DNA of 52,275 nt from assembly GCA_900556555.1 (NCBI GenBank), contig USPF01000004.1:1-52275 (forward strand). The letters are read 5' to 3'. This document shows, piece by piece, positions 1 to 52,275 of the stretch. The DNA is from an uncultured Blautia sp. (GTDB lineage: Bacteria > Bacillota > Clostridia > Lachnospirales > Lachnospiraceae). The notes under the pieces are model-generated. The model searched no databases and was not told where the DNA came from. It worked only from the letters and a program-made list of their open reading frames with translations. Numbering within the stretch: position 1 is the stretch's first letter; each line of letters begins with the position of its first letter. A program made the position numbers and the translations under genes.

Positions 1-101
1 TGGCGGTCTATCTCTTGTTTTCGGTTGCTTGCTTCCTTACCGTACATGAGCATTAATGCAAGAACAGTTATCAGCATCACAACATAACTTTTTCTTTTCA
101 T
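1..101 (-). CDS. N-terminus of an unknown secreted or membrane protein (partial)
   Basis: Only the first 33 codons are inside the window; the gene runs off the left edge. The translation starts MKRKSYVVMLITVLALM: a basic N-terminus followed by a hydrophobic stretch (about residues 6-19), then a polar region, as in a signal peptide or membrane anchor. The ATG at 101-99 has a GGAGGT ribosome site 7 nt upstream, while an ATG at 108 opens a frame that stops after 23 codons. That a gene starts here is fairly sure; its function cannot be judged. Confidence 0.6.
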   Translation of the reverse strand, partial: MKRKSYVVMLITVLALMLMYGKEASNRKQEIDR

Positions 102-369
102 ACCGCATACCTCCAAACTGTTTTATTTTTCTGCAATCTAAAAAGCATCCAATACTTCCAGATTAAGCAAATGGAATATTCTTATTTAATAGCCACAAGT
201 TTTGCATCCTCTTCCTTGAAATAGTCAGAAGTATCTTCGACATTTCATAATATTTCCTTTATTATAGCATAGTAAAAGCAGGCAACACAATGAAAATGCC
301 TTGTATTGCCTGCTTACAGATTTTTCGATGAACAATATTTTATAAGTTTGGTATAAATTTGTTTATGCT
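102..369. other. Gene-free stretch before the 52-nt array
   Basis: No convincing gene is seen here. It holds the leader of the partial gene at the left edge, a strong hairpin at 274-316 and AT-rich sequence. One minus-strand frame at 244-182 could encode about 20 residues ending DAKLVAIK and a stop, but it has no start codon. Confidence 0.5.
274..316 (-). terminator. Rho-independent terminator
   Basis: AAGCAGGCAA on one arm pairs with TTGCCTGCTT on the other, and ACAA/TTGT extends the stem with one mismatch. A short T run (TTTT) follows on the minus strand. It would end transcripts coming from the antiporter gene and through the 52-nt array. The plus strand also has a T run a few bases after the stem, so it may act both ways. 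Confidence 0.65.
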
Positions 370-667
370 ATAGGCTTGTTATGTAAATTCCTAGATTACA
401 ACCTACTTTTTCACTGCCCAAATAGGCTATGCAAATATAATCTTCTTTTATGTCCTACATTTAAAAACAGCGGATAGGCCAGAATTATTAATTTCCTAAA
501 TCACACCTACTGTCTTAAATCTTTTTGTAGGTGGATTTATCAATTTTTTTGATTTCAGCCTATTTCATTTATTCTTTTGTAGGTTGATAACTTTATATTA
601 ATGATTTCAGCCTATTTCCACTCTTTTTTTGTAGGCCGAGATGCTCTATTCCACAATTTTAGCCTAT
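370..667. repeat. Array of six 52-nt units with alternating TAGG/CCTA elements
   Basis: Three left units have the form ATAGGCY-N25-CCTAC, starting at 370, 422 and 474. Three right units have the mirrored form GTAGG-N25-AGCCTAT, starting at 527, 579 and 631. Units are 37 nt plus a 15-nt spacer, giving an exact 52-nt period, and the two halves mirror each other about position 518.5 with a 16-nt gap between them. The N25 and N15 sequences are mostly different, though GAAAT next to ATAGGCT (minus strand) recurs. TAGG and CCTA centres alternate 31 and 21 nt apart. It lies just downstream of the antiporter stop codon. I do not recognise this as a described element. A protein-binding array or a transcribed set of small hairpins (TAGG with CCTA) are both possible. 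Confidence 0.85.
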
Positions 668-701
668 TTCACTTTCTGCAAATCCTAGAAAGGCATCCCC
701 C

Positions 702-1880
702 TTAACCTTTTTTCAAAAACTTTTTATAGGACAAATCCATAGCGAATGCTCCGGCTGGTGCAGTTAGCACAATGGCAAGTACAGCCACTGTAAGAACAAT
801 TTCACCACATGCAAGACCAAGGGAAAGCGGTATTCCACCAATTGCAGCCTGAACCGTTGCTTTTGGTGTGTATGCCATCATCGCAAATAATCTCTCTTTT
901 TTATCTAAACTTGTACCCAGAAGACAAAGAAATACACCACACATTCTGAAAATCAACGCCACTGCAATAACAATAAGTGCTTTCACCCCAACCTTGCTAA
1001 GATATCCTATGTTTACGGTAGCTCCTACCAGCACAAATAAAAATACTTCTGCTGCCACCCACAATTTCCCATATTTTACAGACAAACGCCTTGCAACGAC
1101 TTCCCGTTTCTTCTGCAATCCTATCCCAATAAACATGATTGCAATTAATGCGGAAAAGGTAATCGGTATGGTAAGATGATCTTCCAGAACTACAAGCAAA
1201 AGGGAAATACTTAATATAATGAGCACTTTTGATGTATCCCGTATGTGTACTTTTTTAAAATAATAAGCCAGGATAACTCCAATCAGGAATCCAATGCCGA
1301 CACCCAGAAATATGGAAATTGGAATATTAATAAAATGAATTACAGATGCACTTTCTCCCTGCATCATTCCAAGAAATGTTGAGAATAAAACAATCACATA
1401 CACATCATCCACAGATGCACCTGCCAAAATCAGTTGTGGAATCCCTTCCCTGACACCATAGCCTTCTTCCATCAATTTTACCATTCTTGGAACCACTACA
1501 GCAGGAGAAACAGCAGCAAGCACTGCCCCCAGGATTGGTGCTTCTAACATGGAAATACCCAGAAGTTTCGGGGCAATCAATAAGATACCCAGAAGTTCAA
1601 GGCTTGCAGGAACAAAACACATGAGTACAGCAGGTCTTCCAATCTTTTTTAGCCCTGACAAATCCAATCCCAGGCCGGCTCTTGTAAGAATAATGATTAA
1701 TGCTATTTTCCTAAGTTCCGCTGAAATTCCAAGGATACTGTCATCCAATAAATTAAGCATATATGGACCAAGAACAATACCGGTAACTAACATTCCCAGC
1801 AAACTTGGCAGTTTCATCTTCTTGCATATCCAGCCTACGGACATCCCAACAAGTAGAATTAACGAGATACTAAGTAACAT
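702..1880 (-). CDS. Cation:proton antiporter, CPA family
   Basis: A 392-residue, very hydrophobic protein with about 11-12 membrane segments and no cytosolic regulatory domain. The sequence fits the monovalent cation:proton antiporter family (Na+/H+ exchanger domain): an early LGMLVTGIVLGPY loop, a VSPAVVVPRM segment near residue 127 and an ASVDDV pair of acidic residues near residue 155, where the family carries its ion-binding aspartates. It would exchange Na+ or K+ for protons across the cell membrane. An AAGGAGG site precedes the ATG. It sits downstream of prfC, with the prfC terminator between them. The family is clear; the ion is not. Confidence 0.85.
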   Translation of the reverse strand: MLLSISLILLVGMSVGWICKKMKLPSLLGMLVTGIVLGPYMLNLLDDSILGISAELRKIALIIILTRAGLGLDLSGLKKIGRPAVLMCFVPASLELLGILLIAPKLLGISMLEAPILGAVLAAVSPAVVVPRMVKLMEEGYGVREGIPQLILAGASVDDVYVIVLFSTFLGMMQGESASVIHFINIPISIFLGVGIGFLIGVILAYYFKKVHIRDTSKVLIILSISLLLVVLEDHLTIPITFSALIAIMFIGIGLQKKREVVARRLSVKYGKLWVAAEVFLFVLVGATVNIGYLSKVGVKALIVIAVALIFRMCGVFLCLLGTSLDKKERLFAMMAYTPKATVQAAIGGIPLSLGLACGEIVLTVAVLAIVLTAPAGAFAMDLSYKKFLKKG

Positions 1881-1902
1881 AATTTTCCTCCTTCACGCAC
1901 AC

Positions 1903-1952
1903 AAAAGCTGATGCCTCCTGCGTAAATTTCATCGCAGAAGTCATCAGCTTTT
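1903..1952 (-). terminator. prfC terminator
   Basis: AAAAGCTGATG and CATCAGCTTTT form a stem that continues with CTTCTGCG/CGCAGGAG around a loop near 1921-1932. T runs flank it on both strands. It ends prfC transcription just before the antiporter gene. Confidence 0.75.
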
Positions 1953-1968
1953 TCTTCTACACCTGCTA

Positions 1969-3561
1969 TTAGTTTTTAGAAAACTCTGCCAGCTTCAATC
2001 CTTCATTTCTGTCCAGGGTCATACCAATACTCCAGCTATTAATAAACAGCAGAAGCGGATTGCCTTTCATGTCCATAACTTTCTTCATATCAGAGGTTCC
2101 GGTGAGTTTCTTCACATCCACCTCTGTTTTATTCTCAATCCAGCGGATATGCTCATATGGCAGGGCTTCCAGACGAATATCCACATTGTATTCGCTTTCC
2201 AGACGGAATTTCAATACGTCAAACTGCAGTACACCTACTACACCCACGATAATTTCTTCCATTCCGCCCATGATTTCCTGGAAAATCTGAATAGCACCCT
2301 CCTGGGCAATCTGGTTAATGCCTTTTACAAACTGTTTTCTCTTCATGCTGTCCAAAAGCCGCACTCTTGCAAAATGTTCCGGTGCAAAGGTTGGGATCCC
2401 TTCATACTGAAATTTCTTTCCGGGAGCGCATACGGTATCTCCGATAGAGAAAATACCAGGGTCAAACACACCTATAATATCTCCGGCATAGGCTTCCTCC
2501 ACCACATGACGGTCCTGAGCCATCATCTGCTGTGGCTGGGACAGACGCATCTTCTTATTTCCCTGTACGTGATATACCTCTTTGGCTGCCTCAAATTTAC
2601 CAGAACAGATACGCATAAATGCAATACGGTCTCTGTGGTTCTTGTTCATATTCGCCTGAATCTTAAAGACAAAGGCAGAAAAATCTTCTTTCATTGGGTC
2701 AACTACCCCAATATCTGCTTTTCTTGGCAGTGGGGAAGAGGTCATTTTCAGGAAGTGCTTTAAAAAAGTCTCCACTCCGAAATTGGTCAGGGCAGAACCA
2801 AAGCATACCGGTGACAGCATTCCGTTATTTACCAGTTCCTGGTCAAACTCTGCACTTGCCCCATCCAGAAGTTCGATTTCATCTAACAACTGTTCTTTCT
2901 GTTCCGGATCAAGAACCTCATCCAGGCGGGCATCCTCCAAATCTATCGTTTCTTCAATACCCTCTTTTGTACCTTTCATGGTATCTGAAAACGTGAGGAC
3001 TTTCCCGGTTTTTCTGTCATATACACCACGGAATTTTTTACCGGAACCAATGGGCCAGTTAATCGGACAGGTAGGAATTCCAAGCTCCTTTTCGATATCA
3101 TCCAGCAATTCAAAGGTATCATTGGCATCTCTGTCCAGCTTGTTGATGAAAGTAAAAATCGGAATATGCCGCATTGCACAGACTTTAAACAGCTTTCTGG
3201 TCTGAGCCTCCACACCTTTGGATGCATCGATGACCATAACAGCAGAATCTGCTGCCATCAGGGTACGGTAAGTATCTTCTGAGAAATCCTGATGTCCGGG
3301 AGTATCCAATATGTTGATGCAATATCCATCATAATTAAACTGCAATACAGAAGAGGTTACTGAAATACCTCTTTCTTTTTCTATTTCCATCCAGTCAGAA
3401 ACTGCATGACGGGCAGTTGCCTTACCCTTAACACTTCCTGCCAGGTTAATGGCACCGCCGTAAAGCAGAAATTTTTCTGTAAGGGTGGTTTTACCCGCAT
3501 CCGGGTGGGAAATAATTGCAAATGTACGTCTTTTTGTAATTTCTTTCGTATAATCAGCCAC
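1969..3561 (-). CDS. prfC: Peptide chain release factor 3
   Basis: A translational GTPase that recycles RF1 and RF2 from the ribosome after peptide release. The N-terminal G domain shows the P-loop SHPDAGKTT, the switch element DTPGHQDF and the NKLD base-recognition motif. The rest matches the RF3 domain II and C-terminal region at normal family length (530 residues). I chose the GTG at 3561 because AAGGAGGG lies 6 nt upstream; an upstream GTG at 3588 would put that ribosome site inside the gene. A good SigA-type promoter lies upstream and a terminator follows. Confidence 0.97.
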   Translation of the reverse strand: MADYTKEITKRRTFAIISHPDAGKTTLTEKFLLYGGAINLAGSVKGKATARHAVSDWMEIEKERGISVTSSVLQFNYDGYCINILDTPGHQDFSEDTYRTLMAADSAVMVIDASKGVEAQTRKLFKVCAMRHIPIFTFINKLDRDANDTFELLDDIEKELGIPTCPINWPIGSGKKFRGVYDRKTGKVLTFSDTMKGTKEGIEETIDLEDARLDEVLDPEQKEQLLDEIELLDGASAEFDQELVNNGMLSPVCFGSALTNFGVETFLKHFLKMTSSPLPRKADIGVVDPMKEDFSAFVFKIQANMNKNHRDRIAFMRICSGKFEAAKEVYHVQGNKKMRLSQPQQMMAQDRHVVEEAYAGDIIGVFDPGIFSIGDTVCAPGKKFQYEGIPTFAPEHFARVRLLDSMKRKQFVKGINQIAQEGAIQIFQEIMGGMEEIIVGVVGVLQFDVLKFRLESEYNVDIRLEALPYEHIRWIENKTEVDVKKLTGTSDMKKVMDMKGNPLLLFINSWSIGMTLDRNEGLKLAEFSKN

Positions 3562-3597
3562 GTCAGGCCCTCCTTCTCTATTTAGCACACTGACGCC

Positions 3598-3626
3598 ATT
3601 TTAGTATATAGAAAATACCCTGTCAA
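3598..3626 (-). promoter_or_regulatory. prfC promoter
   Basis: On the minus strand TTGACA (3626-3621), a 17-nt spacer and TAAAAT (3603-3598) form a near-consensus vegetative promoter about 37 nt before the chosen prfC start. Confidence 0.75.
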
Positions 3627-3642
3627 GGGGATTTGTAACAAC

Positions 3643-4308
3643 TTACTGATTTTCCTCTGTATTTTCCTCTAATGGCGTGATGACAATATTCTCTGCCGGG
3701 ACACTGGTTTTGCGTTTTACAATATCTTCAATCTGGGCTCTTCTGGCATCTTCCATATATTCTTTTGGTACAATCACATCTGCACTGTCCCCAGTAAGAT
3801 TCACGACAACATTGCTAAATCCCTGTGCATCCAGCAAAAGTTCTGCGGCTTCTTCCTGCTCTGCCAAGTCCGTCATGTTCACCATAGAATTGACTGCTTC
3901 CTGTTTCTGCTCTTCTCCCAGGTTTTCGTTGTTGATGATTTCCAGCAAGGTTTCTTTGTTGGCAGAACGGACCTGCTCCCGGTTCACCTTTGCCTGTGCC
4001 ACAAAATTAGAGGAACCGGTAAGGACTGCTTCTCCTGGAGTTTCCTCTTCATCTGTATTTTCCGTTTTTTCCGCAGCTTTTTCGTTTTCTTCCAGCAATG
4101 CTGTCTCATCTGTAATATCATAGTCCAGGCTTTCGATTTCCTCCACAATTTCCTTTGTTTCGGCTGACGCTTTCTCTGAATCTGTACCTTTTTTCAATGC
4201 ACTGTCCATCCCCAGATGACTGTCTGAATAGTTGATGTACCCTGCTACTGCAATCATAATTGCCAATGCTGTAATGATAACCTGATTTTTTTTGAAGATT
4301 TTTTTCAT
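3643..4308 (-). CDS. spoIIIAH: Stage III sporulation protein AH
   Basis: 221 residues: one N-terminal membrane segment (about residues 9-25), a long Glu-rich linker, and a C-terminal ring-building domain (about residues 105-215) with a SANKETLLEI helix and a GFSNVVVNL strand. In the family this domain faces the space between forespore and mother cell, binds SpoIIQ and forms the feeding channel. It is last in the spoIIIA operon, 13 nt after spoIIIAG, with a GGAGAG ribosome site. Similarity outside the domain is low, as is usual. Confidence 0.92.
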   Translation of the reverse strand: MKKIFKKNQVIITALAIMIAVAGYINYSDSHLGMDSALKKGTDSEKASAETKEIVEEIESLDYDITDETALLEENEKAAEKTENTDEEETPGEAVLTGSSNFVAQAKVNREQVRSANKETLLEIINNENLGEEQKQEAVNSMVNMTDLAEQEEAAELLLDAQGFSNVVVNLTGDSADVIVPKEYMEDARRAQIEDIVKRKTSVPAENIVITPLEENTEENQ

Positions 4309-4321
4309 ACGCTTCTCTCCT

Positions 4322-4798
4322 TTAATTCATTTTCATTACTTTAATTTTATGGGGTTCTACCTGAAATAATGCCTCAACTGCTTCCCTGATATTTTGTACC
4401 ACCACCGGATTATCTCCGCCCTTTGCTGCCACCAGTACACCTGTCACCTGTGGATACTGCTCCTGAACCACATAGGGAGACTGGTTTCCTCTTGCATCCT
4501 TTTCATATACAGATTCTGTCTCATCTTTTTCCACCACCTTTTTTTCTGTACCTGAACAGGTGAGAAAGACTTCAGTATCACCGACTCCCTCCACCTTCTC
4601 TAAAACCTGCGTAAGCCGTTTTTCCATTTTTTCCTGCCAGTCTGCATCTGAAATCATAGTTTCTCTTTCCTGCACTTCTTCTTTGCCTGCCTGCTCCTTT
4701 TTCTCTTTTACCGGAAGTGCGGCAATCATCAGAAGAAGGCCAAACAGCAGAATCACCACCAGCTTTTCTTTTTTCATCAGTTCCTGAATCCATTTCAT
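4322..4798 (-). CDS. spoIIIAG: Stage III sporulation protein AG
   Basis: 158 residues with one N-terminal membrane segment (about 13-29) and a soluble domain ending in the conserved GVLVAAKGGDNPVVVQNI stretch typical of SpoIIIAG. The protein forms a large ring in the channel joining mother cell and forespore. It starts 4 nt inside the end of spoIIIAF (ATGA overlap), so translation is likely coupled. It is somewhat shorter than the Bacillus protein. Confidence 0.93.
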   Translation of the reverse strand: MKWIQELMKKEKLVVILLFGLLLMIAALPVKEKKEQAGKEEVQERETMISDADWQEKMEKRLTQVLEKVEGVGDTEVFLTCSGTEKKVVEKDETESVYEKDARGNQSPYVVQEQYPQVTGVLVAAKGGDNPVVVQNIREAVEALFQVEPHKIKVMKMN

Positions 4799-5124
4799 GG
4801 AAGCACCTCCTGTCCCTGTATGACCTCCGGTTCTTCGTACAACTGTTTCTCCCAGTCCTTTTCCCAGATTTCTGCCTTTTCTTCCCAGATGCTCCGGCTG
4901 TCATCATGGGCCTCCCAATTCTCCAAATATTGATCCACGGTATCTTGTATCCCAGTCACCCGGAATACTGGTGAAAGAATAATAAAAATCAGAAGTAATC
5001 CCATATAATACCGGATATATTTTTTGCAATTATTGTCTGGAAGAATATTCATTACTGCAGCAAACAAGAGATAATAGCAAACCAGACTTTCCATCCAGGA
5101 ATATAGTGCTTCTTTCACTTTCAC
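4795..5124 (-). CDS. spoIIIAF: Stage III sporulation protein AF
   Basis: 109 residues, with two hydrophobic segments (about 12-28 and 38-56) followed by a charged, Trp- and Glu-rich tail. Position between spoIIIAE and spoIIIAG, the two-helix topology and the YYLLFAAVMNILPDNN start all fit SpoIIIAF, a membrane part of the feeding complex made in the mother cell. It is about half the length of the Bacillus protein: the membrane part is kept and the soluble domain is much reduced. Confidence 0.85.
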   Translation of the reverse strand: MKVKEALYSWMESLVCYYLLFAAVMNILPDNNCKKYIRYYMGLLLIFIILSPVFRVTGIQDTVDQYLENWEAHDDSRSIWEEKAEIWEKDWEKQLYEEPEVIQGQEVLP

Positions 5125-5140
5125 CCCTTCTTTCTAACCT

Positions 5141-6328
5141 TTAGTTTCCCACAAAAGAAACCGTCAAGATTGCAATGGTTATCATAAACAGCAGTTCTGT
5201 CATGAGAAGCACTTTCATAAGAAGCCTGCATCCTTCTCCTACTGTAGACAGGCATCCCACCATCCGCTTATCAGAAACCGGCTGTACCAGGGCAGCCAGA
5301 AATTTATATACCAGTGTGGTAAAACCTATTTTTACCACTGGGGGAAGACCAAGCATCAGTAAAACCAGAATTCCTATGACACCCAGGCTGTTCCTGATCA
5401 AAACAGCCGTTCCAAGAGCCACCTCTGTCACTCCATTAATCACATTTCCTACACCTGGGATTGCTGCGGCGGTTTTTCCAATCATATTCCTTTTTAGGGA
5501 ATCTAATGCCGGACTTATCATATTTTGTACAAGCTGCATTCCAATCATGACACCAGTACAGGTTTTCAGTGTCCATTCCAGTATTGTCTGCATGAGCTCT
5601 GCCATATGGGACAGAACTTCTTCCTTATGCAGATAATTAATCATTTCTAACAGTACATATACGTGAATTCCCGGAATAACAAACTTTAAAAGTATCACCT
5701 GAATAAGATAAATCACTCCCATGACCATCTCATAAAAGACCATTGCTGTTGCAGAACCGGAGGAAGCTGTCACAGCCAGAAAATACGATGGCATCAGAGC
5801 CTTCATAAACAGAATAAGTTCTTCCAGCTTTTCTGCAATTCCCTGGCTGATTCCGGAAAAGGAATGAATCAGAATCACAGACAGCATCATATACACAATA
5901 TAAAAACTGACTTCCCCTGTCTGCCCGTTCCCGAAAACCTCTGTAAAGTTTACAAACAGGGCTGCTGCAAGTACCAGTAAAAATACCTGGCTCAATGCCT
6001 GCCTGTCCATAACCAGCGTAGATAAAAGCAATTCTTTTATGAAAGATACTGCCTGTTTTTTAGAAACTTCCTGCTCTCCTCTAAGGATTCCTTCTAGGAA
6101 ATTTTGTAAGTGAAAGGTCTGTTCGCCCAGAAGCTCATTGATGGCTTCCTGCATCTGCTGCAGTTCCAGATTTTCCAGTAATTTTTCTCCTGCATCCTCC
6201 TGTTCTTCTATTGTTTCCTGTTCTTGCTGCTTTGGTGCTGCCGCACTGGCATTTCCCGGAAACATGCTCCACAAAATTACTGCAAACAGGCATCCCAGTC
6301 TTATCTTCTGCCGGTTTGTCCTCTTCAT
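5141..6328 (-). CDS. spoIIIAE: Stage III sporulation protein AE
   Basis: 395 residues: a signal-like N-terminus (MKRTNRQKIRLGCLFAVILW), a polar Glu/Gln-rich region to about residue 110, then about seven membrane segments. Conserved SpoIIIAE stretches such as PGVGNVINGVTEV are present. It is the large polytopic membrane part of the mother-cell complex. Its ATG overlaps the spoIIIAD stop by 4 nt. Confidence 0.95.
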   Translation of the reverse strand: MKRTNRQKIRLGCLFAVILWSMFPGNASAAAPKQQEQETIEEQEDAGEKLLENLELQQMQEAINELLGEQTFHLQNFLEGILRGEQEVSKKQAVSFIKELLLSTLVMDRQALSQVFLLVLAAALFVNFTEVFGNGQTGEVSFYIVYMMLSVILIHSFSGISQGIAEKLEELILFMKALMPSYFLAVTASSGSATAMVFYEMVMGVIYLIQVILLKFVIPGIHVYVLLEMINYLHKEEVLSHMAELMQTILEWTLKTCTGVMIGMQLVQNMISPALDSLKRNMIGKTAAAIPGVGNVINGVTEVALGTAVLIRNSLGVIGILVLLMLGLPPVVKIGFTTLVYKFLAALVQPVSDKRMVGCLSTVGEGCRLLMKVLLMTELLFMITIAILTVSFVGN

Positions 6329-6711
6329 GCCAGAAAGCTGTGAATGGTTTCCATCAGTGCCAGAAGCACAGGAACCGATAAAACCATAAGATACAGCTTA
6401 GCAAAAATTTCAATCTGTCCACCAATGGCACTATACCCTGCATCTTTACAAATGCCTGAAGAAAACTGGGAAATATAAGTAACTCCTATCATTTTCAGCA
6501 GGATTGCAAGGTATTTTGCATCCAGCGGCAGATACTCCTGAAGCTTTGCAACAGAAGCAAACAGATATGCAAGCTGCTCTGTCATATACATAAAAATACA
6601 GATTCCTGCAGCCAAGCTCAAATACACGGAATACTCTGGTCTTGTTCCCTTTAACAGCAGTCCAAGAAGCATTCCTGTCATTCCAAGCATGATAATTTTG
6701 ACTACCTCCAT
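6325..6711 (-). CDS. spoIIIAD: Stage III sporulation protein AD
   Basis: 128 residues with about four membrane segments; small hydrophobic subunit of the feeding complex. The start MEVVKIIMLGMTGMLLGLLL and the FSSGICKDAGYSAIGGQIE stretch are typical of SpoIIIAD. It lies 11 nt after spoIIIAC and overlaps spoIIIAE by 4 nt. Confidence 0.94.
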   Translation of the reverse strand: MEVVKIIMLGMTGMLLGLLLKGTRPEYSVYLSLAAGICIFMYMTEQLAYLFASVAKLQEYLPLDAKYLAILLKMIGVTYISQFSSGICKDAGYSAIGGQIEIFAKLYLMVLSVPVLLALMETIHSFLA

Positions 6712-6722
6712 GGGTTTCCCTC

Positions 6723-6917
6723 CTACAGTGCAAATAAGTCCTGAATGGTTGTGAACAGGTCATAGATATAGGGCAGCACCCAAAACAGAACCAGCAGCAG
6801 CCCCGTAAGGCTGGTCAGAAAGGCCAGCTCATCTCTCTGGCTGTGCTTCAGGATCTGACACAGGACAGATACCAGAATTCCCACTGCCCCTATTTTAAAC
6901 AACAACGTAACTTCCAT
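6723..6917 (-). CDS. spoIIIAC: Stage III sporulation protein AC
   Basis: A 64-residue protein with two membrane helices joined by a short charged loop (KHSQRDE). Size, topology and position between spoIIIAB and spoIIIAD are as expected for SpoIIIAC. A GGAGG ribosome site precedes the ATG. Confidence 0.94.
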   Translation of the reverse strand: MEVTLLFKIGAVGILVSVLCQILKHSQRDELAFLTSLTGLLLVLFWVLPYIYDLFTTIQDLFAL

Positions 6918-6935
6918 CCTGTTTCCTCCCCGAAG

Positions 6936-7454
6936 TTATAGTAAAATAATTGCCAAAAAAATCCCTGCCATAACCCCCAGGCTCCGGCACATCTTCTTTT
7001 TTACCGGAAGTTCTCTGGAAAGATTTCCGATATCCTGCTTTAATTGTTCCAGGTACAGGGCCATGGTGTTTCTCTGCATTTCTATATCCAGCCATCCCAG
7101 ATATTCTCCAAGCTGCATAAACGTTTCCAGTTCATTTGCTGTCAGATTGCTGTTTTTCAGACACTCTTCTGCCTGTTTCCTGAAAATACCAGAAAAGCAT
7201 TCCCCCTGATACAGACTGGCCTGCTGTGCTACTTCTCTTAAAAAAACGTCAAAGGGTGATGCGGCTTTCCTGGAAGTATGCAAGAGCACCTCCGGCAGAG
7301 CCTCTTTCCGGTAGGTAATTTCCCCCAGTATCAGATGTACCAGTTTCTCTATTTCTCTAAGCTGCCTAAGCCTGTTTTCTACTGCTATACTCTGATTCCA
7401 TCCCATGGCAGTACAGGAAAAAACTACCAAAACAATTCCCAGAAGCTTCAGCAT
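6936..7454 (-). CDS. spoIIIAB: Stage III sporulation protein AB
   Basis: 172 residues with one hydrophobic segment at each end and a helical soluble middle. The family resembles type II secretion inner-membrane proteins and is thought to pair with the SpoIIIAA ATPase. The GEITYRKEALPEVL stretch and the C-terminal KKKMCRSLGVMAGIFLAIILL anchor are family features. It starts 7 nt inside spoIIIAA, so coupling is likely. Confidence 0.93.
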   Translation of the reverse strand: MLKLLGIVLVVFSCTAMGWNQSIAVENRLRQLREIEKLVHLILGEITYRKEALPEVLLHTSRKAASPFDVFLREVAQQASLYQGECFSGIFRKQAEECLKNSNLTANELETFMQLGEYLGWLDIEMQRNTMALYLEQLKQDIGNLSRELPVKKKMCRSLGVMAGIFLAIILL

Positions 7455-8419
7455 AAAATGCCCTGCTTTCTTTTGCAGTCATACAGGCTGGTTCCTCTTT
7501 CATCAAAAATTGCCCTGATTCTTCCTGCCCGCTCTTCTTTATGCAGAACAATATAACGCTCAAACACTTTCTCCTGCACCAGTCTCTGAAGCAATGGTTT
7601 TTGTTTAATCTCCTCCACCGAACTTCCGTGAACCGTGGCAAACAGCCTGCATCCACAGTGGATCACAGATTCTATGGCATGGATATCTTCATAATCCCCC
7701 AGTTCATCGACTGCTACTACATCTGGCGACATGGAGCGTATGAGCATCATCATGCCTTCTGCCTTTGGACAGCAGTCCAGAACATCGGTCCGGATTCCAA
7801 GATCATTCTGGGGAATCCCCTGAAAGGAGCCTCCGATTTCTGAACGCTCATCTACCACGCCTACGGTGAGACCTTTTAAATATTCACTTCCATTGCTTAC
7901 CTGGCGGATTAAATCCCGGAGCAAAGTAGTTTTCCCGCACCTTGGCGGGGAAATAATCAAGGTATGGCAAATTCTGTTGTTTTTTACAAGATAGGGAAGT
8001 ACGGGTGCTGCACACCCTTTTATCTGATGCGATAAACGTAGATTGATATAAGATATGTATTTTACACTTTTAATTTTGTTTCCTTCCAGAATCGTTTTCC
8101 CGGCAATCCCAACCCGGTGCCCGCCCTGAATCGTAATATAGCCCTGACGTATTTCTTCTTCAAAGGCATACATGGAATAGCTGCTGATATATTCCATCGT
8201 TTCTTTCACATCTGCGGCAGTCACAAAATAAGCCCCTGATTCTTTCCGGGAAAATTCTCCTTTTTCTGTAAGGAAATACTCTTTTCCCTGATAAATAAGA
8301 ATCAAGGGCCCATTTACACGAAGCCGAATCTCATAGACCTGTTCCATATCTAAGTCAGACTTTATCAGTGCCTGCCGGATATAGGCTGGAAACAGTCTTG
8401 TAATTTCTGCCTGGTTCAT
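7448..8419 (-). CDS. spoIIIAA: Stage III sporulation protein AA, ATPase
   Basis: A cytosolic secretion-type ATPase thought to power the mother-cell side of the SpoIIIA-SpoIIQ channel. Walker A is SPPRCGKTT at about residues 157-165 and Walker B is DVVAVDEL at 233-240, followed by a sensor-like ATVHG at 261-265. At 323 residues it has normal length. It is first in the operon; a GGTGAGGG ribosome site precedes the ATG, and a candidate SigE promoter lies about 25-50 nt upstream. Confidence 0.97.
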   Translation of the reverse strand: MNQAEITRLFPAYIRQALIKSDLDMEQVYEIRLRVNGPLILIYQGKEYFLTEKGEFSRKESGAYFVTAADVKETMEYISSYSMYAFEEEIRQGYITIQGGHRVGIAGKTILEGNKIKSVKYISYINLRLSHQIKGCAAPVLPYLVKNNRICHTLIISPPRCGKTTLLRDLIRQVSNGSEYLKGLTVGVVDERSEIGGSFQGIPQNDLGIRTDVLDCCPKAEGMMMLIRSMSPDVVAVDELGDYEDIHAIESVIHCGCRLFATVHGSSVEEIKQKPLLQRLVQEKVFERYIVLHKEERAGRIRAIFDERGTSLYDCKRKQGILC

Positions 8420-8442
8420 AATCCCTCACCTCTTTACTCCTA

Positions 8443-8469
8443 TATATATGAGGACAATCTTCAATTATG
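8443..8469 (-). promoter_or_regulatory. Candidate SigE-type promoter of the spoIIIA operon
   Basis: On the minus strand CATAATT (8469-8463) and CATATATA (8450-8443) are spaced much as in the mother-cell SigE consensus (ATA near -35, CATACA-T near -10). The upstream element lies in the last codons of the ECF gene. In Bacillus spoIIIA is a SigE operon, which supports this; the match itself is only fair. Confidence 0.4.
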
Positions 8470-8979
8470 AACCTCTTTTTTATTTTTACCGTGCACCAGT
8501 CTTTCTAAAAGATTATGAAGAGGACGGAATAATGCCAGACACAACACTACATTACCGATACAATGCGGAATATCATAAGCAACTCCTGCCACCCAGTATG
8601 CAAAAGCTCCGGAAGGCCCGCTAATGAACAAATAGGGGATTGCACACAGGGCTCCAAAAGTAATTCCATAAAACCCGGACAACACACTCCAGAATATTAC
8701 AGAGTTCTGCTTTCGAAACAGCCAGGTAACGATACACTGAACACTCCATACATAGAGATAATTCACCCACCACAATCCAAATCCATAGAAAATCCCTTCA
8801 AGGAAGACAAATACATACACCATCAAAAAGACTTTTTTCCCAAAAACCAGGGTATAAATCAAAAATAGCAATGTTACAATTTCAAAATTGGGGAGAAATC
8901 CCATGAAAACCTGTCCAAGGAACACAACTCCCGTGAGCACTCCCATGATTACTAATTCTCTGGTCTTCTGTGTATTCAA
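8461..8979 (-). CDS. ECF transporter S component
   Basis: 172 residues with about six membrane segments and no ATPase domain, like the substrate-binding S subunit of energy-coupling-factor vitamin transporters. It would work with an EcfA-EcfA'-EcfT module, not seen in this window. The gene starts with TTG directly after the stop codon of the DUF4430 gene, and its ribosome site (AAGGAAGGA) lies in that gene's last codons, so the two are translationally coupled. The DUF4430 neighbour suggests a cobalamin-type substrate, but that is inference. Confidence 0.8.
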   Translation of the reverse strand: MNTQKTRELVIMGVLTGVVFLGQVFMGFLPNFEIVTLLFLIYTLVFGKKVFLMVYVFVFLEGIFYGFGLWWVNYLYVWSVQCIVTWLFRKQNSVIFWSVLSGFYGITFGALCAIPYLFISGPSGAFAYWVAGVAYDIPHCIGNVVLCLALFRPLHNLLERLVHGKNKKEVHN

Positions 8980-9372
8980 TTAATATCCTTCCTTCAAAGT
9001 AAGCTCAAACTGCTCACCATCTGCAATAGGAGTCTGGTCTGCAGATGTATTCACCTGCTCACCACCTTTGGTAATGCACCACCATTGCTGTTTTGACTCA
9101 TCTGCTGTTTCACCATCTGCTGTCTTGATAAATAATCCAAATTCGCCTTCTTCACCAGATACCAGTTCGTTTTCCTTCAATACTTCTACCAGATATTCTG
9201 CGTCTGTATGGTACTGAAATGTCTTTTCTGTCTGATCTCCATGGACAACCACTATTGTAACTTCTTTCTCCCCTTCTGTAGCCTGAGGTTTAAATTTCAG
9301 ATATAACCCTCCTGCCAATATACACACCAGAAGCAGGGCTGCTGCCGCAATCAGTGTTCCTTTGTGCTTCAT
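8980..9372 (-). CDS. DUF4430 domain protein, membrane-anchored
   Basis: 130 residues: a short basic start, a hydrophobic segment (about residues 6-23) and an extracellular DUF4430 domain with the WWCITKGG element and the closing IADGEQFELTLKEGY strand. DUF4430 is related to the ligand-binding domain of transcobalamin-like proteins, so a role in capturing a corrinoid for the coupled ECF transporter is plausible. No lipobox Cys is obvious; it looks like an uncleaved anchor. The ATG at 9372 has GAGG 8 nt upstream; a start at 9438 would add a charged 22-residue leader without support. Confidence 0.82.
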   Translation of the reverse strand: MKHKGTLIAAAALLLVCILAGGLYLKFKPQATEGEKEVTIVVVHGDQTEKTFQYHTDAEYLVEVLKENELVSGEEGEFGLFIKTADGETADESKQQWWCITKGGEQVNTSADQTPIADGEQFELTLKEGY

Positions 9373-9438
9373 ACTATTTTCCTCGTTTCTTTTTTTATTT
9401 GCCAGATTACTATAGCATTTCTTCTGTTTTTTTGTCAA

Positions 9439-10179
9439 TTATTTCAACATATCATAGGACTTCATGACCGCCTCATAGCTGCTGCACTCTATCGTATAAG
9501 TACATTCTGCTTTCTGCTTCAGCTTATCAAAGACTTCCTGCACCGGGATTGTTCCCTCTCCCAATGCCAGATGGCTGTCTTTCTTTCCCAGATTGTCATG
9601 TACATGCACATGACGGATATAAGGACTTAGTGCTTGTGCCCACTGCTGCACCGGATCCTTGCTATAACAGTGTGCATGACCGATATCCAGGCATAAACCA
9701 AAGGCCGGATGGTTTACTCTTTCAGTGGTTTCCTTCAATGGTTCCCACACCCGGTCCAGGACATTCTCCATAAGCACTTCTACAGAATCATCCTTATCTG
9801 CCAGAAACTCTTCAAAAAACTGAGCCATTCTTTCAGCCCATCCAATCAAAAGATAAAAATCAGGCACATGGCAGGAATGATATACGATTTTTTTTGCCCC
9901 AAGTTTCTTTGCCGCAGCATATGCTTCCTCATATCTCTGCCTGGTGACTTCTCTGATACGTTCATCAAATGTCATGGGATTCAAGTCCAGAAAAGGGCCA
10001 TGAAGAATCAGATTTTTACACCCCATACGTTCCAGCCGTTTTTCATAGGCAAGAAGACAGGAATCCAGATGATCCAGATTTTCCGAAATAGAAAATTCTA
10101 TACTTTCTAGTCCCATTCCTGTTTCTTTTATGATTTCTTTTGTTTCCTCATCCGGAAGCAAATGACTAAAATACAGCAT
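9439..10179 (-). CDS. Sugar phosphate isomerase/epimerase family protein (TIM barrel)
   Basis: 246 residues matching the xylose isomerase-like/AP endonuclease family 2 barrel. Likely metal-ligand motifs are visible: ENVLDR, CLDIGHAH, HVHVHDN and a C-terminal TIECSSYE. Such proteins isomerise or epimerise sugars or inositols, or act on abasic DNA; this short form is more like the sugar enzymes. It starts 14 nt inside the phosphopantetheinyl transferase gene. The substrate is unknown. Confidence 0.82.
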   Translation of the reverse strand: MLYFSHLLPDEETKEIIKETGMGLESIEFSISENLDHLDSCLLAYEKRLERMGCKNLILHGPFLDLNPMTFDERIREVTRQRYEEAYAAAKKLGAKKIVYHSCHVPDFYLLIGWAERMAQFFEEFLADKDDSVEVLMENVLDRVWEPLKETTERVNHPAFGLCLDIGHAHCYSKDPVQQWAQALSPYIRHVHVHDNLGKKDSHLALGEGTIPVQEVFDKLKQKAECTYTIECSSYEAVMKSYDMLK

Positions 10180-10771
10180 ATTCTACCTCCTGTATGGTAA
10201 CTTTACATGCTTGGTATGCTGACACACATCCAAGCACATGCTGATCTACAAAAAACTCTTCAAACCACTCCGGTGATTCCAGTTCCTTCATCGATCTAGT
10301 GATTCCTTCTCCTGACAGCTTTAAAAAACTCTCTTTTCTTGTCCAAAATCTGCAAAATTCCCGTTCCATATTTTCATGGCTCTGAACAATTTTCATTTCT
10401 TCTTCCGATAAAACACGTTCCAGCAAACGCCTGCTCCTAATTTTCCGTATCTCCTGAATATCCAGACCGCAGGGTACAGAAGAAAGGGCACATGCCCCGT
10501 ACTCCCCGGAATGGCTGATATTGAAATGAATCTGAGGATATTCCCTGAAATATGGTTTTCCATGGATTTCTTTCTCTATCATCCCTTCCAGACAGGCATA
10601 CAGTTCATCTGCCCTTTGAATATTTCCCGGCAAATCTTTTCTATGTCTCTCCAAAAGCCCATAGGCAAGTAGCCTGTGCCCACATATGGACTCCCTGTTT
10701 TTGCATTCTGAAATATCACTTGTCCACTGCTGGATTTTCCCTGTGTATATTTTGATTTCCGGCTGCTTCAT
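10166..10771 (-). CDS. 4'-phosphopantetheinyl transferase, Sfp type
   Basis: 201 residues. It shows the two Sfp-family signatures: CGLDIQEI near residue 96 (Mg2+ Asp) and FWTRKESFLKLSGEGI near residue 142 (W-x-x-K-E). These enzymes load the phosphopantetheine arm of CoA onto carrier proteins. No nonribosomal peptide or polyketide genes lie here; the acpP gene at 14.6 kb could be a substrate, though many bacteria use AcpS for that. The start overlaps the helicase end by 56 nt and has its own AAAGGGAG ribosome site 6 nt upstream. Confidence 0.88.
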   Translation of the reverse strand: MKQPEIKIYTGKIQQWTSDISECKNRESICGHRLLAYGLLERHRKDLPGNIQRADELYACLEGMIEKEIHGKPYFREYPQIHFNISHSGEYGACALSSVPCGLDIQEIRKIRSRRLLERVLSEEEMKIVQSHENMEREFCRFWTRKESFLKLSGEGITRSMKELESPEWFEEFFVDQHVLGCVSAYQACKVTIQEVEYAVF

Positions 10772-12626
10772 TCTGTTCTCCCTTTATCAGGCCGCCTTCC
10801 ATAAGAAATCTTGACGGCATCATACATTTCTCATGTCGTTCTTTGATATAAAACAGATTTAACTCTTTTCTCGCTCTTGTCATCCCCACATAAAACAACC
10901 GCCGCTCTTCCTCAATATTACTCTCAGTCACTGCTTTCCGATAAGGAATCGTTCCTTCATTTACGTCCATGAGAAACACCTGATTGAATTCCAGTCCTTT
11001 GATACTGTGAAAGGTCGAAATCACTACACCCTTTTTCTCAGAAATCTTGGTTCTGGCCTGCTCTTTGAGCTTATCTGTGTATTTTGCAATGTGAATAAAC
11101 CATTCTCCGAATGTCTGATATCCCTTAGCACTATCAGCTAATTCATCAAGTATCTCATGCATATCCTCGATTTTTAATTTTCGAAATAATGCATAAGTAC
11201 GAAGATATTCTTCATAGCCAATGCCATGACGAATATAGTTTATCGCAGCATAAGGAGTCATATTTTTCAACAGATTCAGGTCTTCTTCAAACTTGTCAAT
11301 CCGGTCTAACATCCACTCTTTTTCTTCATAGTGCCACCGTAATGATTCAAATGACACCTGTGGTTCATCCAGAACCTCTCTGGAAATATAGCGGTTTGGC
11401 CTGTTCATTACCTGCAAAAATTCCTTGCGGCTTCTGTCACCTGTTGCCAGTTTCATATAAGAGATAAAATTTCTGGCAATCCAATGATCATACAGATTCG
11501 GAAGTACATCCCTCATCTGGAACGGAATCTGATATTCCATCAGTGTTTCCACCAGAAATCTTGCACCGGAATTCGTGCGGTAAAGCACTGCCATCTCCTC
11601 ATAGGGACACCCCTGCTCATGAGCCTTAACAATGCAGTCCTTCAGATATAATTCCTCTTCTTTTCCATTTTGAAAAGCCTTGACAAGAGGAGGTGTCCCC
11701 TTTTCATTGTCTGTATGGATTTTCTTCTGAAATCTTCTCTTGTTCCATGCAATGACCTTTCCTGCTGCTTCTACAATTTCCCCTGTGGAACGGTAATTCA
11801 CAGGAAGCAGTTCCGTCTGAACAGAAGGGAAGTCCTTCGGAAAATTCATCATAATCTCCGGCTTTGCTCCCCTGAAAGCATAGATGGACTGGTCATCATC
11901 CCCTACAATAAACAGATTGTTTTCCGGTGCAGCCAGCATTTTTACAATATCATACTGAAGCTTGTTGATGTCCTGAAATTCATCCACCAGGATATACTGA
12001 AATTTCTTCTGCCATCCTGCCAGAATATCTGGTCTCTGAGTAAGAAGATCATAACAATACAGCAGCATATCATCAAAATCAAGAAGTCTTGACTGCCGGC
12101 ATATGGTCACATAGGAAGTGTAAATCTTCCGGAACACCTCATCCGGGCAATTCTTGGAATAATAATGTTCCAACGGAATCCTGCTGTTTTTCACTTCGCT
12201 GATTTCCTGCACCAGACCTTCAAAAAATTCTTTTTCATCTTCTATTTCGATACGCTGGCGATATGCCAGTTCACGCAGCATATCAAACCTTTGCTCTTCA
12301 CTGATGATATTTTTTCCTGTAAGCCTATAAGCATGTCTTAAAATCCCATAAAACACTCCATGGAAGGTTCCAAAAGTTACCTGCTTGTAATTCTGAGTAA
12401 TCCCGGAATCCATGCATAGTTTTTCAAAACGTTCTTTCATTTCCCGGGCAGCTGCCTTGGTAAAGGTCACTACCAGAATATTGGCAGGATTTACATGATA
12501 ATTCTCCAGCAAAGATACAACTCGCTTTGTCATCGTCGTTGTTTTTCCGGAACCAGGGCCTGCCAAAAGCATCATGGGACCCTGGTTATGCATAATTGCT
12601 TTTTCCTGTGCTGAATTTTTTTTCAT
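10716..12626 (-). CDS. UvrD/PcrA-like superfamily 1 DNA helicase
   Basis: 636 residues with the full set of SF1A helicase motifs: Walker A AGPGSGKTTTMTKR (about 22-35), VDEFQDIN (motif II), GDDDQSIYAFRGA (motif III), a VISTFHSIKGLEF motif V and YVGMTRARKEL motif VI. It unwinds DNA 3' to 5', probably in repair or replication restart. It is shorter than PcrA (about 740), lacking the usual C-terminal extension, so it may be a second UvrD-like enzyme rather than PcrA itself. Three bases separate it from gltX. Confidence 0.93.
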   Translation of the reverse strand: MKKNSAQEKAIMHNQGPMMLLAGPGSGKTTTMTKRVVSLLENYHVNPANILVVTFTKAAAREMKERFEKLCMDSGITQNYKQVTFGTFHGVFYGILRHAYRLTGKNIISEEQRFDMLRELAYRQRIEIEDEKEFFEGLVQEISEVKNSRIPLEHYYSKNCPDEVFRKIYTSYVTICRQSRLLDFDDMLLYCYDLLTQRPDILAGWQKKFQYILVDEFQDINKLQYDIVKMLAAPENNLFIVGDDDQSIYAFRGAKPEIMMNFPKDFPSVQTELLPVNYRSTGEIVEAAGKVIAWNKRRFQKKIHTDNEKGTPPLVKAFQNGKEEELYLKDCIVKAHEQGCPYEEMAVLYRTNSGARFLVETLMEYQIPFQMRDVLPNLYDHWIARNFISYMKLATGDRSRKEFLQVMNRPNRYISREVLDEPQVSFESLRWHYEEKEWMLDRIDKFEEDLNLLKNMTPYAAINYIRHGIGYEEYLRTYALFRKLKIEDMHEILDELADSAKGYQTFGEWFIHIAKYTDKLKEQARTKISEKKGVVISTFHSIKGLEFNQVFLMDVNEGTIPYRKAVTESNIEEERRLFYVGMTRARKELNLFYIKERHEKCMMPSRFLMEGGLIKGEQNEAAGNQNIHRENPAVDK

Positions 12627-12629
12627 GTT

Positions 12630-14078
12630 TTATTTCAATTTCTCCACTGCTGCCTTGATTCGTACCAGACTCTCATCTTTTCCAAGAATTTCCAAAATTT
12701 CAGTTGCACCTGCAGGTGTCATCTGTTTGCCGGAAAGTGCGGTACGGATTGGCCATAAAATCTGACCGTTCTTGTATCCATTTTCTTTTGCAAAGCTGCA
12801 AAGAAGTTCATAAAGTGCATCATTCGTATAATCTTCCTGATTTTCCAGAACCGGAAGAATTTTTTCCAGAACTTCCAGGGAAATCTCTGGGTTTGTTTTC
12901 ATTTTCTTATGCGTGTACATAGAAATGTCGTATTCTGGTACTGCTTCAAAGAAATCAATCAAAGCAGGAATGTCCGGCAGCACTTCAATTCTTGTTTTTA
13001 CCATATTGGCAATCTTCTTCAAATCTAAATCTCTGGTGATTACCTGTTTGATATATGGCAGCGCCATTTCATAGAATTTATCCTCATCCATGGCTTTCAT
13101 GTATTCCCCATTCATCCATTTCAGTTTCTGAACATCAAAAACAGCCGGAGATTTGCTCATATGGTGGTAATCAAATACTTTCACCAGTTCTTCTAAAGAG
13201 AAAATTTCCTGATTATCTTCCGGGCACCATCCCAGAAGTGCCACGTAGTTTACAATGGCTTCTGTTAAGAATCCCTGCTCCAGTAAATCTTCATAAGAAG
13301 AATGTCCGGAACGTTTACTCAGCTTCTGATGCTCTTCATTTGTGATCAGCGGGCAATGTACATAAGTAGGAATCTCCCATCCAAAAGCTTCATAAATACG
13401 GTTATACTTTGGTGAAGAAGATAAATATTCATTTCCTCTTACTACATGTGTAATTCCCATAAGATGGTCATCCACAACATTTGCAAAGTTGTAGGTTGGG
13501 AATCCATCTGATTTAATCAGGATCAAATCATCTAATTCATTGTTTGGCACCGTAATATTTCCATAAATCTCATCATGGAATGTTGTAGTACCTTCTGTTG
13601 GCATATTGAAACGGATAACATATGGTTCGCCTGCATCCAGCTTTGCCTGTACTTCTTCTTTGCTTAAATGAAGACAATGCTTATCATATACTGAAATTTC
13701 CTTCTCTCCTACGCTAGACTTTAAGGATTCCAGACGCTCTTTTGTACAGAAGCAGTAATATGCATCTCCCTGCTCAATAAGCTGTTTTGCATATTTTAAA
13801 TAAATCCCCTGAGCATTTCTTTCACTCTGCACATAAGGACCATATCCGCCGTCTTTGTCCGGGCCTTCATCGTGAATCAAGCCAGTTTTTTCCATAGTTC
13901 TGTAAATGATTCCAAGAGCCTCATCTACAAATCTCTCCTGGTCTGTATCTTCAATACGGAGCATAAAACTTCCATTTTCATGCTTTGCAATTAAATATGC
14001 GTATAAAGCTGTTCTTAAATTTCCAACATGCATTCTTCCTGTCGGGCTTGGTGCAAATCGTGTTCTTACTTGAGTCAT
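12630..14078 (-). CDS. gltX: Glutamyl-tRNA synthetase
   Basis: 482 residues of class I synthetase. The HIGH motif appears as [11 protein letters not shown] (residues 10-20) and the KMSKS motif as KLSKRSG (about 255). It charges tRNA-Glu, and in many Firmicutes also tRNA-Gln for later amidation. Length and domain order are normal. The helicase follows 3 nt downstream in the same direction. Confidence 0.97.
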
Positions 14079-14100
14079 GAACTATCATCCTTTCTTTTTC

Positions 14101-14457
14101 TTATTTCTGTACCAGATGTACTGCAAAACCGCCGATTTCTTCTTTGATATATACAGCAATCATTTTATCATTTTTATATTTCGCTGTTTCCATATCAAAT
14201 TCCACACCCTGGCTCTCAAGATATTCCACAGCTTTTGCTACATCTGTAGTCCCTACCGCAATGTGACCATTTTTTCCAAGATAAGGTGTTTTCATTGCTT
14301 CCACTGCTGTTCCTGCAAACACAGAGCTATTTCCCACCTTCTTTGTAAATCCGAAAATCGCATCAAATCTGCCTGCTACATTACAAGCCTCTTCCTCGTT
14401 ATTGCAATTAATACCAACATGGCGGAGTTCAAATCCTAATTCTTCTAATGCAGCCAT
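14101..14457 (-). CDS. Stand-alone VOC-like domain, related to the C-terminal domain of long KDPG aldolases
   Basis: 118 residues from the ATG at 14457, which has a strong AAGGAGG site 8 nt upstream; the ATG at 14487 would place that site inside the gene. The stretches RHVGINCNNEEEA, FGFTKKVGNSSVFAGTAVE, PYLGKNGHIAVGT and GGFAVHLVQK match, as I recall the family, the extra C-terminal glyoxalase-like (VOC) domain found on some clostridial KHG/KDPG aldolases. Here it is a separate gene, and the kdgA of this window lacks it. Its function is unknown; it may bind a sugar acid or act with the aldolase. It lies 22 nt before gltX. Confidence 0.75.
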   Translation of the reverse strand: MAALEELGFELRHVGINCNNEEEACNVAGRFDAIFGFTKKVGNSSVFAGTAVEAMKTPYLGKNGHIAVGTTDVAKAVEYLESQGVEFDMETAKYKNDKMIAVYIKEEIGGFAVHLVQK

Positions 14458-14559
14458 ATCCAAATCCTCCTTCACTTTATTTTCCATACTCTTTGTATAG
14501 ACTCATCCTATATAGAATACAAAAACTTCCCGGAAATATCAATCCTTTTCTTAACAATC

Positions 14560-14587
14560 AAAAAAAGCAGCCCATGAACTGCTGCCC
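14560..14587 (-). terminator. acpP terminator
   Basis: On the minus strand GCAGC and GCTGC pair around a short loop and a run of T residues follows. It lies 25 nt after the acpP stop codon. Confidence 0.65.
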
Positions 14588-14611
14588 ATGAACCGCCCTT
14601 TATGCTCATTC

Positions 14612-14845
14612 TTATTCTTCTACACCAATCTTTTTCAGATAATCAATAACAGCACCAACTGTTGTCAGCTCCTGTAATTCTTCAGACGGGATTTCTACAG
14701 AATATTCATCTTCCAGAGCCATAACCAGTTCAAATAAATCTAAGGAATCTGCTCCCAGGTCTTCTTTAAAAGAAGTCTCTGGCTGAATGCTTTCTGCTTC
14801 ACAATTTAACTGCTCTGAAATAATCTCTCTCATTTTTTCTAACAT
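14612..14845 (-). CDS. acpP: Acyl carrier protein
   Basis: 77 acidic residues with the LGADSLDLFEL motif, whose Ser (about residue 36) receives the phosphopantetheine arm. It carries growing acyl chains in fatty acid synthesis. No other fab genes are nearby, so this is a single-gene unit with its own promoter and terminator. A good AAAGGAG site precedes the ATG. Confidence 0.95.
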   Translation of the reverse strand: MLEKMREIISEQLNCEAESIQPETSFKEDLGADSLDLFELVMALEDEYSVEIPSEELQELTTVGAVIDYLKKIGVEE

Positions 14846-14903
14846 AATTTCATATCTCCTTTAAATAAAATACATGATTAGCTTATATTATTTTGATGCT
14901 CAA

Positions 14904-14932
14904 AGTATATCTTCTTTTCTTCTGTTTGTCAA
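14904..14932 (-). promoter_or_regulatory. acpP promoter
   Basis: Minus-strand TTGACA (14932-14927), 17-nt spacer and TATACT (14909-14904) just after the ftsW stop codon. Confidence 0.75.
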
Positions 14933-14937
14933 CCCTT

Positions 14938-16116
14938 TTATTTTGTAAATTTAATCCGCCTTGACACACTAAGGGCAATCCCCATTTCTGCCATCAGGAA
15001 CACGATTGACGTACCTCCGTAGCTGACAAACGGAAGGGTAATACCTGTGGTTGGAATCCAGTTCAAAACTACACAGATATTCAGGATAACCTGAAGGGCA
15101 ATATGTATCATAATACCACTTACCATCAAGGAACCATAGAAATCAGGTGCGTTCTGTGCAATAAAAAACAGACGGTACAAAAGATATCCAAACAGTCCGA
15201 TTACGATAAGACCGCCAAACACTCCAAGCTCTTCACATACAATGGAAAAAATCATATCGTTCTGTGCTTCTGGTACAGGCCCCAGCTTCTGCACACTGTT
15301 TCCAAGACCTTTTCCGAAAAATCCCCCGCTTCCAATCGCATACAATGCCTGCATGATCTGGTATCCTCCCTCCGAAGAATACTTCTGTGGATTCAGCCAT
15401 ACCAGCACACGCTCCAGACGGAAACTATCCACGTTATTCATATCTAGCACCATCTCTCCCAGTGTCACCTGAAGAATAATCCTCAGAAGAATAATGGCAA
15501 GCCCGCCAAGAATGGCAATGCGTATAAACAGCCGCTGGTTCGGATGGGCAACAAAAATCATCAGTGCAGTAATGCCGGCAATAATAATCGCTGTACTTAG
15601 ATTATCCGTGAGATAAAAAGCTGCAAATGCCAGCCCTGCCCCGTAAGCCACCAGCTTCCAGAAGCCTGCTCTTGTGGCTACTTCTTTTCCCATCTTCATG
15701 ATCAGACAGGGAATAAAGGTAATCGCCGCAATCTTAGCCACCTCGGCTGGCTGGAACTGCAGCACTTCGATTCCAAGCCTGAGCCACCGCTTCGCACCAT
15801 TTACCTCTACCCCAAGAGGGGTATATTTTACCAAAGCCATTAAAATCAAAGAAACAACATAAATAAACCCGCTGACATAGTACAGTAAATGATAGTCAAA
15901 CAATGAAATGACCAAAGCAATAATAATGCTTACTACACTGATGAATGCCTGTTTAGAGAAAAAGTTCATGTCATCTCCATACTTTATCTGTGAAGTATAG
16001 GCACTGGTGCTATAAAGCATAACCAGCCCAAAACAGGTCAGCAAAATTACCGCAGCAATCAGATTATAATCAAAATACTGGGATTTTTCTCCTGTTCTAT
16101 TCTTCCTTTTTGCCAT
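14938..16116 (-). CDS. ftsW: SEDS family peptidoglycan polymerase, FtsW-like
   Basis: 392 residues with about ten membrane segments. SEDS signatures are clear: VEVNGAKRWLRLG, FQPAEVAKIAA, LGPVPEAQNDMIF and SYGGTSIVFLMAEMGIAL. These proteins polymerise lipid II glycan strands. Similarity favours FtsW (septum) or its sporulation paralogue SpoVE over RodA, but no murein cluster genes are near to decide. I use the ATG at 16116, which has AGGAGGA just upstream; the longer form would start inside the ribosome site region and overlap the previous gene more. Confidence 0.88.
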   Translation of the reverse strand: MAKRKNRTGEKSQYFDYNLIAAVILLTCFGLVMLYSTSAYTSQIKYGDDMNFFSKQAFISVVSIIIALVISLFDYHLLYYVSGFIYVVSLILMALVKYTPLGVEVNGAKRWLRLGIEVLQFQPAEVAKIAAITFIPCLIMKMGKEVATRAGFWKLVAYGAGLAFAAFYLTDNLSTAIIIAGITALMIFVAHPNQRLFIRIAILGGLAIILLRIILQVTLGEMVLDMNNVDSFRLERVLVWLNPQKYSSEGGYQIMQALYAIGSGGFFGKGLGNSVQKLGPVPEAQNDMIFSIVCEELGVFGGLIVIGLFGYLLYRLFFIAQNAPDFYGSLMVSGIMIHIALQVILNICVVLNWIPTTGITLPFVSYGGTSIVFLMAEMGIALSVSRRIKFTK

Positions 16117-16129
16117 TTTTATCCTCCTG

Positions 16130-17950
16130 CTATATTCCAAGTGCATAGCTTAGCAGTTCCAGATATCCTTCTGGATTCCCACTTTCCTGATTCTGAACCT
16201 TGCGGACCATAACCGGATCGTCAGTAATCATATTGTCGACTCCCATGTCCAGCATCCGCCTTGCATCTCCTTTATAATTCACTGTCCAGGCATGCACTTC
16301 TTTTCCAAGGGCATGTGCTTCCTGAACAAAGTCCTCATCCACATATGTGTACTTGACACTGAAAAAATCCGCTGCCGATATCCTAGAAATACTTCCATAT
16401 GTCATAGTCATGATATAACCTGTGCGGATTTCCGGTGCTATTTTCTTTATCTGCTCCAGGAAACTATAATTCATAGAGGTAACTACGCAGTGTTCCTGAA
16501 AATCTGATTTCCGTATTGCACGGACAACTTTATTTACAATGCCCTTATTTTTACCATTATACTTAATCTCTATATTTAAGTCCAGCTTTCCTTTACAAAA
16601 TTTCAGAACTTCTTCCAGTGTGGGAATTTTCTCTCCTCGGAACCGTTTGTGAAAACTGGTTCCTGCATCCAGCTTTCTGATTTGTGCAAGTGTCATATCC
16701 CACACATTTTTCTGTACGCCTGCTGTCCTTTTCAAGGAATTATCATGAAGCAAGATCAGTTCTCCATCTTTGGTTTCCTGTACATCGATCTCTGCAAAAT
16801 CGGCACCGCACTCGATGGAATATTTCAGGGCACTGACTGTATTTTCCGGTGCCATTCTGGCACCTCCTCTGTGTGCTGTGATTTCCATATCCCCCATCAA
16901 AGTTTCCAGGGAAGTATCGTAAGAAACAGCCAGACCTGCCAGATAACATCCCTCTGCCAAAACAAACACCATTGTCAGCACTGCTGCTGTCCTTCTTCTT
17001 CCTATCTTGGAGTACCATGCATACTGCTTCATAAGTTCATAGACCGAAACCTCCTCGCTCTGAGGAACCCGAAATCTCGCAAAAATCACAGAGACAAATG
17101 CCACACTTCCTATCATCTGAACTGCTCCTGCAAAAACACCAATAGACCTATCAATATAACCACTATAAATCAGAACCTGGCTCACTTCTCCGTTGCCGGT
17201 ACTGCAGGCAGATACGATTGCTGTCATACAGGCCATAGCCAAAAAATAAATCGCTACAATCAGAATGAGCATCACTGCATGAAGAACCAGGAATCCACAA
17301 AGCACCTTTTTCCACACTCTTCGCAAAAGTCTGATTCCCGCTCTTATCCCTCTCCAGCTTTTCTTTTTCGCCAGAATACAGTATGGAAGTGCAAACACAA
17401 AAAGAGACGAAAGCACTAATATCACTGCAATTGCCAAATACAGCAAAAACTGTGGCTGTACTGCCTTATAAATCTGTCTTGCCGTGTATTCCAGCACACG
17501 GATATATGAAATCTCCCTTACCATAAAATACAATGTAAGAAAAGGGGCTGACAATGCGGCACAGAAGATCCAGGATATCTTACTATGACGCAAAAAAGAA
17601 AAAGTTTTCTTGACACCTAAAATCAGAAAATCACTGGCATATAGATTCCTTCTCTGATAAGAGTACCGAAACCCTACCAGCAATGCAGAAATTTCAATCA
17701 AAAAGAATAATAAAATCAACAGTAAAATTCCCGTAAGAAGCACTACTGACAAAGGACTTGCCAGGAATTTTCCGTAATTCTCTGCTGTCAGATAACTGAA
17801 TTTCTGTTGTTTCAAAGAAAACTCTACTGCTGCATGAACAAGCTGCATCACCAGAAAAAACACGGCAATCCGGTACCCTGCTTCAAATAGCAGAAGGCTT
17901 CCCATATTAAATTTTATGATCATCCATGTTTTTTTTAAATTCTCTTTCAT
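16130..17950 (-). CDS. Membrane-anchored glycerophosphodiester phosphodiesterase
   Basis: 606 residues in two parts. Residues 1-350 hold about eight membrane segments of the type often fused to such enzymes. Residues 357-606 form a GDPD barrel with ITAHRGG (catalytic His about 360), APENT, the EIDVQETKDG metal site and LLHD (second His). It would hydrolyse glycerophosphodiesters or lipoteichoic acid-type polymers at the membrane. It lies just before ftsW, with a 17-nt-spaced promoter upstream, so envelope work is likely. Confidence 0.92.
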   Translation of the reverse strand: MKENLKKTWMIIKFNMGSLLLFEAGYRIAVFFLVMQLVHAAVEFSLKQQKFSYLTAENYGKFLASPLSVVLLTGILLLILLFFLIEISALLVGFRYSYQRRNLYASDFLILGVKKTFSFLRHSKISWIFCAALSAPFLTLYFMVREISYIRVLEYTARQIYKAVQPQFLLYLAIAVILVLSSLFVFALPYCILAKKKSWRGIRAGIRLLRRVWKKVLCGFLVLHAVMLILIVAIYFLAMACMTAIVSACSTGNGEVSQVLIYSGYIDRSIGVFAGAVQMIGSVAFVSVIFARFRVPQSEEVSVYELMKQYAWYSKIGRRRTAAVLTMVFVLAEGCYLAGLAVSYDTSLETLMGDMEITAHRGGARMAPENTVSALKYSIECGADFAEIDVQETKDGELILLHDNSLKRTAGVQKNVWDMTLAQIRKLDAGTSFHKRFRGEKIPTLEEVLKFCKGKLDLNIEIKYNGKNKGIVNKVVRAIRKSDFQEHCVVTSMNYSFLEQIKKIAPEIRTGYIMTMTYGSISRISAADFFSVKYTYVDEDFVQEAHALGKEVHAWTVNYKGDARRMLDMGVDNMITDDPVMVRKVQNQESGNPEGYLELLSYALGI

Positions 17951-18001
17951 GTATAGCCCGCCTGTCTTTCCTGTCTTGTCTGTAATCCATCAGCCAGTTT
18001 T

Positions 18002-18030
18002 ATTTTACAGAAAGTTTACTTTCCGTGCAA
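18002..18030 (-). promoter_or_regulatory. Promoter of the glycerophosphodiesterase gene
   Basis: Minus-strand TTGCAC (18030-18025), 17-nt spacer and TAAAAT (18007-18002), about 50 nt before the start codon and divergent from cotJA. Confidence 0.6.
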
Positions 18031-18143
18031 GGGCAGAAAACAGGAATCTTTTCTTTTCACCAATTATTCTTTTTTCCATAAAATAGTAGTGTAACCAGGC
18101 AGCAAAAAATGATACTGCCGCAAATATGAGAAAGGTAAAAAAT

Positions 18144-18401
18144 ATGGAATATTATGGAAGGAATCAGATGATGTCACGTTCCTGCCGCATACAGCCCCGT
18201 GAAACCAAATGTGGCTGCTGTGACAAAATCGAAGACATGGATATCTATAAACATGCTGACCATTTGCCGCTGACTATGGCCTATGTGCCCATGCAGCATT
18301 TCTCCAACACCTTCACCCTTTGCAAAGGACTGCAGATGGGCACAATCTTCCCAGAGCTTTGCAAACCATTCTGCGGAAAGAGAGGTGGATGCAGATGCTG
18401 A
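18144..18401 (+). CDS. cotJA: Spore coat-associated protein CotJA
   Basis: 85 residues, rich in Cys, with the CotJA core LPLTMAYVPMQHFSNTF followed by GTIFPELCKPF. CotJA works with CotJB and CotJC in the inner spore coat. The ATG at 18144 has AGAAAGGT about 8 nt upstream; an earlier ATG at 18126 is possible. The Cys-rich extensions (CGCCDK, CGKRGGCRC) go beyond the Bacillus protein. The end overlaps cotJB by 7 nt. Confidence 0.88.
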   Translation: MEYYGRNQMMSRSCRIQPRETKCGCCDKIEDMDIYKHADHLPLTMAYVPMQHFSNTFTLCKGLQMGTIFPELCKPFCGKRGGCRC

Positions 18402-18673
18402 ATCAAAACACTCGTTCCTGTTCCAAGGAGGAACTTCTGAAACGGATCAATGAAATAAGTTTTGCGGTTGTAGAACTTACCCTTTTTCTTGACACCCATC
18501 CGGAAAACGAAGAGGCTCTTTCCTGCTTAAAGGAACACTCAGAAGCCAGAAACCAGGCATTAATGGAATATGCTGCACAGTACGGTCCGCTCACTGTTGA
18601 CACAGCAGTTGAGGACTGCAGCCGCAGATGGGACTGGGTCATGCAGCCATGGCCATGGGAAGGGGGATGTTAA
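18395..18673 (+). CDS. cotJB: Spore coat protein CotJB
   Basis: 92 residues with the CotJB pattern LLKRINEISFAVVELTLFLDTHPENEEAL and a C-terminal WDWVMQPWPWEGGC. The ATG at 18395 is preceded by AGAGGTGG 6 nt upstream. A longer frame reaching back to 18320 lies inside cotJA and is not supported. It is cotranscribed between cotJA and cotJC. Confidence 0.92.
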   Translation: MLNQNTRSCSKEELLKRINEISFAVVELTLFLDTHPENEEALSCLKEHSEARNQALMEYAAQYGPLTVDTAVEDCSRRWDWVMQPWPWEGGC

Positions 18674-18676
18674 GTT

Positions 18677-19309
18677 ATGTGGAATTATGAAAAAAGACTC
18701 CAGTTTCCGGTAAACATTAAGAAGCCCGATGCCCGGGCAGCCCAGGTAATCATCAGCCAATATGGCGGCCCTGACGGCGAACTTAGTGCTTCCATGCGGT
18801 ATCTGTCACAACGCTTTGCCATGACCAACCGGATTGCCATGGGAGCACTTACAGATATCGGTACCGAAGAACTGGCTCATTTAGAAATGATTGGAACCAT
18901 TGTACACCAGCTTACTAGAAATCTCTCTATGGAAGAAATTGAAAAATCTGGCTTTGCCCCTTACTATGTAGACCACGCAGTGGGCATCTGGCCACAGGCT
19001 GCAGGAGGAATTCCATTTAATGCCTGCGAGTTCCAGTCCAAAGGTGACCCTATTACTGATTTATTTGAAAATATGGCTGCAGAACAAAAGGCCCGCTCCA
19101 CTTATGACAATATTCTGCGTCTCATTGATGACCCGGATATTATTGAGCCTATCCGTTTTCTCCGTATGAGGGAAATCGTACACTTCCAGCGTTTCGGTGA
19201 AGTTTTAAGAGCTGTCCAGGAGGATTTAGATTCCAAGAATTTCTATGCATTCAATCCTGGATTTGATATGCCTTGTATGGCAACCTGCAAGGATTGCAGC
19301 AGTAAATAA
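18677..19309 (+). CDS. cotJC: CotJC, manganese catalase-like coat protein
   Basis: 210 residues of the manganese catalase family: a four-helix bundle with likely metal ligands in GELSASMRY, TEELAHLEM and the later EQKARSTY and REIVHFQRF helices. In spores it is a coat component and possible peroxide scavenger. It starts 3 nt after cotJB and ends 8 nt before a strong terminator. Confidence 0.94.
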   Translation: MWNYEKRLQFPVNIKKPDARAAQVIISQYGGPDGELSASMRYLSQRFAMTNRIAMGALTDIGTEELAHLEMIGTIVHQLTRNLSMEEIEKSGFAPYYVDHAVGIWPQAAGGIPFNACEFQSKGDPITDLFENMAAEQKARSTYDNILRLIDDPDIIEPIRFLRMREIVHFQRFGEVLRAVQEDLDSKNFYAFNPGFDMPCMATCKDCSSK

Positions 19310-19316
19310 TCCCGAA

Positions 19317-19381
19317 AAGAAACTGCCCTCAAGGCAATCAGAAACTTTTCTGATTTGCCTTGCAGAGCAATTTCTTTTTTT
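19317..19381 (+). terminator. cotJ operon terminator
   Basis: CAAGGCAATCAGAA pairs with TTCTGATTTGCCTTG (one bulge), extended by GAAACTG.../...AATTTC outside, then a run of eight or more T residues. Confidence 0.85.
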
Positions 19382-19431
19382 TAAAATAACACTGTAAGTT
19401 TTTCCCATATGATGCTAAAATAAATACAGAA

Positions 19432-19455
19432 TGTCTGTATATTTACTGACAGACA
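19432..19455 (+). promoter_or_regulatory. Inverted repeat upstream of the aldo/keto reductase gene
   Basis: TGTCTGT and ACAGACA form perfect 7-bp arms separated by 10 nt, about 30 nt before the start codon. It could be an operator for the reductase-MATE unit. No regulator gene is adjacent. Confidence 0.45.
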
Positions 19456-19486
19456 AAATTTCAAATAGCACTAGGAGGTTCGACTT

Positions 19487-20629
19487 ATGGAATATCGTAA
19501 CTTTGAGAAACTGGGGATTTCCCCTTCACTTCTGGGGTTCGGCTGTATGCGTTTTCCTTTAAACGAAGATGGCTCTATCTGTGAACCAGAAGCAGAAAAA
19601 ATGCTGGACACTGCCATTACTGCAGGGGTAACCTATATCGACACTGCCTATCCTTACCACAATGGAGACAGTGAGCCATTTCTTGGCCGTGTACTGAAGA
19701 AATATAACCGGGAAGACTTTTTTCTGGCTACCAAGCTTCCCATCTGGAATGTAAAAACCCTGGATGATGCAAAACGTTTATTTCAGGAGCAGCTTGACCG
19801 TCTTCAGGTAGATTATGTGGACTTTTATCTGCTTCACTGTCTGGACAAGGAAAAATGGCAGACGGTTCTGGATCTTGGATTAATTCCTTATTTTGAAGAA
19901 ATGAAAGCACAGGGTAAGATTCGCTATTTTGGTTTCTCTTTCCACGATGAATATGAAGTATTTGAAACCATTGCTTCCTATCGCCCATGGGATTTCTGTC
20001 AGATTCAGTATAATTATATAGACACAGAGATTCAGGCCGGTGACAAAGGTTACGCTCTCACTGAAAAACTTGGTATCCCTCTGGTTATCATGGAACCTGT
20101 GAAGGGTGGTTCTCTGGCACAGCTTCCGGAAGATGTTACAACACCGTTTTTAAACGCCCGCCCGGACAGCAGTATTTCCTCTTGGGCTCTTCGCTGGGTA
20201 GCAAGCAAACCAAATGTAAAAGTTGTTTTAAGCGGCATGTCTACCATGGAACAGGTAGAAGATAATTTACATACCTTTGGAAACTTTGAGCCACTCACAG
20301 AGGAAGAATCTGCTATGGTCTCACAGGTAGCGGAAAATATCAAAAAGCGTACCAAAAACGGATGTACCGGATGTTCTTACTGTATGCCATGTCCATTTGG
20401 AGTAGACATCCCTAAAAATTTCCGCATCTGGAATGATTTTTCCATGTATGGAAATAAAGAAAAAACAAGACAAGCCTTTTTCCAGGAGCTGGATGTATCT
20501 GCCCGGGCAGATCAGTGCCAGAAATGCGGAAAATGTGAAACCGTATGTCCTCAGTCCATTTCCATCCGGGAAAACCTTGAGGCAGCGGCAAAGGAATTAA
20601 ATGCATTAAAAGAGGTGCAAAATCCGTGA
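19487..20629 (+). CDS. Aldo/keto reductase with C-terminal ferredoxin-like iron-sulfur domain
   Basis: 380 residues. Residues 1-270 are an aldo/keto reductase barrel with the DTAYPYHNGDSE segment (catalytic Asp and Tyr), a Lys in ATKLP and a His in YLLHC. Residues 285-370 carry two Cys clusters, CTGCSYCMPCP and CQKCGKCETVCP, fit for 4Fe-4S centres. Such fusions reduce carbonyl compounds, with physiological donor and substrate mostly unknown. The gene has an AGGAGG site and is fused by a GTGA overlap to the MATE gene. Confidence 0.93.
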   Translation: MEYRNFEKLGISPSLLGFGCMRFPLNEDGSICEPEAEKMLDTAITAGVTYIDTAYPYHNGDSEPFLGRVLKKYNREDFFLATKLPIWNVKTLDDAKRLFQEQLDRLQVDYVDFYLLHCLDKEKWQTVLDLGLIPYFEEMKAQGKIRYFGFSFHDEYEVFETIASYRPWDFCQIQYNYIDTEIQAGDKGYALTEKLGIPLVIMEPVKGGSLAQLPEDVTTPFLNARPDSSISSWALRWVASKPNVKVVLSGMSTMEQVEDNLHTFGNFEPLTEEESAMVSQVAENIKKRTKNGCTGCSYCMPCPFGVDIPKNFRIWNDFSMYGNKEKTRQAFFQELDVSARADQCQKCGKCETVCPQSISIRENLEAAAKELNALKEVQNP

Positions 20630-21984
20630 GTACTTCATCTTCAGCAACACTGATGACAAAGGGGTCTATTTGGAAAAAAATCATAGCCTTTGCCATTCCT
20701 TTATTTTTAGGAAATCTCTTTCAGCAGTTTTACAATACTGCTGACTCTCTGATCGTAGGAAATTTTCTTGGCAGCAGTGCCCTAGCTGCTGTTAGTTCCT
20801 CTGGGAATTTGATCTTTCTGATGGTTGGATTTTTCAACGGGCTTGCTGTAGGTGCAGGAGTTGTTGTAGCAAGATATTTCGGTGCCAAGAAATTTGATTT
20901 GGTGCAGCGGGCCATCCATACCATCATTACCCTGGGCTTTTTCTGTGGTATTGCCCTCACCTTTGTAGGTGTCATTGCAGCTCCTCAGATTCTGGTTCTG
21001 ATGGGTACTCCTCCTGAAGTGCTGCCAAACTCCGTAACTTATTTCCGCATTTATTTCTGCGGTTCTCTGGCTTTTGTCATGTACAACTTTCTGGTAGGAA
21101 TTCTCCAGGCTGTAGGGGACAGCAGGCATCCACTGATGTACCTGATTATCTCTTCCGTTACCAATATTATCCTGGATCTTATCCTGGTAGCAGGATTCCA
21201 TTTCGGTGTAGGTGCAGCCGCACTGGCAACGGTGATTTCTCAGTGTTTAAGTGCTCTGCTGTGTTTCCTTCATCTTCTGCGTGGGCCAAAAGAATACCGG
21301 ATTTATCTGTCCAAGCTCCGTCTGGATTCTTTGCTGTTAAAGCAGATTATCTCTAATGGTCTCCCGGCAGGGCTTCAGAATTCCATTATTTCTCTGGCCA
21401 ATGTGGTTGTGCAGTCCAACATCAATAAATTCGGCCAGATGGCGGTAGCAGGGTGTGGCTCCTACAGTAAAATTGAAGGCTTTGCCTTTCTCCCTATTAC
21501 CTGCTTTGCACTGGCTCTTACCACCTTTATCAGTCAGAATCTTGGGGCTAAAGAATATGACCGTGCTAAAAAAGGTGCTGTTTTCGGAGTCATCTGTTCT
21601 GTGGTCACAGCTGAACTGGTAGGAGTAGTCATTTACACCTTTGCCCCTTATTTGATTGCAGCTTTCAACAACACACCGGATGTTTTGTCCTATGGTGTTG
21701 CCCAGGCTCATACAGCCTCCCTGTTTTATTTTCTCCTGGCATTTTCACACTGTATGGCAGGAATCCTCAGGGGTGCAGGCAAATCCACAGTACCTATGTT
21801 TGTTATGCTGATATGCTGGTGCATCATCCGTGTCACCTATATCACAGTAACTGTACATTTTATTCCTAATATTCGGGTGATTTTCTGGGCTTACCCTATT
21901 ACCTGGACTTTAAGTTCCATTGTATTCCTGCTTTATTTTCTCAAATCAGACTGGATGCATGGACTGGAAAAACAGGAAAGATAG
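20626..21984 (+). CDS. MATE family efflux transporter
   Basis: 452 residues with about twelve membrane segments in two related halves, starting with IPLFLGNLFQQFYNTADSLIVGNFLG, typical of the MATE (NorM/DinF-type) family. It would export cationic drugs or metabolites using Na+ or H+. It starts with GTG inside the stop codon of the reductase gene, so the two are translated together. The substrate is unknown; coupling suggests export of something the reductase makes or detoxifies. Confidence 0.92.
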   Translation: MSTSSSATLMTKGSIWKKIIAFAIPLFLGNLFQQFYNTADSLIVGNFLGSSALAAVSSSGNLIFLMVGFFNGLAVGAGVVVARYFGAKKFDLVQRAIHTIITLGFFCGIALTFVGVIAAPQILVLMGTPPEVLPNSVTYFRIYFCGSLAFVMYNFLVGILQAVGDSRHPLMYLIISSVTNIILDLILVAGFHFGVGAAALATVISQCLSALLCFLHLLRGPKEYRIYLSKLRLDSLLLKQIISNGLPAGLQNSIISLANVVVQSNINKFGQMAVAGCGSYSKIEGFAFLPITCFALALTTFISQNLGAKEYDRAKKGAVFGVICSVVTAELVGVVIYTFAPYLIAAFNNTPDVLSYGVAQAHTASLFYFLLAFSHCMAGILRGAGKSTVPMFVMLICWCIIRVTYITVTVHFIPNIRVIFWAYPITWTLSSIVFLLYFLKSDWMHGLEKQER

Positions 21985-21993
21985 AATCCATTA

Positions 21994-22046
21994 GAAAAAG
22001 CACTGTGAGTTTTCCGTAATATACGAAATACCACAGTGCTTTTTCC
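21994..22046 (+). terminator. Terminator of the reductase-MATE unit
   Basis: GAAAAAGCACTGTG and CACAGTGCTTTTTC form a perfect 14-bp stem with a 24-nt loop; the 3' arm supplies the T run. Confidence 0.85.
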
Positions 22047-22101
22047 ATATGATATCAATTAACGATTTTTTCAAAACACTCTGATTACAGAAATAATATT
22101 C

Positions 22102-22140
22102 AAAAAAAGACGCTGCCCCCTCTCGGTTTGCAGCATCTTT
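22102..22140 (-). terminator. uraA terminator
   Basis: On the minus strand AAGATGCTGC pairs with GCAGCGTCTT (one G-U pair), followed by seven T residues, just after the uraA stop. Confidence 0.8.
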
Positions 22141-22153
22141 TCTACTCTTTTCT

Positions 22154-23416
22154 TTATTCACTTTCCTTATCATTGGTAAGATTCAGCTTGTCCAGCACAT
22201 AGAAGATCAGACTGAGAATCATTCCCACAATGCAGGCCAGAACCATACCTTTTAATTCAATTTCTCCAAACCGGATGGTGATTCCGGAAAGTCCTGTAAC
22301 AAAAATAACAGAGGTCAGAGCCAGATTCCGGCTGCGTGCATAATCCACCTTGCTGTCCACCAGGATACGGATACCAGATGTTCCGATCATCCCATAAAGC
22401 AGGAAGGAAATACCACCGATAACCGGTCCTGGAATGGTATTGATCAGGGCTGTCAGTTTCCCAATAAAGGAGCAGATAATAGACAGCACCGCAGCACCTC
22501 CGATAACATACACGCTATATACTCTTGTCATGGCCATAACGCCAATATTCTCACCATACGTTGTTGTTGGTACAGAACCAATAAAACCAGAAACCATGGT
22601 GGAAAAGTTATCTGCAAACAAGGAACGATGCAGACCAGGATCTTTGATCAAATCTCTTCCTACAATCTTCCCTGTAACAATCTGATGTCCGATATGCTCA
22701 GAGGCAATGACCAAAATAACCGGAAGAATAATGACAATGGCCTGGGCATTGAATTTCGGTGTAGAGAAGTTTGGCAATGAGAACAGCGGTGCCTGGGCAA
22801 CGGCTGTAAAATCCACGATTCCACAGGCAATAGCTGCGATATAACCGCAGATAATCGCAATCAAGATTGGAATAACGGACAAAAATTTTCGAAATACAAC
22901 GGAACCGAACACTGCCACGCCAAGGGTTACCAGAAAGACCATGACATTTCCCGGAACCAGAACTTCATCTAACATTCCCGCATTACTTGCCGCTGTACTT
23001 GATAATTCCAGGCCGATCAATGCCACTACAGGTCCCATTGCAGCCGGAGGAAGTACAATATCAATCCAATCAGAGCCAAACTTGTAGATGATCAGGGCAA
23101 GGATACAACCACAAAAACCTACGACCACAAAGCCGCCCAGGGCATATTCATAACCAAATTTACTGATAACAATACTTGCCGGAGCAATAAAAGCAAAACT
23201 GGAGCCAAGATATGCCGGAGCTTTCCCTTTTGTAATAAAAATAAACAGCAGGGTTCCCACACCATTCATAAATAAAACGATTGCCGGATTAATCCCAAAC
23301 AAAAAAGGTACCAGCACAGAAGCACCAAACATAGCAAACATATGCTGAATACTGAGAGGAATCAAAAGTTTTGGCGGCACTTTTTCTTCCACCTGGATAA
23401 TTTTACGATTTTCCAA
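22154..23416 (-). CDS. uraA: Uracil permease, NCS2 family
   Basis: 420 residues with about fourteen membrane segments. The start LIPLSIQHMFAMFGASVLVPFLFG and the FVGSVPTTTYGENIGVMAMT-like stretch (here GFIGSVPTTTYGENIG) are the NCS2 uracil-transporter signature, with the substrate-site Glu in ASEHIGHQI. It imports uracil with protons. It stands alone, with its own terminator and no pyr genes nearby. A xanthine-type substrate is less likely from the motif. Confidence 0.92.
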   Translation of the reverse strand: MENRKIIQVEEKVPPKLLIPLSIQHMFAMFGASVLVPFLFGINPAIVLFMNGVGTLLFIFITKGKAPAYLGSSFAFIAPASIVISKFGYEYALGGFVVVGFCGCILALIIYKFGSDWIDIVLPPAAMGPVVALIGLELSSTAASNAGMLDEVLVPGNVMVFLVTLGVAVFGSVVFRKFLSVIPILIAIICGYIAAIACGIVDFTAVAQAPLFSLPNFSTPKFNAQAIVIILPVILVIASEHIGHQIVTGKIVGRDLIKDPGLHRSLFADNFSTMVSGFIGSVPTTTYGENIGVMAMTRVYSVYVIGGAAVLSIICSFIGKLTALINTIPGPVIGGISFLLYGMIGTSGIRILVDSKVDYARSRNLALTSVIFVTGLSGITIRFGEIELKGMVLACIVGMILSLIFYVLDKLNLTNDKESE

Positions 23417-23570
23417 TGTTTTTCTCCTTCTTTTTCTTAATTAAATTGTCTTTTGACCATTCGTCTTATAGTAGCACAAAACTCTAAAAAATGCTACGCT
23501 TTTTTCGTGTTCTTCTTCACAATAGAAAAAGACTACCAGATTAACAGCCTTCTTCTATACCAACTATATT

Positions 23571-24986
23571 TTATTTTGTTTCTAAATCAAATCCGAAGTA
23601 GCGGACAGCATTGTTATAAGAAATGCCTTTTACAATCTTTTCCAGATTCTTCATGTCCTTTGGATATTCTCCGTTTTCTACCCATCCGCCAATCAGTTCA
23701 CACATAATTCTTCTGAAATATTCGTGTCTTGGATAGGAGAGAAAACTTCTGGAATCTGTCAGCATACCGATAAAGTTTCCAAGAAGTCCCAGGTTTGCTA
23801 AAGATGTCATCTGTTTCATCATACCGGTCTTGTTATCGTTGAACCACCATGCGGAACCCTGCTGAATCTTTCCAACTGCATCGCTGTTCTGGAAACATCC
23901 GAGAACAGTTCCGATCAGCTCATCATCAATGGGATTTAAGCTGTAGAGAATGGTCTTTGGCAGATTTTTCGCCTCATTGACAGCATTCAGAAAATCTGCA
24001 AGCTCTGCTCCCGGAGTATAATTGCTGATACAGTCAAATCCTGTATCCGGGCCAATTTTTGCATACATTGCTTTGTTGTTATCTCTTTTACATCCGTAAT
24101 GAAGCTGCATTACCCAGTTCATTTCTTCGTATTTTCCTGCTACAAACAGCATGAATGCTGTTTTGAATTTTGCTGCTTCTTCTTTTGATATTTCTTTCCC
24201 TGCCAGACGCTGTGCAAATACAGCTTCCACTTCCTCTTCTGATGCAGGTGCATACATTACATAATCCAGGCCGTGGTCGGAAATGCAGCAGCCCATGCTG
24301 TCAAAATATTCCATTCTTTTTGCAATGGCTTCTTTTAAGTCTGCAAAAGTCTTAATCTTCACTCCGGAAACCTGAGCCAGTTTTCCAAGATAATCCAGGT
24401 AATCCGGTTTCTCAAGATTCATAGCCTTGTCCGGTCTCCATGCAGGAAGCACCTGTACATCAAAACCTTCATCTTCTTTGATGATTTTATGCCATTTCAA
24501 GTCGTCTACCGGATCATCTGTGGTACAGAGTAATGTAACGTTGGACTGTTTGATCAGATTTCTTGCACTCATAGATGGATCCTGAAGTTTTTTGTTGCAC
24601 AGATTCCATACTTCTTCTGCTGTTTCGCTGTTTAAAACACCGTAATAGCCGAAGTATCTCTGTAACTCCAGGTGGCTCCAGTGAAACAGTGGATTACCAA
24701 TTGCTTTCTCCAATGTTTCTGCCCATTTCTGGAATTTTTCTCTGTCCGGTGCATCTCCTGTGATGTAGTATTCATCTACACCATTAGAACGCATCTGACG
24801 CCATTTGTAATGGTCTCCTCCAAGCCATACCTGAGTAATATTTTCAAACTGTCTGTCCTCTGCGATTTCCTGAGGATTAATATGACAGTGGTAATCAAGA
24901 ACCGGAACCTGAGAAGCAAACTCATGATACAATTCTTGTGCTGTCTCTGTACTTAATAAAAAATCTTTGTCCATAAATGCTTTCAT
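23571..24986 (-). CDS. uxaC: Glucuronate isomerase
   Basis: 471 residues of the uronate isomerase family, with the metal-binding DYHCHINPQEIAED near residue 32 and conserved LFHWSHLELQRYFG and TDSRSFLSYPRHEYFRR. It converts D-glucuronate to D-fructuronate, or D-galacturonate to D-tagaturonate, in the cytosol. The ATG at 24986 is used, with GGAGG 9 nt upstream. It follows a LacI-type regulator gene by 23 nt, probably in one operon. Confidence 0.96.
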   Translation of the reverse strand: MKAFMDKDFLLSTETAQELYHEFASQVPVLDYHCHINPQEIAEDRQFENITQVWLGGDHYKWRQMRSNGVDEYYITGDAPDREKFQKWAETLEKAIGNPLFHWSHLELQRYFGYYGVLNSETAEEVWNLCNKKLQDPSMSARNLIKQSNVTLLCTTDDPVDDLKWHKIIKEDEGFDVQVLPAWRPDKAMNLEKPDYLDYLGKLAQVSGVKIKTFADLKEAIAKRMEYFDSMGCCISDHGLDYVMYAPASEEEVEAVFAQRLAGKEISKEEAAKFKTAFMLFVAGKYEEMNWVMQLHYGCKRDNNKAMYAKIGPDTGFDCISNYTPGAELADFLNAVNEAKNLPKTILYSLNPIDDELIGTVLGCFQNSDAVGKIQQGSAWWFNDNKTGMMKQMTSLANLGLLGNFIGMLTDSRSFLSYPRHEYFRRIMCELIGGWVENGEYPKDMKNLEKIVKGISYNNAVRYFGFDLETK

Positions 24987-25009
24987 AATGAACAACCTCC
25001 TTCATATAT

Positions 25010-26008
25010 TTAAAAATTTGTTGTTTTCCTTTTTACAAGATAGCATGGTACTATCTTTTTCTGCTGAATAACATGACCTGTTAAAAGTTGATGCATACTT
25101 TCTACGATTGTACTACATAAAAGTTCTCCGCGGTTATCAACAGATGACAATTCCGGTTCACAGCAAACTGCCAGTTCAGAATCATTAAATCCTATGATAT
25201 TTACCTCCTGTGGAACAGAACGCCCAAGCTCACTTACATACTTTAATGCTCCCACTGCCAGTCCATCATCTGTAGCCAGCACTGCATCAAAATTCTGCAG
25301 ATTTCTCTTCAAAAGCATGTCTCTTACTTTCAGAATCTTATTCTGTCCGAAAACTTCCAACTCTTCCAATACAGGGATATTATTCTCTTTTAATGCATCC
25401 TCATATCCTCTCCTTTTTTCTGAAGCACTATAGGAATTTGAATCATAGAGGAATAAAATACGCTTTCTTCCAGTAGCAATTAATTCTGATATCATCTCAT
25501 ATACGATCCGATATCCATCCGAAAGCACACAATAAACGCCTGGGCAGGAAAGATATCCGTTCATTAAAAAAACAGGAACTTCACTGGCTGCCTGCTTCAA
25601 ATAAGAGGTGTTATGATCTCCTCCATCTCCAGCATAGTTGGATCCCACCAAAATTAACGCATCAATACGCTTTTGAAGAATCCTTTGTATGGCATTGACT
25701 TTGTCCTCATATTCATACCCACTACAGGCTAAAATGCAATCATATCCATATTTTTTTAAATGCTTTTCCAGATGTGCCACTGCATTTGCCATATAGGCAT
25801 CTGATACATCAGGACAGACGATTCCAACAGTATGCATGGAATTTAATCCCAGTCCTCTTGCAAATACATTAGGCGTATAATTCTGCTCCTCCATAACTGC
25901 TCTTACTTTTTCCTTGGTTTTTTCACTTACCTTTGGACTGTCATTTACCACTCTTGAGACCGTAGCAATCGATACGCCTGCAAGTGCTGCAATATCATAG
26001 ATATTCAT
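25010..26008 (-). CDS. LacI family transcriptional regulator
   Basis: 332 residues: an N-terminal LacI helix-turn-helix (MNIYDIAALAGVSIATVSRVVNDSPKVSEKT) and a periplasmic-binding-type sensor domain. It sits directly upstream of uxaC and probably controls the uronate pathway, like ExuR/UxuR-type regulators in role though not necessarily in ancestry. A palindromic LacI-type operator lies 46 nt upstream of its start, so autoregulation of the lacI-uxaC unit is likely. Confidence 0.92.
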   Translation of the reverse strand: MNIYDIAALAGVSIATVSRVVNDSPKVSEKTKEKVRAVMEEQNYTPNVFARGLGLNSMHTVGIVCPDVSDAYMANAVAHLEKHLKKYGYDCILACSGYEYEDKVNAIQRILQKRIDALILVGSNYAGDGGDHNTSYLKQAASEVPVFLMNGYLSCPGVYCVLSDGYRIVYEMISELIATGRKRILFLYDSNSYSASEKRRGYEDALKENNIPVLEELEVFGQNKILKVRDMLLKRNLQNFDAVLATDDGLAVGALKYVSELGRSVPQEVNIIGFNDSELAVCCEPELSSVDNRGELLCSTIVESMHQLLTGHVIQQKKIVPCYLVKRKTTNF

Positions 26009-26053
26009 AATTTATTCTCACTTCCTTTTTTCCGGACGTATTTCTATCCGAAT

Positions 26054-26083
26054 TGTAAGCACTTACATTCATTTTTTATTATA
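26054..26083 (-). promoter_or_regulatory. LacI-type operator and -10 box of the lacI-uxaC unit
   Basis: TGTAAG and CTTACA form a palindrome with a 2-nt centre (26054-26067). A TATAAT box on the minus strand (26083-26078) lies just upstream of it, so the operator covers the likely start site. No good -35 box is seen. Confidence 0.7.
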
Positions 26084-26183
26084 CACATTTTTTAAAAAAT
26101 TGCCACCTGTTTTCTCAAAAAATATTGACAATTTTTTGTCCTTTTTTATGCATTCTTCTGTTTTTCATTTTTCTTTGAACAAC

Positions 26184-26211
26184 AAAAAACCCTTGAAAAT
26201 TCAAGGGTTTT
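26184..26211 (-). terminator. tRNA-Thr terminator
   Basis: AAAACCCTTGAA and TTCAAGGGTTTT pair around a 4-nt loop on the minus strand, followed by T residues, 5 nt after the tRNA. Confidence 0.85.
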
Positions 26212-26216
26212 CATCG

Positions 26217-26289
26217 AGCTGCCTAGCGGATTTGAACCGCCGACCTCCGCCTTACCAAGGCGACGCTCTACCAACTGAGCCAAGGCAGC
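26217..26289 (-). tRNA. tRNA-Thr (GGU anticodon)
   Basis: 73 nt folding as a standard cloverleaf: acceptor GCTGCCT/AGGCAGC, D arm GCTC/GAGC, anticodon loop TTGGTAA with anticodon GGT, and T loop TTCAAAT. The discriminator base is T and CCA is not encoded. A consensus promoter lies 31 nt upstream and a terminator follows. Confidence 0.97.
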
Positions 26290-26320
26290 ATACTTATTTC
26301 TTTCTGTCTCACAAGTATGT

Positions 26321-26349
26321 ATTCTATCAAATAAGTTTCTCTGTGTCAA
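26321..26349 (-). promoter_or_regulatory. tRNA-Thr promoter
   Basis: Minus-strand TTGACA (26349-26344), 17-nt spacer and TAGAAT (26326-26321), ideally placed before the tRNA. Confidence 0.85.
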
Positions 26350-26421
26350 CACCTTTTTGCTATTTTTTTCAAACAGCCGCCTAACTTAACACAGTTCATC
26401 TCTCTGGCATAACTTCCAGAT

Positions 26422-27024
26422 TTATTCCAGCTTCATTTCGTGAATTTTATTCCGAATTCTTTGAAGTGCATTATCAATGGATTTGGGCTCCCTTTCCATT
26501 TGACAGGCTATCTGTACATAATCTGCCCCATCGAGATAAGCCTCCAGAACCTGATTCTCGAAAGAACTCAGCTTCCCCTGTATCTGCTCCAGCATATGGC
26601 TGGCATTTTCCTGGCTGATGACAATATCCTCCGGATTCTGCTGTATGGTATCCTCTGTATTTTTCAGAGGATTATCCTCTTCACTAAGCGAAATATACGA
26701 ATTCAAAGGCTTATGCTTCTGTCTGCCTGATATTTCAATGGCCTTATACATCTGTCTTTCCACACACAGATTGGCAAAGGTAGAAAAAGAAGCATTTTTT
26801 TCCGGCTGGTATCCCCGGACGGCCCGGAACAATCCGATCATACCCTCCTGAATCAAGTCTTCCTGCTCTCCTCCGATCAAATACATGGCATGGGCTTTTT
26901 TCAGCACCATGCCTTTGTATTTATCAATGAGATAATCTTCTAAGCCCTCTCTCCCCTTATGGAGAAGTTGAATAAGTTCTTCGTCTGATAATTGTTCAAA
27001 TTCATTGTTTTTTAGAATTTCCAT
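26422..27024 (-). CDS. sigH: RNA polymerase sporulation sigma factor SigH
   Basis: 200 residues. Region 2 shows EQEDLIQEGMIGLFRAVRGYQPEKNASFSTFANLCVERQ, the SigH pattern, and region 4 ends with ACQMEREPKSIDNALQRIRNKI. SigH drives early stationary-phase and sporulation genes. The gene follows rlmB with the start codon overlapping its stop by one base. The order cysS-mrnC-rlmB-sigH is the conserved clostridial one, which supports the assignment. Confidence 0.95.
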   Translation of the reverse strand: MEILKNNEFEQLSDEELIQLLHKGREGLEDYLIDKYKGMVLKKAHAMYLIGGEQEDLIQEGMIGLFRAVRGYQPEKNASFSTFANLCVERQMYKAIEISGRQKHKPLNSYISLSEEDNPLKNTEDTIQQNPEDIVISQENASHMLEQIQGKLSSFENQVLEAYLDGADYVQIACQMEREPKSIDNALQRIRNKIHEMKLE

Positions 27025-27788
27025 TATTTTCCCATTCTCTGTCTGACAATCTCATAGGCCAGCACACCTGCTGCCACAGACGCATTCAAAGAGTCGATAT
27101 CACCATGCATAGGGATAGAAGCGATAAAGTCGCATTTTTCCCTTACCAGCTTAGAGACACCTTCTCCTTCATTTCCGATTACCAGGCCAATAGAGCCTTT
27201 TAAGTCTAAATCATACATCTGCGTGCCACCCATGTCTGCACATACGAACCACATTCCCTGTTTCTTCAGTTCCTCAATGGTTCTGGCAAGATTGGTGACC
27301 TTAGCCACAGGAGTATAATTCAATGCACCTGCGGAGGTTCTCGCTACCGTAGCTGTCAGTCCAACCGCACGGTTCTTTGGTATGATCACACCATGAGCTC
27401 CTGCCAGATTTGCAGTACGGATAATTGCCCCAAGATTATGGGGATCTTCAATATTATCCAGCAGCAAAATAAACGGAGGTTCTCCTTTTTCCCTGGCAGC
27501 TTCCAAGATGTCTTCCACTTCTGCATAAGTATAGGCCGCTGTCATGGCAATGACTCCCTGATGCTTTCCGGTTTCTGACATTTGATCCAGACGTTCTTTC
27601 TTCACAAATTTTACCATAGTGTCATGCTTTTTGGCTTCTCTTAAAATGGTTCTTACCGGTCCATCCTCGCACCGCTCCAGTACAAACAATTTATCCACTG
27701 CTTTCCCGGAACGAAAAGCCTCCAGCACTGCATTTCTGCCTTCCACCTTTGTTTCCTGGAATTTATTTTCCTGGATTGTTTTCTCCAT
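27024..27788 (-). CDS. rlmB: 23S rRNA (guanosine-2'-O-)-methyltransferase RlmB (SpoU family)
   Basis: 254 residues with an N-terminal substrate-binding domain (about 15-95) and a SPOUT domain with its three motifs: DNIEDPHNLGAIIRTA, VIGNEGEGVS and IPMHGDIDSLNASVAAGVL. It methylates the ribose of a 23S rRNA guanosine. The start overlaps the mrnC end by 26 nt and has an AGAGGT site. Confidence 0.93.
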   Translation of the reverse strand: MEKTIQENKFQETKVEGRNAVLEAFRSGKAVDKLFVLERCEDGPVRTILREAKKHDTMVKFVKKERLDQMSETGKHQGVIAMTAAYTYAEVEDILEAAREKGEPPFILLLDNIEDPHNLGAIIRTANLAGAHGVIIPKNRAVGLTATVARTSAGALNYTPVAKVTNLARTIEELKKQGMWFVCADMGGTQMYDLDLKGSIGLVIGNEGEGVSKLVREKCDFIASIPMHGDIDSLNASVAAGVLAYEIVRQRMGK

Positions 27789-28212
27789 CCTGCTCTACCT
27801 CTCTTATTCCTGTTTTCATCAGTTCCAGCATCCGCTCCCACTGTTCTGTGAGATACAGATATCCCATAAGCGCCTCAAACCCTGTTGCCCTGCGGTAATC
27901 TGACATGGTTGCATTTTTTGCCATAGTAGCCGCTTTGGCATTTCTTCCCCGTTTAAATACACCCATCTCTTCTTCTGTAAGGTAAGGTTTTAATTTCTCG
28001 ATCATTGCAGACTGGGCGGAAGCCTTCACCAGCCTGCTTGCTCTTTTGTGCAGTTTATTTACCTGAGTATTCCCTTTTTCCACCAGAATCGTACGGATAA
28101 CCAGCTCATAAATAGCATCCCCGATATAAGCCAGTGTAAGGGGGGAATAAGTCCTGATATCCTGATATTCCAGTTCAAAGGTTTCTTTTAAATATCCTAA
28201 GCCCTTTTCCAT
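27763..28212 (-). CDS. mrnC: Mini-ribonuclease III
   Basis: 149 residues made only of an RNase III catalytic domain, with [19 protein letters not shown] (catalytic Asp) and [12 protein letters not shown] (second acidic motif), and no double-stranded RNA-binding domain. It trims 23S rRNA ends. It sits between cysS and rlmB and overlaps both, as is common in Firmicutes. Confidence 0.95.
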
Positions 28213-29603
28213 TGTACACCCTCTCTTGTGTCTTTCAGGATAATGCCCATGGCCGCCAGCTCATCACGGATTTCATCTGCACGCTTGAAGTTTTTCTCTT
28301 TTCTCGCTGCCTGGCGTTCTGCAATCAGTCTTTCAATGTCTTCATCCAGAACCTCAGCCTCTTTGTTTACCAGAAGTCCCATAACATCACTTAAATGCAC
28401 GATGGTATCCAGAAGATAAGTTACAAATGCTTCTGTGCTTTCCCCGTCTGCTTTTGTGTTTGCAAATTTAACCAGCTCGAAAATAGCAGCAATGGCATCA
28501 GCGGTATTAAAGTCATCTTCCATAGCTTCTTCGTATTTTTTCACGAATCCCTGTACTTCTTCTTTGAACTTCTGTTCTGTCTCTGTCATTTCTGTCTTCG
28601 GTGCAGTTTCCAGAAGATGTTTTAACTGCTCTACGCAGGTAATGATTCTGTCCAGAGCATTCTTAGACGCTTCCATTAATTCTGCACTGAAGTTTAATGG
28701 ACTTCTATAATGTGCATTCAGCATAAAGAAACGAAGTAACTGAAGGTCATATTTTTCTCCGATCTCTCTTACTGTAAAGAAGTTTCCAAGAGATTTTGAC
28801 ATTTTCCGGTTGTCAATATTTAAAAATGCATTGTGCATCCAGTATCTTGCGAATTGTTTTCCATTGCAGCACTCAGACTGGGCAATTTCATTTTCGTGAT
28901 GTGGGAATATCAAATCTTCACCGCCTGCATGAATATCGATTTCCTCTCCCAGATATTTTTTGGACATAACAGAGCATTCAATATGCCATCCTGGACGGCC
29001 TTCACTCCATGGAGATACCCAGAATGGTTCTCCTTCTTTTTTCGGTTTCCAGAGAACGAAATCCAATGGATCTTCTTTCTGGTCTTCTCCTGACACCTGC
29101 AAAGCACGGAAACCGGACTGCAGGTCTTCCAGATTCTTATGAGACAGTTTTCCGTATTCCTTGAAATTTTTCACACGGAAATATACGGTTCCGTTTACTT
29201 CATATGCGAAACCTTTGTCTATTAAAGTCTGAATCATATCAATCATACCGTCAATTTCCTGTGTAGCCAGTGGATGTGTGGTAGCTTCTTTTACATTCAT
29301 GTCTGCCATATCTTTTTTGCATTCTTTGATGTAACGGGAAGAAATCTCATCTGAACTTACACCCTCTTCCACTGCTTTTGCAATGATTTTATCATCCACA
29401 TCTGTGAAGTTGGACACATAGTTTACCTCATATCCTTTGTATTCCATGTAGCGGCGGACTGTGTCAAACACGATCATAGGTCTTGCATTTCCAATGTGAA
29501 TAAAATTGTAGACCGTAGGTCCGCAAACATACATTTTTACTTTTCCTTCTTCTAAAGGAATGAATTCTTCTTTTCTTTTTGTCAAGGTGTTATAAATTTT
29601 CAT
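28197..29603 (-). CDS. cysS: Cysteinyl-tRNA synthetase
   Basis: 468 residues of class I synthetase, with [14 protein letters not shown] (HIGH) near residue 35 and [11 protein letters not shown] (KMSKS) near 268, and zinc-site residues CGPTVYN, SECCNG and HHENEIAQ. It charges tRNA-Cys. It overlaps cysE by 14 nt, so it shares the T-box-controlled transcript and rises when charged tRNA-Cys is scarce. Confidence 0.97.
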
Positions 29604-30330
29604 CTTCTCTTTGCTCCTTTTTCATATTCTGTTCTGCAAGTTCTCTTGCCCTGCGGCATTTTGCTTCTCTTTCCTGCATATCCTTTAACTCATAATTCAT
29701 CTTCTGAAGTTCTGAGCGAAGCTGTTCATTTTCTCTCTGGAGATAATGAATATCATCCAGTGTCGGATCCGGCAGATGTACCTGATCCATATCCACTCTT
29801 GGCACCTTCTGGTTTTCCTTTTTCACCACTCGGCCCGGAACACCGACCACCGTACAATTAGGAGGAACCTCCTCCAGCACCACGCTTCCGGCACCAATCT
29901 TGGAATTTTCTCCAATGGTAAAAGAACCAAGAATCTTTGCTCCTGCACTGACCATGACATTGTCCTTCAAAGTCGGATGACGCTTTCCTGTCTCCTTTCC
30001 GGTTCCGCCTAAGGTCACACCCTGATACAGAGTGACATTATCTCCGATAATGGTGGTTTCCCCGATAATTACACCCGAACCATGGTCAATAAACAACCCT
30101 TTTCCTATGGTCGCCCCCGGATGAATCTCAATTCCTGTTTTTCTGGCAGCTCTCTGGGAAATCCACCGTGCAAGAAAATAGTGGCCTTTTTCATATAATT
30201 TATGTGCTTTTCTGTATTGTATCATAACACGAAAGCTGGGGTACAGCAAAACTTCTAATGGAGTCTTGATTGCCGGGTCCCGCTCCTGAATCACCTGAAA
30301 CTCTTCCTTAATATGAGCAATAAATCCCAT
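29590..30330 (-). CDS. cysE: Serine O-acetyltransferase
   Basis: 246 residues: an N-terminal helical part, then the left-handed beta helix of hexapeptide acyltransferases with [19 protein letters not shown] and the active-site DHG/HP region, and a C-terminal coiled coil (about 190-246) rich in Glu, Gln and Arg. It makes O-acetylserine, the cysteine precursor. The long coiled-coil tail is unusual next to the short E. coli type. The ATG at 30330 is preceded by AAAGGAAG; a longer frame from 30381 would start in the T-box terminator. Confidence 0.95.
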
Positions 30331-30344
30331 GTCACACTTCCTTT

Positions 30345-30640
30345 CTACTGATTCTTCAAAAGAAAAACCTCTATGCTGCATTTCTACAACATAGAGGCGA
30401 AATAATTCCGTGGTTCCACTCTACTTGAAAGCATAACTATGCTTTCCACTCATTTCCCATAACGCTGGTTCTGCGTATCCGGCTATACCTGATATCTGCA
30501 TAAGAATCAAATAGTCACCGAATCAGCTCCCGGATGCACCTTCTCAGATTTCTTTTGAGACAGCTTTCAGCCGGTGACTGTCCCTCTCTGAAAAAGAAAA
30601 ACTCTGATACTCTTTCCGTTCTTCGCTTTTTCTTATCTCT
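30345..30640 (-). promoter_or_regulatory. T-box riboswitch leader of cysE-cysS
   Basis: On the minus strand the T-box sequence GAGTGGAACCACGG lies at about 30423-30407. It is followed by a terminator (30399-30362: CCTCTATG paired with CATAGAGG, then T residues). Upstream, AGTCACCG (30579-30572) pairs with CGGTGACT (30520-30513) to close a stem I, with a GGTGCATCCGGGAG loop inside as in other T-boxes. A UGC triplet at 30500-30498 could be the Cys specifier, but I could not fold the loop with certainty. Known T-boxes of this kind read uncharged tRNA-Cys and let transcription continue. Confidence 0.88.
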
Positions 30641-30644
30641 TCTT

Positions 30645-30673
30645 AGTTTATTCATAAATGAGGGATTTGTCAA
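30645..30673 (-). promoter_or_regulatory. Promoter of the T-box-cysE-cysS transcript
   Basis: Minus-strand TTGACA (30673-30668), 17-nt spacer and TAAACT (30650-30645). The -35 box and most of the spacer are inside the last codons of the MATE gene. Starting here gives a leader of about 300 nt. Confidence 0.65.
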
Positions 30674-31997
30674 TGTATATTTTTTTCTCTTTGCAATAAA
30701 CATATACCATCAAAGCCGAGGAAAGAATTGCTACTGCCAGCCTGCCCGTCATATTGCTGATCCATATAGCGTTGGTTCCCAAAATTTCTGCCAGTATCCA
30801 TGCAAGTCCTATATTCAAAACCAGAAATACCAAGGTTGTCATAAGAAACAGTTTCATTCTTCCAAATCCCCGGAGTAGGCTTTCCATTAAATATTCCACT
30901 CCTGTGAGCAGGTAAGCCAAAACAGAATAGGACAAATAATGACAGGCAAAAAGAAATCCTTCCGGACATTCTGCTTCTTTCAGAAACAGAGACACCACAC
31001 TTCCGGGCTTCCATAGGAAAACTGCATCCATAATCACAATGTAACCAATAGTCAGAACCATAACAAACCTTGTAGCTTCTCCAATTCGCTTATACTGCAT
31101 AGCACCACGATTGGCTGAGCCAAACACAGACAAACTCTGGGCAAGGCCAATCACCGGCATCAGTCCAAAAGAAGTAACTCCCTGCACCACCACATAACCA
31201 TTGGAAATCTCTGTCCCAAAAGAATTAATAAGCGTCTGCATCAAGGCTCCGCCAAAAGTAAGGGCAAACTGCTGAAACATAGACGGAATGGAAATTCCCA
31301 GAATTCTCATGAGAAGACCCTTGGACACTGGTTCCTGATCTTCTGGAAGCGTCTTCAATCTTTTTCTTAAAATATATCCACTTCCCGTCATTCCTGCCAT
31401 CTGAGCAATTACACTTGCAAGGGCTGCACCCTCTGTTCCCATACCCCAAAAGCGTATGAAGCAGTAATCCAGAACAATATTTATCACACTGCTGGCTGCG
31501 GAAAGAATCAGAATGCTTTTTGAATCTCCCATAGCCAAAATTGCGGAATTACTGATAGATTGAAGAAACAGAAAAAGAATCCCTGCCATATAAAGGACAA
31601 AATAACGCCCAGTTGCCGCATAGAGTTCTTCTGGAAGTCGAATTGCAGAAAAAATTTCATTTCTAAAAAAAATCGCCCCAGTGCTGATGAGCACTGCTGT
31701 AAAAGTACTGAAAATCAGCATCTGGCACACACCTTTTTTTATCACACCATAATTTTTCCGTCCCACGGCTTCAGAAAAAAGCATCTGTCCTCCCAATTCA
31801 AAACCACCGCACACAATCGTAGTGATATTGATAATAGTACCTGCATTCCCAACTGCAGATAGCATATCTGCTCCTAGCAATCTGCCAACAATCAACGTAT
31901 CACATATATTGTAAAACTGCTGGGTCAGAAGGCTGAGAATCATCGGTATGGAAAATACAACGAGACTTTTTTTACAGGAATCTTTTAACATATCCAT
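30648..31997 (-). CDS. MATE family efflux transporter
   Basis: 449 residues and about twelve membrane segments; begins MDMLKDSCKKSLVVFSIPMILSLLTQQFYNICDTLIVGRLLG, a MATE-type first helix. It would export drugs or toxic compounds. It is divergent from a MerR-type regulator and its promoter has the 19-nt spacing used by MerR activators, so inducible expression by that neighbour is likely. It differs clearly from the MATE protein at 20.6 kb, so it is not a recent duplicate. Confidence 0.93.
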   Translation of the reverse strand: MDMLKDSCKKSLVVFSIPMILSLLTQQFYNICDTLIVGRLLGADMLSAVGNAGTIINITTIVCGGFELGGQMLFSEAVGRKNYGVIKKGVCQMLIFSTFTAVLISTGAIFFRNEIFSAIRLPEELYAATGRYFVLYMAGILFLFLQSISNSAILAMGDSKSILILSAASSVINIVLDYCFIRFWGMGTEGAALASVIAQMAGMTGSGYILRKRLKTLPEDQEPVSKGLLMRILGISIPSMFQQFALTFGGALMQTLINSFGTEISNGYVVVQGVTSFGLMPVIGLAQSLSVFGSANRGAMQYKRIGEATRFVMVLTIGYIVIMDAVFLWKPGSVVSLFLKEAECPEGFLFACHYLSYSVLAYLLTGVEYLMESLLRGFGRMKLFLMTTLVFLVLNIGLAWILAEILGTNAIWISNMTGRLAVAILSSALMVYVYCKEKKIYIDKSLIYE

Positions 31998-32029
31998 TTA
32001 CAAAACCTCCTTATTCTTGTATAATCCGC

Positions 32030-32060
32030 ATTATAAAGTATAACGTTAGGGAATAGTCAA
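32030..32060 (-). promoter_or_regulatory. MerR-type promoter of the MATE gene (19-nt spacer)
   Basis: Minus-strand TTGACT (32060-32055) and TATAAT (32035-32030) are 19 nt apart, and the spacer holds the palindrome TAACGTTA. Over-long spacers with a central dyad are the hallmark of promoters untwisted by MerR-family activators. Confidence 0.85.
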
Positions 32061-32073
32061 GAGGAATATTTCT

Positions 32074-32823
32074 ATGAACAAAGATGGGTTAATGACAACT
32101 GCAGAATTTGCCAAACTGTGCCATGTTGAAAAACGCACACTATTTTTTTACGATGAAATCGGTTTACTGAAACCGGAACGTGTTTTAGAGAATCACTACC
32201 GGCTCTACGGAATGAATCAATATCGAAAAATGGATATGTTAAAGGCACTCCAATCCACTGGAATGTCCCTGGAAGAAATTAAAACTCTTATGAATTCCAA
32301 TGACCGTAAGGAAACTCTACATGCGTACCGCACGCAGACACAGCAATTAAAAGAAAAAATTGTGGCAATGCAGGACACCTTATCCTACCTGGATGAACTG
32401 ACAGCATTAATGGATTCCTGGAACACACATGGAGAAAATGTATTGTTCCAGCGGAAAGATAAAGGAAGCTGGCTTCATACGGTTCCTATTCCCCAGCCAG
32501 GAACACCTCTGCAGGTAGATTACCTCACCTATGGTTATCATCTGGGTGTAATCAGCAATGATGCAGAACACATTCAGCCGGATTGCTTGTTCCGCAAAGT
32601 AAAACAGAATGCAGGAAATGCCCGGATGGAAGCCGGTCTGTATGCTGTCATGTTTCAGCGTACACAGGACAATAGAATCGGTACGTCTGCCCAGCACTTC
32701 ACAACCTCTATAAAGGCTTCTGGGACGAACTACAAACCACCTGTCTATATCTCACAGGTATGGCAGGATTGGACTCTTCAGACAAAAGAAACGGTATTGT
32801 GCTTTGAAATCCAAATTTTGTAA
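32074..32823 (+). CDS. MerR family regulator with effector-binding domain
   Basis: 249 residues. Residues 6-75 are a MerR winged helix (TTAEFAKLCHVEKRTLFFYDEIGLLKP), then a coiled-coil dimer helix (about 80-120), and a C-terminal half resembling GyrI-like drug-binding domains (BmrR type). It probably senses a compound and switches on the divergent MATE pump. A GAGG site precedes the ATG. Confidence 0.88.
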   Translation: MNKDGLMTTAEFAKLCHVEKRTLFFYDEIGLLKPERVLENHYRLYGMNQYRKMDMLKALQSTGMSLEEIKTLMNSNDRKETLHAYRTQTQQLKEKIVAMQDTLSYLDELTALMDSWNTHGENVLFQRKDKGSWLHTVPIPQPGTPLQVDYLTYGYHLGVISNDAEHIQPDCLFRKVKQNAGNARMEAGLYAVMFQRTQDNRIGTSAQHFTTSIKASGTNYKPPVYISQVWQDWTLQTKETVLCFEIQIL

Positions 32824-32865
32824 ACTCAGACTTCTCACACCGTTTGGTGTGCTACACCTTGAAAA

Positions 32866-32976
32866 ATCAATGCTTTCATCCGAAAAAAGTTGTGCCGGCA
32901 TCGGTAGAAAGCATTGATAGCGTTTGGAATTTTATCGGCCAGACTATAATTATATTATGGTAGACCAAATTCCAAA
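32866..32976. repeat. Two nested-type inverted repeats downstream of merR
   Basis: ATCAATGCTTTC (32866-32877) and GAAAGCATTGAT (32907-32918) are perfect 12-bp arms with a 29-nt loop. TTTGGAATTT (32923-32932) and AAATTCCAAA (32967-32976) are perfect 10-bp arms with a 34-nt loop. They may form RNA structures ending merR, or mark a small degenerate mobile element. No T run follows the first stem. Confidence 0.6.
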
Positions 32977-32984
32977 ATTTCAGC

Positions 32985-33095
32985 AGCCTATTTGTCTTCA
33001 AAATAAGTAGGTGTAATTTCAGAATTAATTAAAGCCCACCTATTCGTGCCTGTGAAAAGGTAGGCTAAAAATCACAAAACAAGATTTTCAACCGA
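32985..33095. repeat. Second, shorter copy of the 52-nt TAGG/CCTA array
   Basis: AGCCTAT at 32985, GTAGG at 33007, a CCTAT element at 33039 and GTAGGCT at 33060 keep the geometry of the 370-667 array: CCTA to TAGG 21 nt, TAGG to CCTA 31 nt, and a 16-nt gap where the orientation flips. A last, imperfect element CCGAA at 33092 fits the same spacing. The 32824-33232 stretch has no gene. Confidence 0.75.
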
Positions 33096-33232
33096 AAGAA
33101 TATTGGAACAGGAGGCATCTGCTGCTGCAATGCTGTTTTATAAGTTGAAATATTATTTTTTCAAGATATGAGTCCAATTTTTCATGCTAACACCTCCGAA
33201 CATTTCATTTTTTTACTCTGTATCACGAAACT

Positions 33233-33427
33233 TCAGCCTTGCAAAATAACACTCATAAACATAACAATCATAATCAGCAATATTATTACCCCTAAAATCA
33301 ATGAAACAACCGCTGCTGCTTTTACTAATTTGGGATTTATATTTATAGCAAAATGTTTTCTAATGTATCGAAAGCTAAAATAATTAGTAAGAATAAGAAA
33401 AATTTTTCCGTATAAATCCCTCCTCAT
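33233..33427 (-). CDS. Possible small membrane protein
   Basis: 64 residues from an ATG at 33427 (or 66 from a TTG at 33433, which sits better behind AGGAGAAGG). The N-terminal half is basic (Arg, Lys, Tyr), and about residues 37-62 form one clear membrane helix. No known family is recognised. The opposite strand has a 71-codon frame that looks like its shadow. Moderate support only: ribosome site and topology. Confidence 0.4.
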   Translation of the reverse strand: MRRDLYGKIFLILTNYFSFRYIRKHFAININPKLVKAAAVVSLILGVIILLIMIVMFMSVILQG

Positions 33428-33555
33428 CTTCAAATAGATCCTTCTCCTGAAAAGTTGTGTTTTCCCTATGTTCTACATTTCTAACTTCATCTTATCACAT
33501 TGTTCTAGTTCATCACAGCTTAAATTTACATTCTCCAAAAAAACAATGTAAACAC

Positions 33556-33594
33556 AAAAACTCCCACAGAAATTTATAACAATCTCTGTGGGAG
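33556..33594 (-). terminator. gdhA terminator
   Basis: CTCCCACAGA and TCTGTGGGAG pair around a 14-nt AT-rich loop, followed by T residues on the minus strand. Confidence 0.9.
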
Positions 33595-33616
33595 CACTTT
33601 TCTTTTATTCTATTTT

Positions 33617-34972
<1,356 letters not shown>

Positions 34973-35008
34973 TTATTTTAAAGAATTCATTTCCTTTTCA
35001 TGGTTTGT

Positions 35009-35037
35009 ATTATAAAACCATCTTTTCTATTTTGCAA
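35009..35037 (-). promoter_or_regulatory. gdhA promoter
   Basis: Minus-strand TTGCAA (35037-35032), 17-nt spacer and a perfect TATAAT (35014-35009). The leader is about 50 nt long. Confidence 0.75.
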
Positions 35038-35160
35038 GTTTATTTTTTATTTCCTGCATATTTTTTGATTATATCTGATATTCCTCATTTTTATGGATAT
35101 CTTTTGAAGCTTTTATTTCTATCTACTTCATTTGCTCTTTCACAATAAAGTAATCTCTCA

Positions 35161-36714
35161 CTAAATCCTGGTGGTCCAGGAAGTACAGTCCCACACCTGG
35201 GTAGCCAGGCCTTCATAGAACTCCGGCTCATGGCATACCATCAGAATGGTTCCTTTATATTCCTGTAAAGCTCTCTTTAACTCTTCTTTTGCTTCCACAT
35301 CCAGATGGTTCGTAGGCTCGTCTAAAATCAACACATTGGTCTCTGTATTGATAATCTTACATAGCCTTACCTTTGCCTGCTCTCCTCCGCTTAACACACG
35401 TACCAGACTTTCAATATGTTTGGTAGTGAGACCGCATTTTGCCAGAGCAGCCCGCACCTCATACTGGGTATAAGATGGGAACACATCCCAGATTTCCTGA
35501 ATACAGGTATTTTTATTTCCCGGTGCCATTTCCTGTTCAAAATAGCCGATTTCCAGATAATCTCCCAACTGTACTTTTCCGGAAATCGGAGGAATCAATC
35601 CTAAAATACTCTTCAGCAGTGTGGTTTTTCCGATTCCGTTTGCCCCGGTAAGGACAATCTTGTCTCCACGCTCCACACGAAACGCCAGCGGCTTTGACAG
35701 AGGTTCCTCATAACCGATGACCAGATCTTCTGTTTCCACCACAAAACGGCTTGGTGTTCTGGCTGTCTTAAAATGAAATTCCGGCTTTGGTTTCTCTTTA
35801 GCCAGTTCAATCACATCCATCTTATCCAGCTTTTTCTGCCTGGACATAGCCATATTCCTGGTAGCTACTCTTGCTTTATTTCTTGCCACAAAATCTTTTA
35901 ATTCACTGATTTCCTGCTGCTGCCGGTTATATGCCGCCTCCAGCTGGGCTTTCTTCACTGCATAAACTTCCTGGAAATGATCATAATCCCCTACATACCG
36001 GTTCAGTTCCTGATTATCCATATGATAGATCAGGTTTACCACACTGTTCAGGAATGGAATATCATGGGAAATCAGAATGAAGGCATTCTCATATTCCTGA
36101 AGATATCGTTTCAGCCATTCGATATGCTCCACATCCAGATAGTTGGTGGGCTCGTCTAAAAGCAAAATATCCGGCTTTTCCAGAAGCAGCTTTCCAAGAA
36201 GGATTTTGGTTCTCTGACCGCCGCTTAAATCCGTCACATCTTTATCCAGTCCGATTGCTGTAAGCCCCAGGGCTCTTGCTACTTCCTCCACCTTGGAATC
36301 AATGATATAGAAATCATGAACTGTGAGCATATCCTGAATGGTTCCCAGTTCTTCCATCATGTTTTCCAGTTCCTCCGGAGACGCCTCCCCCATACGGTCA
36401 CAGATGGCGTTCATCTGCTCCTCCATCTCAAAAAGCCATGCAAAGGCAGATTTCAGCACATCCCGGATGGTCATCCCTTTTTCCAGAACCGTATGCTGAT
36501 CCAGGTAGCCGACTCTCACATTTTTTGCCCATTCGATTTTCCCTTCATCTGGCATCAGCTTTCCGGTAATAATATTCATAAACGTAGATTTTCCTTCACC
36601 GTTAGCACCTACCAGCCCGATATGTTCTCCCTTCAGCAGACGGAAAGACACATCCTGGAAGATTGCCCGGTCTCCAAAACCGTGGGAAAGGTTCTGCACA
36701 TTTAATATACTCAT
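35161..36714 (-). CDS. ABC-F family ATP-binding protein
   Basis: 517 residues with two ABC ATPase domains and no membrane segments. Domain 1 has GANGEGKST (Walker A), LSGGQRTKI and LLLDEPTNYLD; domain 2 has GANGIGKTT, LSGGEQAKV and LILDEPTNHLD. A charged linker joins them (about 240-320). ABC-F proteins act on the ribosome, as translation factors or antibiotic-protection proteins. This one resembles the YbiT/YkpA-like housekeeping group more than resistance types, but that cannot be settled by eye. Confidence 0.93.
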   Translation of the reverse strand: MSILNVQNLSHGFGDRAIFQDVSFRLLKGEHIGLVGANGEGKSTFMNIITGKLMPDEGKIEWAKNVRVGYLDQHTVLEKGMTIRDVLKSAFAWLFEMEEQMNAICDRMGEASPEELENMMEELGTIQDMLTVHDFYIIDSKVEEVARALGLTAIGLDKDVTDLSGGQRTKILLGKLLLEKPDILLLDEPTNYLDVEHIEWLKRYLQEYENAFILISHDIPFLNSVVNLIYHMDNQELNRYVGDYDHFQEVYAVKKAQLEAAYNRQQQEISELKDFVARNKARVATRNMAMSRQKKLDKMDVIELAKEKPKPEFHFKTARTPSRFVVETEDLVIGYEEPLSKPLAFRVERGDKIVLTGANGIGKTTLLKSILGLIPPISGKVQLGDYLEIGYFEQEMAPGNKNTCIQEIWDVFPSYTQYEVRAALAKCGLTTKHIESLVRVLSGGEQAKVRLCKIINTETNVLILDEPTNHLDVEAKEELKRALQEYKGTILMVCHEPEFYEGLATQVWDCTSWTTRI

Positions 36715-36760
36715 GTTTATTTCTCCTTATTCTTTCTGTTGTTTCACAAACCTGTCTTTC

Positions 36761-36789
36761 ATTATAGCCTTGCCGGAAAAGAAAAGCAA
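36761..36789 (-). promoter_or_regulatory. Promoter of the ABC-F gene
   Basis: Minus-strand TTGCTT (36789-36784), 17-nt spacer and TATAAT (36766-36761). The -35 box lies in the tail of the ispF terminator. Confidence 0.65.
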
Positions 36790-36790
36790 G

Positions 36791-36826
36791 AAAACCGGCT
36801 CTCTTTTCCACGAGAAACCGGTTTTT
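36791..36826 (-). terminator. ispF terminator
   Basis: AAAACCGG and CCGGTTTT, with inner CTC/GAG pairs, form a stem on the minus strand, followed by a T-rich tail, 27 nt after the ispF stop. Confidence 0.8.
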
Positions 36827-36852
36827 CCAACATTTATCTTTCTATTCTCTGC

Positions 36853-37386
36853 TTACTTTCCGCAGCAGCCTGAGCAGGCTTGCGGCATTCTGTCATCCAT
36901 AGCAAAATCCTGCACGTGGGTCAGTGCACAGATGGCCTGGGAGGAGATTCCCTCCATACTTCCGGTAAATCCAAGCCCTTCCTCTGTAGTTGCCTTAATA
37001 TTTACCTGATTCACATCCAGATGCAATGCCTCTGCGACATTTTCGATCATGGTGTCAATATAAGGGAGAAGCTTCGGCTTCTGGGCAATGATCGTTGCGT
37101 CAATATTATTGATCACATACATATTCTCTTCCAGAAGCTTTCCCACATGTTTCAAAAGCTTAATACTGGAAATTCCTTTGTACTGAGGGTCTGTGTCCGG
37201 AAAATGTCTTCCGATATCACGAAGAGCCGCTGCCCCCAATAGAGCATCCATAATGGCATGAACCACCACATCTGCATCTGAATGTCCCAAAAGACCTTTG
37301 TCCCATGGAATCTTCACGCCTCCTAAAATCAAGTCTCTGCCTTCTGTTAATTTGTGTACATCATATCCCATTCCTACCCGGATCAT
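36853..37386 (-). CDS. ispF: 2-C-methyl-D-erythritol 2,4-cyclodiphosphate synthase
   Basis: 177 residues with the metal-binding GYDVHKL (Asp8, His10), [27 protein letters not shown] and [12 protein letters not shown] motifs. It acts in the MEP pathway for isoprenoid precursors. The C-terminus carries an extra Cys-rich tail of about 18 residues (ending ACSGCCGK) beyond the usual end near residue 159; its role is unknown. Confidence 0.96.
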
Positions 37387-37410
37387 CTGCTTACTCCCTT
37401 CCCTGTTGTC

Positions 37411-40005
37411 TTATTCTACAGAAATCACTTCATATCCTGCTTCTGTCACTGCCTCTGTTAATGCTTCTTTTGTCACCCCTTCGGCTGCCTCAACATAGGC
37501 TTCTTTCTTTTCCAGATTCACCTCTGCTTTTACACCTTCCAGTGCATTTAACGCTTTTGTCACTGCTGCCTGGCAGTGTGGGCACATCATGCCTTCGATT
37601 TTCATGGTAAACATATTTTTTTCCTCCTTGTCTTCTTTTCCTTCTATATCTGAAACAGTCTCTTCTGCCTGCACCATTGTTTCCTCCCTTCCTGCTTCCG
37701 GTTTTTTCAAAACATGGAAAAACCTCAGGCGGAGGGCATTAGATACCACAAAAAGACTGCTGAGACTCATAGCTGCTGCCCCGAACATGGGGCTTAATTT
37801 CCATCCAAAAGCAGGGTACAGTAATCCCGCTGCTAAAGGAATTCCACAGGCATTATAGAAAAATGCCCAGAACAAATTTTGCTTGATATTGCGGATCACA
37901 GCTTTGCTGAGTCCTACGGCTGTCACTACATCCAGCAGATCGTTTTTCATCAGTACAATATCTGCACTTTCTATGGCAACATCGGTTCCTGCTCCAATGG
38001 CGATTCCCACATCTGCCCGTGCCAGAGCCGGTGCATCATTGATTCCGTCTCCTACCATGGCAACCGTTTTTCCTGATTCCTGAAGCCTTGCAACTTCCTT
38101 TTCTTTATCCTGTGGAAGAACCTCTGCAATCACGGTATCAATGTCAAGCTGCTTCTGAATAGCCCTTGCTGTCTTTTCATTATCACCTGTTAGCATGATA
38201 ACCTGAATTCCCAATTTTTTCAACTCCCGGATTGCCTGAGCACTGGTAGGTTTCACAATATCAGCAGCTCCGATTACACCGAGAATCTTCCCTTCTCCTG
38301 CAAACAGAAGCGGTGTCTTCCCTTCTTCTGATAACTGTTCCATCTTAGGAACGACTTTCTTGCAGTCTATCTGCAATTCTTCCATAAATTTCTGATTTCC
38401 TGCATAATACCAGCTTCCATGGATTTTCGCCTGAATTCCTTTTCCCGGTACAGCCTGGAACTCTTCTGCCTCAGGAAGTTCCAAGTGTGCTTCTTCCGCT
38501 TTTAAAAGCACTGCTTCTGCCAGAGGGTGCTCGCTTTTCTTCTCTAAGGCTGCTGCAATCTTCAAAAGTTCCTGCTCTGATATGCCGAAGGTCTGTACAT
38601 CCGTCACCACTGGTTTTCCCTGAGTGATCGTTCCTGTCTTATCCAGCACAACACTCTGGATACTGTGTGTCACTTCCAGGGCTTCCCCTGATTTAATCAA
38701 GATTCCGTTTTCGGCTCCCTTTCCTGTTCCTACCATGATGGCAACCGGTGTGGCAAGTCCAAGTGCACAGGGACAGGAAATCACCAGTACCGAAATCGCA
38801 CAGGACAAAGCAAATTCAAATTCTGCCCCTCCAATCACCCAGCCGATTCCTGTAAGCAGGGCAATGGTCATAACAATTGGGACAAAAACACCGGCAATCT
38901 TGTCTGCCATCTTGGCAATGGGAGCTTTGCTTGCACTGGCATCCTCCACCAGCCGGATAATCTGAGAAAAGGTGGTGTCTTTTCCTACCTTTGCTGCTCT
39001 CATCCTGAAAAATCCTGTTTTATTCATGGTGGCAGCAATCACCTGGTCTCCCACCTCTTTCTGTACTGGAATACTTTCTCCCGTAATGGCAGCCTGGTCA
39101 ATGCTTGTACTGCCTTCTATGACTACACCGTCTGCCGGTACACTGCTTCCCGGTTTCACCTGGAGAATATCCCCTGCAAGGATTTCTTCTGCCGGAATTT
39201 CTACCACCGTACCATCCCGCTCCACAAAAGCAGTCTTTGGTGCCATATCCATTAATTTCTGAAGAGCCTGGCTTGTTTTTCCCTTTGAGCGTGCTTCCAG
39301 ATATTTTCCTATGTTGATCAACGCCAGAATCATCACAGCGGATTCAAAATACAGATCATGGAGATACCGTTCTACCAGTTCCATATCCTGAACTCCAAGC
39401 CCATGCCCCATACGGTAAATGGCAAATACTCCATACACCAGAGAAGCCGCAGAACCCACAGCAATCAGCGTATCCATATTGGGGGCACCGTGGAATAATG
39501 TGCTAAATCCCTTTGTAAAATAAGCACGGTTAATATACAGCACAGGCAGGCACAGCAGAAACTGTGTCATGGCAAAGGCCACCGCATTTACCGTACCATG
39601 GAGAAATCCCGGAAGTGGTGCTCCCACCATATGCCCCATGGACACATACATCAGAGGTATCAGGAATACAAAGGACCAAAAAGTCCGCTTTTTCATATAT
39701 TCCAGATGCTCCTGCACCGGATTTTTCTGACTTTCCTGCTTCTGCACGGTCTGACTTCCGGACATTCCCCCTGTCATCATTCCAGAAGCACTGCCGCCGG
39801 CCGGACTGGCACCGTAGCCTGCATGAACCACAGCATCTATGATTCCCTGCTCCTTTAGCACCGCATCATCATATTCCACCTGCATACTGTTGGTAAGGAG
39901 ATTTACACTTACTTCTTCTACCCCCTCCAGCTTCCTGACACATTTCTCCACCCTGGAAGAGCAGGCCGAGCAGGTCATTCCTGTCACATCAAATTTTTCT
40001 TTCAT
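37411..40005 (-). CDS. copA: Copper-exporting P-type ATPase with HMA domains at both ends
   Basis: 864 residues. An N-terminal heavy-metal domain (GMTCSACSSR; Cys12 and Cys15) is followed by P1B-ATPase elements: TGESIPV, the membrane SCPCALGLATP site, the phosphorylated DKTGT, and GDGINDAPAL. A second metal domain (GMMCPHCQAA) is fused at the C-terminus (about 795-864) after a Glu/Lys-rich linker, as if a CopZ chaperone had been joined on. It pumps Cu+ out. The csoR gene lies 20 nt upstream in the same direction. Confidence 0.96.
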   Translation of the reverse strand: MKEKFDVTGMTCSACSSRVEKCVRKLEGVEEVSVNLLTNSMQVEYDDAVLKEQGIIDAVVHAGYGASPAGGSASGMMTGGMSGSQTVQKQESQKNPVQEHLEYMKKRTFWSFVFLIPLMYVSMGHMVGAPLPGFLHGTVNAVAFAMTQFLLCLPVLYINRAYFTKGFSTLFHGAPNMDTLIAVGSAASLVYGVFAIYRMGHGLGVQDMELVERYLHDLYFESAVMILALINIGKYLEARSKGKTSQALQKLMDMAPKTAFVERDGTVVEIPAEEILAGDILQVKPGSSVPADGVVIEGSTSIDQAAITGESIPVQKEVGDQVIAATMNKTGFFRMRAAKVGKDTTFSQIIRLVEDASASKAPIAKMADKIAGVFVPIVMTIALLTGIGWVIGGAEFEFALSCAISVLVISCPCALGLATPVAIMVGTGKGAENGILIKSGEALEVTHSIQSVVLDKTGTITQGKPVVTDVQTFGISEQELLKIAAALEKKSEHPLAEAVLLKAEEAHLELPEAEEFQAVPGKGIQAKIHGSWYYAGNQKFMEELQIDCKKVVPKMEQLSEEGKTPLLFAGEGKILGVIGAADIVKPTSAQAIRELKKLGIQVIMLTGDNEKTARAIQKQLDIDTVIAEVLPQDKEKEVARLQESGKTVAMVGDGINDAPALARADVGIAIGAGTDVAIESADIVLMKNDLLDVVTAVGLSKAVIRNIKQNLFWAFFYNACGIPLAAGLLYPAFGWKLSPMFGAAAMSLSSLFVVSNALRLRFFHVLKKPEAGREETMVQAEETVSDIEGKEDKEEKNMFTMKIEGMMCPHCQAAVTKALNALEGVKAEVNLEKKEAYVEAAEGVTKEALTEAVTEAGYEVISVE

Positions 40006-40025
40006 CTCCCTGTTCTCTCTCCTTC

Positions 40026-40286
40026 CTACAATATTTTGCCCAGCATTGCCACCAGTTCATCCACCTTTTCTTCTCTCTCTGCATCTGTTTTTGCATTGGT
40101 AACACAGCTTTTCAGATGTGCTGTGAGGATTTCCTTATTGGCTCTGTTTAAAATCGCTTCTGTAGCCATAAGCTGCTGGGAAATATCCATACAATACCGG
40201 TCTTCTTCTACCATCCTGAGAATCCCATCAATCTGGCCTCTGGCTGTTTTCAGCAGCCGGTTTATTTTTGTTTTATCTGCTTTCAT
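40026..40286 (-). CDS. csoR: CsoR family copper-sensing repressor
   Basis: 86 residues, all helical, with the Cu+ ligands of CsoR in the expected spacing: Cys32, His57 and Cys61. It represses the csoR-copA operon until Cu+ binds. A GC-rich operator of CsoR type lies 14 nt before the start codon. A GGGAGAAG ribosome site is present. Confidence 0.94.
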   Translation of the reverse strand: MKADKTKINRLLKTARGQIDGILRMVEEDRYCMDISQQLMATEAILNRANKEILTAHLKSCVTNAKTDAEREEKVDELVAMLGKIL

Positions 40287-40299
40287 ATTATCTTCTCCC

Positions 40300-40316
40300 T
40301 ACACCCCAGGGGGGTA
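40300..40316 (-). promoter_or_regulatory. CsoR operator
   Basis: Minus-strand TACCCCCCTGGGGTGTA is an imperfect palindrome matching the known CsoR site (TAC-CCC...GGG-GTA). It lies in the csoR leader. Confidence 0.88.
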
Positions 40317-40350
40317 TTCTTATTATGTGGCTATCATAACACAAAAAAAA

Positions 40351-40373
40351 GAGAAAAGCAACTGCTTTTCTCT
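40351..40373 (-). terminator. Terminator of the ZIP transporter gene
   Basis: GAGAAAAGCA and TGCTTTTCTC pair with a 3-nt loop on the minus strand, followed by eight T residues. Confidence 0.88.
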
Positions 40374-40389
40374 CCTATTTTACTCCACT

Positions 40390-41172
40390 TTATCCAAGAG
40401 CCACATCCAGAACCATCATCAGCACAAATCCTGCCGCAAATCCAATGGTTCCGATATTACTGTGCTCTCCCTCACTGGCTTCCGGGATCAGTTCTTCCAC
40501 CACCACATAAATCATGGCTCCTGCTGCAAATGCTAAAAGGTAAGGAAGCAATGGTTCAATGAAGCGGAACAGCCAAATCGTAATGAGGGCTGCCGCCGGC
40601 TCTACAATTCCGGAACCAGCTCCGTATAAGAAGGCCTTTCCTTTTCCCATTCCCTCCTCACTCCTAAGCGGAAGAGAAATCACTGCACCTTCCGGAAAAT
40701 TTTGAATGGCAATTCCAAGTGACAGTGCCATGGCGGCTGCCAGGGTAATCTGTGTATTCTCTGCCAGCATTCCGGCAAACACCACACCTACTGCCATTCC
40801 TTCCGGAATATTATGGAGAGTCACGGCCAGCACCAGCATGGTGGTTTTCTTCAGACTGCTCTTTCTTCCCTCCGGTGTATCATTTCCCAAATGCAAATGA
40901 GGCACAAGACGGTCCATAGCCAGCAAAAATAGAATTCCTAATAGGAAACCCACTGCCGCAGGCACAAAGGCAAATTTCCCCATAGTTTCCGACATATCCA
41001 TGGCCGGTATGAGAAGAGACCACACAGAAGCTGCCACCATGACACCGGAAGCAAATCCCAGAAGACCTTTCTGCACCAAAGGTTTGATTTCCCGTTTCAT
41101 AAAGAAGACGCATCCTGCTCCCAGTGCAGTTCCCAAAAAGGGAATCATAATTCCAATGAACAATTCTATCAT
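40390..41172 (-). CDS. ZIP family metal transporter
   Basis: 260 residues with eight membrane segments. Helices 4 and 5 carry the ZIP metal sites: LHNIPEGMAVGV and NFPEGAVISLPL, with AGAMIYVVVEELIPEA in helix 7. It imports Zn2+ or another divalent metal. It lies before csoR but has its own terminator, so it is not part of the copper operon. The exact metal is unknown. Confidence 0.93.
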   Translation of the reverse strand: MIELFIGIMIPFLGTALGAGCVFFMKREIKPLVQKGLLGFASGVMVAASVWSLLIPAMDMSETMGKFAFVPAAVGFLLGILFLLAMDRLVPHLHLGNDTPEGRKSSLKKTTMLVLAVTLHNIPEGMAVGVVFAGMLAENTQITLAAAMALSLGIAIQNFPEGAVISLPLRSEEGMGKGKAFLYGAGSGIVEPAAALITIWLFRFIEPLLPYLLAFAAGAMIYVVVEELIPEASEGEHSNIGTIGFAAGFVLMMVLDVALG

Positions 41173-41274
41173 TCTACAAGCCCTTTCCTGTTCTGTTTTT
41201 TCTCATTATACACCAGAAATCCCGGAAAAAGCAATCCGAACTAATTTTCTCCATTTTCCTGTCAGAATCCCATT

Positions 41275-41970
41275 TTATTCTGTTTTCTGTCCGTAATACG
41301 CATTTGCTCCATGTTTTCTGTAATAATGTTTATCCTGCAGCTCCTGTGGGGCTGGCTGTACCTTTGGCAGGATCATCTCGCAGCGTGCAGCCATTTTTGC
41401 CACTTCTTCCAGGACAACAGCATTGTGTACTGCCTCATGTCCGTCCTTGCCCCAGGTGAAAGGACCATGATTTTTGCAAAGCACTGCCGGAACGGCCTCA
41501 TAGTCTTTCTCTTTGAAATAATCTGCAATGAGAAGTCCTGTATTCTTCTCATAAGCACCTTCAATTTCTTCTTTTGTCAGGCATCTCACGCAGGGAATTT
41601 CTCCATACATATAATCAGCATGGGTAGTCCCGTAGCATGGAATTCCTCTTCCTGCCTGTGCCCAGCTTGTTGCCCAGGAGGAGTGGGTATGTACCACACC
41701 GCCAATGTTTGGAAAGGCTTTGTACAGCTCAATATGAGTCGGAGTATCAGAAGAAGGATTGTATCTTCCTTCGATTTTATTTCCCTCAAGATCCATAATA
41801 ACCATGTCTTCCGGTGTCAGCTTATCATAATCCACACCACTTGGTTTAATTGCAAAATATCCTGTCTCTCTGTCAATCTGGCTTACATTTCCCCAGGTAA
41901 AGGTCACCAGTCCGTATTTTGGCAGAAGCATATTTGCCTCATACACTGCTTTTTTCAGTTCTTCTAACAT
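41275..41970 (-). CDS. araD: L-ribulose-5-phosphate 4-epimerase
   Basis: 231 residues of the class II aldolase/AraD family, with zinc ligands in [12 protein letters not shown] and the later [12 protein letters not shown], plus [20 protein letters not shown]. It turns L-ribulose-5-phosphate into D-xylulose-5-phosphate in arabinose use. No araA or araB is in the window; an AraR-like regulator gene lies 31 nt upstream in the same direction. Confidence 0.95.
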
Positions 41971-42001
41971 TTCTTTCTTCCTCCTGTTTCCTATTCTTTA
42001 T

Positions 42002-43099
42002 TCAGGAATTCCGTCTGATAACAGAATTTCCTTTTATTAATTCCGGCTGAATCAGTCTTTGTATCTGACTTTTTTCTTCCGGTATTTCCCTGATTTTTTC
42101 CAGCAGCAGCTCTGCTGCCATTTCTCCTAATTTTTCCTGGGGATGGGCAATGGTGGTCAGCTTCAAGTCTCCGGCTGCCATAAAGGAATTATCATAGCCT
42201 GTCACCGAAATATCTTCCGGAACACGTTTTCCAAAATCTTTTAATGCCCGGATTACTTCCACTGCAATCTGGTCATTGTAACACACAATCCCATCTATTT
42301 TCATCTGCTGTTCCATCATCTGTTTCACCGCCAATGCTGGTTTCCGTTTCCGGTCTTCCGTATGAAACCACACCACACGGTCCGGATCATAGGAAAATCC
42401 TGCTTCCTGAAGTGCTTTCACATACCCTTTGTGACGCTCCTTCCCCTGAAAATCATCGGCCTTAAAAATACCGATCAGATTTCTATGCCCCATTTCCAGC
42501 AAATATTTCGTCACCAGATATCCTCCCTGGCAGTCATCCATGAGAATATGCGGTTTATCCGTCATCTGGGAATATACGCCCTGGATAAACACATAGGGAA
42601 TCTGATACTGATCCAGCAAAGCATACAAGTTGGTATGCCGGCATAAAATCTGGCTTTTACTTGGCTCAATGATCAGCCCGTCAATATCTTTCGTAAGAAT
42701 ATCTTCCAGAACCTTTGCCTCTTTACTTCTGCTGTTGGCTGTATTTTTCAGAATAATGCTGTATCCGTTCTCTGTCAGTACCTTATCCATCCCTTGTATG
42801 AGCCTTGGAAAGATGTAGTCAGAGATATAGGTGGTAATGACTGCAATATTCTTGGACTGCTTCAAATGACACATGCGCTCTGAACAAAACGTTCCTCTTC
42901 CGTGTTCTGCCACAATATAGCCTTCCTGAATTAAGATCGAAAGAGCTTTTCTTACGGTATGGCGGCTGATATGGTATTGGGCGGAAAGCTGGTTTTCTGA
43001 TGGGAGTTTTTCTCCTGCTTTTATTTTTCCCCTTAATATAGAATCTTTCAGTTCTTCCATAAGGGCATAATATTTTGTTTTTCCGTTTTCCTGTGTCAT
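42002..43099 (-). CDS. GntR-type regulator with sugar-binding domain (AraR-like)
   Basis: 365 residues from the ATG at 43099, which has AGGAGGT upstream; a longer frame to 43318 only runs backwards through ylmC. Residues 1-75 are a GntR winged helix (LPSENQLSAQYHISRHTVRKAL). The rest is a LacI-type periplasmic-binding sensor. This fusion is that of AraR, the arabinose repressor, and araD follows. A 9-bp inverted repeat sits just upstream as a likely operator. Confidence 0.9.
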   Translation of the reverse strand: MTQENGKTKYYALMEELKDSILRGKIKAGEKLPSENQLSAQYHISRHTVRKALSILIQEGYIVAEHGRGTFCSERMCHLKQSKNIAVITTYISDYIFPRLIQGMDKVLTENGYSIILKNTANSRSKEAKVLEDILTKDIDGLIIEPSKSQILCRHTNLYALLDQYQIPYVFIQGVYSQMTDKPHILMDDCQGGYLVTKYLLEMGHRNLIGIFKADDFQGKERHKGYVKALQEAGFSYDPDRVVWFHTEDRKRKPALAVKQMMEQQMKIDGIVCYNDQIAVEVIRALKDFGKRVPEDISVTGYDNSFMAAGDLKLTTIAHPQEKLGEMAAELLLEKIREIPEEKSQIQRLIQPELIKGNSVIRRNS

Positions 43100-43129
43100 A
43101 TTCCACCTCCTTTTTCTATCTTTTATTTT

Positions 43130-43159
43130 ACAACTTGTATGCATGTATTCACAAGTTGT
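43130..43159 (-). promoter_or_regulatory. Likely AraR-type operator
   Basis: ACAACTTGT and ACAAGTTGT are perfect 9-bp arms separated by 12 nt, about 31 nt before the regulator start and 3 nt after the ylmC stop. The TTGTATGCATGTAT core resembles known AraR sites (ATTTGTACGTACAAAT), suggesting autoregulation of araR-araD. Confidence 0.75.
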
Positions 43160-43161
43160 TC

Positions 43162-43416
43162 TTATTCTTTTTTTATGCACTTTTCTTCCTGAATTTCTAC
43201 CAGAATGATATCCTCTCCAATCTGCCGGACACAAGAAAACGGAATGACATACTCCGTGGCAGGTCCAAAGAGTCCGCACATTTTCCCCGGAACAGGTACA
43301 ATCATAGCTTCCACACATCCTGTCCTTGGATTAAATTCAATGTCCAGAGGACAGCCAAGAGTCCTGCAGGAACAGATATTCACCACTTCCTTTTGTCTCA
43401 GTTCACAAATCCGCAT
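43162..43416 (-). CDS. ylmC: YlmC/YmxH family PRC-barrel protein
   Basis: 84 residues with the family pattern MRICELRQKEVVNI, RTLGCPLDIEFNPRTG, MIVPVPGKMCGLFG and EYVIPFSCVRQIGEDIILV, a PRC-barrel fold linked to sporulation. It usually lies next to sigG or sigE in clostridia; here sigE is 4.4 kb away. The ATG at 43416 follows a terminator-like hairpin, and its ribosome site (AGGGGG) begins within the stem. An ATG at 43437 lies inside the stem. Confidence 0.85.
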   Translation of the reverse strand: MRICELRQKEVVNICSCRTLGCPLDIEFNPRTGCVEAMIVPVPGKMCGLFGPATEYVIPFSCVRQIGEDIILVEIQEEKCIKKE

Positions 43417-43427
43417 AAAAAATCCCC

Positions 43428-43462
43428 CTGGATTCATAGTTTTATATATCCTATGAATCCAG
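43428..43462 (-). terminator. Terminator-like hairpin overlapping the ylmC start region
   Basis: CTGGATTCATAG and CTATGAATCCAG pair perfectly over 12 bp with an 11-nt loop; GGGGA and six T residues follow on the minus strand, then directly the ylmC ATG. It could end the kdgA-kdgK transcript or control ylmC. Confidence 0.75.
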
Positions 43463-43579
43463 AGGGCTTGAAAACACTCAATTTATATGATTGGAAGGAA
43501 TGCAGAGCCTGAATCTATGTCCAGGCTCCATGTATGAAAATGTTCCCTAATGGCAATAAGGGTTGGCATTTACAACAAA

Positions 43580-44605
43580 TTATCTCTGAACACGGCCTGA
43601 ACCGTCTCCGCCTGCCAGTTTAGAAACTTCGTCCATGGAAACCATGTTGAAGTCGCCTTCGATAGAATGTTTCAGGCAGGATGCAGCTACTGCAAATTCA
43701 ATGGTAGACTGAGCATCATATCCGTTTAAGCATGCACAGATTAATCCGCCGCCGAAGGAGTCACCGCCACCTACACGGTCAACAATGTGCATTTTGTATT
43801 TTTTGCTGAAGTAGTAGTCAGTTCCATCATATAACATAGCAGACCAGTTGTTATCATTTGCAGATAAAGATTCACGAAGAGTAATAGCAACTTTCTGGAA
43901 TCCGAAACGGTCAGCTAACTGTTTTGCAACATCTTTGTATCCTTCATGGTTTACAGTACCTGTAGTAACGTCTGTGTTTGCAGCTTTGATTCCGAATACG
44001 TCAGCAGCATCTTCTTCGTTTGCAATACATACGTCTACGTATTTGCAGATTTCACCCATAACCTGTCCTGCTTTTTCTTTGGACCACAGTTTGTTTCTGT
44101 AGTTTAAGTCACAGGAAATAGTAAGACCTGCTTCTTTTGCAGCTTTACAAGCATCCAAGCAGATAGCAGCTACTTCATCATTTAATGCTGGTGTGATACC
44201 TGTGAAATGGAACCATTCAGCACCATCGAAAATGTTTTTCCAGTCAAAGTCTTCTCTGGAAGCTGTTGCGATAGAAGATCCTGCACGGTCATAGATAACT
44301 TTGGATGGTCTCTGGGAAGCACCTTTTTCCAGGAAGTAGATACCTACACGGTCACCACCACGAACAATATCAGTTGTATCAACACCGTATTTTCTCAGGG
44401 AGTTGATTGCAGCCTGTCCAATTTCGTGTTTTGGAAGTTTTGTAACGAATTTTGCATCAAAACCGTAGTTTGCTAAAGATACTGCTACGTTTGCTTCTCC
44501 ACCGCCGTAGGTTGCTCCAAAGGTATCAGCCTGTACAAAACGATAATATCCTTCTGGAGCCAGTCTTAACATAATTTCACCAAATGTAATTACTTTCTTT
44601 GCCAT
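43580..44605 (-). CDS. kdgK: 2-keto-3-deoxygluconate kinase, PfkB family
   Basis: 341 residues of the PfkB sugar kinase fold, with an early GGGEANVAVSLANYG motif and the late VDRVGGGDSFGGGLICACL motif (catalytic Asp). It phosphorylates 2-keto-3-deoxygluconate to KDPG, the KdgA substrate. It lies 29 nt after kdgA with a GAGGAGA site. KDG kinase is chosen over fructokinase because of the kdgA neighbour and the LAPEGYYRFVQADTF start typical of KdgK. Confidence 0.94.
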   Translation of the reverse strand: MAKKVITFGEIMLRLAPEGYYRFVQADTFGATYGGGEANVAVSLANYGFDAKFVTKLPKHEIGQAAINSLRKYGVDTTDIVRGGDRVGIYFLEKGASQRPSKVIYDRAGSSIATASREDFDWKNIFDGAEWFHFTGITPALNDEVAAICLDACKAAKEAGLTISCDLNYRNKLWSKEKAGQVMGEICKYVDVCIANEEDAADVFGIKAANTDVTTGTVNHEGYKDVAKQLADRFGFQKVAITLRESLSANDNNWSAMLYDGTDYYFSKKYKMHIVDRVGGGDSFGGGLICACLNGYDAQSTIEFAVAASCLKHSIEGDFNMVSMDEVSKLAGGDGSGRVQR

Positions 44606-44634
44606 TTTCTTATTCTCCTCTTATTCTGGTATTT

Positions 44635-45276
44635 TTATTTATTTCTGATGGAAGCAGCTAATTTTACAGCTTCTTCAGTAAGGTTTTTGATTTCATCAAA
44701 TTTTCCGGCTTTTACTAAATCACCTTTTACCATCCAGCTTCCGCCGCATGCAATAATTTTGTCACAGCTTAAATAGCTTTCCAGATTCTTAGCACTTACA
44801 CCGCCTGTAGGCATGAATTTCAGTCCTACATATGGAGCTGCCATAGCTTTGATTGTAGCTACTCCGCCGAACTGTTCTGCCGGGAAGAATTTTACTACTT
44901 TTAATCCTCTCTTAACAGCCTGTGCTACTTCTGATGGTGTGATACATCCTGGGAATACAGGAATCTCTTTTTCCAGGCAGTAATCTACGATTTCAGGGTC
45001 AAATCCAGGGCTTACAATAAATTTAGCTCCTGCTGCTACTGCACGATCAACCTGTTCAATAGTCAGAACAGTACCTGCTCCAACAAACATATCAGGATAT
45101 TCTGTTGCCATGATTCTGATAGATTCCTCTGCTGCTGCTGTACGGAAAGTTACTTCTGCACATGGAAGGCCACCTTCTACCAGTGCTTTTGCCAGAGGTG
45201 CTGCATCTTTTACATCGTCTAATACAACAACTGGCACTACCCCAAATCCTGCAATTTTTTCTGCTACTGTGCTCAT
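44635..45276 (-). CDS. kdgA: KDPG/KHG aldolase
   Basis: 213 residues of the class I aldolase Eda family: CAEVTFRT (catalytic Glu), AGAKFIVSPGFD, and VVKFFPAEQFGG with the Schiff-base Lys. It splits KDPG into pyruvate and glyceraldehyde-3-phosphate. The ATG at 45276 has AAGGAGG 9 nt upstream. It lacks the extra C-terminal VOC-like domain found on longer clostridial forms; a gene for such a domain lies at 14.1 kb. First gene of the kdgA-kdgK unit, divergent from an iclR gene. Confidence 0.95.
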   Translation of the reverse strand: MSTVAEKIAGFGVVPVVVLDDVKDAAPLAKALVEGGLPCAEVTFRTAAAEESIRIMATEYPDMFVGAGTVLTIEQVDRAVAAGAKFIVSPGFDPEIVDYCLEKEIPVFPGCITPSEVAQAVKRGLKVVKFFPAEQFGGVATIKAMAAPYVGLKFMPTGGVSAKNLESYLSCDKIIACGGSWMVKGDLVKAGKFDEIKNLTEEAVKLAASIRNK

Positions 45277-45437
45277 CTTCACAAATCCTCCTTGAATTCT
45301 TTCGTTATAGAAACCGTTCCGCATTATAAAACGCTATTTCGTAATGTGATATCTTTAATTTGCATTATACTACTGCTTTCTTAAATGTCAAGAGAAAGTC
45401 AGAAAAATCTACAAAAAATCCCCTTTCTTTCTCCCTA

Positions 45438-45466
45438 TTGCCACTTTCTTCGGAACGTGCTACAAT
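45438..45466 (+). promoter_or_regulatory. iclR promoter
   Basis: TTGCCA (45438-45443), 17-nt spacer and TACAAT (45461-45466), about 47 nt before the start codon. The kdgA side has a minus-strand TATAAT near 45327-45322 without a good -35 box. Confidence 0.65.
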
Positions 45467-45512
45467 TACGGCTGTATGATTATGCAATGTAAAACAGATA
45501 AGGAGACGCATT

Positions 45513-46271
45513 ATGGAAAATAAAAATCCCATACAGGTGGCAGACCGTTTATTCCTGGTCATGGAAATCCTGGCTGAAACCGGTCCGGTAACCCTTGCCG
45601 AACTGTGCAGCCATCTGGATTTGAATAAAAGTACCGTTCACCGGCTGCTAAGCTCATTGATGTATATGGAATATGTGAAACAGGACAGTGAGACCGGAAA
45701 GTATGCCCTCTCCTTTAAACTCCTGAATCTTTCCAACAAACTTCTCAGTCACATTGACATCCTTGACACAGTTCGCCCCTGCCTGAGAAAACTTTCGGCA
45801 GAGATTGGGGAAACAGTACACTTTGTCCAGTTAGATGGTCTTGATGCCGTCTATATCTGCAAAGAAGAATCCCAGCAAAACTCCATCCGCATGGTATCCA
45901 AAGTAGGAAACCGCATTCCGCTGTACTGCTCCGGTGTTGGAAAAGCCATGATGGCAGATATGGATCCCGCACGGATTCAGACAATTTGGAATGACAGCGA
46001 TATCAAGAAACTGACGCCTCATACTATTATTGATTATACCCAATTTTTAGAAAAAATAAAAGAGGTAAGCACAAAAGGTTATGCTTTAGATGACGAAGAA
46101 AATGAGCTTGGTGTCCGCTGCATCGCAGTGAGCATCCCGGACTACAAAGGACGTCCGAAATATGCCTTTTCTATCTCTGCCCCCATTGCCAGAATGTCAG
46201 ATGAACGGATAGAAGAACTGGCAAAAATTGTGCTGCAGGTCAAGGAAGAAATCTGCCGGTGCATGAAATAA
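45513..46271 (+). CDS. IclR family transcriptional regulator (KdgR-like)
   Basis: 252 residues: an N-terminal winged helix (VTLAELCSHLDLNKSTVHRLLSSL) and an IclR effector domain with YCSGVGKAMMA and DDEENELGVRCIAVSI. It is divergent from kdgA-kdgK and most likely represses them until KDG or a related acid appears, like KdgR. Effector identity is inferred from the neighbours. A good AAGGAGA site precedes the ATG. Confidence 0.92.
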   Translation: MENKNPIQVADRLFLVMEILAETGPVTLAELCSHLDLNKSTVHRLLSSLMYMEYVKQDSETGKYALSFKLLNLSNKLLSHIDILDTVRPCLRKLSAEIGETVHFVQLDGLDAVYICKEESQQNSIRMVSKVGNRIPLYCSGVGKAMMADMDPARIQTIWNDSDIKKLTPHTIIDYTQFLEKIKEVSTKGYALDDEENELGVRCIAVSIPDYKGRPKYAFSISAPIARMSDERIEELAKIVLQVKEEICRCMK

Positions 46272-46280
46272 AGAATGCCG

Positions 46281-46335
46281 AAAATCTCTCATACAATTCT
46301 GTGTCTTCAACACTTGAGCTGTATGAGAGATTTTT
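46281..46335 (+). terminator. iclR terminator
   Basis: AAAATCTCTCATACA pairs with TGTATGAGAGATTTTT around a loop of about 24 nt; T residues follow. Confidence 0.85.
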
Positions 46336-46555
46336 ATTTTCCAAATCTATATCAAAAATATCAAAATCAAGAAAAATCTCTTTCTTTTTCATAGATACTG
46401 TGATAAAATCATGAAAAAGCATTATTTTTCTTATTATCTATTGGCTCAGCCAATCTATTTTCAATTCTTATTTCGGAAAATTCAAGCATTTCCCATAAGA
46501 AGCTGGAGATTCCGAAAAACAGGAATCTCTGAAAGTAAAATAAAGGAGGTTCTTA

Positions 46556-47443
46556 ATGAAAGAAAAACAGATAAAAGAAAATTGCACTGAAACTGCTCCC
46601 TGCCAGAATGCCAAAAACAAGCTACAGTGGCATCCAGCCTTTGTTGCAGGAATACAAATTGAGTTTGGGGAAGAAGCCAGACATTTGACCTTTACACCAG
46701 AGCATCTGCTTGGAACAAAACCTATGCAGATAGATATCTTAATAAAAAAAGATTCTGATCAGGCATTACATAAAAATATTGGCAGAATATTCAGGAAGCA
46801 TAATATTATTGAATATAAATCTCCTGGTGACTATTTAAACATTGATGATTTTTATAAAATTTATGGATATGCCTGTTTTTACAAGTCTGACACACGGTTA
46901 GCCGATACTATAAAATTTCACGATTTGACAATTACTTTTGTATGTGGGTCTTATCCCAGAAAATTAATCCTGCACCTAAAGAAAACCCATAACTATCAAA
47001 CAATGGAAATGGAGGCGGGCATTTATTATATAATCGGAGCTCCTCTTCCAATTCAAATTATTGTAACCTCAAAGCTTTCTCAAAAAGAAAATCTGTGGTT
47101 ACGAAATCTGACCAATCATTTAAAAAATATAGACGAAATACAGGATTTATTTAACGAATATAAAAAGCACAAAAAAGACACCCTTTACGAATCTGTAATG
47201 GATATTATCGTAAAAGCGAATCTAAAACTATTTGAGAAGGAAGGTGATGCTATGTGCAAAGCATTAGAAGAATTAATGAAAGATGAGCTGGAAGCACAAA
47301 AGAAAATTGGAGCTGTGCAAGGTGAAAACCGCGTAAATCAGTTAAATCAAAAGCTTATCAGCCTTGGACGGACAGATGATATGGTAAAATCAGTCTCGGA
47401 CAAACTATACCAGCAAAAATTATTTAAAGAATTCAACCTCTAA
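46556..47443 (+). CDS. Uncharacterised Lachnospiraceae protein with a PD-(D/E)XK-like core
   Basis: 295 residues. Asp60 in QIDILI and Glu86/Lys88 in IEYKSP give the D...ExK spacing of the PD-(D/E)XK nuclease fold, followed by DDFYKIYGYACFY. The C-terminal third is helical and charged (about 195-295). From memory, close relatives occur in many copies in Lachnospiraceae, often with a wrong 3-isopropylmalate dehydrogenase label; no such enzyme motif is present. The gene is visibly more AT-rich than its neighbours and stands alone between two terminators, with AAAGGAGG upstream. Function unknown; nuclease activity is inference. Confidence 0.8.
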   Translation: MKEKQIKENCTETAPCQNAKNKLQWHPAFVAGIQIEFGEEARHLTFTPEHLLGTKPMQIDILIKKDSDQALHKNIGRIFRKHNIIEYKSPGDYLNIDDFYKIYGYACFYKSDTRLADTIKFHDLTITFVCGSYPRKLILHLKKTHNYQTMEMEAGIYYIIGAPLPIQIIVTSKLSQKENLWLRNLTNHLKNIDEIQDLFNEYKKHKKDTLYESVMDIIVKANLKLFEKEGDAMCKALEELMKDELEAQKKIGAVQGENRVNQLNQKLISLGRTDDMVKSVSDKLYQQKLFKEFNL

Positions 47444-47446
47444 AAA

Positions 47447-47497
47447 GGACGGCTGCAGGAAATGTACATTTCTAAATGTTACTTCATGCAGCCGTCC
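47447..47497 (+). terminator. Terminator of the PD-(D/E)XK-like gene
   Basis: GGACGGCTGCA and TGCAGCCGTCC are perfect 11-bp arms with a 29-nt loop, followed by CTTTCTCTC. The T run is weak but the stem is strong. Confidence 0.75.
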
Positions 47498-47528
47498 CTT
47501 TCTCTCATTCACCAGGCACGATCTTTCT

Positions 47529-47644
47529 CTACCTGAATTTCACCGCAGTTCCATAAGCCATAATTTCTGCTGCCCCCTGTGTGACAGAGGCGGAGGAATA
47601 TCTCACCCAGACAATGGCATCTGCCCCAAGTGCCTGTTGATCAT
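47529..47644 (-). pseudogene. ybjQ-type gene with internal deletion
   Basis: The minus strand keeps the C-terminal third of a YbjQ/DUF74 heavy-metal-binding-domain protein: QALGADAIVWVRY ... GAAEIMAYGTAVKFR and a stop at 47529. A strong AAAGGAGGAAGG site and an ATG at 47644 lie just upstream, but only two codons separate that ATG from the remnant and the frame does not match. The likely history is loss of the first two thirds of the gene, joining its start signal to its tail out of frame. Confidence 0.7.
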
Positions 47645-47781
47645 CCTTCCTCCTTTGTCTTATGTTTTTTTCTGTATTTCACACATTCTGTCAGCAGATA
47701 TTCAATCTGTCCGTTCATGGAGCGGAAATCATCTTCTGCCGGGCATCGATCAAAATATCTCTTAATCCGGTTTTTATCAAT
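47641..47781 (-). pseudogene. Remnant of a small Arc-like (ribbon-helix-helix) protein
   Basis: 46 codons ending in TGA, with RYFDRCPAEDDFRSMNGQIE and LLTECVKYRKKHK, a ribbon-helix-helix pattern (FRSxNGQIEYLL) seen in small Arc-type DNA-binding proteins. No ATG, GTG or TTG with a ribosome site is found; the frame closes 23 nt after the sigE stop. It may be a 5'-truncated gene, or start at a rare codon. It overlaps the ybjQ start by 4 nt, so the two once formed a pair. Confidence 0.6.
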
Positions 47782-47804
47782 AAGAAAGGCAAAAAAAGAA
47801 AGGC

Positions 47805-48530
47805 CTACTCATACCGCACAATTTCTTTCTTCAGCCTCTTCATGATTTTTTTCTCTAATCTGGAAATATAGGACTGGGAAATCCCAAGAAGATCCGCCAC
47901 CTCTTTCTGTGTTTTTTCCCGCCCGTCTGGCATATTAATGCCAAACCGCAGCCTTACAATGGTCTGTTCTCTTTTGCTCAGCTTCCCTATGGCTTTTCCA
48001 AGAAGGCTCCGCTCTACCTGGCTTTCAATATCCTTGTAAATCACATCCTCATCGGTTCCAAGAATATCAGACAGCAGAAGTTCATTGCCGTCCCAGTCCA
48101 CATTCAATGGTTCATCTATGGATACTTCCATCTTCGTCTTGCTGTTTCTGCGCAGATACATCAATATTTCGTTTTCTATACACCGTGATGCATACGTAGC
48201 CAGTTTTATCTTCTTCCCTGGATTAAAGGTATTAATGGCTTTGATTAATCCAATGGTTCCAATCGAAATCAAATCCTCTACACCAACACCCGTATTATCA
48301 AATTTTTTGGCAATATACACCACCAGCCTGAGATTATGCTCAATCAGGCACGCCTTCGCTGTCTCACTTCCCTGTTCGCCCAGTTCTCTTAGCTTCTCTG
48401 CTTCTTCCTCTGCCGTCAGAGGTGCCGGCAGCACTTCCGTCCCTCCAATATAGTGAATTTCATTGCCCTTTGGAAGTAAAAATCCTGTAAAACCAGAAAA
48501 ATGTGATTCTCTCCTCATGCAAATATCCAT
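47805..48530 (-). CDS. sigE: RNA polymerase sporulation sigma factor SigE (as pro-SigE)
   Basis: 241 residues from the ATG at 48530. An N-terminal pro-region of about 25-30 residues precedes the SigE signature [18 protein letters not shown]; region 2 has [15 protein letters not shown] and [18 protein letters not shown], region 4 has [22 protein letters not shown]. It directs mother-cell genes after SpoIIGA removes the pro-region. A TTG at 48536 is an equally possible start, as the AAGGAGG site is 11 nt from the ATG. spoIIGA overlaps or abuts upstream. sigG does not follow. Confidence 0.95.
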
Positions 48531-48547
48531 ATTCAAAATACTCCTCC

Positions 48548-49408
48548 TTAAAAATCCCAAAACGCAGGACTAACGATAATTTCATAGCTTTTATCAGGGG
48601 ATAGTGCTGCCATAGAAAGACCAATAGCCGCATTCTTTACCTGTTTTTTCTCTCCTTTGTAACTGACAGTCATCCTGTCTGCCGTAACAACAGGAAGCAG
48701 GCCTCCTTGGCATCCTACACTGGTATAGCATAAAAACCTGGGATTTAAAGTTCCTGACAGTCTCCCGCTGTCCATTTCCCTGGTTTCCATTTTGCAGAAA
48801 TGCTCCAGCAGACGGCATTGCTCTTTATCCAAAAGCTGGCAAAAACTGCTGTATTCCATTACAGACACAGCCTTTCCTGTTTTTTTATCAAAGAGACGGT
48901 TTCCTGTATCATATAGTCCCATTACCTTTACTTCTTTTCCCTGAAATGCCAGTGTTACCTGGCACAATGGGGATTCTTTTCCTTTTAAGTATTTACAGAG
49001 TCTTATGCCTATGTATAAAATCCAATAAGCGGTAACTGTGATTGCCAGAAAAAGAAAAATGCTTTTTCTGATTCCATAGGGCAGGGCTGTAAGCACACCT
49101 CCCATCAGAAGTGCTCCACCCAAAAAAAACAGCAGCCCATGAAATACTGCTCCAGGGCTCTTACATTTACATCCTGTCCGGACCATGACCACTGCCATGA
49201 TTCCATAACACATCACGGCTTTTCCTGTATGGATTTCCGGAGTAAGTACCACAAACAGGCACATACCTGCTGCTCCCAGCATGCTTCCCAAAAATGCCCG
49301 CAGGGGATTGGCAGTTCCCCTGAGCATGAGATTCGTAAGACAAAGAATCTGGAAGTCTAACAGCAGGTTGACTGCGAAAAACACATCCAGGTAAAATTCG
49401 CAGTACAC
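48548..49408 (-). CDS. spoIIGA: Sigma-E processing peptidase SpoIIGA
   Basis: 286 residues: five membrane segments in the first half (about 1-150), then an aspartic-protease-like domain with the active-site [20 protein letters not shown] near residue 172. It cuts pro-SigE at the sporulation septum when triggered from the forespore. The start is GTG (49408) behind AGGGGG. sigE follows 17 nt later in the same transcript. Confidence 0.95.
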
Positions 49409-49465
49409 AAAACACCCCCTAAACCTCTATAGGACTCTCTTACTTATCTGGAATAAGTACTGTCC

Positions 49466-49533
49466 ATTATAGTGGCTAGGGGGTGCTGATTTTGTCAAAA
49501 CCGCTGTTATCTATGCAAAATCTTTTCGACAGT
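49466..49533 (-). promoter_or_regulatory. Spo0A-type promoter of spoIIGA-sigE
   Basis: Minus-strand TTGACA (49498-49493) and TATAAT (49471-49466) are 21 nt apart, too far for a normal SigA promoter. The Bacillus spoIIG promoter has the same oddity (22 nt) and needs Spo0A. A perfect 0A box TTTGTCAAA (plus strand, 49491-49499) overlaps the -35 box, and a weaker box (TTCGACAGT, 49525-49533) lies upstream. Confidence 0.8.
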
Positions 49534-49578
49534 GAAACTTCTTATTTTTCACCTTATGTTACCCATTTTATGTCAATT

Positions 49579-50343
49579 TTATTGTTCTGCAATCTCATGA
49601 ATTGCTCTTAAAACTTCCCTCATCTTATATGAATCTACCTGTCCCGGTGCAGAAGCTTTTCTTCCTGCCGCAAACGTCATGCAGGAGCCTGTAAATTCTC
49701 CCCAGAGACGGCTAAGTACACCCGTTTTTCCCATAGACATGGTAACAACCGGCTTATTACAGTCCCTTGAGACGCAAAGAGTTGCTTCCAGCAGCGGACA
49801 TAAATCCCTTTCTGTTTCCGGCATCACAGCCATTTTCAAGATATCTGCCCCACAGGCATCCATCTCTTTCATTCTTGTAATTAATTCCTCTGCATCCGGC
49901 GTCTCATGAAAATGATGGTTTGACGCCAGAACCACTGCTCCTGCCTGATGAATTTTCCGGATCAATGTCTCAGCCTCTTCTCTGCGGAAAAAAAGCTCTA
50001 CGTCAATCAAATCTGCCAGTCCTGTTTTGGCAGCCTGCAAGAGCAGCTTTACATAATCCTCATACATAATTTCCTGTGCTCCGCCTTCCTTTTTTGTCCG
50101 GAATGTAAAGAGCAGTGGAATTTCTCCCAATTTGTCACTTATTGTCTTCAACATTTCCCATAAAGATTCGCTGCTGCTCCCGGTTTTGTAACAATCCACC
50201 CTCCATTCTGCCAGATCTGGCTTTAATTCCAGGATTTCCTCCAGTTCTTTTTCTATGGTTTCTTTATTCTCCCCGGTGATTGGAATGCAGATTTTCGGCA
50301 TTCCCTGTCCAAGTACAAGATTTTTTACAGTCACTGTTTTCAT
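49579..50343 (-). CDS. aroD: Type I 3-dehydroquinate dehydratase
   Basis: 254 residues, TIM barrel, with EWRVDCYK, LASNHHF (catalytic His) and ADILKMAVMP (Schiff-base Lys), and the closing FTGSCMTFAAG. It makes 3-dehydroshikimate in the aromatic amino acid pathway. aroE lies 15 nt upstream in the same transcript. Confidence 0.95.
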   Translation of the reverse strand: MKTVTVKNLVLGQGMPKICIPITGENKETIEKELEEILELKPDLAEWRVDCYKTGSSSESLWEMLKTISDKLGEIPLLFTFRTKKEGGAQEIMYEDYVKLLLQAAKTGLADLIDVELFFRREEAETLIRKIHQAGAVVLASNHHFHETPDAEELITRMKEMDACGADILKMAVMPETERDLCPLLEATLCVSRDCNKPVVTMSMGKTGVLSRLWGEFTGSCMTFAAGRKASAPGQVDSYKMREVLRAIHEIAEQ

Positions 50344-50358
50344 GTTTATCCTCTTTTC

Positions 50359-51234
50359 TTATATATGCTGTTTTTGCAGATATTCCCGTACCAATGCTAC
50401 TGGCATCTCCTGTCCTGTCCAAATATGAAATGCCTCAGCTCCCTGCCACAGCAACATAGAGTAGCCATTAAACGCCGTGCATCCTGCTTTCTCTGCCATG
50501 GTCAAAAGTTTTGTTTTCCACGGATTATAAATAATATCAGCCACTGCCAGATTGGGGTGAAGAAATGAAGTATCTGGAATCAGGCATTCCTCTGTATGAG
50601 GTGCCATTCCCACAGAGGTCGCATTTACCAGAAGTTTACTTTTCCTTATGGCTTCACCAAGTTTTTGTTTATTTTCAATATCCTGTATCTCGATTTTACA
50701 GACAGTTACTTTTCCAAGCCCACTGATCAAGGTTTCCATTCTCGGGCGGTGAGAACTGCCCTCTCTTGCAAAAATGTGAATGGCTTCCACACCATCCAGT
50801 GCGGCCTGGGCACAGATTGCAGTAGCTGCACCTCCCATTCCCAAAAGTGTCATGCTTTTGCCTTTCATCTGGATTCCCTGTTCTTCCACGGAACGCATAA
50901 AACCGATTCCATCTGTATTATGACCAATCAGACGTCCTTCTTTGTTTTCCACTGTATTAACTGCCCCAATTAATCTTGCTGCTGGAGAAAGCTCATCCAG
51001 ATACTCAAGAATCCTGTTTTTATCCGGCATCGTCAGGTTAAAGCCTTTTACCTGTAAGGTCCGCAGTCCTTTCACGGCATCCTCCAGCCCTTCTTCTTTC
51101 ACATCAAAACATAGATACACCCAGTCAATCCCCAGATGCTGAAAACTAAAATTATGCATAAGCGGAGAAATACTGTGAGCCACAGGGCTGCCCAGCAATC
51201 CTGTCAGACTTGTTTTTCCGGTAATTTGCTGCAT
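50359..51234 (-). CDS. aroE: Shikimate dehydrogenase
   Basis: 291 residues. The substrate domain has GSPVAHSISPLMHN, FNLTMPDK (catalytic Lys) and GAVNTV with NTDGIGF (catalytic Asp); the NADP domain has LLGMGGAATAICAQAA. It reduces 3-dehydroshikimate to shikimate. The T-M-P instead of T-V-P in the Lys motif is a mild variation. It has its own promoter and heads the aroE-aroD unit inserted between ftsZ and spoIIGA. Confidence 0.95.
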   Translation of the reverse strand: MQQITGKTSLTGLLGSPVAHSISPLMHNFSFQHLGIDWVYLCFDVKEEGLEDAVKGLRTLQVKGFNLTMPDKNRILEYLDELSPAARLIGAVNTVENKEGRLIGHNTDGIGFMRSVEEQGIQMKGKSMTLLGMGGAATAICAQAALDGVEAIHIFAREGSSHRPRMETLISGLGKVTVCKIEIQDIENKQKLGEAIRKSKLLVNATSVGMAPHTEECLIPDTSFLHPNLAVADIIYNPWKTKLLTMAEKAGCTAFNGYSMLLWQGAEAFHIWTGQEMPVALVREYLQKQHI

Positions 51235-51272
51235 GCTTAACGAAACCTCCTGTATATATTATTTCTTCTATC

Positions 51273-51301
51273 AGTTTAAAAGGTAGCTTCATTGCTGTCA
51301 A
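51273..51301 (-). promoter_or_regulatory. aroE-aroD promoter
   Basis: Minus-strand TTGACA (51301-51296), 17-nt spacer and TAAACT (51278-51273), about 39 nt before the aroE start. Confidence 0.7.
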
Positions 51302-51320
51302 GTGCAAAAGTTTTTCTGAG

Positions 51321-51359
51321 AAAAAAAGTCCTGCCAAGGATGTTCACCTGACAGGACTG
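51321..51359 (-). terminator. ftsZ terminator
   Basis: AGTCCTG and CAGGACT, extended inward by TCA/TGG-type pairs, form a stem on the minus strand followed by seven T residues, 12 nt after the ftsZ stop. Confidence 0.85.
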
Positions 51360-51371
51360 CTCATTTAATTC

Positions 51372-52275
51372 TTATTTTCTATTTTTCAGGAAATCCGGAA
51401 TCTGGATATCTCTTTTTGGCACATTGCTTGTAAAGGTTGTCTGAGGCTGCTGGAAGTTTGGTTGCTGGAATGTAGGCTGCTGGAATAAAGGCTGTTTAAA
51501 TCCTGTTGCTGCCTGCTGTTCCTGAACCGGCTGCTGAGGAGCTGCCTGTGTTCTTGTGGTTCTTCCTGCTGTCTTCTTATCTTTAGAAACGCTTGCCTTT
51601 CTGGTAGTTTCATCATCCAGGCCAGTTGCAATAACGGTAATTCTTACAAAGTCTGCTTCCTTGTCATCATACAGAGCACCAAAGATAATATTGGTATCTT
51701 CTCCTGTGAGGTTCTGTACATAAGTAGCTGCATCATTGGCATCCATAAGAGAAATATCACCGGATACGTTAATAATAACATGAGATGCACCTTCAATCGT
51801 TGTCTCAAGAAGTGGGCTGGATACAGCCTGCTGTACAGCCTGCATTGCTTTATCGTCACCTTTTCCTTCACCGATACCGATATGAGCCACACCTTTGTCG
51901 ATCATAACAGTCTGAACGTCTGCAAAGTCCAGATTGATAAGAGCCGGCAGGTTAATCAGGTCTGTGATACCCTGCACTGCCTGCTGCAGAACTTCATCTG
52001 CTTTTTTCAGTGCTTCCGGCATAGTAGTACGGCGGTCCACAATCTCAAGAAGTTTATCATTTGGAATAATAATCAGTGTATCTACACTTTCTTTTAATTT
52101 TTCAATTCCTGAAAGAGCATTGCTCATACGTGTTTTTGCTTCAAAACGGAATGGTTTTGTCACAACACCTACAGTCAGGATTCCCATTTCTTTTGCAATT
52201 CCTGCTACAACAGGAGCAGCACCTGTACCGGTTCCGCCTCCCATACCGCAGGTAACAAATACCATATCTGCTCCC
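51372..52275 (-). CDS. ftsZ: Cell division protein FtsZ (C-terminal part)
   Basis: The last about 300 codons; the start lies beyond the right edge. The tubulin signature GGGTGTG and [11 protein letters not shown] are present, as is a Gln/Pro/Phe-rich linker (about the last 60 residues, with repeated QQPxF units) and the C-terminal peptide [12 protein letters not shown] that binds FtsA or SepF. It forms the division ring. In many clostridia spoIIGA follows ftsZ directly; here aroE-aroD come between. Confidence 0.97.

Follow-up and report, generated by a model that had tools for sequence, protein, structure and literature searches.

A phased array of inverted half-sites in a Blautia contig belongs to an apparently undescribed class of intergenic arrays that accompany nuclease-like genes in Lachnospiraceae

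What is a run of twelve alternating TAGG and CCTA half-sites doing in an intergenic region of a Blautia genome, and what kind of protein could read it? The window, that is, the whole stretch of DNA analysed here (52,275 nucleotides of a contig from an uncultured Blautia sp.), carries this run at positions 371-666 (array 1, Table 1). The half-sites alternate in inverted orientation with gaps of 17-27 bp, and their start-to-start distances are 31 and 21 bp, with 22 bp at the centre. The extended forms are ATAGGC/CCTAC in the left arm and GTAGG/AGCCTAT in the right arm, flipping at 518.5; the consensus half-site is AAATAGGCTGAAAT, and the other form is GTAGG. In spacings and extended forms our results agree exactly with an earlier note made from the letters of this DNA, which had described twelve alternating elements of this geometry, and a switch of the extended forms at the centre that divides the array into two arms of three units. 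The off-register copies within and beside the array (CCTA at 390, 495 and 684, TAGG at 727) had gone unmentioned. The mirror symmetry that the note also pointed out is real in array 1, but it is not a general trait, as the units of another array (locus L012) all run one way when judged by eye. As set out below, array 1 is a real member of an intergenic array class, apparently undescribed, which accompanies nuclease-like genes in Lachnospiraceae.

Table 1. Positions of the two arrays in the window and of the genes that flank them
Feature	Positions	Strand	Description
Array 1, left arm	371..509		three units; TAGG at 371, 423 and 475, CCTA at 402, 454 and 506; spacings 31/21
Array 1, central linker	510..527		18 bp (22 bp start to start); arms mirror around centre 518.5
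Array 1, right arm	528..666		three units; TAGG at 528, 580 and 632, CCTA at 559, 611 and 663
Array 2	32987..33064		four half-sites, CCTA 32987, TAGG 33008, CCTA 33039, TAGG 33061; spacings 21/31/22; half-site style as in array 1
Na+/H+ exchanger (PF00999)	702..1880	-	flanks array 1, stop codon 36 bp from the array; neighbour, not part of the system
MerR-family regulator	32074..32823	+	flanks array 2; neighbour, no link shown

Array 1 stands far outside what shuffling produces. Against its chain of 12, 20,000 dinucleotide shuffles of the 460-bp segment reached no more than 2, and 300 shuffles in which any 4-mer was accepted at any two spacings from 8 to 60 bp reached no more than 5. When the whole window was shuffled 100 times, the three-element pattern turned up with a mean of 0.00. 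An equal frequency in shuffled sequence was one of two findings that, according to the earlier note, would speak against the array, and it is not what was seen. Searches of plasmid and phage records with the window array, and of viral contigs with the TAGG pattern, gave no match, and a plasmid or phage origin of the array was therefore rejected. At gathering scores, Rfam recognised only a T-box and tRNA in the window, and the arrays match no described RNA family; the T-box leader (RF00230, 116 bits) lies at 30390-30632 on the minus strand. The interval from array 1 to the start of the next gene on the minus strand contains, at 275-325, an inverted repeat (GCAGGCAACACAA/TTGTATTGCCTGC) accompanied by T runs. 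If this is a terminator, as is possible, the exchanger gene's 3' untranslated region would include array 1; the terminator scan made no call there.

The search in related genomes that the earlier note had proposed revealed that the geometry recurs. A five-element pattern scan, with one genome per species, returned 41 stretches, mainly from Lachnospiraceae by title, and several genomes carried multiple arrays. With the three-element pattern, 102 matches were found versus 4 in the reversed control in one 2.1-Mb genome, 96 versus 2 in another (G008), and 3 versus 3 in the weakest of the 12 genomes (G011). The TAGG form of the array is patchy in its distribution, since the four-element TAGG pattern occurs in 2 of 397 genomes of one family, one of these being the centre genome itself. 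The letters adjoining TAGG vary by genome (TAGGACT, TAGGCCT, TAGGCT, TAGGCAG, TAGGGG). Two of the 41 stretches were set aside: L005, from Gracilibacillus, simply repeats a different word in tandem, and L016, with its one match in Bifidobacterium, looks like chance by eye. In the genome bin.84, neighbouring arrays of the same 31/21 geometry are built on TAAG/CTTA; they adjoin TAGG arrays at loci L006, L018, L030 and L033, some of which also contain long hairpins (stems of ~26 bp) and 61-nt repeats, and the gaps at these loci gather several array families.

Arrays of this class can be insertions, as observed in two cases. The gap between leuC and leuD measures 594 bp with the array in genome G002 and 2-42 bp in the 16 congeners that matched over the full length; the comparison covered 20 genomes, among which L099 gave a split match and two others only a paralog. 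Upstream of murD, the gap with the array is 447 and 457 bp in G002 and G006, respectively, and ranges from -11 to 92 bp, with no array, in the nine other measured species (gaps are measured from the BLAST match; at six loci no upstream gene matched, one locus was parsed wrongly and two partial ones were left unread). A MITE or other derivative of an insertion sequence would be marked by terminal inverted repeats and a target-site duplication; no clean ends or duplication were defined for either insertion. At the locus of array 1 itself, the exchanger is 80-82% identical to its best matches, which are found in Lachnospiraceae, and the array is absent at the exchanger orthologs of 18 relatives. 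Many of these relatives differ in gene order, because of which insertion or loss at this locus cannot be dated. Absence of the spacing at orthologous loci was the other finding that the earlier note had set against the array, and at the exchanger locus it is indeed absent; this reasoning presumed vertical conservation, however, whereas other arrays of the class appear as insertions, with half-sites conserved where two species share one.

The orthologous arrays shared by G002 and G006 form two such pairs. Their half-sites differ by 0/96 and 1/58 substitutions, whereas the spacers differ by 120/310 and 28/182; the flanks differ by 18/121 and 12/188. Selection thus acts on the half-sites and their spacing. 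Tandem-unit shuffling may add to the divergence of the spacers, and units within an array are partly homogenised. This homogenisation is what tandem copying would give, but an ordinary tandem duplication, or a chance pattern, without function is hardly credible in view of the shuffles, the contrast between half-site and spacer conservation and the quantised periods over 63 loci described below. The earlier preference for a conserved geometry over mere recent tandem copying is therefore borne out by the half-site and spacer counts, and strongly supported by the periods.

We compared all against all the 278 ORFs of 39 array loci and of two pieces of the window, which yielded one recurring, unnamed family of ~265 amino acids. 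At discovery it was present in five genomes, and every member was the gene adjoining an array. This uncharacterised protein carries a PD-(D/E)XK-like nuclease domain: the PD-(D/E)XK fold was recognised in the family. E164, D195, E210 and H211 are invariant in 74 homologs, and there is no lysine at the usual place. The relatives of this C-terminal domain are PDC-S68, PDC-S69 and HEAT_CxxC_PDDEXK (best E-value 4e-29). In one search, 1,955 of 5,147 candidates were homologs at E <= 0.001, and a sequence search of the PDB gave one match, at chance level. The N-terminal part of the modelled protein matches helical bundles, for example of prefoldin and flagellar proteins, from which we draw nothing. 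The array-rich bin.84 also encodes longer members of the family, L160 (G003:C28) and L168 (G003:C5), with frames of 368 and 334 amino acids, and at L168 a 61-nt array also adjoins the nuclease gene.

Family profiles detected 30 loci in nine of the 12 array genomes, with L174 and L179 as weak partial matches, and the family is present at E <= 1e-40 in 88 of 299 genomes of one family. Arrays were scanned for as any inverted 5-mer alternating at two spacings with five or more sites. By this measure an array is present in 21 of the 30 first nuclease loci, or in 16 of 25 once the five discovery loci are taken out. In further loci, gathered by the protein alone from the search of the 299 genomes, an array was found near the gene in 63 of 89; these comprise 29 of the 30 loci that this search supplied (one being a repeat) and 60 chosen down its listing, for room before the gene on the contig, out of a larger number of matches. 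The same scan found no array in 67 control loci, in 90 shuffles or in 20 arbitrary regions of gene-bearing genomes. Among the 26 loci lacking a strict array, five have less than 300 bp upstream, and ten show a 4-mer chain, a count that comes without a background. The longest array lies upstream of the gene in 56 of the 63 loci, at a median of 145 bp, and downstream in the other seven. Four 31/21 arrays with TAGGGG half-sites occur in Virgibacillus sp. MSJ-26 (L002, L010, L011 and L026), in whose genome no member of the nuclease family was detected; these arrays would have either a different reader or one that has been lost.

The window itself encodes no member of the family within its 52 kb, and in this respect it resembles the arrays dispersed in genome G294 (searched contig 2.86 Mb). 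There, 14 further places match the 71-bp array upstream of the nuclease gene L242; one is ~8 kb distant, and the others are remote. In the twelve that were inspected, each with ~1.5 kb of sequence to either side, the gene is absent, and a clear array of period 71 or 72 is seen at nine. Dispersed nuclease-free TAGG arrays are likewise present in several genomes. The nearest to the window in half-site style is G004, with two dispersed arrays (L007 and L019), which also contain an 18-bp linker, and the nuclease gene L159. Just upstream of this gene are nine TAGG/CCTA sites with 31/32, 21 and 52/53-type spacings, an imperfect array that the strict scan overlooked. The TAGG-type nucleases are scattered across the nuclease tree, so we do not claim the window's reader as an ortholog of L159.

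We classed 32 nuclease-free arrays (the two of the window, 21 of the 41 stretches and nine G294 loci) by their flanking genes, which are tandem in 20 cases, convergent in seven and divergent in two, with three at an edge. The 20 array neighbours that were scanned are mutually unrelated, two of them without any Pfam family, and for this reason we rejected the neighbouring genes as a clue to function.

Paralogs of the nuclease, even within one genome, adjoin arrays that differ in half-sites and spacings (28/34, 29/45, 22/39, 38/26 and 30/23, among others). The periods in the 63 loci fall at 51-54 bp (24 loci), 56 bp (one locus), 61-65 bp (17 loci) and 71-75 bp (16 loci), with one locus each at 83, 84, 86, 94 and 126 bp, and none at 57-60, 66-70 or 76-82 bp. 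The periods are thus quantised, at about 5-9 and 12 helical turns: phase coherence at 10.45 bp is R = 0.835, and 5,000 sets with a jitter of up to 5 bp never exceeded 0.422. The chain finder has a 1-bp tolerance on one spacing only, because of which chain length can hinge on context, and the same DNA in L243 and L314 indeed yields different longest chains. For this reason a second estimate of the periods was made from direct self-matches, which gave R = 0.814 versus 0.134 in control segments. The two estimates lie within 1 bp of each other in 56 of the 63 loci, and the other seven are doubles or halves within 1 bp. At L263 the 5-mer chain has a period of 126 bp and the direct self-matches peak at 63, possibly reflecting two alternating unit types. 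That all sites could face one side of the helix, as first proposed from array 1, finds strong support in the quantised periods of the class, and they also favour a protein-binding array, which had been the first option offered, binding being what we infer from the phasing.

Turn number (5, 6 or 7; 77 rows) changes 17 times on the nuclease tree, versus 33.5 times when shuffled (minimum 27 of 200 shuffles); the tree comes from a quick search in which 29 of 79 inner branches are weak, the labels of L152-L181 were carried over from the half-site scan, and that of L159 was set by eye. Turn number arose repeatedly and, given this difference in the number of changes, is partly inherited along with the protein. 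Of the pairs from different genomes, 14 of the 28 with >=55% identity have a half-site in common, versus 245 of the 3,210 with less, and half-sites turn over faster than turn number.

Such phased inverted sites would suit a bridging or filament-forming protein, and the arrays could be read as a host nucleoid or chromosome-segregation system in the style of parS, BIME or KOPS, with the nuclease incidental. Their patchiness (2 of 397 genomes by the TAGG pattern, 88 of 299 by the nuclease) and the presence of several half-site families per genome, each adjoining its own nuclease paralog, make this quite improbable. The position of the longest array upstream of the gene is operator-like, and the domain is related to the candidate defence proteins PDC-S68, PDC-S69 and HEAT_CxxC_PDDEXK, which fits a regulatory or anti-phage role: a defence-effector nuclease would be held on the arrays or sensed through them, by tethering, titration or autoregulation, and the spread of arrays would be a side effect of recombination. 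However, nuclease-free arrays stand beside unrelated genes and inside operon-like gene pairs, there are dozens of units per genome, and half-site and turn number differ among the paralogs of one genome, as they would in parallel selfish families. Unlikely as we hold it to be, a regulated defence nuclease with the array as its operator or tether is the main alternative to the reading that we prefer.

The second option of the earlier note was RNA hairpins in a 3' untranslated region; as such, the arrays might stabilise transcripts or bring about their termination. Several arrays begin soon after a stop codon, and four array stretches folded as RNA beat all shuffles (z of -5.5, -5.4, -7.8 and -8.3), but the window array folds equally well on both strands, as any inverted repeat would. 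The window's minimum-energy fold, a long fold-back of the whole array, was rejected as a general form, as the units of L012 run one way. In 28 of 30 re-pairing tests, half-sites 31 or 21 bp apart in an array were no more complementary to each other than re-paired ones; the two nominally significant tests (p = 0.013 and 0.018) both concern outward 21-bp pairs in bin.84, where the loci, as related copies, are not independent. Counting G-U against A-C on the strand of the flanking gene, assigned from ORFs at 23 loci, G-U exceeds A-C at positions 9 and 11 of the 31-bp pairs (20 versus 8 and 25 versus 8), but A-C is the commoner at the better paired positions 5-8 (46 versus 30 in the 31-bp pairs, 39 versus 22 in the 21-bp pairs), and over positions 5-13 the two are balanced (G-U versus A-C of 109 versus 112 and 106 versus 101, respectively). 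RNA offers, moreover, no reason for a helical quantisation of periods. With covariation absent in 28 of 30 tests and no net excess of G-U, the suggestion of RNA hairpins is not borne out despite the good folding, and we regard an RNA element as very improbable.

In our view, array 1 is probably a non-coding, nuclease-free copy of a double-stranded DNA element that is read by a member of the PD-(D/E)XK-like family and spread by it as a passenger. The half-sites would be placed so that the cognate protein meets each of them on one face of the helix, with units whole turns apart, and the reader would most likely be a ~265-residue member of the family. The phasing suggests that nuclease units stack in register on one face of the array when they bind it. 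Cutting or nicking could then drive the copying of units to new intergenic sites, as well as tandem expansion, by repair. The gene together with its array would be the autonomous form, and arrays of the window type would be passengers, in which case a cognate gene presumably lies, or once lay, beyond the window in the same genome. More tentatively, and short of calling it probable, we propose that the class represents a new kind of prokaryotic selfish repeat, in which a nuclease assembles on one face of a phased array, cuts, and forces repair-based copying and amplification. Satellite-like DNA would thereby arise, with half-sites and turns co-evolving and several families running in parallel in one genome. 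If true, this would point to what a very large protein family without a name may do, and nature would supply a series of enzymes with their targets whose phasing (5, 6, 7 or 8 turns) and recognition sequence vary while the fold stays; the origin and persistence of interspersed repeats in compact genomes would therefore become directly testable.

In comparison with known systems, a CRISPR array was rejected, since the half-sites alternate in inverted orientation with 17-27 bp gaps, and no cas family is found among the 20 scanned neighbours. Literature searches confined to open-licence papers showed no nuclease-linked phased array with helical quantisation, and we claim no absence elsewhere. BOX elements are not known to have a nuclease partner. 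In passages of PMC3049150, the BOX elements of Streptococcus pneumoniae are intergenic modular repeats whose middle module occurs in tandem a variable number of times, a likeness to the present arrays, but those passages describe no alternating half-sites or helical period. Among the closest known systems are the PADLOC entries PDC-S68, PDC-S69 and HEAT_CxxC_PDDEXK, the sequence relatives of the C-terminal domain, although the PDC-S68 models describe proteins of about 1,200 residues versus ~265 here, and, from structures, the nuclease domains of Bax1, Can2, DrdV and XisH.

The REPIN/REP/BIME repeats with their RAYT (TnpA-REP, 'REPtron') share a way of life with the arrays. According to PMC3116915, PMC8266576 and PMC3733652, one enzyme gene serves many dispersed short intergenic inverted repeats in trans, the repeats lie mostly between tandem and convergent genes, and the enzyme co-evolves with the repeat; we found no mention of Firmicutes or clostridia in the passages of PMC3733652. 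A RAYT/Y1 transposase was rejected as the partner here, PF01797 being present in five of the 12 array genomes, absent from G008 with its 96 pattern matches, and absent among the 20 scanned array neighbours. A GTAG-tagged imperfect hairpin was likewise rejected, as half-sites of other paralogs lack GTAG and covariation is missing in 28 of 30 tests. The enzyme here is PD-(D/E)XK-like, whereas theirs is HUH/Y1; their repeats are GTAG-tagged hairpins, whereas here long arrays of short half-sites have a period in helical turns; and the hosts here are Lachnospiraceae. What the two have in common is dispersed non-autonomous copies together with an enzyme gene that has its own copy, as found in G294, and, if our reading is true, the arrays and their nuclease would be a non-HUH, double-stranded-DNA counterpart to the REPIN/RAYT world.
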